The notes beneath the pieces were generated by a model. That model did not search any database. It was not told the origin of the DNA and saw nothing but the letters and a program-made list of their open reading frames with translations. Positions 1 through 64,000 of a DNA stretch of 64,000 nucleotides are shown in pieces. This DNA is from Acorus gramineus. Its lineage: Eukaryota; Streptophyta; Magnoliopsida; Acorales; Acoraceae. The stretch is taken from positions 11,528,034 to 11,592,033 of the forward strand of contig CM060853.1 in assembly GCA_030737835.1 (NCBI GenBank), given 5' to 3'. The position numbers and the translations under genes are program-made. Every line of letters begins with the position of its first letter. The stretch's first letter is position 1.

Positions 1-139
1 TTGAATGTTCCACGAGAAGGAGAATGCGAATGAATGGACACCAACCTAAACTTTTAAAACAGTTGTTTCTCTTATTACAATTTATATCCACTGACATGCA
101 GCAAAATGTTTACAGCTTTTTTTGTCTGTTAATGGGGCA

Positions 140-3100
140 TCATATGTTATTTAAACCACCATAATACAGATGTGAAACTCTCTCATCAAACTTAGATATC
201 ACTAGTTGAGTAGAGAATCCTCCATAGCAGTTTTTGCATCTGGCAACGCATACATCGAGCACTCTCTTCATCATCTGGTCTTCCTTGTAGAATGGTTGTT
301 CCATGAATTCATGGAGAGGCATCCACTGTTAAATATATATCAGAAAGTTTTCAAGTGTTCTGATGTAAGTGCAACATGAACATCCAACGCAAATTAGTGA
401 TTCATTACCTTGGCTGCTTGAATTTCAGCTTCGTCGATGGTGATATCAAATGACAATGGCCTCAACATGCATATGAAGAACAAATCTGATTTTTCAAAGG
501 TAACATGATGTGCATGCCTGTAGTGGGGAAGGGTAGGATCAAATTGTGAGATGTATTGCATTCTAGCAAAAAAATGGATCTCTTTAGTCTCTGGTAGATT
601 GAGAAATTGAGAGAACGAAACAATCTTTTCGTTATAGCATGACCCAAATATAATACAAAGGAGAACAAGGTAAATGACTAGACTATCCTTGAACAATGAA
701 ACATACTAAAAAATCCTAAGTTAGGTACACACATATCTAACAGACTCGAGAGAGTATTTTTTAAGAGGATGTCATTCATGGTTGATTAGTGAATAATGGG
801 CGAAGCTGATGGCTGAGCCCCTGTTTGGGTTGAATAAATGTGAAATATGGTGGAAAATGAGTGAATAAGCTCAAACAACTTGTTTGTTTGCAAGAAATAG
901 GTGGAAATAATTTGGTATTGGTATCCAGGTCCGCAATAGAATTGTGTTATTCCACGCAATCGACTCCACTAGCAAAAAGGGCACACATGTCAAATCACTT
1001 CTCATCACCTCTTGTAAATTGGGCCCATATGTCAAATCTGGTCATCATCCATTGTTTTTTGTTTAATTTGATGGTTAATAACTCTTTTTATGAAGTCATA
1101 AACTGGTCTCTATATCCCACCTGATGAGATCCAAATCTGACCGTAACTCTTGGCAAAGTTTAAACTTTTAGAAGGTTATATTCCATAGAGATATACAGTA
1201 CTATTTACATGAATCATTGACTTTGTATCTTCATTTGAAGAGATCCCCACTCCTATATTGAAGCAAACATTTGGTTCTAATTCATCGAGACAGCCTGCAT
1301 AATATTCATGTACTTTAACTGAGGAATGCTAGTAAAAACATAAGAGTAATGTGAAATACTCAATCTCAAATAATAAAAAATAAATAAATAAAACTAAGGT
1401 GAATTGCCCTTGCCTGAAAGCAAGCACTTCTGAGAATGTTGTATCTATCTGAAAGAAACAGAGAAAATGAGGGCACTTTAGTTATTATTTGATCAAAGAA
1501 AAGCTGACATAGTCTATGTTGAACCAATTGTAAAGCTGATAAAGCTTATGCAAAATAAGCCTTCTAAACAGGTATTTCTTAAAACTTCAGTTTTGGTTTA
1601 TACTTTGGTTTTAATGTGTTAAAATTCAACAATAACAATTTTTATGAAAAAAGACGATTGAGAGTAGCTTTTTTGAAAAAGTTGTTTTTTAAAGGGTGGC
1701 TTCAAATGGGGCCTAAGTAACCATCACATCATAGGCAAAGCAAGAGACAAATTTTTTTTTTCTTACTCCAGTTTCCTCTTTGACCTCTCTTATGGCTCCT
1801 GAGAATATCTCTTCAGACTGAAAAGCATTAATGGAAAGATTTAGTTCATTGTCATCATTGAAAAAAAATATTGTTGAGCAAAGAAAAACGTAGAAGAAAG
1901 AGACCAGATAGCACATTGACATTGCAAAATGACTGATGAATTCCAAATGTACCTTAAAACCAATAAAATGCAATCATGGAAAAAAAATTGGAAAAACAAA
2001 TATATCTTCTCATGAAGATACAAGTCAATAGTTACAACACTCATCCCACTCTTGGTAGGTATATTGCTACCACAATATTGGTCCTTTTGGTAGTGATATA
2101 TTGACTGGTATAATCATGTTATAAAGCTGAAACTGTATTCAAATACCATTTGACAATAAAGATGTTGAGAATATCTTTCCATAAAGTATTTATAAAAATA
2201 GGTACCTCAATCACCCCTCTCCTTTCTTTTATATTTTCATACATTTCACTTGGGAGTAAAACCAGTATCTAAAACAGATGTACGCCAAAGATCAATTAAA
2301 GATAAATGTGGTTTATATACAAGACTAATTTATTTAAGTTATCAAAGATTAAAAAAAAGTGGATTAAGTTCATGGATGTAACAGTACTTCATATTTAGCC
2401 AAAAACATCTTAACCCTCTGCCAGAAAGGCTCCAAAGGGACAGTGATAGGCAACAAAAAAGGGAAAAATTCAAATCACAATATCACATTCACATACCCAA
2501 TTAACCCAACTAGGCATTTTATTTATAAAAAAGGGAATTGGATAAAATTGTTTAATAATGAAAGACAGTGAAATTACCTTATCAATGAACCCTGTTGGCA
2601 GTTTCCATATACCTGAACAACTCAAAGGGCATTTCCTTTCTTTCACAACAAGAACCTGCATGTTAGGAAACAAAATATTCAATTCTAAAACATCAGAATA
2701 TAAGCATACCTAGAATTAAAAAAAATTCCGTGACTATTATTGCAAACGTTGATGTGAAAAAATTGAAACTCTGAGAACCTGATTCCTTATTGTATTTTCT
2801 GTAACTTGAGGTCATTTCCTTCTTTTTATTTCTTAATCAACATTTTTTTTAATGTGTTTCCTATTTTATTTTTTATTAATATGTTTTTTAATGCACAATC
2901 TACAATATCAACCCACTATAATAAAAGACATAAAAGTTAAATTTCAGTATCTGTTCTATAAACAAAATTATAAAACACCTCTCCGTTATCATTGATCACG
3001 AATCCGCCTACACCGATTTGATGTGAAGCACCGGCTGGAAGCATGCAAGGCCCTTCAGGAATCCAGTAAGTTAACATGACATAGTGAGGCTCTGTGTGGT

Positions 3101-4234
3101 GATAAACAAAACCTTCCTGGCAAAAGAAAGAAAAAAAAAGGGCATGAATATGTTAAGACAGTGCAAATCCATTTTTCATATACAAGTTAATTGTAACACT
3201 GGCTTAATTTGGTTCATTCAGAATAACATCAATATATTCAGAGCTCTACCTTTATTGCTATCGGAACAAGATCAACTTTGTCTAGCAGTATCTTGAGCCA
3301 TACTCCTTTCTTTCCCTATAATCAATCACATATGGAAAAAAAAAAAAGGTTCCACTGACCAATATCAATATCCATATAAATGGTGATTGCAGCATTTCAA
3401 ATGAATTTTGGATTTACCTTTACTTTCCAATAAGAAAGTGAGGAACGAAGGGCGGCAGAAAAGGCGGTGGTATTTGATGTCAAGGACTCTGGATCAATGA
3501 TGACACCATCATACATATCTTCATAGTTCTCAAGTATATCAACCATTCCATTTAGTGAAGTTTTTGGAGTGGCAACATTAACAACCAGCTTATCTGCATA
3601 TGCATGACTATTTCTGAGAAAGATCTTCGTATTTGAGGCTGGAAACTTTAAGCACATTGGCTTCAATGAATAACCTGGATGGTTATGCAATAATCAGATC
3701 ATAGTGTTCCTCACGTTATCCAAAATTAAAGAAGTTATTCAGCCTATATTAAGAATTCACTAATTGTTAGAAGCAAACAGAGAAAGTTCACTGTAGCAAC
3801 TGACAACAGCACAAGAATGCGATAAAATTTTGAAACTTTATAATAAAAAGATCATACACTGGTGCACATTACTCTAAATTTTTCAATCTCTACCAGCTGA
3901 AAGCCTGATAGACATATGAAGAGGTTCAGTTTGTGCTTCTGATGAGTGGAATGAAAAACCAAACTACATGGTTGATGGGATCCACCAGGTTTTAGAGACA
4001 TTACAACCACCCCCAAGTCAAATGTCAAGTTAAAATAAATGTAACAACTAACAACTATGAAAGTAGTATGTGAAGAAAATATAATTGAAGGGAAAAGAAA
4101 CACAGTTATGGAAAATCACTTCCTGCGGGTCTACAAAAACCACTTTCCAACTTCCATGGGTTCTTTGTTTCCTGCGACAGAGGCGGGCAATACGAAACAG
4201 ATGATTGTGAGAACAAGGAAGATGCCACCCTCAT
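140..4234 (-). CDS. NUDT8-like: Nudix hydrolase, NUDT8-like, 9 exons
   Basis: Exons read on the minus strand: 4234-4141, 3674-3418, 3315-3250, 3116-2979, 2655-2578, 1817-1767, 1448-1414, 517-409 and 325-140. Phases agree throughout and give about 337 residues. The Nudix box G-x5-E-x7-REVKEETGI lies at about residues 207-229 and is spread over three exons. Upstream is the pre-Nudix domain of the plant NUDT2/8/10 group (YWIPEG, GVGGFVIN), and the end resembles NUDT8 (FRHAH, WMPLHEF, SKFDER). Family members hydrolyse nucleoside-diphosphate-linked compounds with Mg2+; the substrate here cannot be told. Exon 1 is the least certain part: it is Ser-rich, could be an organelle transit peptide, and was chosen because its phase fits. 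The 35-nt exon is followed by a GC-AG intron (518-1413). Identity as a Nudix enzyme is firm; the NUDT8 assignment is likely. Confidence 0.9.
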
Positions 4235-6662
4235 TGTCACAGCTAAGATGAACCCAAATAGCCATTACTCCTCATTGAGATATATATAGTACTACTAAAG
4301 ACATCATACATTCCTGCAAATTGTTTAGAACAAGAGATATGCTACCCTCCACCAAAACTTTTATTCGGCTTGTCCTGTTATTAGCAATTTCAATTCAAAA
4401 CACTTTTGATTTTGAATAAACTGATAGGATGTAGAAGAACAAAAAGAGATGCCCACTTTCAGATGGATGATCCAAATTGCAACTCTATACTTTTTGAAGA
4501 ATACACTTTCTTTCAACTGTTACAACAAGATGACTTTGCTGATGCGAAAGCAGTGTTACATATTTCTCCAAGAATCTGTATGGATAATAATAATTTGAAA
4601 GAATTGAACAAACAGAACAACATGAATATATGGATCATCCATGAAATTATTTACCACTATCAACCAGTTCTTATGCTTGGGAGGACAGTACTAGTTTCAC
4701 TATAAATACTCTTTTTGTGGAACCTCTACAAATTATGAGCACAAACTACTACATCACTATAAATTAAGACAATTTACTACATCATAACCAACACTTCTAG
4801 CACTCGTTGTCATGATCGCCACCATCATCATCATCACAATAACGATGGGGCATAACTGTGAAAATGACAAGCATAGTTGATACACTATCACATTGAAATG
4901 CCACTAGTACTAGACAAGAGGAAATGCTATCCAATTGGGGACTTCTTATTTGGTCTTACATTACCATTTGAAAACTTTCCAAAATTCTCTATGTTCTTGA
5001 AATGTTCTCATCAACCCTATTGATTTGTACTCCTAGAATATTTTTCATAACTTTTAACATATTCTTGTCCAATGGGAAAAATTCTGACTTAAAAGAGCTT
5101 GAAATTGAATGTGTACAAAACAAACACAAGACACTCTCACAGTGAGCTTTTGAACATTAACAAGAATAGACCTAACTTAGCTAGTTTGGCAAGGGATAAG
5201 TGGTGGGATAAGGAATAATTATGGGAATAAGTTAGTGGGAGGACAGCTTATCCCTGTTTGGTATAAAAAATAATCGGGATAAATTGCATATAGTTGTCCC
5301 AATTTTGAAATAAAAATAGGAATATTTTATTCCACCTAAAGGCTGTGATAATATTTAGCCCAACTTTTTGTTTCAATTTGACAAATGTAAATATGAATAA
5401 ATTTGATGGATTTTTTATCCTTTAAAATTAGAACAATTTATTCCTAAAACTGTAACCCATTGCCAAATTAGCCAAAGAGTTTTATAAGAGGAATAGTCAT
5501 TTTAATTAGAGAGATTATAGATTACCAACTTATTTTGCTACCCAAGAATTTCAAATGAGAATAAGAAATTAGAGATATTCTGAGTGATGTCGTGAGAATT
5601 CATAATGAAGATGTTGGTGATAAGATTAAGAAAGGCAAAGAAAGAAGGATCAAAGCATCCTATTCAATTCCACAACAGTAGATATGCCCCTCTTGTGGTT
5701 TTCATTTGTTTTGGTCCAAATGGTCTCAGATTCTCCAATGACTTGACAATTGAGAAGAGATGTGATTCACTTTATTTAAATTTTTATACAAAAGTTTGAC
5801 TTATCTCTGTGACTCTGTGCAAAAGTAAAGCAACAGACCTTTATAGAACAGTCTGAGCTTTTAGTAGCAACTTCCTACAGAGAATAAATTGCCCATTGGA
5901 TTAATAATCAAAAACCATTGAATGCATCACATGATCAGAGCACCAGATAACCTGAGCAGATCAAAACCTTTTCATTTATTAATGTACATTTTGTTTTAAT
6001 AATTGATCAAATCCAGTCATTTAAAAAGTCCTGATCAGAAAATTTTCCAACACTTGGCCTCCAGAAATTCAACAAGATGCACAAATTTTTTGTTCCACGT
6101 AAAGAATGGCACACTTTACTGCCAAGAGAAATATAAGTGAAAGTAGTCCTGTCAAATTGAAAGGCATGTTCAGCCAAGAAGTCCCAACAAAAATTTCCTT
6201 CATGACATTATCTCTTAATAAATCATGGATTACAATTTTCATCTGCCAAGAATGCTGCAGAAGGCAGCATTCCCTTTTCAAATAAATCAATCAAAAGTCA
6301 CCCTCATCCGCAACTCGAGTTTCCAATCGTCTCTGTCACTGGTTTATCCAGCAATGGCTAAACAAAAGTACTGTTGTAATTAGATATCCACCTCCCACTG
6401 GAATACCTGGATTGCCCACAACAATCAGTGATTAGTGTTTCCCTTTCATGAACAAGTAGTTTTTTTAAAACAGAAATTAGAGATTCTTACTAATTATAGT
6501 AAATAATAATTAAAACAAAACAAAAGCCCACAAACAAGGAGATGAGAGATATCCACAAAGCAAAAGGGACATAAAAAGAAAGGAGAATAAAAGAACCATG
6601 AAAACAGCAACTGACAAAAAACAAATGAACCAGTCCCTACATATTGGTTGTGAACCCGAATC
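4235..6662. other. Intergenic spacer upstream of the Nudix gene
   Basis: No convincing gene is present. Short open frames show no family signature and are broken by AT-rich tracts. The one structured item is the MITE at 5177-5475. The Nudix promoter should lie just right of 4234 on the minus strand, but no clear TATA box could be picked. Confidence 0.6.
5177..5475. mobile_element. MITE family A, full-length copy
   Basis: The left end TTAGCTAGTTTGGCAAGGG is mirrored at the right end as an inverted copy, with only a few mismatches over about 19 bases. The body is AT-rich, about 300 bp, with a typical run GATAAGTGGTGGGATAAG near the left end. Related copies lie at 38401-38697 (inverted) and about 22390-22560 (partial). 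It has no coding capacity. A target duplication could not be assigned, so the superfamily is open. Confidence 0.65.
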
Positions 6663-9600
6663 TGTTACGCCCCGGAGCGGCCGTCCCCGGATTGTAGCAT
6701 TATATAAATATCAGGTGATCAATACAAAAGGTCAATAATGACTCCAAGAGATACATCGATGATCCAACATATAATATATCTGGTTTAACAAAGCAATAAT
6801 AATAGATAGCTTATCAGAAAGTGCATAAGGGTAAAATGACATAAAATATGTAATCCAAAGTAATATTACAGATCCAATTAACACAATTACTGTCCCGTGA
6901 GAGCCAAGTCTAATCAAAATCAACTAAAAATAATGACATGTGCCTCAAGCACGAATACCATAACATACAGGTAAGAGGAATGCTGACGGCCTCACGCTCG
7001 CAGAACCAAAAGACCGGACGCTGCAACAACTACTGGAATCCCACCTCACGGAGCTCCTCCTTTAAGATCAACTCAGCCCCTGATGTAGGCCTGTCAACGG
7101 GTCGGGTCCAGGTCGGGTCGGGGTGGACCCCGACCCGACCCGTGACAGGACCCGGCGGGTCCGGGGGAATGTGGACCCAGACCCGGACCCGACCCGGGTC
7201 CGGGTTCGACCCGACCCGGATGGTTGGGTAAAAAAAAAAAAAAAAAAGAGAAGAGCTCATGTATTTGTTTGCCTTATCATTCTATTTGAAATTTTTTGTA
7301 ATAAAACATTATTGTTAATGAGACTATGTTTGAATATAATTTTATACAATTCAAAAGAAGTAAATGAATTATTAAACAACATCCAAAACAATAATCACTA
7401 ACATAAAAAACATATTAACTTAAATAATAAACATAACTAACCTAAACAACATTCAAAACAATATTAACCTAAACAACATTTAAAACAATAAACACTAACA
7501 TATTAACCTAAATAATAAACATAAATCATGCAACAAACTAATTAATCATACAAATTCAAAAGCTAATAAGTTAATTGTCCAAAACAAACCGATTTATAGG
7601 CTTGTTATGATTATGATTTATGAACTTGTAGATACAAAAATAAGTTAAGTAAGAAATAAAATTATGTATCAACTAATACTAATAGTCTTATAATATATGA
7701 GTATATTTTAATAAAACAATCGGGTCTCGGGTCCAACGGGTCGGGGCGGGGTGGACCCGGACCCGACCCGTTTGTTTGTTCGGGTCCGCCGGGTCGGGTC
7801 CAACTCGGGTCGGGTCCAAATCGGGTCGGGTATATTACACGTGTAATCGGGTCCGGGTCGGGTCCAAATCGGGTCGGGTATATTACACGTGTAATCGGGT
7901 CCGGGTCGGGTCGGGTCCGGGTCTGGACCCAACCCGTTGACAGGCCTACCCTGGTGGAGGAACAATACACGAGGGGTGAGCTACAAGCTCAGTGAATGGT
8001 AAGAAGCCTCACACCGCATCTATATCACATCAATAGTACAATAATAATACCGACCAAGAGATGGAATAACCTACAATAACAGAACATCACGCAATGACGT
8101 GCCCTCACTGTGCCCTCACTCTTGCCTATAGGGATGTCAAGAGACTTTTGGGAGAAATCAAGACGCTAACGCCATACATCATCCGGTAGCCCTCTTCCTG
8201 GCAGCCTTCCAACATCATGGCGGCACCACGCAGAAAAGCTTCAACGCTGGACAGCTTCAACAAACGATAATATGTAAAAGAAACACTCTACACTCACAAT
8301 ATAACCCTTATAAATCCTCCACCATCGATACGCTATCGAATTCTCGTGAATTCCTATAAAGTTGCATCCCTCGGATGCGGAAAGATTAACTATATTCACA
8401 ACTGAATAATGTCCTAGCATGATCCCAAAGGCGGGTCCTACACACACCTATTACTGATAGGCAAAGTTTAGCATTCAAGTATTTAATTTTAACATTCCAT
8501 AATATATCAAAGCTAAGTATGGAACCATACAACTTAATGATAAATAGCATACCACATATTTAACTAATCATGGAGCAAATTCAATATACGAATCTCATAT
8601 GGCATACCATATTCAATGATATTAAATACATAAGACACAATATCATGCTAGCATTAGATGCATAAAAATATGATTATTTATGCATGTATTATGGTGGACA
8701 AACAAGTAATGGGTACGGATATAAATTGTTACGCAAAATACAAATTATAAATATATATAGCATGCGTTATCTAACATGGTAAGTTATAATATAACTTGTA
8801 TTACGCGCTTCTTAAGTGGGTGGATCAAACCACTCACCGTTACCCGGATCGTCGCGAGTTCTGTCAACAAAAGCTTCAAAACACAATCAATGATGCTCAA
8901 TTAAAATATGAAGTCTCCTAACACACATACAAGCAAACTTCATGAAGACATTAACTCTTGATGGTTCTCACATCATGCATAATAGCTCTTTGACACACAA
9001 TCAAGTAAAACTGGTACATCTACTACAACCAGCACTAAACTTTAATCTCCACAGCACCAAATACACATCCAATAATTCTGAAATAAATCATACACATTCT
9101 TTGACATGTTAGGATCATAATCCGTGAAGATATCATAATCTGATGTGGCCTCTACATAGCCGAAATAAAATATTTCCAGAAACTGGTCATTTCCTACGCG
9201 AATCTGAACAGTCCATGCAAATCAGGTTCTAACTTACAACACGGATAATATTATGATACCAAATTTCATATATATAATCGAGACATATGGATGATCATAT
9301 CATATGAAGACACAATCCTAAAAATATGTCTCTAAGTACTAGTTTCACAAGGATTGTTACAGGACAGAAATCTGCCATATTATAACACAAAACTCCCAAC
9401 AACAAGAAAATGAGAAAAACACATATAACAACACCTATGCATCCTTGCAGACCATTCAAAGCACTAGATAACAACACTCATACTTCATTGAAGCATAAAC
9501 ACAAACATTTACATGACACAAAGGGGAAACAAACATACCATGAGAAGAAGAGGGGAAAAGGATGCACACAAGGGATTCCACCACCACCACAAGCAATCAA

Positions 9601-10250
9601 TCCATCACACATGCATAGCCATTACCACCACTAGATCCACACCCTCACATAAGCCAAAACAAACAATGAGGTTAAAAGAATGCCATGGAGAAGAAGAGGG
9701 AGGTGGGGGGAAATACAAGGTTCACACACATACTCACCATCATTTTCACTCTTCCTTCATTTTCTTCTTTTCATCTTCACTTGCACCACCAAAAATCACA
9801 CACAAAGGGGACAAAGGGGACTGCCCTAGAGAGAATGAAAGGGGGAGAGAGAGAGATTAAACTCAATTTAGGGTTTTGAGTGTGAGATGGGGGCAAAAGA
9901 GGTACAAATGTGCTTGGTGTGATGAGATAAGGAGGGGGGTATACTTAGCCTTACACTCACCTCTAATAGAGACTTAGGAACTAAGGGTTGGAGAATGGGA
10001 TGATATTTGCCTAGAGTCACCACCCACCCAATCAAACAACCAACCAAAACCCAGTAACAGCTAAACACGGATACCATTTGAAACTGTATAATTTTTAAAA
10101 CGATGTCAGAACGCGATGAAAATTTATATATAAGTCAAAGCAGATACTAGGATCACCGATATGCAGTTATATTTTTAAATTAATCGCCTGAACTCTAAAA
10201 AGAAATAAAAACATGATATTTAATCACTCAAAAGTGACACAAACATTACA
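6663..10250. mobile_element. Solo-LTR-like fossil of an LTR retrotransposon, with nested hAT
   Basis: The block begins TGTTACGCCCC and ends ACATTACA. It is flanked on both sides by the 5-bp direct repeat GAATC (6658-6662 and 10251-10255), as expected of an LTR element. No second LTR, primer-binding site or pol domain was found between the ends, so a solo LTR of about 2.7 kb fits best once the nested hAT (7086-7948 plus its duplication) is subtracted. The TGTTACGCCCC end is of the kind seen in plant Ty3/gypsy LTRs, but the lineage is inference. His-rich and Lys-rich open frames at 9410-9880 are low-complexity sequence, not genes. Confidence 0.6.
7086..7948. mobile_element. Non-autonomous hAT element, family 1, copy 1
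   Basis: The terminal inverted repeat starts TAGGCCTGTCAACGGGTC and its mirror closes the element at 7948. The flanks CCCTGATG (7078-7085) and CCCTGGTG (7949-7956) form an 8-bp target duplication with one mismatch, as in hAT elements. About 130 bp at the left and 230 bp at the right consist of iterated GGGTC and GGGTCGGGTCC words. The middle is AT-rich and non-coding. It sits inside the solo LTR and is therefore younger than that insertion. A second copy lies at 36505-37379. Confidence 0.85.
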
Positions 10251-10255
10251 GAATC

Positions 10256-10973
10256 CACCTAGGCTTTTAGGCTAGCCTACCCCCACAAGCTACTATGTTT
10301 AGGCCTTCTCAAGAGACCTTTTACTTAAGAACTTAAGAACTAGTATAAGTGAATAAAAGACGCAGGATGATCTTCAACCGATCTCGCAGCAGCATAGTAA
10401 AACTTGCCCAAATATTCTCAATATAGATCGCCCTTCCTTTGAAGATAATTCATTACATGATAACCAAATACTCTTAACTAATTGTATGTGGAGCGAATGC
10501 AAGAAAATCCGCTTATTTACTATGATCACTTTTGTTATTTTCTTCCTGAATGAACAAATGTTTGAATGATATTTAATGGATCACATTATGTCATCAGGTT
10601 TTGGATGTCCCATCAAGATTATTTTGCTCATTTTCTTTTTTGAGGGAAATATAGGAGAATCTTATTTTGCTCATTTTCTACATATGTTTTGGCCTACAAA
10701 AACAGAAAATGCAAATAGTACCATCCAATTTTCACTTTCCTTTCCTATCTCACGTAGTTCTTCCAGTTTTATAAACGAAATTTAGGAAAGAACACCTCTT
10801 AAGAAAGTCAATGTCAAGTTTTTCTAAAACATGGTTTTAAGTTTCAAAAATATATTCATGAAAAAAAACTAGTTGGATGGCTAAGTTCTTTCTATGCAAT
10901 ATTACAAAACGAGCACATAAAATATTCAACGGTATAACAATGGAAAATTAATTTGGTTGTCATCAGGAGTCAG
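10256..10973. other. AT-rich spacer without a gene
   Basis: This is non-coding sequence between the solo LTR and the next hAT element. No open frame resembles a known family. Confidence 0.5.
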
Positions 10974-11430
10974 TAGGGGTGGTAAACGAGCTGAACGAGC
11001 CGAGCTTTGACCTGCTCAGGCTCGGCTCGTTTAGTATCAGGCTCGGCTCGGGCTCGGCTCGGCTCGGGAACGAGCTTCATTTTGTGTTCAAGCTCGGCTC
11101 GTTGGGCTCGTGAAAAGCTCGGTTAAAGCTCGGCTCGGCTCGTTTGTTAAACAAGCCAAGCTGAAGCTCGAATCAAGGCTCGGCTCGGGCTCGTTTAGCT
11201 AAAAAAAATCTTGTTTAGCATTTAAGAAGTCACATTTCATAAATCACAACACCTTATACATGTGAAAGTAACATAAGTTCGGGCTCGGGCTCGGGCTCGG
11301 CTCGGGCTCGGCTCGTTTACAAACCGAGCTTTAAAAATTGTTCAAGCTCGGCTCGTTTGTCTAATCGAACGAGCCTGAGCGAGCTTTAACCGAGCCGAGC
11401 CCGAGCTGCTCGGCTCGTTTACCAGCCCTA
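10974..11430. mobile_element. Non-autonomous hAT element, family 2 (CTCGG-rich)
   Basis: The element begins TAGGGGTGGTAAACGAGC and ends with the inverted form, differing at one base. A perfect 8-bp target duplication GGAGTCAG flanks it (10966-10973 and 11431-11438), which is diagnostic of hAT. Both terminal thirds are iterations of GGCTCGGCTCG words and the short middle is AT-rich. It has no coding capacity. It lies about 125 bp past the TRM9 stop codon, so it may fall in or near that gene's 3' UTR. Confidence 0.88.
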
Positions 11431-11554
11431 GGAGTCAGGACACTTTCGTACCTGCTCCCTAAATCTATAAAATTAACTCTGGGGGAAACTGGATAGATGA
11501 AGACCTTGTAAACCTCTCGCATGGATCCATGACATTCTAAACAACATTGCACGT

Positions 11555-12800
11555 CTATGTCTTCTGAAGTATCATACACCAATTGGATTTGTCAAAGAAA
11601 CGTTCCACGACAACAGCATTGTCAATTCCTGAAACCAACCTACAAAAGGATACAAGAAAGACAGAGATATCAGTTGGCATAAAAAGTGTGGGACATAGCT
11701 AACCCAAACGTATAATAATGAAATACCATCATATTACGACGGCATTACCTCTCAAGCTCGCCTTCAATAAATACATGATAATAACGGTTGTACACCACAG
11801 CCCCCTTTTTATCATCTTTTTTGGCCAACCCATTCTCAAGTGCAATAGCAGAAGCACCAGTAACTTCAGCCCGATGATATGGCAGATGCCATGGAATGAA
11901 ATATTCCTGATGGCTTTGAAGATCATTCTTCTTATGATTTGTTGGGTCATCTTCCACCAAAATTTTCTTCTTACAAGGTTCCAAGTTCCACACAAAGTCA
12001 TGTTTCAACTGATTCACACCCTGACAACCATTTTCATCAGATTCCGGGATTCTTTCCAAAGAATTAGATGCAAGAGCACTACGTACACGAGGACTACTTG
12101 GTCCAATCCATTCTTCATCATACCGGTGAGAAAGTGGAGTCCACTTTGTGAGCAATGACTTGTCCTCTTGCTCTACAGCCCACACGGTTACCAAAACCAA
12201 ACCACCTTTACGAACCACCCTAACCAAGTCCTCAATGGCTTTCCTCCTCCGACTATCAGTGCTTAGGTGATGCAACACAGCGATTGAAATTGCAGCATCA
12301 CCAAATCCAGTCCTGTAAGGGAGATTGACAGCATCTGCAACCATGACTTCATGTTCTCTCTCAGCACAGATGTTGATTAATGGAGCACTTATATCACAAC
12401 CTATATAAAAACAGTTGGGATTGAATCCCAAATATTTCCCATTCCCACAACCGGCATCGAGAACGACAGAGCCTGGTGTCAAAGAATTCAAAAACTGGGC
12501 AACTTTAGGCCACTTTGCAAAGCGGGTTGAACTGAAATGGGGAGCAATGGCATCATAAACACGATGGACGTACTTCCTTTCAATCTCGGGAGTAAGTTGA
12601 ACACTAGGGGAGCAACCGTGATCATGAACCTCAGACATCTCCTGAGGAATCTCAGATCCTTTATTGGGTGAAAGCGAGCTAACACTTGATTGAAATCCTC
12701 TCCTGCATTCAAGTACTTCTACAGAACCATACATGCCGATAGACCTTGAAGACTTATAGTATCCAGCAATAGCTCTTGCGACTTTGTCTTTCCAATACAT
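11555..12800 (-). CDS. TRM9: tRNA (carboxymethyluridine-34) methyltransferase, TRM9-like
   Basis: Two coding exons, 12800-11749 and 11639-11555, give about 378 residues. The class I methyltransferase fold is clear: SAM motif I LDAGCGNGKY at about residues 113-122, then GCDIS, DAVNLPY and AVLHHLS. Plant TRM9 hallmarks flank it: TPEIERKYVHRVYDAIAPHF before the domain, and the tail WHLPYHRAEV...VYNRYYHVF...FDKSNWC. The family, with TRM112, makes the terminal methyl ester of mcm5U at tRNA wobble position 34. The start at 12800 is the first in-frame ATG. The open frame runs a few codons further upstream and a possible acceptor precedes it, so a 5' exon is possible, perhaps in the CT-rich minus-strand sequence near 13900-14050. 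Confidence 0.93.
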
Positions 12801-15100
12801 ATGCTGTTCTAAATACAATCATCATTTTTTTTATTGGTAAATAATTTTTTTTTTATTGGATATGACTGTTTTTCAATCATCATTGTGCGATGGATATTAC
12901 TGTTTTTCAAGCATGTCAGGGCACATTCCATAGATTTCCCCAAAATCATCAAACTGAAATGCTGTTGAAAAAAAGAGAACTCAATAAAAACAATAATACA
13001 TATTATTTATAGAAAAAATTCATTTTGAAATTCTAATCACTTTCTGTATCAACTTCCACAGTTAAATTCCTCAAAATCCTTCACACTCAGAACCACGACA
13101 AGAAGTATATGAAACACGGGTGTCAGTATGCTCGATGCAATCATATGGACCAAATGTACAATATAACAAAATCAGTCAAACATTAGTAGAACATAAACAA
13201 GAAAGACGTAGCTATGAATGATTCACGGCATCATTGTTGGTGAAACAACAGTACGAATCAATCATTGGGACCAAAATTTAGCAAAAACAAAATACATCAC
13301 ATTGATGGGGAAAAAAAAACAATCAACATCATGTCATGTTCATCTATTCCATTTGTAATGTAGAACTGTTTGATTAGAATGGCTTGTATTTGGTACCAAA
13401 TCAAAGACATAACCCCAACTCATGTCACATATTTCATAAAAATTTACATCACTTTCTGCATATCATAATCGTCGAATCAGTAAGAATCAAAACTTCAGAA
13501 TCCTACAATAAATTTCTAGAATTTCTCAGTGACAGGCCATTCAGAACCAATTCATATCCACATAAGACAACTCAATTATTATTTAAATTAAAACCGATTA
13601 TCAAAACCTATTCATACGCAAAATCAATTAAAATAATCGACATTGAAACACCAAGCTGTTGACTTTAAGATAAATTGTTAAATCTTTAAAACATAAAAAT
13701 CATTTTTTTACATAACTAATTGTTCACACCTTTTAATAAAATCACTCTCATACATCGAAACCCCTACGAATGGTATCCATTAAAAATATATACATAAAAT
13801 AAAAACAACCGAAGATTCATTGTATATGAACTCATCGAATCACATTGTCTCGAGAGACCCAAAAGAGAGTTTTCATTGAAAACCAAACAATCGAAAGAGA
13901 GAGAGAGAGAGATGTGTACATGATCGATTGGGATTGTTGGGTCGTCCGAGGTCTCTCGATCGAACTAAATTGGTCTGCAATGGAGGTGGAGAATGAGAGG
14001 ACGGTGAGAGAAGAAGAAAAGGAAAATAAATTGACTTTTAGATTCTAGGGTTACAGTAAGATGAATGGTATAGATTTAATTTTAAAAAAAATCAATGGTT
14101 TGAATTGATTGGACGTTTTTCCAATGATTTTTCTTTTCTTTAACTTGAGAAACCCGATCCTTAACCTGAATCCAACCTAATTTAATAAATAAATAAATAA
14201 AAACATAATTTAATATTCACAATTTCTGTGTCTCTAGGTAATTCATCGATCAAATTTTTTTAAAAAAAATCTAAAACATATTCGATCAAAATTCTAAAAA
14301 AATTCAACATTAAATTAAACTAATATGGTATTAAAAATCATTAACATATAGAAAAGTGAGAAATAATTTGAAAATTCAAATATGATATTGCTTTAAGTGA
14401 TATCTACATTCAAAATACAACAAATATTTTATAAATCTTTAACATCTAAAAATAAATAAATAACAAATAAAGAAATATCTTACGTTGAAAATTTCTCACC
14501 AATATAAATTCTTCAAAATTCAACTTTAGATATTAGGAGATCCTAGGTTATTTATAGGTATGGTATAATACACGTGCAATCTCAATTATATTATCAAATC
14601 ATAACAAGTTCTGTTTTGATCTTAAATTTGACCAACGATTAAATTTTTTTTGAAATTCTTTAAAAAATTATAACTCCAATGAGGGTGATTAATAGTTGTT
14701 AGAAAGAGCATTTTGATATATACTTATGACTTTGAAATAACATTTTTCCACATACGACTATTTCATCATGAAAAAATGAGATCATACATTGAATATTTGA
14801 CCTGAAATTAATTATTTATAACTTAAAATAAATTTAAAATAACATAAAAAGTGTTTTTAAAATTAATAATCAAAGGAATATAAACTTAAACTCATTACTA
14901 TATTTTTAAATAAAATCTAGTATAAATTGGATAAGATTTGTTAATGGATTATATAAATAATAAAAAATACTCAATTTTTTATTTTTATTTTATAAAATTA
15001 TATTTTTCAGATAAAATCTAATTCGTTAGATAAAATCTAGCATATTAAAATATACATAAGATTTGTTGATGAATATAGTTGTATTTTATCTAATTTGAAA
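12801..15100. other. AT-rich spacer and probable TRM9 5' leader
   Basis: On the minus strand, 13900-14050 is CT-rich and leader-like and could be the transcribed 5' region of TRM9. From 14060 to 15100 the sequence is very AT-rich, and no coding region or recognisable repeat was found. Confidence 0.4.
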
Positions 15101-15109
15101 GGGTTAAAT

Positions 15110-15670
15110 AAAAAAAAATGTTTTCCTAAGTTGTGAAATAGCTTTTTGGTATACAATTGTCGACAATACTCCCAAACTATAGAAGTAAAAAATTGATTTA
15201 TATTTGATAAAATAATTTGATTTTTACATATAAAATTAATTTATAGATATTTAAAAGAAAATAAACTTAGCATAAATAATAGTTCAAATTCACTACAATA
15301 TTTGTTGAATATTACATTCTAGAATTTTAATAAATTGAGTGACAAATGACATTACAAAAAAAAATTGATAATGTATTATTTGTAATAGTAAAAATCTAAG
15401 AAGATGAAAAGAGGTTTGATGATTTTTGTTGTAATAGTAAAATATAGATACACATAATATTAATAAAAAAAGATTAAGGGCATGAGTGTCCAAAATAAAA
15501 AAATTTAAAATATTTTATAAGCTATAATCTCAAAAGAAACTATTTCCTAGCTTATAGATTATGATTTTTTAAAGCTATTTTTGGCTAAATAAGTTTAAAT
15601 AGACATGTAATAACTGCTTATTTTAAGTAAAAGTTAAGCTTGTAAGTTTTGACAAACATGCACTAAGTAA
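15110..15670. mobile_element. AT-rich MITE family B, copy 1
   Basis: The reverse complement of this block aligns well with 37760-38300, sharing long runs such as TTTTGGACACTCATG and TTACTATTACAAATAAT. Both copies end in stretches resembling ATAATCTATAAGCTA. The small open frame on the minus strand is conserved only because the DNA is repeated; it is AT-driven and hydrophobic, not a gene. No target duplication was identified. Confidence 0.55.
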
Positions 15671-15744
15671 CATGTATTCAGTTCAAAATTTTGGATATAA
15701 GTTTGGATGATTATTCTAATTCAGATATAAAGAATAATTTAGTT

Positions 15745-16018
15745 GTCTTTCGCGGGCAACGCTTTTATTTCGAGAACCTCTAGGACACCTTCATCGGTCT
15801 CACTAGCGAATGGGGAAGGCTCCTTGGCGGCACGAAGAGGGTGAACTTTTACTTCGCTAGCCATGCGGGACCTATTTTTCTTCTTTTGTTTTTGAGGCAG
15901 GGTTCCTTTGTTCTCATCCTTATTTTTCGTTCACTTCATTGTATCTCATTCAAACCCACAATTCTTCGATTAATACAATCAGGGTCGCTTCGATTTACAA
16001 GTTTCACAAAAAAAAAAG
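15745..16018 (+). mobile_element. Retroposed fragment with poly(A) tail
   Basis: A moderately GC-rich island in AT-rich spacer ends in a run of ten A residues at about 16009-16018, as a non-LTR retroposon or processed transcript would. It has short coding-like stretches (WGRLLGG, VNFYFASHAGP) with interruptions. The source gene or element was not recognised, and no target duplication was confirmed. Confidence 0.35.
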
Positions 16019-16251
16019 TTTAGATAATTATTTGAAACATATGTAACTCAAATATCTGAATATCTGTCTGTCTATAAATTGTATATGTAAGCTTACACGT
16101 AAAACATTATGTCTCTGTTTGGGTAGTATATAAGTTATTGTAACATAGATTTAATAAACAATTTTATATTTTCTTGTGTTTTTATATAGTCATTATCACT
16201 GGAGAAACATAATAATGAATTTTTTGTTATTTGATTGACCATGGATAAGTT

Positions 16252-16383
16252 TGTTAAATGTATATATATGTTAGGGTTAAGGGTAGATTAGTCATTTCCT
16301 CGTTTTCCTTTTTGTACTATAAATATTGGATACAAACCCTAATAATATTCTTGATTCATTCTCTTCAATTTCTGATTCTAACA
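16252..16383 (+). repeat. 5' LTR of the Copia element
   Basis: This 132-bp LTR begins TGTTAAATG and ends CTAACA, directly before the primer-binding site. A CTATAAATATT box inside it is a plausible promoter. The length is unusually short for a Copia LTR. Confidence 0.85.
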
Positions 16384-16395
16384 TGGTATCAGAGC
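16384..16395 (+). other. Primer-binding site for initiator methionine tRNA
   Basis: TGGTATCAGAGC directly follows the 5' LTR. This is the usual complement to the 3' end of plant initiator tRNA-Met in Copia elements. Confidence 0.92.
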
Positions 16396-16424
16396 TTGAA
16401 TCCAATTTTTTTCTTTGATTTTCT

Positions 16425-17095
16425 GTTGGCGATACTCTCCGTTCGCGAGATCGTCGACGCTCCGCTGTCCGTCGTCCTGTTCGTGTCACCCGCGCGCAGC
16501 CCCGCCGCTGCCCCGCACTTATCCGCTGCCCCTGCCGCAGCCCCGCACAGATCCGCTGCCCTTGCCGCAGTCCCGCAGCTGCCCCGCACAGATTTGATGC
16601 CCCTACAGCAGCCCCGCGCAGCCCCGCCGCTGCCCCTGTCATAACCTCGCGCATCACCGCTGCTGCGCTGCCTTGCCGCGCCGCCTCGCGCTGTCCTGCC
16701 ACCCTGCTGCGCCGTCCAGCGCCGCCCAGTCCCCCACGCGAGCATCGTCCGCGCCCTGCCGGCTCCTTGCACGCGCCCCTTCCGCGCCTTGCCCCGTCCG
16801 CGCCCTGACAGCGTCGTCTCCGTGTCGCGTGATCAGCGCAGATCCGGGCTGATCCACTCGGATTTCCGGGGATCCTGTCCCGGACAGCATCCCGGATCTC
16901 CCGGGAATTCGTCCCGAGTCCAGACGCGCCAACACGTCCCGGATTCCGCTTGCGCCTGGCCCAGCATCCGCTCCCCCCTGTCCGACCCGCTCCAACGCCC
17001 GACCCGACCCGGCTCCAACGCCAGCTGCCCGACCCGGCTCTAGCGCCCGAACCGGATCCGCGGCCCGACCCGTTTGTCGCTCCGTCATCGATCTT
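16425..17095 (+). other. GC-rich leader segment of the Copia element
   Basis: About 670 bp are strongly GC-rich and made of loosely repeated words such as GCCCCGCACAGATCCGCTGC, in sharp contrast with the AT-rich surroundings and with the pol region. It occupies the place where the amino-terminal part of gag is normally found, and no gag-like protein sequence is recognisable. Open frames on both strands here are Ala/Pro/Arg-rich and reflect composition only. Confidence 0.6.
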
Positions 17096-20000
17096 TCGGT
17101 ATTTTCTTTATCCGGCCGCTACGGGCTCATTCGGACTCCAAATATAGTCATATTGGTACTCATTTTGATCATCTTTTCGTGATCTACGCATCTGTGACTG
17201 TTTTGGATCTATCAGATACTGTTTATTTTGATCTATTGCTGTGCAAGTACTATGGATTGCAGATATTGTCACTCCTTTGGTCATGTGACCCTCGATTGCC
17301 GCAAGTTGGCTAGAAAACGTGCTCGAGATGCCGCTTTCTCTTTATCAATCCAGTCGTCTACTCAATCTTCTCTTTGTCAGGATCAGATATGTACATCAAT
17401 TGCACCTCGCGTTGCTTCTGCTCAGTCACAGTTTACCACAGCTCACCTTATTGCACATTTAAAGGGGCTACAAGATCAATATCAACAGCTTTATGTTATG
17501 TTACGATCATTGATTGGTATAGATTTTCTGGTTCTGTTCAGTCTGCTTCTACTCCCGTACCAGGTATACCGATTACCTCATGGGTTCTTGATTCTGGGGC
17601 TTCCCATCACATGACATCGGATGCATCGATTCTTGTTAATTGTACACCACCCTGTTCTCCTTCACTTATTCGCACTGCTGATGGTTCTCCTATGTCTGTC
17701 TCGAGCTCTGGCATTCTTTCTGATCATTCTCATCGATTTAATGTGCCAAATGTTTTGCATGTTCCTAAACTTTCCATGAGTTTGTTTTCTGTCAGTCAAC
17801 TTGCTGACCTTGGTTATACGATCACATTTGATTCATCATCTTGTTCTGTTCAGGATCGACTTACTGGGAGACGGATTGGGACTGGGCGACGACAATGTGG
17901 ACTCTATTACATGGATCAGCTTCATGTTCCTCTGCCTTCCGCTGCTTCTGTGCAGTTAGATACAAATTCCCCTTCCCCTTTCGATCTTTGGCATCGTCGT
18001 CTTGGTCATTTGTCTCAGCCTAGACTCCGATATCTTGTTAGCACCGGTGCATTAGGATCATTTTCTCGCACGGATCTTCAACCATGCGTGGGTTGTAAAT
18101 TGGGTAAGACAGTGGCTCTTCCTTTCCCTTCCAGTTCGCATATTTCAGATTCTCCCTTTGATTTAGTCCATTCTGATATTTGGGGTCCGTCTCCTATTTT
18201 TTCAAAAGGGGGAAATCGATATTATGTCATTTTTATCGACGACTATTCTCGTTTCACTTGGATTTACCTTCTCTCTAGTCGTTCAGATTTATTGCGTATT
18301 TATACTTCTTTTGCTACCATGGTTGAGACTCAATTTTCTCGTCGTATTAAGGTGTTACGCTCTGATTGTGGTGGTGAATATTGTTCTAAGGCTTTTAGTG
18401 AATATTTGACATCCCAAGGCACCCTTCCTCAGTTTTGCACTCCTTATGCTCATCAACAAAATGGTGTTGCTGAGCGTAAACACCGTCATACTCTTGAGAT
18501 GACTCGATCTTTACTTCTTTCTGCATCCGTCCCTGTTGAGTTTTGGGGTGAGGCAGTTCTCACAAGTGTGTATCTCATCAATCGCACTCCGTCATCTATT
18601 ACTGGTGGTATCTCACCATCTGAGCGGCTTCACAATCAGCCACCTGATTATTCTCGTCTTCGTGTTTTTGGTTGCACATGTTTTGTTCTTCTTCCTCCCA
18701 CTGAACGTACCAAGCTTTCTCCTCGTTCTGCTATGTGTGTTTTTCTTGGATACAGTATTCAACATAAGGGTTACAAGTGTTATGATCCTATTGCACGACG
18801 TCTTCGCATTTCTTGTCATGTCACATTTTGGGAGCATCATCCTTATTATGCTCTTCGCTCACCTCCGGCTCCACTTCCTCCGTCTACTGTTGATGACCTT
18901 ATTTTTCTGGATTTCTCGACTCCTGAGTCATCCCCATCGTCTATCCCACCGGCTTCTATTCCTTCATCTGTCCCATCTACGACCTTGCCATCCCCTATAT
19001 CTCCTTCTTCGGATGATTCATGTGAGCCGAGTCCCCCTGTTGTTGCTCCTGCGCCTGATGTTGTTCGACCAGTAGTCGACCATGCACCAGCAGTCGACCC
19101 CGCATCAGCAGTCGACCATACACCAGCAGTCGACCCCGCACCGGTAGTCGATCCCGCACCAGCTCCTCGCCGCAATCCACCTCGTGATCGTCGTCCCCCT
19201 CAGAGGCTAAGTCTAGTTGCTTCTAACTCATTCTCTCCCCATTTTCAGAGCTTTCTTGCAACCATTTCATCTCATTGGGAGCCCCAGTCATATCGTGAGG
19301 CGGTTAGTATTCCTGAATGGGAGAATGCTATGGCAGAGGAACTTAGCGCGTTACAACGCAATCATACTTGGGATCTTGTCCCTCTTCCTACGGGTAAGGT
19401 TCCCATTGGCTGTAAGTGGGTCTACAAGATCAAGACTCACTCTGATGGTCGATTGAGCGTCACAAGGCTCGGTTGGTTGCCCGTGGTTTCACTCAGCAGC
19501 ATGGTATTGATTATGATGAGACATTTGCTCCTGTAGCGAAGATGACGACTGTTCGCACTTTGATTTCTGTTGCTTCTGTTCGTCAGTGGCCCATTTATCA
19601 GCTTGATGTCAAGAACGCCTTTCTTCATGGTGATTTATCAGAAGAGGTTTATATGACTCCTCCTCCAGGCCTTCCTCATCCATCTGGTCAAGTATGTCAT
19701 CTTCGTCGCGCTCTCTATGGTCTCAAGCAGGCTCCTCGCGCTTGGTTTGCTCGATTCACTGATGCTATTTGTGCTGCTGGGTTTGTTTTGAGTTCTTCTG
19801 ATCCAGCTCTATTTGTTCACACATCCGGTTCCCATCGTACTATCTTGTTGATTTATGTCGATGACATGCTCATCACTGGCCATGATTCTTCTCATATACA
19901 ATCGGTCAAGCAACATCTTCAGCGTCAATTTGAGATGAAAGATCTTGGCAAACTTTGATATTTTCTAGGCTTGGAAGTTGCGTCTGCCCCGCGTGGTTAT

Positions 20001-20814
20001 CTTCTCTCCCAACGCAAGTATACTGCTGACTTGATCGACCGTGCTTGTCTAACTGATGATCGCATTTCTCCCACTCCTATTGAGCTTCATGTAAAACTCT
20101 GACCTGACGATGGAGAACCTCTTTCTGATGTTACTCGTTATAGACAGCTTGTTGGGAGCCTCGTATATCTCACTGTTACTCGTCCTGACATTGCCTATGC
20201 CGTGCATATTGTCAGTCAGTTCGTCGCTGCCCCTCGTACTGTTCATTATGCAGCAGTTCTTCGAATTATACGCTATCGACGTGGCACCATATCTTGTGCT
20301 CTGCTGTTACTGTCTTCTTCTACTCTTGAACTTCGCGCTTATACTGATGCTGATTGGGCAGGAGATGTCACAGATCAAAAATCCACGACTGGTATATGTG
20401 TATTTCTTGGTGACTCTCTTATATCTTGGAAGGCCAAGAAACAAGACATTGTTTCTCGTTCGAGTGCTGAGGCCGAATATCGTGCTATGGCATCTGCTAT
20501 TGCTGAGGTTGTTTGGCTTCGGCGCCTCCTCTCTGACATGGGTGTCATTCTATCTGCGTCTACTCCTTTATATTGTGACAATAAGAGCGTCATTCAGATT
20601 GCTAGCAATCCAGTTTTTCATGAACGTACGAAGCACATCGAGATCGATTGTCACTTCGTCCATCATCATTTTATTGCGGGCACTATATCACTCCCATATA
20701 TTTCCTCCTCTCTTCAGTTATCTGACTTTTTCACAAAGTCACATGCACTTCAACGACATGGTTTCTTGTTGAGCAAACTCTCAGTGTATGATCCACCATG
20801 AGTTTGAGAGGGGG

Positions 20815-20923
20815 TGTTAAATGTATATATATGTTAGGGTTAAGGGTAGATTAGTCATTTTCTCGTTTCCCTTTTTGTACTATAAATATTAGATACAAAC
20901 TCTAATAATATTCTTGATTCATT
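20815..20923 (+). repeat. 3' LTR of the Copia element
   Basis: It follows a purine-rich tract (GAGTTTGAGAGGGGG) and begins TGTTAAATG like the 5' copy. About 109 bp match the 5' LTR with four differences. Confidence 0.85.
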
Positions 20924-21149
20924 ATAAAATATAAAATTATAATTTAACATGTGGGCCCTAATTTATAAAAGATGATGACACATAATTTGATAAATGAGTC
21001 ATTATACATAGAATGAGTGAAATAACACTATTCTAGGGAATCTAAAATATCAATATCAGCTTATTCACACATATTCTAGTATAGTTATATCTATCTATTC
21101 CTTATTAACATACATGTTTTTTGCTTGTTCATGCTGGGAACGTGGTTCA

Positions 21150-21650
21150 TCCCCATGATGAGGTGGCATGGTGCTTGTACTTACGTGGTACATGTGCTAA
21201 AATTCAATATCTTTGAAACACATGGTTTATTCTTAAACCATGCATGAACTTAATTAATGTTTTCATCTATGTCTTGGTAGATGAAAATGCTACTCTCTGT
21301 GCTTCTCCATACATAGGAAAAGGTGTTTCATTAATATGTGGGGTATACTAAGTAGTATATCATCTCTGTATAAGGAAGAGAGATGGTAGTGAAAATTATG
21401 ATTTGACTGAGAGTATTCCTACATGTAATTCCACTACACATGTTAGTAAGGTGTTTCATCCAAGAGGGTTATTATCTTGAGAGGGTTTTCCTCTAGTGTG
21501 TTCTAGAGAGACATTGTAATCCCATTTTCTATAATGAAAGCGTTCGGAGTTTAGCCCATCATTTTTTCTCTTTCATTTTGAAAGGGCTTTCCACGTTATA
21601 TTGTGTATTCTCTTGTTTTTCTTTGTTGCACATTTTTCTCGGCAGGTCAC
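21150..21650 (+). mobile_element. Probable LTR remnant
   Basis: The end of this block (GAAAGGGCTTTCCACGTTATAT, shown here only as TTTCCACGTTATAT, then a T-rich run) resembles the R-U5 end of plant Copia LTRs. The region before it has the leader-like feel of such LTRs. No primer-binding site or partner LTR was found, so this is a weak call. Confidence 0.35.
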
Positions 21651-22389
21651 TCATATTACCCATTTATTCATCTATTCAAACAAAAACTACATGATTTAAC
21701 ATAGAAAATTACAAAAAAATAAAACTAAAAAAACACAATATTTTTTAGGAACATACATCATCGTATTCATATCCACTTTGAAAAATATTATATTTAGATA
21801 TGAATATAAATTTTCAAATATCAAACATTTTTATGTCAATATTTTTCCAAATAACTAAGAGGTTGTGTACTCATATATGCATCATTTTACTTTGCATATC
21901 TTGCTTTATATAGGGTGTGCAAATTGAAAGAGAGGAGATAGAGACATCAATATCTAATAATTCCAGACAAAGGGGTGACCGAACACATACCATACCAGAT
22001 CCGAAATGAACAGATTCTGTTATTAAGGAGATGCCTATTTTGCATCCCATCCCTTAAATATGTTTGCTCACCCCTATATTTGAATGAGAATTTAAAACCC
22101 ATCAAAAAAAAATTTCTTCTTTTGCACGCCCTTTAATTTGCATTTCCTCCATCTTCATTAAAACAATATCACAAAAACCACATTCATTTGCACCCCTTTC
22201 TATGTTTACATTTTAATTTCATATTTGTGGTGCACGCGAAACTGCCAAAGAAACTAAGAAAAAGAAATAGACGAACGGTTGACAAAGAAGTCGAGAAGGT
22301 GATCCGATAAGAAAAAGTTGTGTTTCACATATAAAGGTGCAAAAAAAAAAACTTCATAAATATAATTTATGTGCAAATAGAATCAGTGG

Positions 22390-22560
22390 TATAAAATTGG
22401 AGGGATACTTGGAGGGCTGGGATGACATTTATCATTTGTCCTCACTTTTTGTCTTAATTTTAATAAATGTGAATATGAACAAAGTTGATGGACTTTTTAT
22501 TCTTTAAAGATAAATTATTTTTAAAACTTTAACCCCTTACTAAACTAATCCGAGAGTGCA
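22390..22560. mobile_element. MITE family A, partial copy
   Basis: The block shares runs with the element at 5177-5475, including AAATGTGAATATGAA and TTGATGGA followed by TTTTTAT and TTTAAA. It lacks the left half. Confidence 0.5.
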
Positions 22561-23279
22561 AATAGAGAGCCAATCATCATTGGATATTTACCTCCCCATT
22601 TTATTAAAGAATAGGGCCCATAATAAGTCAAAACAGTCTCAAAATAAGTGTTTGGAAGGCTGGAATAAATGAGAATAAGTATGTTAGAATTAAATATTAT
22701 AAAATGGTATATGGATTTCAACTAACTCCTGCAATTAATTATTCCAAGTTATTCAACCCAAAAAAATATGTGAGTCTACTATCAAATGAGCTGTCATCAC
22801 TTCTTATAAATTATCTGTCAAATTAACTGTCATCATTTTTTCACATTTTATAAATTCTTATCCGCATCTTATTCATATTTTATCCTAACAACAAAAACTT
22901 TATTATTACATTTTTCAATAAAAATAATTCAAAATAAAAAAAATCATTTTATTTTTATTTATATCATAATATTTATAAATATCATAATAAATAATAATAA
23001 TTCTGTATCCCTGTAAGCAAACGCCCGCCCTGGTTTTAAAGTGCTCCCTAAGGAGTATTGTAACTACATTACACCCTTAAAACCAATAATTGAAACACCG
23101 TACGCGTCCATGCCAGCCAAAACTCGGTTGTCAAATATCTGCTCCTCCTCCTCCCCTCTTCGATTGGGTCTCTCTCGTTTTCTCTGCAAATCGATCTTAA
23201 ACCCTTCAAAAACCCATTTTGAATCAATGGAGGTCTGCTCTTGAATGAGCTCTTCTTGGGTTCCTCAAGTGGGTTCTCT

Positions 23280-26200
23280 ATGATGGGTTCTTGGTTTTCA
23301 AAAACGGCCTCTTTGGATGGGCCCTCTGATGCTGGCACGCCTGTGATCCTCAACGTTTATGATCTCACGCCGCTGAACGATTACATGTACTGGTTGGGTT
23401 TCGGGATCTTCCATTCGGGGATTGAAGGTTTGGTTTCAATTCTTTGAAAAAAATTTGATTTTTTTTTCCATTTTGGGATTGGTTATTGGTTTTTTTGTTT
23501 GTTGGGTTCTTTTGTTGGAAATAGGATTCTTTTGGTCTCTTGTTTTGGATTGATGGGTTGGTGTTGAAATGCGGATTGTTTGGAATTTTTTTTTTTTTTT
23601 TTTGTCTTAGGAGGTGGTTTTGATGTTGGGTTGGATTGATTGAGTTGAAATTCGGGTTCTTGGAAATGATATTTTCGGAATTTTTAGTGATTCTCAGTTG
23701 ATCTTCAGTTGTCATGGGCTTGTTATCAAATGAAATATCTAACCATGAAGTAATAGAATATGATTGAACTTTTTTTTTTTAAGGGTGCTTTCTTTTGTTT
23801 AGTTAGCATTTGGAAATATGTTTGAATGATTCTGTGTTTGCTGGAACCATATTAATCCAAAAATCCTAACTTTTGAAGGAAAAGAAAAGGATAACTTTTA
23901 GTTATAAAAAGTGAAAAAACTTTTCCGGAATCTAACAAATATGCTTTAATTTCAAAAGCAACTTTAAGTGAAAAACTCATTGTCAAACATGTTTCCAAAC
24001 ACTGCAACGATTCAGATTTATTGAAAAAGAGAATGTTTAACTCTACATGTTCTTGACATGTGTTGCTACTATGATTTCGTTGCAGGATCATCATGGTTGT
24101 GTGGTTGAACAATTCTAAACACATGCACTTGTAGTCATATTTGTGTTGTAGCATGTTTAAGAGAAATGGTGGGTTTTGATGTCTGCGCCTAATTTCATGT
24201 CACGCAAATGAAAGATACAAAAAGTTTCAGTTTGCTATCATAGTTTAGATAAGTATCTTGTGTGTGTTGCAGGATCATTATATTATATCAGATTATATGC
24301 CATTTGATTTCATGTAAAGTTTCATGCATATTTGAGTTTTTTTAAGTCTCAGGGCATTGTTTTTTTTTTTAAGTTTATGTGGGACCTTGCATATATTAAG
24401 TTTAAGTCTCAGGGCTAAGTAAATGGTGAAAGAAGTCAGATCTTTGCTATAGATGCATATAAAACATGCAATAAGTGCACGTGATTGTCATGTCAAGGCA
24501 TTGGTTTGGAGTTGCAGTTATAAATATATTTTACTCGGGGCGAATCACGGTAAGATGGGCAAATAAATCTCTAAATCCATATAGTGTAGAGTTTTGTGGA
24601 TAAGGTCTAGTGCACAAGAGACCCATAATGGTTACATAAGCTGATAAAGTTTAAGGAAGTCAAAGACCATTTGGTTGTAGGTGGAGGTCCATAATGTCTT
24701 TTTTTGTGGTATTAATTCGAAGATGATGTAGAGTTGGGAAATCTTTAAAGGTTCGAGGAAGTTTGGTTCATTGAATATGAGCTAAAGTGGAGATTGTTAG
24801 TATTATATTGAATTCGGTGATGAATCTGATGAAGTTATATTGAGTGAGCATTATATTGACATTATATCTCTTCAAGAGTAACTTAAAAACTTGTTATTCT
24901 GTTATGTTTTCTACTATGGTTGTTTGTCAAGTTGATTTCACATTGTAGAGAGAGAGAGAGAGAGTTTGATGTTTCAGAGTAGTATATTAGAGGGGGAAAC
25001 TTCATGGAAGTTGAATGTCTTGTAAGTATTGTATCTTGTGTTATGTTGAATTCTCTTATAGGCTCAGGTTAAACAATATAAAATTGTGCCCCTCGTGTGT
25101 TTGTGATTGCTTTTGTTCTTCATTTGATCTAGAGTATGTTGCATACTTCCATAAAATGCGTGACACATGATTTTTTACTATAAGAGAGAGCCCCATATTT
25201 TATTCCACTAGTTGGAATGCACTTTCTATATTTTTGGTAAGTTATTTCATGTTTTAGTGTAACATCATTTTAAATGTTCACTAGTGAGATATAAATAAAA
25301 AAAATTGGGGTCTTGACACGGTGATGTGATTTACCTGTTTGCTGGTGGGGATGCATGAACTTCTTAAAAGATTATAGTTCATTTCTTTGGATCTGACTCT
25401 CTAGGTTATATAAACTAAGGGAAATGGAAAACAATTCAAGATGGGGATGCAATTTGAGATATTTCCCATTAGAGTAACACCCACGACATATTCTGTGTAG
25501 TAAATAGGTAATCTGAAGATGGAAGCTGCCCTTCCCACAACATTTTATCCTTTGTAGGTTCCTAGTCATGGAAATTAGGTCTCCCTGAGGAAGATTTTTA
25601 GTTGTACTAAAACCAGAATAAAATATTGAAGATTTGTCTGTTGCTGACTTGCTAGCTAATTCTAATATTCAATGCTTTAGCCAAATTCTACATGTTTGAT
25701 AAGTTATTGTTTATTAAGGTTGTTGTTATTCTCATTGTTATTATTATTTGTTATTTTTATTCTTATTTGTTATTAAAGTTTTTCTTATTCTTGTTATTGT
25801 TAATGTTATTCCTATTATTTTTCTTCTTAATGTTATTGTTATTTTTATTCTTATGTTTTTAATATTTATTGTGTTCATACAGTCTATGGCCAAGAGTATG
25901 GATTTGGAGCTCATGATTTCCCAAGTAGTGGAGTTTTTGAGGTGGAACCGAAGACCTGTCCAGGTTTCATCTACAGAAGATCCATTTCATTGGGCCACAT
26001 TGACATGCCTCCCTCTGAATTTCATACATTCTTAGAAAACATGGCCTCAAAATATCACGGGGACACATATCACCTCCTTTCGAAGAACTGTAATCACTTC
26101 ACTGATGAAGTCTCCTTGAACTTGACTGGGAGACACATCCCCGGGTGGGTAAATCGGCTTGCTTGGCTAGGTATGGTATTCATCACATCATATGATCATA

Positions 26201-26906
26201 TATATGTTTTGGACGTACATATGGGCCATATAATAGGAAAACGTTACGCTTAGTCCTTTTGCAGTCTATATACGTTTTGATTTTTTTTTTAAGTATATTC
26301 TTGACTGATGAAGTACATTTTTTAAATTAAAAATGAAGCACATGTATGAATTGTGCATATATTTTTATGTTTTTCATAACAGTGGAGTACATACTACATT
26401 CTACGTTAAGTGATTCTATATACTGCACAAATGGGGCTGCAAAGGGACTGACTATATCAGTGCCCTTGATAAAAAGAACGCATTTGGATCGATTATGGAA
26501 TTATATCACATAAAGGGCTTTTCTTTGGACATATGCTTAGATATTGAAGGTCAGTTTGTTCATGACATCAGGTACCATTTGCAGTTGTCTGCTTCCTGAA
26601 AGCTTCCAACAACCTGTTATCAAAGAGCTACCTGAATACCCTTTTTTTTCAGGTTGGTTTGTGATATGATTACATTATGAAATCTCTATTTGCATTGTTT
26701 ATAGAATTACAAGAAGAGTGTTACATTGTTGATGACATTTTATTTTTTTTCATTTTTCATCTTATGATGAGGAAGATGGTTCTGAGTCTCCATCGATTGC
26801 GACTGGAACTGAACCAATAGACAGTGACGATGTTGACCAAGACAGACATCTCCTATCGCCTTCGTCCGGTGGGGACGTCTCTTTCATCAAAGAGGTTCAA
26901 AGATGA
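23280..26906 (+). CDS. DeSI-like (PPPDE) cysteine protease
   Basis: Exons 23280-23427, 25883-26170, 26572-26652 and 26776-26906 give about 215 residues. The PPPDE/DeSI fold is shown by LNVYDLTPLN, the catalytic His in GIFHSGIEVYG (about residue 45), GHIDMP, and the catalytic Cys in SKNCNHFTDE (about residue 119). The tail (CLLPESFQQP...DRHLLSPSSGG...FIKEVQR) matches the acidic plant DeSI carboxy terminus. Characterised members remove SUMO or ubiquitin from proteins; the substrate here is unknown. Two ATGs lie in tandem, and the second gives an MGSWFS start that could be N-myristoylated. The exon 3-4 junction is the least certain: phase and homology favour the donor at 26653 and the acceptor ending at 26775, but the polypyrimidine tract is some distance away. 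A 2.4-kb first intron carries TTA-rich repeats before exon 2. Confidence 0.9.
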
Positions 26907-28082
26907 GGTTCATCATTTGGGTGTATAAAGATTTGTGATTCTGCCTGCTATTGTTTCTCCATTCTATTTATGAGAAAACTTTGCAGTGGATGCCATTGTA
27001 TGAAAATTCTTTCTCCTCAGTACTCAAACTTCTTATTTTTTTTATTTTTATTTTTTGCGGAATGTGTTGAACTCCAGGAAATGTTAATTCTATTCTCCCT
27101 TTTTGTTTGTGTGGAATTGACAGACTCATCCGGATTAAGATTTTATTTTATTTTTGGCTTGTTAATCATTCTTGCTGTCACTTTTTGGAAGACAAAAACA
27201 TGTGTTTGAATTTTTTCTTGTGAAATATATATTAATCTAATGTTCATGTTTTTGCGGGAAAAAAAAAATGAAATACATAAATAATTTTTTTACATATTTC
27301 ATAATAGAGTATAATTTATTAGAAATTTCATATATTGTAGTATCAACGCACATATTACCCAGATGCTAGAAACTATAGAGACCATTTTCCAACATTGCAG
27401 TTAACGGTTTTTTTTTTTTTTCAGATACATATTTCATGACAATTGATCACTTTTAAATTTGCAAGAATAATAATTGTCTGACTATGCTGATAAAAAGCTG
27501 AATTCTGAATTCGTTCTACAAGATATGTTCAGATAAACATCACATCAATTTAGAACTTAAATAACAAACACTATTTTTGTGATACTTTTTTAGATCAATC
27601 ACCAAACCCATTTTGTCCAGAAATTCTTAAAATTACATCTATATAATCCAGGAATGCAAATCTGTATGAACATAATTATAACCAGTTGTGGTCAGGCAAT
27701 TCACAATAACTATCATGACAAAATAACACAACCAATTTCCAGAGTTTCAAATCTCAAAATGTTATGTGAAACGTAGGTACATAATTATGCTGGAAAGTAT
27801 AGTGGGGGCTATAACTTGTTGGTCCAACCAACCAAAAAATAATGTTAAGAAAAGTGACATGCAGTTAAAAACTGCAACAAATGCCTGATTATCAAATGTC
27901 GCCGTGATGGATCACAAATTTATTGATCCACGAAAATATAGCAACCTTTCTCTGTGTTTTCCCCCCTTGCAATATTTTATTTCCATCCATCATGGCAATA
28001 AAAAAAAAAGCTCCAAAATTACATCTCTCGAAGCTGTGGAACAGTAAAGTTCGAGATTATGTTTCTACCACGATTTCATTTC
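26907..28082. other. Convergent 3' spacer between DeSI-like and MPP-alpha genes
   Basis: The two flanking genes end toward each other, so this block should contain both 3' UTRs and terminators. The sequence is AT-rich with T-runs, and no gene or repeat family was recognised. Confidence 0.5.
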
Positions 28083-28187
28083 TCACTTCGTGTGGAACGT
28101 ACGGCTCACTGAATCATAGCTAGGGACATTCCTGACTGCAATGAATAATTATCGTTACGCAATGAGAATGTATTTCTATTATTTAAA

Positions 28188-28223
<36 letters not shown>

Positions 28224-31200
28224 GAGTGCTTACCATCTCCACAAGATGCCATGGTAAGTGGGGAGGAGATTATCTTCTGGGCAAGCGCAGTGATATCCTT
28301 CAACGTAACAGCATCAACAGATTTCAAGTAAAAGTCAATTGGTTTCCTGCAATGATAATAGTCGTCTCTATCAGCTATTGGAAAGAGAATGTGCATCCGT
28401 TTCAAAAGCATAAGGTTATGATGTATACATGCAAAAGGAAGAACAGTGAAGAAGATGGTCATTCCCCCATACGGTTACCAATCCCTAAACATCCCTTTAT
28501 CAAACCCCACATATCATGAAAAACAAGAAACTAGGAAAATGTTATATAATTAGGGTACGTTTTGGAACACGGCTTGGTTCCCAAAAACATACTTTTATGC
28601 TTTTGAATTTGCTCCTTAGAAAGCATACTTTTTGCTTTATGAAAAGCTGCTTTGAAATGGCTTTTGTAACTGAAAAACCAAACCCAACTTTTCCATTAAT
28701 CATTTAAAGTTTTGGGCATTTGGAAGCATGTTTACAGCTTTTGGCTTCCTGCAAAAGCAGAATTACCCATATTCCACAATAGTTTCTCCCAAGGGCCAGC
28801 CTGACCCTCATATAGACAATAGAACGAAAAGCATTTAGAGACAAAGCCACTGACACCCATCCAATGCCCTGGGCTTCTAACAAGCTAACTCATTCATGCA
28901 TACAAACATAGGCTCTCCTTGGCTGGAGGAAAATATATACGATAGACTATCACATGAGCAAGAACATCAGACTTGGATGGCACAGCTGAGCCAGGATATT
29001 AATGAACATGTAGAAAGAACATGTAAATGGATCTCTTACCATAGTTTAGAAAGTAGGTTGGTTTTGTTGAAAATGAGATTCAATAATTATCAACATGATT
29101 AAATACAACCAAATTAGATTTTCCTCTTTTTAATTATTTGACACTGTCACTCTCACTGAAAACCTCACAATTAAAATACGGGTGTATTTTTCATAGAATT
29201 TCATTTCCCAATCCCCATCATCCTCACTGCTTACTTCAAGATAGACATAAAGCAGTACTCTTTCCAGTGTAAGCAGAACAGTTTTTTCATGTATTCAGTG
29301 AATACTAAAATTCTTCATTTACTGACTACAATATAAACATCATGCAATAATGAATATACAAGAAAAATGTATACCTCTCTCCATAAGTCAAAATCTGTCG
29401 CCCTATATCATCTGATGCAACCATCTGCAAGAGCCAGAGAAAAGTCAGAGCAAATGATTAACCTTGGAATAGAGAAGGGTACTTATTCTCACCTACTAAA
29501 CTGCTCCATCTCATTCTACAATACGCAGAGCAAATTTTCTTTGAAAAACAAAACAAAGGCAGAGCAAAAACTAACCCTTGTTTCCAGGCTCATTAATACT
29601 GCAGACTTTGTAGTCTCTTTGGCACGATCCAGCTGTTTCTGGTCAACTACCAAAAAAGGGGAAAAAATATAAGTCACAATATGGATGATTAAAAATATTA
29701 CTAAAAATAGTGGCAACAAACCTTCTCCAGATGTTGCAATTGCAAGAATTTCCTTTGCTGCTAAATCAACAACTTGATAGGCAAAATCTGAATCCTGGTT
29801 TAAAAAAAGATGAGAGAAGAAAAATATCAAAAGTTTGCACAAGATTTACATATAAAGTATAAATATTTGCAGTTGTAAATATAAAAAAATGTTAATAAAA
29901 CCCTATATCAGATCCAAATAGATGCATTAACAACATAAAGGAAGAAGCCTTCCCTCGCACACAGTGGGAACATGAGAGATTATAACTCAGAAGTTTTTAT
30001 GAAATCATCAATCTCATTGACCTAACATGTCATAATCGTATGGACATAGCCTAGCCAAAAAAAAAAAAAAAGATTTGCCCCTATCTACAAGCTTTAGCCT
30101 AACCAAAAAATAAAAAGATTTGCCCCTATCTACAAGCTTCTGTTTTGGAGGAAAGGTGGAAGTACAAAGCCAGTAATTTTATTACCAGTGGTAAACTCCA
30201 ACATAACATGTGAGATTAAAGGATGCATCCATGGAAATATTAAGACAAGGAAAAGAGGAAGGTATGGCGTCTTGAATCAGCTGATCTCAGATTCAAAAGC
30301 TTAAAGAACAAATGTAAAGAAAAAAAATCTGAGTATACACAAGTATATTTTATAAATTTTGCTTCACATATCATAAATTTCTTTGTTCATTCCATCCTTA
30401 GTAATTTCTATGCAAATACATAAAGAGTTTGAAGATGAGTAACTAAGGGCTCCCAGTTACATTGACATAAGGGTTTAATTGGGTTTGTTGTGGTTGTGGA
30501 GACACCTTTTCTATCCATTTTTTTAGATGTATACCAAGTCAATAAATTTAGTGTATATTCCACTCTTATATTTTTAAAAAATCCCTTTCATGGTATATTT
30601 GCAGTGCAGCCATGTATGTATAACCAACATACTGGGTTGAACAAACATGTTAGTGAAGATGCTTGGAAGCAAGCATAATAATTAACGCATCTACTTAGTG
30701 AATGGAGATATAAATTTTCCAATACTTTTGGCCATAGTTCAAAACCATATGCGGACCGCATATGCGGTGGGGTCCACACATGGCATATGCGGCCGCATGT
30801 ACCGAACATGCGGTCGCACGTAGGGTAATGGTCGCACATAGGGTAATGCAACCGTTCGAACCCCCGTTCGAACCCCGATACATGCGGCCGCACATAGGGT
30901 AAGGCAACCGTTCGAACCCCCGTTTGAACTGAATTCGAACGTTCAGAGGACATTCGAATTGCGTTCGAACGGCTTTCGAATGGTATGTTGCCGTTCGAAT
31001 TACCGTTCGAACGACAATCCGAACTCAGAGGTAGATTTTACGACTTCGAACGGAACTTTAAACGCCCTCTTACCGTTCGAAGTCCATTCGAACTGAATTC
31101 GAACGGTAAGAGACCGTTCGAATTCCGTTCAAACTGAATTTGAACGTGGGCCACATATTGGGGGGGAATGTGCGCCCGGGGGCACACATCAGCATGTGCG

Positions 31201-34200
31201 GCCGCACGTACCGGTACGTGCGGCCGCACTTCAAACTATGCTTTTGGCAAACAAAAAAGTATATACTGAATGGCAATTCATTAAGTGCCACTAAAGGGAG
31301 GTGCCAGGTAATAGATGTATATGTGTGCATCAGAAAGCCTACTTTGGCATGTGATCAATTGTCTAAAAGCTCAATACTTAAAACCGAAAGGACTGAGACA
31401 ATAGCATAATCATAAACTCAAGCATCAAATCATCAATATTATCCCAGGAGATGGGGTCAGCTATGAAGCTGCTCCAAAGCAATTGTAAGCAACTGCTCAT
31501 GAATTCAAGATAGATTTTACTACTAGTTATTGAAACTAGGTCAAAAGTCCCTTAAGTATATTGGCAGGTGGGCTGGTGCCTACATTTTTATTACAATGCC
31601 AGTTATCAATGCAGAACCCACCGCAAATAACCAGTGCAAGAAAACAAATAACCCGTAAAAGAATAACTATGATAGCTTCCAGAAATAATTGGCCAGTGGA
31701 TGAAGACACCTGTTATAAAACTTCTTTTTGAACAGTTTTAGACAGTTAATGCACCATTAAAGTCATGAAAAGACCTGCCGTTGGCCAGCAGGAACAACTA
31801 TTCAAAATAATTCATAAAATCCTTTTCCAATGGGCATTGCTTGGAGCGATGTAAAGTGCTAAGGGTATCAGGACAAAGCCTTAAAGTATGAATCTTAAAA
31901 ATCCTCTTCAAGCCTATACACCATCTACACTTTGGACAAGTTGCCCATGTACCTAAAAAATTCCAACCAACTATGAAATTCAAAGGATCTCTTGCAATAT
32001 GCACAGGAGTTGAGCCACTTTAGATCTTCCAATAAATTGGACAAGGAAGTGATTTCCACAATAAACATAGAAGGTAATGAAGTTCCCAAAGCCATGAACC
32101 TTAGGCCTAATTCCATATCCCATTATGCGCATCAACTTCTTCTCAAGCAACATCAAAGCATGGAGAAGATACTGCTAAAATTTTACAGGCACCATATATC
32201 CAAAAAAAATGGAAACGGCATATATAAAACAATAAATTGTTTCAATGGAGTGCAATGGATGACTTACAGTGGCTGCATAGATTCCAAAGAAGCCAGTGTT
32301 GTCGTAAATATTGGCAAAGGAGGAGAAAGACTGAACTTGTTGGAACTCATTTAAGACACGAAGATCTGCCAGACATCCAATTTCCGGAGTTACAAAATGG
32401 TGTGAGGAAAAAGCATTCAATAATGTTCAACCCACGTTTATGGTAACATATTCACAAAAATAGAACCTTAATGTAAAGAAGAAAATATAAATATGAAATA
32501 TCCAATACACATAGTCTAAGAAGCTGAATGTTATGGTAAAAAAAAGCAAGAAGTATCACCATGTAGATGGCAAATATATATAAAAAAAAAACTTACATAG
32601 GCGGGAATACATCCCCTTCCCAGGGCCTCCAGCAGAAAATGAACCACCACCTCCCATGAGCATCTGCAAAATATGTTCAAATGATTCAGTTTATGAACTA
32701 AAAAAAAATAGAAAAGAAAATTATCATAAGCATAAAGAAACACTTTGGAAAGGAATAGTTGAAATTTGAAAAGGCACACCTGGATAACATTCAAAGTCAT
32801 GGCATCCTTCTCATTATGCCAGCCACCAGGAACTTCAAATGCCAAAGCAACATGCGTCTTCTGCTGTCACATAAACATATACATGATCTAATAAATAATG
32901 ACCAAGTCATACAAAGGTTATAATATGAAGTAAAGCTCAAGTCATTGATACGCACAGGTGAATCAGTTTGACGGCGGAAGTCACCCCCAACATACTTGGA
33001 GTTTGGTGCCTCTGGAAGAGGTGTTTTAGGTAGATCAGACAAGAGAGGCTCCGCAACTGACAATAATTCTTCATGCTCCACCCCTGAAGCTGCAAGAACC
33101 ATCCGAGGAGCAGTGTAGTTCTCCTGAAATTTTAAAGAGATCAGCAAAACAACATGATTAATCAAACAATAATCAAATGAAGCAGAAAAATAGACTTTCA
33201 CGCGAGGAATCAGAATCATCTTACCACAACATATTCCTCCAAAATTGAACTATTTAGCCTATGAATTGCAGATTCTGATGCCATCAAGGGATTGGCCAAT
33301 GCACCAGAATAACCAGTAGTATGAATTGCCTCTAATACCAGATTCTGTGGATTTTGAGAGGACTCTTCAATTTCTTCCTTCAATCTCCTTAGCTGCATAA
33401 GAACATAATATTAATGGCTCAAGATTGCCCAAAAAATCTAAACAAAGGAGGATGAAACTGCATTAGGTTATAATACCTGTTCATTAACTTCCCAATCTAA
33501 GAACGCAGGGTTTCTCACACAATCAATAAGCACTTCAACCATCTCAGGCACATGTGTTTTAATAGCGGAATAGGTATAACCCATCTGTTCCCGATGGGCT
33601 GAAGCTCCAACCCGTCCTCCAATAGCTTCTATTTCACGAACAATGCGGAGATGGCTACGGTTCAATGTACTTTTAAAAGCCATTTTTTCCAACAGATGTG
33701 AGGCCCCAAATGATATGGGTGTTTCATAGGTGGAACCAGAGTTTATATATAATCCCAATGATGCAATAGGGCCCTGTCCATGCATCCAAAAAAATCTGAT
33801 TTCAGCTGCAAATCCAAACATGTAATGTATTCAATTTATAAATTATGGAAGCAATAAGATGATCTGATGATCCAAAGTCCTTCCCCTTCACATGGCTACT
33901 CGGTCAACAGCGGCTATGATTGGGTGCGGGAGTCTCTCATTACACAAGACTCAGCGATCAAGTACAAAGAAATATGGTGTTGTAAGGCTCCGAGAAGGTA
34001 AAAGCATTTTTATGGCTCGTCTATTTGAGGAGGATTCTCACCAAAACGCGGATTGTTCGTTGGGCCCCCACGATGGACGGATTGTGTGTTTTTGTAGTAT
34101 GGAGGAGTCTGCAGATCATCTTTTCACGTTCTGCCCTTTGCTTCAAAGGGTGTGTGATTTGGTGAGTAGCGCTACAGGTTTGGTGGTTGATTTTGAGGAT

Positions 34201-35891
34201 CTGGAAGGGATGTGGGCAGGAGGGAAGAGGCTGAGAAGGGATGGAGATTGCTCTGTCCAAGCAAAGATATCACAGCTTTATGTGCCTGCGGTGGTTTGGT
34301 CGATCTAGTTGATTAGAAATTAAGTGATTTTTAGAGCTCAGACCCCGTACGCGGAGAATATTTGGGGACCTGTGATGAACTTTATAAAGGAGTGGGGTAG
34401 AGTCTGCGTGGATGCGAATTCAATTTGCCTCCTGAGGGGAGGGGTGGGGTGGTGATTCGACCATAGGGGCAAGGGTGGTGGTGCCCGGTAGAAACCTTTT
34501 CTACTCGGGCTCCACTTCAGCATGTATCTTTTTGTTTTGGGGTTTTTACCCTGTTTCTTTTGCTTATTGTACTTTCTCTTTAGGCTTTCGCCTTATTAAT
34601 ATAATGGAGATCACCTACCATTACATCAAAAAATAAGCTATGGAAGTGGATGTATACCGGAGCTGTTTCTGATGCAATTTTGACACCATTTGGGAGGGCA
34701 GTGATCTTTGTCCTTCCTGTTTCAACATGATCAGGCAGTGCAGGAGGAACTATAACACCTGGAAGTGGAAATTCAGGTGGAGGAATTGTCTTAGACTTTC
34801 CCCCAAATAGCCAGCTGAAAACACCTCCGGAGGAAGATGTTTTTGCAACACTTGTACTAGCATATCTGGCAGCACACGCACCTATGGAGGCTCCATCACA
34901 AGAATGGCCCTGCAAAGAACATAAACATGTCTCACTATATATTTTTCTTTATTTAATTTTTTTTATATATATAAAAAAAAAACCCTCTTTCTGAACAACA
35001 AATACCAGAAGCAAAATATTTTAGCGTTGTCCAGTAACACAACCTTTGTCCACCAAAAACACCCATAACTTGAATGAATGGGGAGCATATATCCACTAAA
35101 AGGAAACTATATTTACCCACTTATTTGAATACTACAAATAAGTATACCAAATAATATATCAACATCTAATACAACTCTATTCTTAACAAGAAACAACAAA
35201 CCCAAAACACCCATTTTGGTTCATTTCGGTTCAAGTTCGAAATGACCAATTGATAATACGGATAAGCCATACATCCATAACATTTGATCGCACAAGATTG
35301 AACAACATAGGTTTATCTTCGATTCTCCATTCCTATTCTAATCAAGATGAACACGAAATAGTTATTTGGGGGAGGCCCGAATAACCATTCTGGTTTTCGC
35401 CCAAAACATTTATTTGAATGCGTCACTTAACCTTGTTTATGTCCATATAATGCCAAAATAAAATATCAGATTCCTCCCATTCTACCCAAATGTTTGGGAG
35501 CAATGCATCTACAATATATAATCAAACACGGATCTTTGAAAATTCACGCAGGAAACACAATTCCCTGATCAATAAATACCAACAAAAGCCTCACATATTC
35601 TTTTTATAAAAAAGAGTCCCGCATCCGACAACAAAACCACAAACAAACAAATCCAAGCTAGATTTATCAAACTCAGCTCTAAATGAGATCGAAATCGCAA
35701 ATCGGAACGCACACTGTTGAATCCCAATCAAATCAAACAAAACAAGACCCGAATTAGATTTACAGTGGAAGGGGAGAAAGGTAAAGAAAGAATCGATTGA
35801 GGAATTAAGCCACTGCAGATAGGGTTAGGATTTAGATTGGGCAGACCTTGAGAGACCTGGCTCTGGAAGCGACGGAGGAGGCTCTGTACAT
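28083..35891 (-). CDS. MPPA: Mitochondrial processing peptidase subunit alpha
   Basis: Thirteen exons on the minus strand: 35891-35847, 34909-34658, 33773-33477, 33392-33225, 33123-32956, 32860-32780, 32663-32597, 32365-32268, 29794-29722, 29646-29576, 29424-29375, 28346-28234 and 28135-28083. All phases agree and give about 511 residues, the usual length. The glycine-rich substrate loop [14 protein letters not shown] typical of the alpha subunit lies near residues 340-355. Other matches are [17 protein letters not shown]-like [26 protein letters not shown] and VPSYDSVS at the end. The Arg/Ser-rich start ([13 protein letters not shown]) fits a mitochondrial targeting peptide. In plants this subunit forms the presequence peptidase within the cytochrome bc1 complex and lacks the zinc-binding HxxEH motif, which is also absent here. 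A LINE fragment sits in intron 2 and a hAT element in intron 8. Intron 12 is only 98 nt and mostly a GA repeat. Confidence 0.97.
28187..28218. repeat. GA microsatellite in MPP-alpha intron 12
   Basis: About 16 GA units lie within a 98-nt intron (28136-28233); read in the sense direction they are a CT tract upstream of the last exon. The array takes up about a third of the intron. Confidence 0.9.
30733..31240. mobile_element. Non-autonomous hAT element, family 3 (TTCGAA-rich)
   Basis: The ends CATAGTTCAAAAC and, inverted, CATAGTTTGAAGT form a short terminal inverted repeat. The 8-bp direct repeat CTTTTGGC flanks the element perfectly (30725-30732 and 31241-31248), so hAT is well supported. 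Near both ends are palindromic GCGGCCGCA and ATATGCGG words, and the interior has more than ten TTCGAA palindromes. The GC content is far above the intron around it. It has no coding capacity and lies in MPP-alpha intron 8. Confidence 0.88.
33853..34637 (+). mobile_element. 5'-truncated L1-type LINE fragment
   Basis: The plus strand encodes pieces of the carboxy-terminal part of a plant L1 ORF2, including the zinc-knuckle region: [31 protein letters not shown] in one frame and [13 protein letters not shown] in another, so at least one frameshift is present. It ends GGCTTTCGCCTTATTAATATAATGG and then an A-rich tail near 34628. TATGGAAG at 33844-33851 and 34639-34646 may be a short target duplication. 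It is antisense in MPP-alpha intron 2. The left boundary is approximate. Confidence 0.7.
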
Positions 35892-36022
35892 GATCGATGC
35901 AGGTCCCGAAACCCTAGTTTTGCTTTCCTTCTTTTCACTTCAGTGTCTCTTACTGATCGAGAGAGGTTGAGCGGAGAGGGCGATTGTAAAGGAGGTGTGG
36001 TTTACATGGACCGCTATAAAAA

Positions 36023-36498
36023 TGGAAGAGCTCGACGAACCGCGTCAGACTTGTTTGGGGTCCATTGATCTGCACCGTCTACGAGAAGAGACTTTGTTTG
36101 AACGGTCGAGATTGCTTTTTTGTCGTTACGCCCCCGGTGGGCGTTGGAAAGTTTTGACTTGGCTTCCTGTGATGGAGTTCGTTAAATGGACGGCTCTGAT
36201 GATCTCAGTATTGATTTCTGCGATTAACGCTTCGGCTCCGTTTGGGAGTGTGGTGGGAGTATGCATGTGGAAGAGCTCGACGAACCGCGTCAGACTTGTT
36301 TGGGGTCCATTCATCTGCACCGTCTACGAGAAGAGACTTTGTTTGAACGGTCGAGATTGCTTTTTTGTCGTTACGCCCCCGGTGGGCGTTGGAAAGTTTT
36401 GGCTTGGCTTCCTGTGATGGAGTTCGTTAAATGGACAGCTCTGATGATCTCAGTATTGATTTATGCGATTAATGCTTCGGCTCCGTTCGGGAGTGTGT
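36023..36498. repeat. Tandem duplication, 245-bp unit, two copies
   Basis: The unit starting TGGAAGAGCTCGACGAACCG at 36023 starts again at 36268. About seven base differences are seen over the 230 bp compared, so identity is about 97 percent. It begins about 130 bp upstream of the MPP-alpha start codon on the opposite side of the leader, so it probably duplicates promoter sequence. The second copy is cut short at its right end by a hAT element. Confidence 0.88.
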
Positions 36499-36504
36499 TG
36501 GGAT

Positions 36505-37379
36505 GCTGTTAACAGGTCAGGTCCGGGTCCGCGTGGCAAGACCCGGTGATCCTGGAAAATGTGGACTCAGACCTGTCGGATCCGGGTCTGACCCGACCTG
36601 GATGGTTGGTAAAAAAAAAAAAAAATCAAGAAAAGCTCATGTATTTGTTTGCCTTATCATTCTACTTGAAAATTTTTGTAATAAAACATTATTATTAATT
36701 AAACTATGTTTGAACATAATTTTATACAATTCAAAAAAAGTGAATGAATTATTAAACAACATCCAAAACAATAATCACTAACATAAAAAACATATTAACA
36801 TAAACAGTAAACATAACTAATTATACAAACATTCAAAACAATATTAACCTAAATAACATTCAAAACAATAAACACTAACATATTAATTTAAATAATAAAC
36901 ATAAATCATGCAACAAACTAATTAATTATACAAATTCAAAAGCTAATAAGTTAATTGTCCAAAACAAACTGACGACAATACATTACTAAGTTTATTACAT
37001 ATTAAACAATCAAGTTTTTGCAAGTTGCAACATCAACACAACGAAAAAAATGTTTTGATTATGATTATGATTTATGATTTATGGACTTGTTATGATTTAT
37101 GAACTTATGGATACAAAAATAAGTTAAGTAATAAATAAAATTATGTATCAACTAATATTAACATTCTTGTAATATATGACCATATATTAATAAAACAATT
37201 GGGTCTCGGGTCCAACGGGTCAGGGTGGGGTGGACCCAGATCCGACCCGTTTGTTTGTTCGGGTCCACCGGGTCGGGTCTAACTCGGGTCGGGTCCAAAT
37301 CGGGACAGATATATTACACGTGTAATCGGGTCCGGGTAGGGTCGGGTCCGGGTCTGGACCCGACCCGTTGACAGGCCTA
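36505..37379. mobile_element. Non-autonomous hAT element, family 1, copy 2
   Basis: It aligns along its whole length with 7086-7948: GGGTCC-type terminal arrays, the same poly-A-like run near the left end and the same AT-rich middle. The right end GTTGACAGGCCTA is intact; the left end has diverged. The flanking 8-mers GTTGGGAT and GGTGGGAG match at six positions, and comparison with the first tandem unit (GGTGGGAG at the same place) supports this as the target site. It is non-coding. Confidence 0.8.
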
Positions 37380-37759
37380 GGTGGGAGACTCGGCGTCGGT
37401 GGAAGCGTAGGTGCGTTGAAAAATCATTGTTTCAATGCGTCCGAACCGCGAGAAAAAAATAGGCGTCGAACGCGCATATTCATTTCAAACGCGAGCACCA
37501 GTTATTATGTTTGTTTGGGCGGTGGCGGTGCACTGAATCGGCCAACGCGAACGCGCTCAAACCACGCTCCCAAACGGAGTCGCCCAAAATCAAAAGTTAA
37601 AAAGTTAGAAAAATGTTAAAACTCTGCCTTGTTTCCAACCAGTGTTTTAAAATCTGACGTGGCCCGTTGAACTGGTTAAATCTTTATCTGTATTGAATTT
37701 CGATTCGATTTATTCTTAAAATATATTCGTATAAAAAACTGATAAAACCAAACCAACCC

Positions 37760-38300
37760 ACCCATTGAACCTTTTGAGATTATTATAGCTTATAAAATGA
37801 TTTAAACAAATTTTATTTTGGACACTCATGTCTTCAATATTTTTACTAATAATATATGTATCTATTTTTCACTATTACACCAAAACTCAGCAAACCTCTT
37901 TTCATCTCCTCAATGTTTTACTATTACAAATAATTTGTCAAAATTTTATTTTATAATTTCATTTATCACTCAAATTATTAAAATTCTGGATTGTAATATT
38001 TGAAAAATATTATAGTGAATTTGAACTTTTATTTATTTATGTTAATTTTTAAAAAATATTTATAAAATTGATTTTATTAGTAAAAACTAACTTATTTTAT
38101 CAAACATAAATCTATTTTTCATTTCTATAACTTAAAGTGATATTTTTTACAATTATACGGTAAAAAGTTATTTTATAACTTATTCTAACAAGCATCCATT
38201 GCTGCTTATTTTATGTTTTTAAACAATTATAACAAACATGTTCATTACTTATTAAAAAAATTAAAATCTATAATCTATAAGTTATATGTTGCATTTGAAC
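37760..38300. mobile_element. AT-rich MITE family B, copy 2
   Basis: Inverted relative to the copy at 15110-15670 and similar over about 500 bp. It ends near AATCTATAAGTTATATG. Boundaries are approximate. Confidence 0.55.
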
Positions 38301-38400
38301 GTGAGATTAAAAACTCCGTGATTTTTCAAATTTTGAATTTTAAAAACATTGTTTTGTTAGCTTTTTAATCACTAGATTTTTAACATGAAAAAGTAATATG

Positions 38401-38697
38401 GTAATTTGAAAAGTCAAATGCTCAGGTTTTTAGGATAAATTATCTTAATTTTAGAGGATAAGAAGTCCTTTAAATATTTACATTTGTCAGAATTGAGATA
38501 AAAAAGTATGGATAAGTGTTATCCCAGCTTTTATGTGGAATAAAATATCTCTATTTTTATTTTAAAATTAGGACAATTTTTCACAGTTTATCTCAATTAT
38601 TTTTTATACCAAACAATGATAAGAAAGTTGTCCTCTCACTCACTTATCTCCATAATAACCTCTTATCCCACCACTTATCTCCTTGTTAAACAAAACC
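38401..38697. mobile_element. MITE family A, inverted copy
   Basis: Its reverse complement follows the copy at 5177-5475, including GATAAGTGGTGGGATAAG, TTTGGTATAAAAAATAAT and the AATAAAAATA-rich middle. The right end abuts the target duplication of the neighbouring MULE, which therefore inserted beside it. Confidence 0.65.
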
Positions 38698-38844
38698 CTA
38701 AATATGTGGGGGCACGTCTACTCCCACCAACCAATTCACTATTCCCACAAACCAAAAATTTAAAAACCCATGCGTAGATTTAATTTGAACATCATTAATC
38801 CCACCAACCATTCAACAATCTCCTTGTCAATTTTCTTATAGAAC

Positions 38845-39030
38845 AATCGACAGTCCTTTTGTCAACCTTTATTCAATACATTCGACAATCTTCCTGTCAA
38901 CCATTATTTAAAACATTCGACATTCACCATGTCAACTACTATTTACAATATTCGACAGATGCTCTATCAATCAATTTTTACAATATTCGATAGTTTGTCT
39001 GTCAACCTGACAAGGTTTGTTCGACTGTAA
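38845..39030. repeat. 35-bp iteron array inside the Pack-MULE
   Basis: TCGA words recur at about 38847, 38882, 38917, 38952, 38987 and 39021, spaced 34-35 bp. Most units carry TTCGACA, a spacer of some eight bases, and then TGTCAA, making a weak inverted repeat. Confidence 0.85.
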
Positions 39031-39894
39031 ATGTGTCAAACCGGATATTTAAATAACACAGATACCACTCTCATCGTAACTTATGATTTTAATCAAACTT
39101 TAAAATGCACTAAGTATCATTTCACCACCACCACAACAAACTTCCACAATCAAATGGCCATATTTAAAAAAAAACAATTTTGCCCCACTAAATCAAAAAC
39201 CCAATGAAGGAAATAAATAAATATAAGTTTTTTTTTTTTCATTTGGTCTGTCTTCCTTAGCTGAACATTTGAAGTGGTTGGTCGCATGCACCTATCACCT
39301 TCTAAGTACATATATTAATATTTCTCAATCATCTTTTCCTAACATGCAAATCAAATCCAAAAATGGAAGGGTGAGCATGACATGAAATTTCATCACCCCA
39401 ACCATAGCTTTTTTTTTATATATGTGGTGGGACTAATATAATTAGCAAAGTATACATATTCAAGTTGTTATTTATTCATTTCATAAAGCAGTAAAAGCAC
39501 ACTGTCAAGAACTATGAAATTTTGAAAATAATCCATTAAAAAAGCATCATTATTTTAGGGGGTGACAACAAATTTGTATGAATTTTTTTTCTTGCTTAAT
39601 TCGACGACCTTATTGTCAACCACACAGAAAAACCATCGACATGTTTGCTTTGTCGTGACGACATTGATGAACATTTTTCTTGCTTAAGTCGATGGCATAT
39701 CAGTTGACCTTATTGAACAACCATTGACAGGGTGCTTGTCGATATGGACGAATCTACTCGACTCTGAACCTGTCGGCCTGGATTTGAAAAGGATCCAATG
39801 GAGGGGTTGTCAAAACTTCGCGTCTCCGAATGCTTTCACCGACGTCTCTATAGTCCTCCAGCATGTTAGACACAAAGTTGACCTTTGAAGAGGC

Positions 39895-40145
39895 TAACAA
39901 CGCTCTCCCTTATTTCACCAGCAACCGTCGGGGAAGCATGGTGCACCGTGGGTGTGGAAAGAAGTGGGACCCGCCGGAGAGGATGACGGCCCTAGGGTTC
40001 AGGCGGGTGATGGAATGTGGTACCAGAGAGCAAAGGGAGAAGATGGAGAGCTTCCGGATGTGGCGGTGATGAGATGGGTGTATTGGGAGCTATAGTCGAG
40101 GATCAAGACGAGGTTAGCGTCGTTGGCATTTGTTAGGGTTTCCAT
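39895..40145 (-). pseudogene. Captured 5' fragment of a GMP synthase gene
   Basis: From an ATG at 40145 the minus strand reads METLTNANDANLVLILDY then SSQYTHLIT, matching the start of plant GMP synthase and its class I glutamine amidotransferase domain. A one-base deletion then moves the match to another frame (RKLSIFSLC, ITRLNPRAVILSGGSH). A second shift returns it to THGAPCFPDG. The similarity stops before the catalytic Cys region. Upstream, to about 40240, is a pyrimidine-rich sequence like the source gene's 5' UTR. The fragment cannot make an enzyme. It lacks an obvious intron, but only the first exon may have been taken. Confidence 0.8.
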
Positions 40146-40514
40146 TGTTTCTCAGTGGGGATCCGGTTTAGGGTTATGGGGATGGGGGAGATGAAGAGAG
40201 GAGAAACTAGGAAAGAGAGTTTGTGTAATAGAAAAGGGAGGGCGTGGGTTTAGTGATTCAGAATTTTAGTATTTATAGGATGGTGAATTTAGTAAGAAAA
40301 TAAATGATGGTTGGTGACTATGGTTGTTGGGGGGGGTCAGTCAAAAGGTGTGTGGGGATAGACGTGCCCAAATATGTGTTTGGATCCGCGCTTGAGAATT
40401 TTTAACTTTTCAAACGCAGAATTTACCTAAACTCATATTCAAACAGACCCAAAATCTATAATATGTGAATTTAAACTGCAAAATCTCATATAAGCATGAT
40501 CATAATATTTTGAA

Positions 40515-40965
40515 GGGTAAAATGCATTTGGACCCCTTGAAGTTTTTAAAACCCGCAGAAGCACCCCCTGAAGTTAAAAAACATGCACTTACACCCTTTA
40601 TCGTTAGATTTTCTATTAAGATGAGACAAAAATACTTTAAAATTACTATTTTAACCCTTTAATTAATTTTGTAAATACCAAAAAAAGAGCCAAATTAACT
40701 TTGAATATGCCTTATAAATATTAATTACTACAATAATAAAATCTTCGAATACATTTGGATCAATTTATTGTGAGAAATAACTCACACAACAGTTAATTAA
40801 AAGGTGAAAATACGATAATGATTTAATTAAAATGGGTAAAATCGTACTTTTATTCTATTTTAACAGAAAATCTAATGGCAGTGGGGTGTAAATGCATGTT
40901 TTGAAACTTTAAGAGATGCTTTCGTAGGTTTCAAATACTCTAGGAGGTCCAAACACAATTTACCC
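40515..40965. mobile_element. MULE-type MITE with long terminal inverted repeats
   Basis: The left end GGGTAAAATGCATTTGGACC and the inverted right end GGGTAAATTGTGTTTGGACC start a terminal repeat that continues, with mismatches, for about 110 bp (both arms contain AACATGCA, then TTACACCC, then TTAGATTTTCT). The flanking 9-mers TATTTTGAA and TCTTTTGAA match at eight positions. The element is 451 bp and non-coding. It lies 230 bp upstream of the KAE1 start codon. Confidence 0.8.
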
Positions 40966-41194
40966 TCTTTTGAATGAATGTAATAAGAGATATAAATAAA
41001 GAGATTACTACTTGATTTTTTTTTTTGGGCTAAATAAATCAAAAACAATTTCCCTCCCCTAAAAGCTTATGAATAGACCCCCAAAAATACACTTCCCACC
41101 ACCACCCCCTCTCTAAAAAAACCCGTCCTGGGTGTCTCTCCCGCTCTCGATCTCCACCGTTCAAACTCCACACACACCCCCCCCAAAAAAAAAA

Positions 41195-44100
41195 ATGGAG
41201 AAGAAAACCCTAATCGCGATCGGCTTCGAGTCCTCAGCGAACAAGATCGGCATCGGCGTCGTTGACCTCTCCGGCGCGATCCTCTCAAACCCTAGGTCCA
41301 CCTACATCACCCCTCCGGGCCACGGCTTCCTCCCCCGCGAGACCGCCCACCATCACCTCCACCACCTCCTCCCCCTCCTTTCCTCCGCCCTCTCCTCCGC
41401 CCGCATCACCCCCTCCGACGTCGACTGCATCTGCTACACCAAGGGCCCCGGCATGGGCGCCCCCCTCCAGGTCGCCGCCGTCGCCGCCCGGGCTCTCTCT
41501 CTCCTCTGGAAGAAGCCCATCGTCGCCGTCAATCACTGCGTCGCTCATATCGAGATGGGGAGGGTCGTGACCGGGGCGCGGGACCCGGTCGTGCTGTATG
41601 TGAGTGGGGGGAATACGCAGGTGATTGCGTATAGTGAGGGGAGGTATAGGATTTTTGGGGAGACGATCGATATCGCGGTTGGGAATTGCTTGGATCGGTT
41701 CGCAAGGGTTCTCACGCTATCGAATGATCCGTCACCGGGTTACAACATTGAACAGGTTTGAATTGATTGGGTTTGTTTGGATTTTGTTGTTTGTGTTTGT
41801 GAATTGTTTGATTTTTGTGTGAATTGTGACTAATCACTGTGTAATGCCTCCGAAATACTCAACCAATAATGGGCAATAATCCATATTATGTTGATTGAAC
41901 TATAATACTAATAATGATAATGAGATCATCAAATATCATGAACTTGAATGTGCCGTTTGGATAGAGACATAAGTTCTATGACTATTTTAGGAATACTACA
42001 TCAGCGGATTACAACATTGAACAGATTAGAATTGATAGGTTTTGTTTGGATTTATTGTTTGTGTTGTGAATTTTTTTATTATAATTATTTTGTGTAATTT
42101 TTTTTCCAATAGTATCTCCAACCCTCAACCCTAGATTGGTACGCATATCAAATTTATTTTGAGTAAAAAGCTCACAAAATCCACTTCAAACCTTTACCCA
42201 TGTTGAAGACTAAAAAATTTACCCCTTTTTTTACTCTACCAACGGGCTATTTTTTTCCAACAGTAGCTTCCACCCAATGTCTATAAATCTTCATTCTTCT
42301 TTTTTCTCATTCACTCCTTCATTTCTTTTTAGTCTTTTGTTTCTATACTTTTTCTTTAAACAATGGATTATTTTGAATTTTTTGAAGATTCTCCAAGTTT
42401 GGAGGATACTACTGGAGTAGAAATTATTTCTTTAAATACAGATGAGATAAAAGACTGAATGAAATTTATGATATTTTGAGCAAGTCGGAGGGAAGGATGT
42501 AGAAGGTTAGGATTCACATGAAATATAAATATAGGAGTTTATTAATGAGTAAAACTTCAAGGGCAGGGATATTGCCACCACCCTCGTTATTCTAGCCAAC
42601 ACCTTTATTTACACAATTGCCATCCATATATTTTTTTATTATAAATGACTAAGAGCACCACCCTATAGCTGCCACCGCCCTAAAAATTTTGCATGGACAA
42701 GCCCACCACCTAAATTCAAAATACATATTTACACAACATATCGTTGATTCTGAAATGAGTTAGACATATGGGTTGTCTACATGTTTAGATTTCCTAAACA
42801 ATCATCATGTCGATGAAAACAGGAAAAAAAAAAAAAACTCGTAGGTTCTGGAATGCGTTAGACACATGGGGTGTCTACGTATTAACATATCCTAGACAAT
42901 ATTCCTGTCGATGGGAACAAAAAAATCTCATAGGCTTTGGAATGGATTATACACATGGGGTGTCTATATATTTATATATCCTAGACAATCTTCTTGTCGA
43001 TAGGAACAGATTGAAAAACCTGTAGACATGAATGTCTACGTGTTTTTATTTTCTAGCTAATCCTCCTGTCAATGGGAACAGAAAAAAAAAAAAGGAAAAC
43101 CACCATGATCCATTAATAAACATTCAAACTCATGCTTACAAAGAAAGTCATCTAACGTTTGATCAAAACTACCATTCAAAACCATATAAACATTGTTTAA
43201 AGTAACAACATTTCAACAAGTGCTCCTACAAAAACCATCTAATACACAATTGATCGAACCATTGTTATTGTTTACATAATAAACATTCATTTCAATAAAT
43301 CTTAGAAGAAAAAAATGATTTATTAATCTATTAGCTCCATTTATATATCCATTGTCGTTCAACCTTTTAGAATGACGTTTTCTAGTTGGTGACTTCGGGC
43401 GACCTGATGACGATGGAAGATGCGTTCTGTCTTGACAATAGTCCAATACATTTTACACGTGTCTTTGCCAAACATTCATTGTATGTCGCTCTTGTACGAG
43501 TGACTGCAAGTATTGTGATATATGGGTACGCAACAAAAGAAACATTGATGTGTTAATAAAGCTATATGGGTATCGAAATATTCCTCTCGACAAAGTACTT
43601 GTCTAGATAATATAAATACCTAGGCAACCCATGTGTCTAGCTCGTTTCAGAGCCTATTTGGCAAGGATTATATGTATTTTGGATTTAAGTGGTGAGCTTG
43701 TCCAGGCCAAATTGGTAGGGTGGTGGCAGCTATAGGGTGGTGCTCTTAGTCATTATAGCTGATAAGTATATGGATGCCTAAAGTTAGTTTGGGTGGTGGT
43801 GCCTAAAGTAATTGAGGAGGTTGGAGTATCCCTGCCCAAACTTCAAATCATGATTGGAGTACACTAGTATCAAATATAGCTTTTACTCAATAAGTGGAAT
43901 TTAAGATACATTTTGAGTAAGGGCTGGAGATGCTCTAAGTTGTAGATTTTGAAAGTTGGTGATTTGATGGAGATTAGGAATGGTTTTATGTGTTTTCAAG
44001 ATTATGATCATTGGGAAAGGAGAAATGGAGTGAGGAGTGTGATGACTGGGATGGAGTTACAATAGATGTTCTTGTTTTTTGTATCATTTCAACTGGTAAT

Positions 44101-46970
44101 GCATGCAATTCTTCTTGCTGTGATGTATGTGTCATGAATGTTTGGGGATGGATTAGTTGGTTTGGTTTGTGACATTGTGTAATAAAGGTGGGGATTCTGA
44201 AAGGCAGTATTGTCCCCAATGAATCTTGGGAATGGTTTCATGTTTTTTTAAGTTTTTTTTAATGGATGATTATTTCTATACCTCGTCATTGATGTAAGAG
44301 GAGGGACAAGGAATAGAATAGGGGTTATACCTTAAAAAGATGATTGGTTGGATCATTATACCAATTTTGAATGTTGTACTGGCTTACCATCACTTATGTG
44401 TGTTTCTTTTTTTCAAATTAAAAAGCACAAGACTTATTTTTTCCACCGTTAATAAAATTTGTCAACCAAATGGAAAAAGTGAAAGAACATGGTACTAGTT
44501 TGATAAACAATCCTATTCCATGTTACTATATTCAAAGTGGGGCTAAAAGAGGGGTAAGTTTTGATGTAGATGATTAGGAAAGAGTTATCTTATGGTATGA
44601 CATGAATAAGATTTATGGTCATGAAAAATGGAGTTAGATGTGCAATGCTAGTGAAACAGAGGAATGCAATTGGAAGTCTGTGGTGATATCTTTTGCTTAG
44701 TTTTTTTATTTTCATGTATGAAGTTTTTGTAAAAATCAAACTTGGGGATTTTCTGGTCTGAGTGAAGATGGTGATGGTGTATGGGTTTGGTGCTTGATCT
44801 TGGAACATTTTGCTACCCAGCACAGGATTCTATTGAGAAAAAAAAAAACATTTCATATTAAGATTATTCCTTTGCATTGCACCTGTTGTTTGCATGAGTT
44901 CCATTGCACAGAATCCGTTATAGTAAAACTTTCAAGTTACAAGTGGAAGTGTGGAACTGTCATTTTTTGTTTGGTTAATTTTTTTATTATTTTGTTTTAA
45001 CTGCATCACAGATCTAGGAAGCGTGCTTTGCAATGTTCCTAGCACATATTCAGTCGGGAAGTGATCCTTGTGAGAATTTGAACATTGAACTCAATTGTAA
45101 TGCTAAGGAACAGTGCAGTGCAGTCTACGTGCTCAAACTGTTCCATCGATCTATTTGAGGCTCTTTAGTATGATGTTTTCTTAATTATAAAATAAAATGT
45201 TAAAGATCTCTAACTGTAATTGCTTTCTGAGTGCTAGAAATTTTCTGTTTTTGCCTTGCTTTATATATTGTTCAAGCTGACATTCGCTTTAGCTTGACTT
45301 TAATTATGGTGTTTTTAACTCTTGTCGGTTCTGTTTTTTTTTCCTTACATGACACCAGATGTATCAAATTTTTGACAGAGAATAAACTTTCCTGTTGATG
45401 GTCTCTTTAGTGAACCTTGGAAGAATTTCATTGAGCAAATTGTTGAATAAATTGCCTTCTACTATGTACCTTCAATCTTGTTGCAGATTAAGATCTTCCT
45501 CTTTTTTTTTTTTTTTTTTTTACGGAAATGGTAGGCTTGTCGCTCTCAATTTTATGAATCAGGGCGGAAGCCCAAAGGGAAATTACAGCATAGGAAGAAC
45601 CCACTCAGATTTACACCCAAAGTAAGGAGAAGATACATCGAGTGTGACTGAGACGCACTAAAACTCACAAAGAACTACTCGAGATTAAGATCTTCTTGTT
45701 AGAGGTTATATGGGTGCTAAAGTCATTGTGTTGGATTTTATGATTTTCTGAAGAATATAATTTTGGCAATGGAAGCTATTAGAATCTTGATTAATTAGCA
45801 TGAACCCCCGCTGGATCCTTGTATACAATTATTATGACTGCCTCTAATATAGAGTGCTAAAGTTACCACCTATACAACCTTTTACAGTTATTATGATGTA
45901 TCCGGCAGTACCTGCAGGTCAGTCATAGTTCAATCACCAGGTTCTGGATGGTTCAATATTGTATTTGAGCCTTCTGTTATAAGGAAGTTTGGAATAAGGA
46001 AGAAACTAACAGTTGACAGAGTGCTCCAAGGCCCTTTGAACTATATCATAGCGTTAAATTCATTAGTGAGTTTATTTTATTTTATTTGAACTTAAATCTC
46101 AGTTGACTGGGCTTCGTAAACAACACTCATTCCATCTCCACTCAAGCACGTTAGAGCATTAGAAAGTTATATTCGGTTTAAGCTTCCCGAAGTTTCTTTT
46201 TTTTTTTTCTTTCTTATATACTTCAGTGAGTTATGATCATTTGTCTTCGTTTCGAAATACGGTGAAGCTTTTGTTTGCTAAAGATATGCTACTTCATGAT
46301 AGATAGCCTCTTTGCATTGCGATGCATGTCATAGTAATTTTGATGATGTGTGTTCTTGCATTGATTTTTTAATGTAGCTTGCAAAGAAAGGAGAACAATT
46401 TATTGAGCTTCCTTACGTCGTCAAAGGAATGGATGTTTCGTTTAGTGGGATATTGAGCTACATCGAAGCCACCGCCACTGAGAAGCTCAAAAACAATGAA
46501 TGCACTCCTGCAGACTTATGCTATTCTTTACAAGTAAGATGCATGCTATACTCTTATTGCTTGCTTGATAAACTTTTCCTCATTATAGAGTTGCAACAAA
46601 AGATTTATAACATGATCGATATTTGGCGCAGGAAACGCTGTTTGCGATGCTTGTCGAAATCACGGAGCGTGCAATGGCACACTGTGACAAGAAAGACGTG
46701 CTCATCGTTGGGGGTGTCGGATGCAACGAGAGGTTGCAAGAGATGATGAGGATCATGTGCTCCGAGAGAGGTGGCAAGCTGTTTGCGACCGATGACAGGT
46801 ATTGCATTGACAACGGAGCGATGATTGCCTATACAGGTCTCCTCGCTTTCGCAAATGGCATGACCACTCCCCTGGAGGAATCAACGTTCACTCAGAGGTT
46901 TCGAACCGACGAAGTTCTTGCAATATGGAGAGAGAAAGAGCAACTAGGGTCGAATAGTGATGTCAATTAA
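41195..46970 (+). CDS. KAE1: tRNA N6-adenosine threonylcarbamoyltransferase, KAE1/OSGEP
   Basis: Three exons, 41195-41755, 46378-46533 and 46632-46970, give 351 residues, the usual length of the cytosolic eukaryotic form. The ASKHA-type fold is shown by [13 protein letters not shown] at the start, the metal-binding pair in NHCVAHIE (H114 and H118), [35 protein letters not shown] and the late Asp of IDNGAMIAY. Within the KEOPS complex it transfers the threonylcarbamoyl group to A37 of ANN-reading tRNAs. The start is at [10 protein letters not shown], where family similarity begins; the frame is open 21 codons further upstream but that part is low complexity. Exon 1 is GC-rich and codon-biased toward C endings, unlike exons 2 and 3. 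The 4.6-kb intron 1 hosts a MULE and a small retroposon. Confidence 0.97.
42561..43837. mobile_element. MULE with long inverted repeats in KAE1 intron 1
   Basis: The termini start GGGCAGGGATA, and the arms stay similar for about 200 bp; the best part is TGACTAAGAGCACCACCCTA followed by TAGCTGCCACC. A perfect 9-bp target duplication AAACTTCAA flanks it (42552-42560 and 43838-43846). Between the arms is a tandem array at 42760-43090 and a matching piece near 43560-43640. The centre is AT-rich. On the minus strand near 43370-43560 a coding-like stretch ([31 protein letters not shown]) could be a decayed transposase tail, but this is weak. No intact open frame is present. Confidence 0.88.
42760..43090. 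repeat. About 95-bp tandem array inside the MULE
   Basis: Three to four degenerate units each hold a hairpin-like word (best form TAGACACATGGGGTGTCTA), then TAGACAATCTTCTTGTCGAT or a variant, then GGGAACA and an A-run. The second word closely resembles the iterons of the Pack-MULE at 38709-40369. Confidence 0.8.
45499..45681 (-). mobile_element. Short retroposon (SINE or truncated LINE)
   Basis: About 183 bp lie between two copies of AGATTAAGATCTTC (45485-45498 and 45682-45695). A T-run of about 18 at the left end is the poly(A) tail of a minus-strand insertion. The 3' part reads GGGCTTCCGCCCTGATTC on the minus strand, reminiscent of plant LINE ends. No clear tRNA-like A and B boxes were seen. 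It is in KAE1 intron 1. Confidence 0.8.
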
Positions 46971-48385
46971 TATGATACAGTCTTTTCCATGTGTTGATTA
47001 CACCTGATATTGAGGCTCTTTTGGTATTATCTGATTCTGAATTACTTCTACACCATCAAAAAAAAAAAAAAAATGTATCAACCAATAGGGACATCTGTAT
47101 ATTAGTATCATCTATTGATGTTGATGATGATTTTATCTGGATCGTTTGGATAGAAGCTGTACTTTATGGGAGTAATGAAATTGGTTTGGTATGGATTTTG
47201 AATTAAAATCTCTTTCATCAGTGAAGCAGGTACTCTGGTACTGTCTCATGATGAAAGTGTTTTACAAGAACTTTGTAATGTCACGTGATAATATGAATGT
47301 TGGAGATTGGTGCTAGATCAATATTATATATATTAATAATAAGTAAATCACAAAAATCATGTGTAAAAATATATGTTGATTTAGAAATGAAAAAGGAAAA
47401 TTTGGTAGCATGTGATGTGAAAAGGAGTGAGAATATGTTTGTCATATGATTAAATCAATCAATAATTTGAATTAAATGGAAAAGATGAATCATTTTCACT
47501 TGGGTCCACCAAGAGCATATGAGTCTTATGAGACCCCACTCTGAGATGCATGTGTGGGCATAAAAGTTGGGTTCATCTTTATTCAATAACATAAGTGCCA
47601 ATCATACTAGATAGAAATGCCAAATAAAGGAGCTCATACACTAGGGGCCCTTTTGGATCTACAATAGCCAATAGGGTAACTTTGACTATGCAAAAACTAA
47701 AAATTCTCTACTGCATATCCAAACAAAATTTAGTGTTGGACATTTAAGACGCATTTCACGCGTTTCTTCACAAAAATTTTGATATTTGAGAAACTGTGAA
47801 AACAATGTTTTTCAAACGCTGAGTTTAGGATGACTTTATGACTACGTATAGTCATCATGTTACTAATGTAGTATATAAAATTACATAACATTACATATAT
47901 TTAACTATATCAATATATACGATATCATGAAAAATCTAAAAATATGTACATTTAATTCATATAAGATGGTAAAGATACCCCTCATAGTGAGAGGCATATA
48001 CTTTATTATATAAAGTGTAAATAAACTGTGAGTGTAACAAAGCTCATAAACTAATGCATTTTAGTCAAATGGACTTTAAATCCATGCATGTAATTATAAA
48101 AAAATTTACATGTTCCATATAACTAAGTGCATACATCAAATTTCAAATAAGTATTGGAGATGTGAGATTGCGATACATGAAAAAGCACCATCAGAGAAGC
48201 AAATATACGTTGCCCTCTAAAGATACAACTCTTGTTTGGAAACAGGTAAACCTGATTCAGCTCTTCATATAAGCATTTCATATTCCCAACATTTGACAAA
48301 TAAGGCAACACAATACAACAACAGGACTTGTTTAAAGGCACACTAAATCCTGACCATCACTCATAACAATCTTGATAGAAAGCTC
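46971..48385. other. Convergent 3' spacer between KAE1 and HAT1
   Basis: Both neighbours end here. An A-run at 47059-47073 and AT-rich sequence are present. No gene or repeat family was recognised. Confidence 0.5.
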
Positions 48386-51300
48386 TCAAGCAGCACAAGA
48401 TCTCCGATGCATTGAAACCTTACTCGCAACTCCAGCGATCTCCTTCAGTCGTTCATCCACTAATCGAATAAACTGCTCTTCTTGGCTGGCTTGGTCCTCC
48501 CCATTTGCCGCCTTTTCAAGACCATCAGATCCTTCAAAAGCTCGTGAGCGGAAGACAACAAATGTAAATTCATGGTCATAGTTGTTTGGGACTTCAATCA
48601 AACGCTTTCCCGCTGTTCCAACAACATCCTTTCCCAAGACATCCGCTCGCATCCGGTCCAAAACACAGTTCCTGTAGTTCTCCATGCTTTTGTGGTCCCC
48701 CTGATCGAGGGAGAGATAAATGAGGGCGTCCCAACACCGGAGGAACTGTTTCTTGTTGATCTTCAGCTTGTCACGAGCGCTCTCGATCAGAGCAGATGGA
48801 GGGTTCAGACGAAACTTGGAGATTCTCTTCGATAGGTTTGTTTGTTTGAGTTGAGAGACAATGGGTTCAAGAGCAGGAGTGGTTGGTTCGAAAGAGAGGA
48901 GGCGCATTGTGTCAACGCAGTCACGGACGTGTTTGAGGTAATCGGAAGGTTCTTCGGCGGTCACATCATAGATGTTTTTGGATATGGAGACGGTGTTTAT
49001 GGATTCTAAAAGGTGGCGGCCGTGCCCCTGACCTTGATATGGAGGCAACACCAGTATCTGTGCAAGACAACATTCAGTTGGAGGCGAAGGTCAGGGAAGC
49101 ATAACATCAATCAATGGTCACAATTACTGCCATAGTTTTAAAAATCGATCGATATATATCAAATATTTTTGTTGGGGGCGGGGGGGTGTTGTTGATCGTG
49201 AAAATAGGATCATTGCAATGACACTGATTATTCGATGACACCAGTATGACGTCATTGCAACATCGACAGCACATCATCGATGAATCGATATATTTAATCA
49301 GATCTGCTAACCCGACTGGATTAAGTTTCAAAATTTGAGAGTGGGAAATGTAGCTTTTACTACCCTGCCCACGTGGTGGATAAAAAAATACAAATTCAAC
49401 CCCTAATTTCCAGAACACAATTGTAAAAATTTAGTTTTTAGTTTTTAAATTGCATCTCATGTTACATTCATCAATAAATATCTACATATTTCTCCATTTT
49501 CTGTAAAAAAATTATGACATTGTTTTCCTGATTTTTTGAATTTTTTTCAAGTTTTCACCATTCGTTTTTTTTTTTTAAATCACAACCGATGTATCAATTG
49601 ATAAATTGATAGGGGACCTAATCGATTCATCAATTAATATGTTAAGAGGCCGAACCTGACTGATCCGTAAGCGCCAACTTTCAGGGTAGCGATAAAAGCG
49701 ATAAACAGTTGCAAAACCAAGGGCACGAAAATTGGTCTCTCCTGAATAGTTCATTTTCTTGATAACAAGATAAATCTCCCATCTTGGATCAGATATATCA
49801 ATTGGGCTGCTACCTGAACCAAAATAATATAATTTATAACTTTTGGTTATACATGAATATAATAGAAAGAAATCCAAATTCAGAGTCAGGGAACTGAATA
49901 TGGAGGGAAAACCAAATTTAGAGTCAGAGAACTGACCATCAATAAAAAGAAAAGCAAGAGGCATCAATCGGCTATATAGCAGTGCAATTGGCATGCTCCT
50001 TAGCTCCATTCGAATAACCTGGCATTGCATAAAGTAAGTTCAAAATTTGAGAAATTCTTTATAAGAAACAGCGAGAGATAATTCAATTAAGTAAAAATTA
50101 ACCAGGGAAAGTAATAAGCATACATTGGACAATCACAGTAAGATCAAGTAATCACAGAAACGATACACATCATCTTTATGTTTGTCAACAATCATTGAGA
50201 AATATGTTCCTTGCTTCCAAAGAATGGCGAACAACAGGGAGAAACATAGCAAACTGGAATTTTACACTATGTTCACAATAATACATCCAAATGACTTTAC
50301 GACTATACTCAAAATAGCACAGTAAGAGATATTGCTTCTTGAGTTTACCTTGAAAGTACACAATAACATAAAATTGATATACTACATATCATATTTACTT
50401 GGGGACTGACTACTGATTACCATCAATGCTAGCAACAAACTGCAGGCAGTAGAACATAATGTCAGAAGGTCATAGCATGAATTTACCGAGTAGATAATGG
50501 CACGCAAGTTTCATTTAATAGGGATTACCTTGCAACCTTTTTTTTACTGTCTTATTTTCTATAAATGAAATATGTGGTGCAATCCACTATTCAAAAAAAA
50601 AAAGTGTTCATAATCAAATGAGGGTATATGGTGAATCATAGATTGGCATATTGACGTTTATCTTGCAAATTTAGTGTGGGCTTGTCTGTGGACTTCATTG
50701 TTACTGGATGGGCTGACATGCCATTTGAAGAAATGCAATAAATAAAATTACCTCAATGGTATAACTGCCAGAATCTGAAGTATTTGGCTTGTCATTGTGT
50801 GTGTTTAATGTTTCTGAGCATATAACTTCTCCACTTGAAACAACAGACCTGGAAGCCCACGATTCAAGGCAGCTGCATATCAGAATGTCTAGAAAAATAA
50901 CATGCAAATGTTATGAATATGTAACTGGTGGAGGCAAATACCCAACATAATCCCTTTCTGTAGTAAAACTTTGAAGGAATTCCTCTCTGTTGTCAAGCAG
51001 CGATTCACCAAAGATATTCTGTCAAAAAAGAAGTTACTATGTGTGATGCAAAAGAGACTATTACATGTTTGCATGATCAGTTGTTACCTGAAGTTTCAGT
51101 TTCAAATCCGTGATCCCTTTTCCTCCCTAATAACAGGAAATAGTTAAACTTAGAACATTTCCATTAGAAACAAGGCCAAAAGTTCAGATCATCCAACCTC
51201 TGCAGCCAAAATAATTCCACTAAAATAATATTAATATGTAATGGAGTGGATTATATAGGTACAAATATAAGTGATCTGCGATCATCTATTTGACCAGCAC

Positions 51301-54010
51301 TTGACTCGCCTTGGAAACACACCGCCTCAAGGTTTTGACCAGCAAGCACTAAGAAAACAACAGAGGTGCTGACTTACTAGAATGATGCATCCAAAAGATA
51401 AATAATGGAGAAGATAAAACTTACATCAGATGTGCTCTCAAATGTGATGTCAGCATACGCAAGAAACGATATGCTACTCAACCAAATCTTTATCTGCATT
51501 AGAAGGTTAACAGAGTAATTAGCTGCTGATTAAAAGAGACAAAATGTTCACAAAACTTCACTAAATATTGTGAGGTATTAGTAAAGCAAAGAAAAGATAG
51601 CTGAATATAAATGTATACTGATGCCAAACACATTTCTAATGAAGAATCAAACAATACAGTAAAATGATTTAGAATCTCAGACCTAAAAAGCTTGACTAAA
51701 AAGATTTTTCAGAAAGATAAGAATCAGATGAATCAGATTTCTAACTGCAGTCTTACTTCATAGTCTCTCATGTGCACTGCTACCCATACTTTAACAAGAT
51801 TGCACTTATTCAGGTCAGTAATTTGATCATTTCAGTCATTAAAAGATTAAAAATTATGTGATCAACGAATGGCATGCAAATTGATCATCAGTCATCATAA
51901 GAAGTTAACCACCTTTTTCGATTTCTACCCCTGTACTTTATGCCTTACAGTTTAAAAAGATAAATCTGGTTATCAAGTCCTGGAAGACACATCACAACAG
52001 CCAGGACAACGGAAGCCAACATAGGGTAAGCTTTCCGATCATCAGAATCAACAAAATGCCACCACCTTTCTGCATTGGCAAGTTTATGTTTGCACTTGAT
52101 CCAATTACAAAGGAAACACAGATAGAACTCCAAACATTATAAACATAAAATGAAAGAATAAATTTCATTTTATTGAACATGTTCAGAAAAGAAGATGATA
52201 AAGTCAAAACATGTCTCCAGAGAAATCATGCTACATAAATTATGATAAAGTCACTCATTTTGACCTTAATGCCCATGTTTGGAGATGTTACTGCAAGTCG
52301 TGCTGAGTATGCTTCAATCAGGAAACAGCAAAATGAAAGCACAAGCCAGGGAACAGATATAGTGGGTTGGACCATTTTTTTCATTTACTACAAAACATAT
52401 ACTTTCAAGCTGCATAACAATGGCATTGGATATTTCCAAAACATCCTGTTTCCAGAGATGTGAGAACTCTGACTAAAAAGCAAATAACAATGATAGTGCT
52501 GACAACCATGGAGATGGTCATCAGCTAATCATGTGAATAAAAATTAAGGTATAAATGTATAATAAACATATTAAACCTGGCATTTTATAAGGAAACCAAA
52601 GTAATTAAATCATAAATCGTATGTGGATTACCTTTAGATCCTTAAAACCATATATTTTCCCTTCCTCATCGAAAAATTGGTTCAGGTCAACCGGATTGAC
52701 GCAGAGGCTATTCTCAGCACCAACTTCTTCTGCGCTACTTACTACAGTAAAACATTCATCTACGATCAAGTTACAATATGATAAATTATAAAACAGTAAA
52801 TATGCCATATGATCTGCTCAGTTAAACCTTCCATAACACAACCCGACAACAAACAGAAAAATGTTGAAAAACAATTCTACCCAACAGATAATCAACTTCA
52901 CACATATATGGAAATTTCACAATATTAAATGAAGAGAAAAAGAAAAAGAAGTATGATTGTATTCCTCATTATAAAAAAATTACCAAATTTATCTTGCATA
53001 AAACACATCATTGTTCCAGATTGTTTAACACTTTCTGACACACACCCCACAATGCCAAATATTTGTTCAATTGCAACACTTTCAAATCTCAATGGATCCT
53101 TCTTAGACACTATAGTTAGGCCAACAGAAAAAAGGCTTTTCTGTGAAGGATTTGGAAATAAAATCAACTACTTTCAAATGCAACATTTGCTTATAATTGT
53201 ACGTTGCATTATGAACAAGAGGCAAATAATAGCTCTAAACTTTGTTACCTGCAGTAATCAACACTACATACGAAAAGGAGCAAGTAAGGCAATCCTTAAA
53301 ATCTCAAGGAGTCTCCACAAATAAGAATCCTCTAAAAGTACAATTGAGTGATCAAGCGTGGCACTTGCAATAAAATGAAGAATTTATAAACACCCTAAAA
53401 GTTTCATATAGCACTTCATAATGAAACTCGATCATACTCATCCACAATGAACACACAATTCACAAAAAAACATTATTTGTGGTCACAAAAAAAAAAAAAA
53501 AAAGATTTGTGTTCAATTGTGTGGTTGCACTACCACCATCACTTTTCCCCCTTTCCCATAATTAGATTGAGCTTATATTTTGTAAGTTCTATATATAAAC
53601 AAGTTGCAAGTTCTATATATAAACAAAAAGTTATAATTTTTCATACAGTACAATGAAACAGAAACAGAAACAGAAAAAGAGAACATAATCGGCGATATCA
53701 ATGTAACAAAAAATTCAACATTCAACAAGAAAGACTGAAAAAAAGAAGGTTGTAAAACATACCCAGAAAGACTTTGATGCACTCATTTGCTTCAATTCCA
53801 GCATCTGATCAAACAGTGAATAACCATTAAAAAAGAAGATGCATTGACTACAAAACCCCAAATTGAGCCAAGTCACTTCAGATCTCAAAAAAAAAAAAAA
53901 AAAAAGAGAGAGAGAAACGCTTCTAGGGTTTCACCGATTTTTGCGAATCCGACGCGCTTTCTCTTCTTGCTGTCCTCCGACGACTGTTCTCCTTTCTTCT
54001 TCAACGCCAT
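48386..54010 (-). CDS. HAG2: Type B histone acetyltransferase catalytic subunit
   Basis: Ten exons on the minus strand: 54010-53935, 53804-53763, 52741-52632, 51493-51425, 51126-51088, 51018-50942, 50872-50752, 50018-49937, 49813-49656 and 49057-48386. Phases agree and give about 481 residues. The start carries a nuclear signal-like KKRKRVGF, then the HAT1 amino-terminal domain (FFDEEGKIYGFKDLKI, SFLAYADITFES). The GNAT core follows: MPLAFLFIDG, DISDPRWEIYLVI, GFATVYRFYRYPES, and the acetyl-CoA loop QGQGHG at about residues 266-271. HAT1 acetylates newly made histone H4 at K5 and K12 before deposition, usually with an RbAp46/48-type partner. The carboxy terminus (HEFTFVVFRS, EEQFIRLVDERLKE) is longer than the catalytic core and plant-like. 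Confidence 0.96.
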
Positions 54011-57000
54011 TTAGGGTTTTCAGGTTTTTTTAGGGTTTCGTCGGAGGAAGTGAAAAAAATGGCGGGAAACGGAGACGAAGAGATTTGGGAGTTTTTTTGT
54101 TTCTAGGGTTCATCTATTGAGTCGTTCATTATGTCTGGTCTGGTGGTCCTTTAGTTCAGCGATGAAGGATTTTGGACCGTCCAGATCGTGGAATTTTGTG
54201 GCCTTGTCCATCGGACGGTGCAGAAATATAACCCTCGTCTTCTTTGGTTGGTAGTGGTGTTGATGAGGGTATTCTTGACATCTCTGCTGAGATGGGTTGG
54301 GTTGGAGGCCCATCACTTCCAACTTGATGAAGGAGGAGCCCAATAATAATGTTGTGAAATTTCCAGCATTGTTATATATTATGAAGAACAAGCATACACT
54401 TCAACTAATAATAACAAAAATATTTTCAAGAAACAGGGAGAACAAAATTGCTCCATGAAACTCTCTTGATCATAAGTGCATCTACAAAGATATGTTAACT
54501 AAATAAGATATTAAAGTATCATATCAGTACTTTATACTTTAATTACTCACTCATTTACTACATCTCTATTTAGTTGATTGTTGTTGCTCCAATGGACTGG
54601 TTAGATAAACTAGCCAAAATAATAGTGGGCCCCATCTTTTCTACTAACTCAACCTCTCAAATATTTTTTTTTAATTATTTAAAGAGAATTATCAGGTGGG
54701 ACACACATTTGACTATCTGAAATACTAGCTACAATTAGCTTAAAAGATAACACCCGACACATGGGTCGTCCACATTTAACTCCATTTTAACATCTCCATT
54801 ATAGCAACATTTTTACATGTTATGTAACAATGATGTTAACCTATCTATTGAAGATGTTCTAAACCAATGATGTTATCACATTTAAATACTTTATATATAT
54901 ATATATATATATTAAATAATTATAAGAACTTGCTTATAAAATCAGTGAAAATGTATACTGTGGATGGGAGCTGCAAACATATCGTGTGTAACAACCCCCT
55001 AAAAAAATTAAGAATATGATTTTTAGAGTTGGATAAAATATGGAGCAACCTCTATAACTTTTCTACTTTCATAGTTTTACCTTCATAGCTTCAAAGTTCA
55101 AATCAAACACAACGAAATTGAATACACGACTCATTCTTGGTAAAAAAAAGAGTCATTGTTTCGTGGATATGCATCTATATACATGTTGGACATGATACAT
55201 TTTGATTAATATTTGTTTGTTGACAAACAATTATATTATATGTTAGATTCAATTTATCAGAACACATTAAAAATAAAATTAGGGTTACAGCCAATGGCTT
55301 AATAAAATGGGACACCTCTATTTGGAGACCCTGTTTTGAATTCGGTTGACAGTGAGATTGAAAAACTACGTATAACCTCTGATTGGTTTTGTGAATTTAT
55401 GTTCTTATTACACTTTGTTATGCACCAGTGATAACTATATAATTAATATTTCTAGTGGTCAGACATTATATGTTTGAAATTTTTTAGTTTATCATGACTC
55501 TCGTATAAAAAAAAAAAAACAAATAAATAAATATGTGGTTTGATTAAGGTTAACTCAACTCTTATCTAAAATCTATTAGTCCATTTTTTAATAGATAAAC
55601 AATAAAACCTAAACTTAATATCTCATGATTGTAAGCGATGTGCTCAAATTAAAAAAAAAAAATATATTCCTTCATATATAAAAAAAAAATCACACATTTT
55701 CCTATTGCAACATGAAATACACCCCACATGGGGGAGATTGGGGTCGAAGCCGGAACGTCCTCTATAGACAGGTGCAACTCGTCCACCCCGCTAATGAGGG
55801 GATGTGCAGCTAGCAAAGGTACAACTTGTTATGAAATGAGTATGTAATTGAGTTGCACGGAATGACTGTGCTCCTATAACTTGAAGATTGACAACAACTT
55901 AAATGTGCATATAAAACAAGTTGTGACATTATTTATCCATTTAATGTTCTTAAGGAGTTACAGACATTGAAGCCCATTATATAAATAAATAAATAAAATA
56001 TAACGCAGCGAAAAATGGATAAAAAGATCCAACCAGCGTTGAGATCTCATAAAGTCATTGAATCCACAAGGAAGAAAGCCCCAAAATACAGGAAATTCGA
56101 AATATTATTGATAAAAAAACTGTCAATTACAAGTCTGCTATTTATACTAATAACAAAAAATTTAAAAATTACTAAAACTCGTAAAATTCAAAAACTATTT
56201 TTTCTGATTCTATGAGATCCTAAATGATCATAGGAATTGATAGAAATCAATTCTGATCTGTTACGATTGAGATATATATCACAAATATAAAACTTACTAA
56301 AAATAGTAAAATCTCTAATTTAAAGGCCTAAATAAATGAATTTTTGAAAAATAAGAATTGTTAGTTGTATAACAACTAATCCAGAAGATCTCCTCGATAT
56401 ATTTCACCATATAAAATTTCGTGCGATTATCGTGACCATTGATTTGTAATTTATTTGATGGACCTTTTTTGGTGGTCCCATCTGTATAATTTGTTCTACA
56501 TCTAATGTTATTCACAATCATTTTTTCAACCCTAAATATAGTACGCGCCCATTTTAAAAAAAATAAGGTATATGATTTTTATGAAGGATGAATTATATAT
56601 TCCAATGAATTATAGAAAATTATTTATTAATTATAGTTTTTTTTAAGAAGTTACATTGAGTTTAGTTGGCTAGTATTGAATGCATAATTCAGAAAAAGGT
56701 TATGTAATTGCACTAAAAATTATATCAAGGAAAATGATATATCCATACTCTATGTAGCCCTATCAACTCTAAATTATTTTGATTTTTTCTTAAGATAGCG
56801 TTTGGGTGTGCGTTAGAGTAGAATTTAGGTTAGAAAACACTGCCAAATGCCATCTCCCATCCGAATGAAAAATGGCATTGGCGTTACAAGGGAGATGGTG
56901 GTGGTGAAAGACATATTTTTTGGCATTGAACAATGTATGAAAACGACGCTTTTGAAAGCGAGATTGTGTTTCTCAACATGACGTCTCACTATGGATACCC

Positions 57001-58700
57001 AAATGCTACCTAAGGATACACTTACAAAATAAAATACATATTAATATGAAAAATATAATGAAGTATATACCTTTATAAATTAGTATATTTTTTTTATAAA
57101 AAATAAAAAAAATCAAAATCATCACACACTATATTAATGAAATATATACAACACTATAAAAGTGCGCATGATTAATAGTGTGTATAGACGGTGAGAACCT
57201 CTAGATTCACATTTTACATAGAATAAGTGTAACATTTTATATGGCCCACGACGAACCGCCTCGCCATACAATGTACCTAATAAATCTGCAATTAAGGACA
57301 AAAAAAAAAAACCATTATCAAAAGATATTCTATAATTATCCCGAGATTCTCGCGAGATACATACGAGAATTTGGAGAGAGAATGAATGGAGTGTGTGACA
57401 AGGGAATACCTAGGATTAGATAAACCAAACTGCTCACCCCCACATCTTATTCTCACCCAACACAGACACAAAATTAAAATAAATAAAAAATAAAACACAC
57501 ACACAACAACAACAAAAACAATCTTAACCCTTGACACACACTTCCTCCTCAAGCCAATAAATATTAATATTAAAATAAGTTGTGTATGTATCTCTATAGA
57601 ATTATGTGTATTACTTATTTTTAATTTATATACATCATTTGTATATTCCAACATTTATTTTTTGTCATGTGAATAACATTACATATAACATAATATGATT
57701 TTTTGAAATCATATGTGTGTGTGTTTCAATGAATATTATTTTATGATAAAAAAACTTATTCTTTTTAAAAAATGACAATAATTGTAATTATATGTAAGGG
57801 TTGCATGTAACAACCTTAGTAATTTGTTATATACCATCATTTTATTTAAATCAATGTTTTAAAAAATCTTAATTATACATAGAAGAAAAAAAAGTGTGTA
57901 TGAACAACAAACAAATGTATTTTTTTCCTTTTTAATGTACTTGTTATACTTCATGTGGTGTGCTTCAAGCTGAAGCTTGATAGGTTATTTTATTCTATTT
58001 TATTTTATTTTTGGGAGGGTTCCATCAAGTGTATTGCTCATTTGCCTTGCATTTCAAGCAACCTTTCTAAACTATCTCTCTATCCATCCCTGCAACTCTC
58101 ATGGCCAAAAGGTTCATCATTTCAGCACAACATATCAGAAACCCATGTGAGCTCCTATCAATATATATTTATATTTTTTCTTAATGAGATTCCTTTAATT
58201 ATTATATAAGTCTATCTAGATATCCACACATTAATTATCTTACTTCAATGACAAAGCAAAAATTAAAAAAAATCATAAACCACATCAAGATTCTCTTCCA
58301 ATCACCATTAATTCATTGGATTCATGGAAACAACAAAATCCCCATTAAATCTTACCCCCATTAAAATCAATGAATCCAATTTTTTTTTTCTTACCCATAT
58401 ATTTAATATTAATATATTAGTGCATGAAAACATAAATATTTCACTTAGAGGGCTTTTGTTACGTGTGTCTCTGAGTAACAGCTATGTAGGCCGTTTCTAT
58501 GCTTTTGCCTTTGCCCAAAACCCTTAATAAAACAAAGTGAGAGAGAGAGAGAGAGAGAGAGAGCTTTAGAAAGAAAAAAACAAATAGGTTTTTTTTACAC
58601 ACACACACACCCCCCCCCCCCCTTCTTATTCGCATGCACTGCATAAACAAATATTGAAAAAATATAGGCTTTAAAAGGGTGTGTTCATGTGTATGTGAAT
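54011..58700. other. Long spacer between divergent HAT1 and NAC genes
   Basis: About 54011-54330 should contain the HAT1 leader and promoter. The rest is AT-rich with no convincing gene. A small GC-richer island at 55715-55815 stands out and may be an old retroposon. Other items are a TA run near 54895, GA and CA/C tracts at 58545-58622, and no recognisable coding region. Confidence 0.5.
58545..58622. repeat. GA microsatellite and CA/poly-C tract
   Basis: A run of GA units (about 58545-58563) is followed within 50 bp by CA units that pass into about 14 C residues (about 58600-58622). It lies about 630 bp before the NAC start codon. Confidence 0.9.
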
Positions 58701-58759
58701 GTGTGTTTTTGAAGGGTATCTTTTCCTTTTTTTTCTCCCTTCATAGTTTCAGTTAAAGC

Positions 58760-59247
58760 AGAGGGAATTCTGTTTTTTTTTCCCTCTCTTTTTTTTTTCT
58801 CCTTCTCTTCCATGTTTAAAGCCCAATCTCCTCCCCTTCATAGTTTCTTCTTTTCCTCTCTCTCTCTCTCTCTCTCACTGTGTTTCATTGTTGTTCATGT
58901 TCTAACCTTCAAAAAACGTCATCTTCTGCAGTTTTTGTGTGCTCTTCTTATATGGGTATCATAAAATTTTGATTTTTTTCACAAATATCTTCATATTAAA
59001 ACATGGGTTCTTTATATTACATGTAGTAACATATTGGTTTCCAAAAAAAAATCTGAATTTTTTTTTCTTTGTGGAATCTGATTCTACCACTCACAAAAAG
59101 CAATCCAAAATCCCCTCAGCATCCTATGTCGGCCTTCAATTTTTATTTTCTCTCTCTCTAATGCATTTATGGTTCTTGAATTCTCAAAGAAGACAAGATG
59201 ATGAAGAGAAGCATCTGATCATAGTATAGTATTTCAGTAGGGAAGCC
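58760..59247 (+). promoter_or_regulatory. Pyrimidine-rich probable 5' leader of the NAC gene
   Basis: The sequence is dense in T and CT runs, including CTCTCTCT at 58857-58877, as in many plant 5' UTRs. Several short upstream ATGs occur. The transcription start was not determined. Confidence 0.45.
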
Positions 59248-60531
59248 ATGAACAGGAGCAGTCATCATCACATAGGTTCATCAACCGATCTCATCGACGC
59301 CAAGTTAGAACAGCATCAGATGTGTGCATCGAAACAGTGCCCCGGTTGCGGTCACAAACTCGAACAAAAACCGGTTAGAATTCGAAAGAAATAGTGAAAT
59401 TTTGTGATATTAACTTCATTTTATATGTTCTAATTTTGTTATAATTTTGGGATTCTAATTAGGATTGGGTCGGTCTCCCGGCCGGGGTGAAGTTCGATCC
59501 AACAGATCAAGAACTGATAGAGCACCTAGAAGCGAAGGTCGAATGCGAGCAATTGAAATCGCATCCCCTCATCGACGAATTCATCCCCACCATTGAAGGT
59601 GAGGATGGGATTTGTTACACCCACCCAGAGAAGCTACCAGGTAATATAAAAGCTTGAATCTTTGAATTACATAAAAATTGAGTCTCTTTTGTGTGAGTTA
59701 CACGACTGGTATCCCCCTTACTTTCAATATATTCAAGAACAATTTTCTTGATACAGTATAAGAATTTATGCCTTCTTGAATTAAATATTAAATAAACAAA
59801 TAAAACTAAGCATATATGCTCTCTCTTTCTTTCTTTCTTTCTTTCTTCCTTTTAAGTTGGTTCATCTATCAAGTTCTTGTGCTTCCCATACCACATGCAA
59901 CATTTATAGACACTTCAAAAGTTGTTGAACCTAACAAGAAGATCTTGTTTTGTTTGGTTTTATTTGGACTTTAATAGGTGTAACAAGAGATGGGCTTAGC
60001 AAGCACTTCTTCCACAGGCCATCAAAGGCATACACAACAGGGACAAGGAAGAGAAGAAAAATACAGACTGAGTGTGACTTCCAAGGAGGAGGAGGAGAGA
60101 CAAGGTGGCACAAGACAGGGAAGACAAGGCCAGTGATGGTGAATGGGAGACAAAAAGGGTATAAGAAGATATTGGTTTTGTATACAAACTTTGGGAAGCA
60201 TAGGAAGCCTGAAAAGACAAACTGGGTGATGCATCAGTATCACTTAGGGCAGCAGGAGGAGGAGAAGGAAGGGGAGCTTGTTGTGTCTAAGATTTTCTAT
60301 CAGACTCAGCCAAGGCAGTGTGGGTGGTCTGATAGAGGTGGTGGTGGTGGTGGTTCAACAAGTGGTGGGGAGGCTTTGGAAAATAGTTGTTCTTCAAAGG
60401 AAGTTAGTCAGAGAGAGGAGTTGTCATCCTCTGGAGGGATGTCTAGTTACAGTGCCATGGAAATTCAGCAGAAGAGTGATAACTTCAGTTTTGTGCCCTT
60501 TAGGAAAAGCTTTGATGAAGTAAGTATATGG

Positions 60532-60589
<58 letters not shown>

Positions 60590-62361
60590 TTGAATTATGC
60601 ATGTGTGTCACAGTTTGATAGTTGAAATTAAAATTTTGAAGGTTTTGAGTCAGATAATACTCATGAAAAAAAAATTTTTTTTTTTTTTTTTTGGAAGGAA
60701 ATTTTATTAATGGAAGTTTTTTAGTAGGATTTGAATTAAAGGAGATTAGTTTGTATCATTAAAGTAAGCTTCTTTTTTTTTTTTTTGAGGTGAGATGTGA
60801 AACCAGAAAAGAAGGGATTTTATTGCATGAAATTTTTATAACATTTAAGTATTCACTATTTTGGATTGTTTGAATTATATATCATTTTAATGGCTAAAAC
60901 GTATTCAAATAGATTATCATTTTGTGCATTTTTGCTTAAAATTTAGTTGTTCTAGAATTAAAGTTTCTGCAAGAGTATTAAAAAACCACTATTTACTCTT
61001 TAATTTTTGTTTTTCCATATCTACACATTAAACAATTAAACCAACCAAAAAGTAATACAAAGAAAACCATTACAGTTTTGCAATTTCTCAACCATTTGCT
61101 ATTGCTTGCAAGTTTATTCATAACAAAGCAATGTAGCTGGAAAAATAGTCCCATCAACCCCAACAATAAAGACACTTATCTAGACCTTTTTCCTTTCCAA
61201 ATCAATTGCATCTATATATCTTATGACTTACCAAAATTTGTTTTCTTTTTAACCCCTTGTATTTACATAATAATTAATATAAAAATACAAGGTTAAACTG
61301 TAAGCAATAGAGGCATCAATGCATTGGATAACAAGTAATCTATGTGTCTGTTTAGCTGATGAAATTTTGAAACAGGTGGGTATGGGGGATGCACACAATC
61401 AAAGAGAAGCCACGGCTCATGCATGCGAGGAACGCGAGCACAATAGATCGCATCACGGGCACCCAGTGACGACGGCCTTCCACATCACAAGACCTACTAA
61501 TCCCATCTCTACAATCATTTCCCCTCCATCCCTTCACCAGACCTCCATTGTTCTTGATGACTCCTACCATGTCTCAAGGTTGCTCCTCCAAAATGAGAAG
61601 TTTCAGGTGCATATGTTAAAGCTTTTGTGTTTTTGGTTGGTCTTGATATTGGGTCATAATTTGATTCCACAAGTTGTATTTGATTGCGCTTATAGAACTA
61701 GCCTTATTTTTAGTTACAATTATCATCTCAACTTGTGTCTGCATTCATAAAATTTAAAAGGTATAAATATGGATCTATAAACTTTCAAAGTGAAGTCATG
61801 TATCTCAGTTGTGGGTGAAAACTGATACATATGCCTACATTAGAACTCTATCCTAATCAGAATTATACATATGCCTACATTTTTTAAAATGTGTCTCATA
61901 GTTCATGAAAAATAATATGATAATATAAATTTTGATTATGAACCAATCATAAAAATGATAAAATGACAAGTCATCCTATGATTAATCTGGATTTATCAAA
62001 TTGGGTCAAATTTTTAGTCTTTGAACGAGAACTCTTAGTTTATATATGTGTCACCAAAAAAACTTTCAAATAATCATTTATATCAACCAAAACATTTTTT
62101 TTTAGTAAACTTGTGAAGGGTAACCGTGGTTAATTAGTGTGTTTGTGGTCCTTGATCGAAGGGCTGTTTGTCATATTATTTTTTTTAGTGCAAGCATTAT
62201 AACTGTTCAGCTTTGATTTAGTATATAACTATGTGTGTGTGTGTTTTGTTGTCCCACAGCAACCACAGCATCAACAGCAACAACATCATAAGTTGGTTGA
62301 CAGATCTGCTTCTGGTCTGGAAGAACTGATAATGGGCTGCACTTCAGCTGACATCAAAGGA
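59248..62361 (+). CDS. NAC075: NAC transcription factor, NAC075-like, last exon outside window
   Basis: Exons 59248-59373, 59463-59640, 59978-60519, 61376-61606 and 62260-62361 give 393 residues and stay open at a GTAAGT donor. The start has the clade's [13 protein letters not shown] motif. The NAC DNA-binding domain follows: [35 protein letters not shown], the basic subdomain [25 protein letters not shown] and [10 protein letters not shown]. The downstream part keeps [13 protein letters not shown] and [14 protein letters not shown] of NAC075 relatives. The usual ending (WLKYSTFWPDP-like) is not found before 64000, so a sixth exon should lie to the right. Arabidopsis NAC075 influences secondary-wall/vascular gene expression and senescence or flowering timing; the role here is inferred. 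Donor 3 is followed almost at once by a long TA repeat. Confidence 0.93.
60537..60581. repeat. TA microsatellite after NAC exon 3
   Basis: About 22 uninterrupted TA units start 18 nt after the 5' splice site at 60520. Confidence 0.93.
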
Positions 62362-62489
62362 GTAAGTTTTGAAACTTTTTTGACCCTGAATTCCATGAAA
62401 CCTGTCTCACATATGCACAAAAGGAAGGTTTAAGAAGGTTATTTTTATTTCATCAGGACCAATGACACACATACACCTTTTTTTTGGGT

Positions 62490-63530
62490 ATTTTAATTTA
62501 AGTAGGTGAGAGAATGGAAGCTTTTATTCTCCTTTTCTTTTCGTGGTCTTGACTTACTACTAGGAAATTAGCAGCTTTTAATATATTGACTACTATATAG
62601 TAGAAAAGAAAATAAAAGCACATAAAAACTAGAGAATTAACAGTACATTATTTTTTTCTTTCAAATACTCATATTTTTTTTTATTTTTTTTAATTTAAGT
62701 AAGTGAGAGAATGGAAGCTTTTATTCTCTTTTTCTTTTGGTGGTCTTGACTTACCACTAGGACATTAGCAGCTTTTAATATATTGACTACTATATAGTAG
62801 AAAAGAAAATAAAAGCACATAAAGAAACTAGTTAATTAACAGTACATTATTTTTTTCCCAAATACCCATATTATTTCAAATTCTCTATTTTAATACATCA
62901 ATTTTCCAAATACTTATATTACGTTTATTTTTCCTTTATTAATTTAAGTAAATGGGGGAATGGTAATTAAGCTTTTCTTCTGTTTCTTTGGGTGTTTTTG
63001 GCTTTCTACTAGGAAATTAGTAGCTTTTAACTTTTAGACTACCATATAGTAGAAAAACAAATAAACACATAAGATACTAAAGAATTAAATGACAATACAT
63101 TTTTTTTCCAACACTCATATTATTTTAGTTTTTCTATTTTAAAATAAATAAATGAGAGAATGGAAGCTTTTCTTCTCTTTCTTTTAGTGGTCTTGGCTTC
63201 CTTCTAGGACAATAGCAGCTTTATATTTCTAGGCTAATAAGATATAGTAGAAAAGAAAATAAGAACATAAGAAACTAACTAATTAATTATAAGTGCATCA
63301 ATTTTTTTCCAAGTAACGATAATTTTTTATTTTTCATTTAAGTGAGAGAATGGAAATATTTGTTCTCTTTTTCTTTTGGTGGACTTGTCTTCCTACTAGG
63401 TAATTTGCATATTTTAATTTCTAGACTAAGATGTAGTAGAAAATAAAATAAACACATAAGAAACTGGAGAAATAATTAACAATACAACAAATTTTCCCCA
63501 AATCCTCATATTATTTAATTTTTTTCAACT
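62490..63530. repeat. Five-unit tandem repeat in NAC intron 5
   Basis: The word GAGAGAATGGAAGCTTTT or a variant occurs near 62508, 62705, 62953, 63153 and 63343. Each is followed by a CTTTTCTTTT run, a GGTCTTG word, CTACTAGG, then TATAGTAGAAAAGAAAATAA. The spacing is about 190-250 bp. The first two units are the most alike and the last the most diverged. Confidence 0.88.
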
Positions 63531-64000
63531 GAATAACAAACTGGCTATTTAAAAAAATCTATTTTTATGTTTCTCTCCTGATGTGGAAAATTGAAGGTTA
63601 AAAATGACAATTCTTTCCTTTTTTCCTGCCCTTTAAAAGTAGTATCCAGTCATAGAAAATAAACAGAATAAGAATAACAGATCCCTTGAATTTGGAGCAA
63701 TATAGAACAGAACCTTCCTTTTTTATCCTTTTCAAACTACAAAAAAAAAAGAAGTGAATAGCAGAACCTTTTTTTTTATCTTGTGGGCTATTACCCTTTC
63801 AGACTAGTCCTCCAACAGAACCAAGAAACCAACTTGGATTAAATAAATTAATAAATAAATAAATAAATAAAGAAAAGAAAAAGAAAAGAAAAGAAAAAGA
63901 GGACCCTTTTTTTATGTGTAGTCAAGTGACTACTCATTCCACATGCACCATGGTAACTAATCTTTGTTTTTCCAAACAGCATTTGAAACAACTTTGATAA

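Follow-up and report, generated by a model that had tools for sequence, protein, structure and literature searches.

Does a short segment with matching ends in the window (the whole 64-kb stretch of Acorus gramineus DNA analysed here, positions 11528034–11592033 of contig C7 in the 399-Mb genome G000) represent a transposon that has captured part of a GMP synthase gene, and, if so, where did the captured sequence come from and what has become of it? A sequence-only reading had proposed that the segment is a Pack-MULE, a Mutator-like element (MULE) carrying host-gene sequence, with a 5' fragment of GMP synthase as its cargo. Our analysis points to a Pack-MULE that forms a mosaic of host sequence, was presumably moved by a transposase acting in trans and carries a decayed, non-coding cargo, a reading to which we give a probability of roughly 0.93. 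The features on which this reading is built are collected in Table 1.

Table 1 Features of the element and its immediate borders, in window positions.
Feature	Positions	Strand	Remarks
Mutator-like element, non-autonomous	38709–40369		1,661 bp; GMP synthase 5' end on minus strand
Target site duplication, left copy	38700–38708		AAATATGTG
Left terminal arm	38709–39050	+	342 bp; shared with a larger family, where it forms the long terminal inverted repeat
Third fragment, function unassigned	39051–39561	+	80% identical to G000:C6:3756968–3757493
Internal segment	39562–39794		Among 31 loci compared, matches the three closest copies only
DHNA-CoA thioesterase gene fragment	39795–39899	-	End of last exon, stop codon and start of 3' UTR; by eye to ~39914
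GMP synthase 5' fragment	39918–40200	-	5' UTR, ATG at 40145 and ~75 codons; frame broken by deletions
44-base core of GMP synthase exon	39971–40014	-	Donor region coding for SITRLNPRAVILSGG
Right terminal arm	40201–40369	-	Outermost ~31 bp are the family terminal repeat; remainder is a distinct arm, also present elsewhere
TATAAATA motif in right arm	40270–40277	-	Upstream of the GMP synthase 5' UTR; in 6 of 6 aligned elements
Target site duplication, right copy	40370–40378		AAATATGTG

The borders of the element are sharply defined. Exact 9-bp copies of AAATATGTG directly abut the two ends, an identity expected by chance at two fixed positions with a probability of ~8e-6 given the base composition of the window, and the inverted ends are identical over 11 bases (GGGCACGTCTA), beyond which a weaker likeness fades past ~31 bp. 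The matching ends and perfect duplication described from the sequence alone were thus recovered exactly, and no further exact occurrence of GGGCACGTCTA was found in the 64-kb window. No stop-to-stop frame of at least 90 aa lies within the element, which is therefore non-autonomous and free of transposase, as a Pack-MULE is defined. It also shows the terminal inverted repeats of that class (11 bases identical, ~31 bp similar), a target duplication within the 9–11 bp range (a perfect 9 bp at four out of six elements with GMP synthase cargo) and identifiable host-gene fragments (GMP synthase from contig C11, DHNA-CoA thioesterase from contig C3), and its matches on C11, C3 and C6 provide the two or more unlinked loci that mark chimeric or multi-donor Pack-MULEs. 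An Rfam scan of positions 36000–43000 returned no match. High-copy repeats flank the element on both sides (38424–38702 and from ~40500), with 1,557 and 1,553 candidate places, respectively, 40 of which were scored in each search.

The left arm, in which subterminal repeats of TCGACA..TGTCAACC type were recognised by eye, was present in both orientations at 16 of the 20 other family loci fetched, being partial at one end in some of them (e.g. L044). The family to which the left arm belongs therefore has long terminal repeats, and the element studied here has unequal arms, one long and the other shorter and different. When these 20 loci were viewed unsystematically, duplications of 9–10 bp were seen by eye at L040, L051 and L055 (the one at L055 being A-rich), and no perfect duplication was seen by eye at L049. 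A search with 140 bp of the right arm gave 28 matches, of which 19 had 73–79% identity.

The source of the cargo was sought by searching the genome with window positions 39800–40250, which matched 12 places: the window itself, its three closest copies, related elements on C32 and C8, three tandem copies on C6, two GMP synthase genes and one thioesterase locus. The GMP synthase gene on C11 is 82% identical over query bases 51–333 (283 bases, including the 5' UTR; E = 1.4e-75); this probable parental gene, for which the sequence-only reading had proposed a search of the host genome, aligns with 39918–40200. A second GMP synthase gene, on C7, is 80% identical over query bases 101–333 (E = 1.1e-49), and at both loci the C-terminal domain of GMP synthase (PF00958) is found ~3 kb downstream. 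Exon 1 of the C11 gene is open, scores 173.6 bits with the NCBIfam model guaA_Nterm (curated cut-off 172.15) and matches PF00117 with an E-value of 6.8e-32. At sites where the two genes differ, all nine captured fragments are nearer to C11 (10–18 versus 1–5 sites), the window fragment agreeing with C11 at 16 sites and with C7 at 4. Since the fragments resemble C11 at more of the differing sites, the C11 gene is the likely donor, located in the same genome. The C7 paralogue was considered as donor and rejected, as the site count is against it and its DNA match begins later, without the 5' UTR. Its exon 1 (L026 2110–2500, in the region of G000:C7:18558608) is broken by an in-frame stop and by a shift of frame, and this copy is either a pseudogene or an assembly error.

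Protein-level evidence for the same fragment is much weaker. The minus-strand peptides LVLILDY, QYTHLIT and RAVILSGG, reported earlier in shifted frames, were all reproduced by translation. The expectation that a protein search would reveal GMP synthase similarity was borne out in part: the sole PDB match of one stop-free GMP synthase piece was indeed a GMP synthase, at a weak E-value of 0.59, and neither of the two stop-free GMP synthase pieces of the element matched a Pfam family at E-values up to 1. The identification of GMP synthase therefore rests on the DNA comparison. Protein searching nearly missed the cargo because its reading frame is broken, and the element illustrates how a search confined to proteins can overlook such cargo once this has happened.

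GMP synthase is one of several sources. The adjacent stretch 39795–39899 had a single match outside the elements among the 12 places, a locus at C3:16939021 (E = 2.3e-15), to which it is 78% identical over 113 columns. This locus encodes a hotdog thioesterase (PF03061, 9.3e-14); one exon matches the structure PDB 4k02 of 1,4-dihydroxy-2-naphthoyl-CoA (DHNA-CoA) thioesterase, an enzyme of vitamin K1 synthesis, at 9.9e-28, and the last exon aligns with this chain up to its final residue (2.8e-7). A Pfam search with the window's own stop-free thioesterase piece matched no family. At the junction between the GMP synthase and thioesterase pieces, 5 bp (GGGTT) are common to both donors, as noticed by eye and after the fact. 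A MULE transposase domain lies ~9 kb from the thioesterase donor, at G000:C3:16948128–16948412 within a 591-aa frame; its proximity is probably a coincidence, because such domains are common in this genome. The third fragment likely derives from an AT-rich locus of ~535 bp on C6 (L034 2460–2994, G000:C6:3756959–3757493). Matches to the element arms were absent from this locus, and three long frames of L034 (of 15 listed) had no Pfam family above cut-off. The GC content of the donor sequences is 63% for GMP synthase, 53% for the thioesterase and 35% for the third piece. The element is therefore a mosaic containing pieces of at least two genes and of a third locus. The sequence-only reading had overlooked the thioesterase and third pieces, and its interpretation is supported with that qualification, the case for a Pack-MULE with a captured GMP synthase 5' fragment being strengthened by the donor in the same genome, the duplications at four of six elements and the long-terminal-repeat family sharing the left arm.

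The same arrangement recurs across the genome. A search with the whole element gave at least 62 matches (40 of 252 candidates scored), many of which cover the left arm only. Full-length or nearly full-length copies are found on C136 (89% identity) and at C6:7295818 (C6a, 86%), a partial copy without the left arm at C7:16633404 (C7b, 84%), and related elements with a different middle part at C32:10895498 and C8:6945991. The GMP synthase capture is thus present in five other elements and in one tandem array. Perfect 9-bp target duplications, all different, flank the elements in the window (AAATATGTG), on C136 (TTTACTAAA), on C32 (TTTCATCTA) and on C8 (ATAACATTT), which indicates that the cargo was transposed to new sites after it had been captured; none was found for C6a, whose right end enters a G tract that accounts for this. 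A degenerate segmental duplicate or processed pseudogene of GMP synthase lying beside unrelated inverted repeats would also place such a fragment here, and the donor segment, which lies inside one open stretch of exon 1, would suit this explanation in that it offers no intron whose loss could reveal a pseudogene. Such an origin is nevertheless highly improbable and is already contradicted by the recurring structure: five places show this piece enclosed by the same arms and a sixth shows it next to the right arm, four of these places have perfect and different duplications, and the breakpoints are shared. Some observations fit the preferred Pack-MULE reading less well, among them the failure to find a duplication at C6a, the absence of a left arm from C7b, the similarity of the two arms over ~31 bp only and the low GC content of the third donor.

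Two further features of the copies were observed. The three tandem copies (L028 2137–6272, G000:C6:19359636–19363771) lie in local duplications, one of ~0.6 kb and the others on a ~3 kb scale, and all lack the same 45 coding bases; counted from the donor ATG, their frames run to 102 codons or more, 36 codons, and 104 codons or more, the first and third being truncated where the analysed sequence stops. The C136 copy is adjoined by two inverted arms (L029 420–927 and 1883–2382), related to L028 4532–4997 and 7293–7761, which look like another element.

The breakpoints divide the copies into lineages. In the window lineage (window, C136, C6a and C7b) the GMP synthase piece stops early and is followed by the thioesterase stretch. 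The piece is longer in C32, C8 and the tandem copies, where it reaches approximately base 2170 of the C11 locus (L025) and has a common 3' junction. The region of the 5' junction is common to all six elements, and the tandem copies are 82–83% identical to the adjoining right arm over query bases 68–138. Fragments differ from the donor at 18–28 of 171–215 sites and between lineages at 19–32 of 138–205 sites, counts that would be expected if the family had split soon after capture; the substitution counts taken alone are also compatible with changes in the C11 gene, rather than in the elements, after capture. We infer that an ancestor with these arms copied ~380 bp of the GMP synthase gene, from the 5' UTR to about codon 106, and that one lineage later lost the 3' part of this piece and gained the end of the DHNA-CoA thioesterase gene instead, while C32, C8 and the tandem array would have retained the longer piece. 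Capture probably took place by template switching during repair or replication, because the donors were copied rather than moved and because the GGGTT overlap suggests such a mechanism. The element would then have been moved by a transposase supplied in trans, leaving a 9-bp target duplication at each landing. Among the 150 MULE-domain places scored of 1,162 candidates, none was a transposase-bearing element with these ends, and, in the same set, no MULE domain was seen by eye within ~42 kb of the listed arm places, a result that counts against the preferred reading.

The coding state of the cargo bears on whether the element could have any protein product. The coding part has lost the same bases in all four members of the window lineage, through two deletions of 1 base and one of 8 bases, and the frame from the donor ATG extends for 48 codons in the window, 48 in C136, 9 in C6a, 10 in C32 and 10 in C8 (C7b is omitted from these counts, as the start pattern did not catch it). 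As the frame-breaking deletions are common to four copies, the cargo appears to have spread in the elements as a non-coding passenger. A short chimeric protein joining the N-terminus of GMP synthase to the end of the thioesterase might be imagined from the retention of the donor start codon and part of the 5' UTR, from the succession of the pieces in gene order (the start of one gene, then the end of another) and from the TATAAATA motif upstream, but the shared deletions strongly disfavour it and the frames of 9–48 codons in the five elements counted leave it with very little probability.

The motif itself is a putative TATA box or promoter element of the right arm. Relative to this nearer terminal arm the GMP synthase piece has the sense orientation, and any transcription starting there would be in the sense direction with respect to GMP synthase, not in the antisense direction envisaged from the sequence alone. 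The cargo may be transcribed in this direction from the right arm, and may in this way feed small-RNA silencing. Such transcription would point away from the gene that begins ~0.8 kb past the element on the plus strand (41195–41758, ATG at 41195), the start of a gene for a tRNA threonylcarbamoyladenosine synthase (PF00814, 1.1e-49; PDB 8k20, 2.9e-107). We take this TsaD-family gene to be KAE1/OSGEP.

A regulatory role, in which transcripts or small RNAs of the elements would act on the GMP synthase donor, is unlikely on present evidence. Maize Pack-MULEs and other capturing elements are described, in the part of the review consulted (PMC13317346), as siRNA reservoirs that can silence related transposable elements and donor genes. 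The window copy shares with donor exon 1 an exact run of 44 bases (24 21-mers and 21 24-mers), which would permit small-RNA matching, and the C136 copy an exact run of 65 bases. In shuffle tests that counted private changes only, and neither inherited changes nor columns deleted in a lineage, the 44-column stretch had one private change among four copies (a count as low arose in 9 of 5000 shuffles, whose mean was 5.9) and none among three (47 of 5000), a 30-column stretch had none among four copies (46 of 5000), and tests of the run in single copies gave 231 of 5000 for the window and 35 of 5000 for C136. Against these values, 60 columns were ordinary (1122 of 5000 with four copies, 1264 with three), as were 30 columns with three copies (753 of 5000) and the single-copy runs of C6a, C7b, C32 and C8 (1171, 2460, 392 and 609 of 5000, respectively); the column sizes were picked after the data had been seen, and the outcome varies with size. 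C32 and C8 do not retain the 44-base core, and the thioesterase piece of the window copy has no exact 21-base match to its donor (that of C7b has eight 21-mer matches). Taken together, these comparisons are a weak indication of selection on the core. The narrower proposal that several copies retain the donor sequence of the core because small RNAs from it would couple the element to a purine gene that is essential is more doubtful still; if it were true, silencing of the transposon would also strike GMP synthase, and the capture would thereby shield the transposon.

The value of this Pack-MULE lies in the record of stepwise capture that it preserves: two donors are named, copies have breakpoints in common, the second gene piece is present in one lineage and missing from others, and target duplications are perfect. 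It could be used to illustrate exon copying by MULEs. It leaves knowledge of the Pack-MULE class unchanged. No paper in the collection consulted contained both 'Pack-MULE' and 'GMP synthase', and this particular element may be undescribed, whereas Pack-MULEs with multiple fragments and multiple copies are well known as a kind.

The element resembles the Pack-MULEs treated in the consulted parts of two studies (PMC3310237, PMC4858842) in its terminal-inverted-repeat ends and 9-bp target duplications, in the copying of exon pieces from other contigs (two of the three donors being GC-rich), and in the occurrence of several copies with different duplications and more than one source locus. It differs from the elements in those parts in its unequal ends, with a 342-bp family arm set against a shared repeat of ~31 bp, and in combining a piece of GMP synthase with one of DHNA-CoA thioesterase. 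Closer comparison is possible with PM-ZIBP, a multicopy Pack-MULE family of tomato carrying a fragment of a zinc-ion-binding-protein gene (PMC3310237), in which, as here, one gene piece was amplified together with the element and the members vary in structure. The PM-ZIBP target duplications visible in the consulted portion of that paper are 9–10 bp, against 9 bp here, and, as described there, its members vary by tandem terminal repeats, whereas the present lineages vary by the second gene piece. Among the MULE-derived chimeric putative genes of Oryza, ~5–10% derive from at least two parental genes according to the sections consulted (PMC4858842), and the present element, drawing likewise on at least two genes, is comparable to these multi-parent cases. 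Unlike the Oryza putative genes, which, in the sections consulted, had to contain reading frames (PMC4858842), it carries a frame that is broken.
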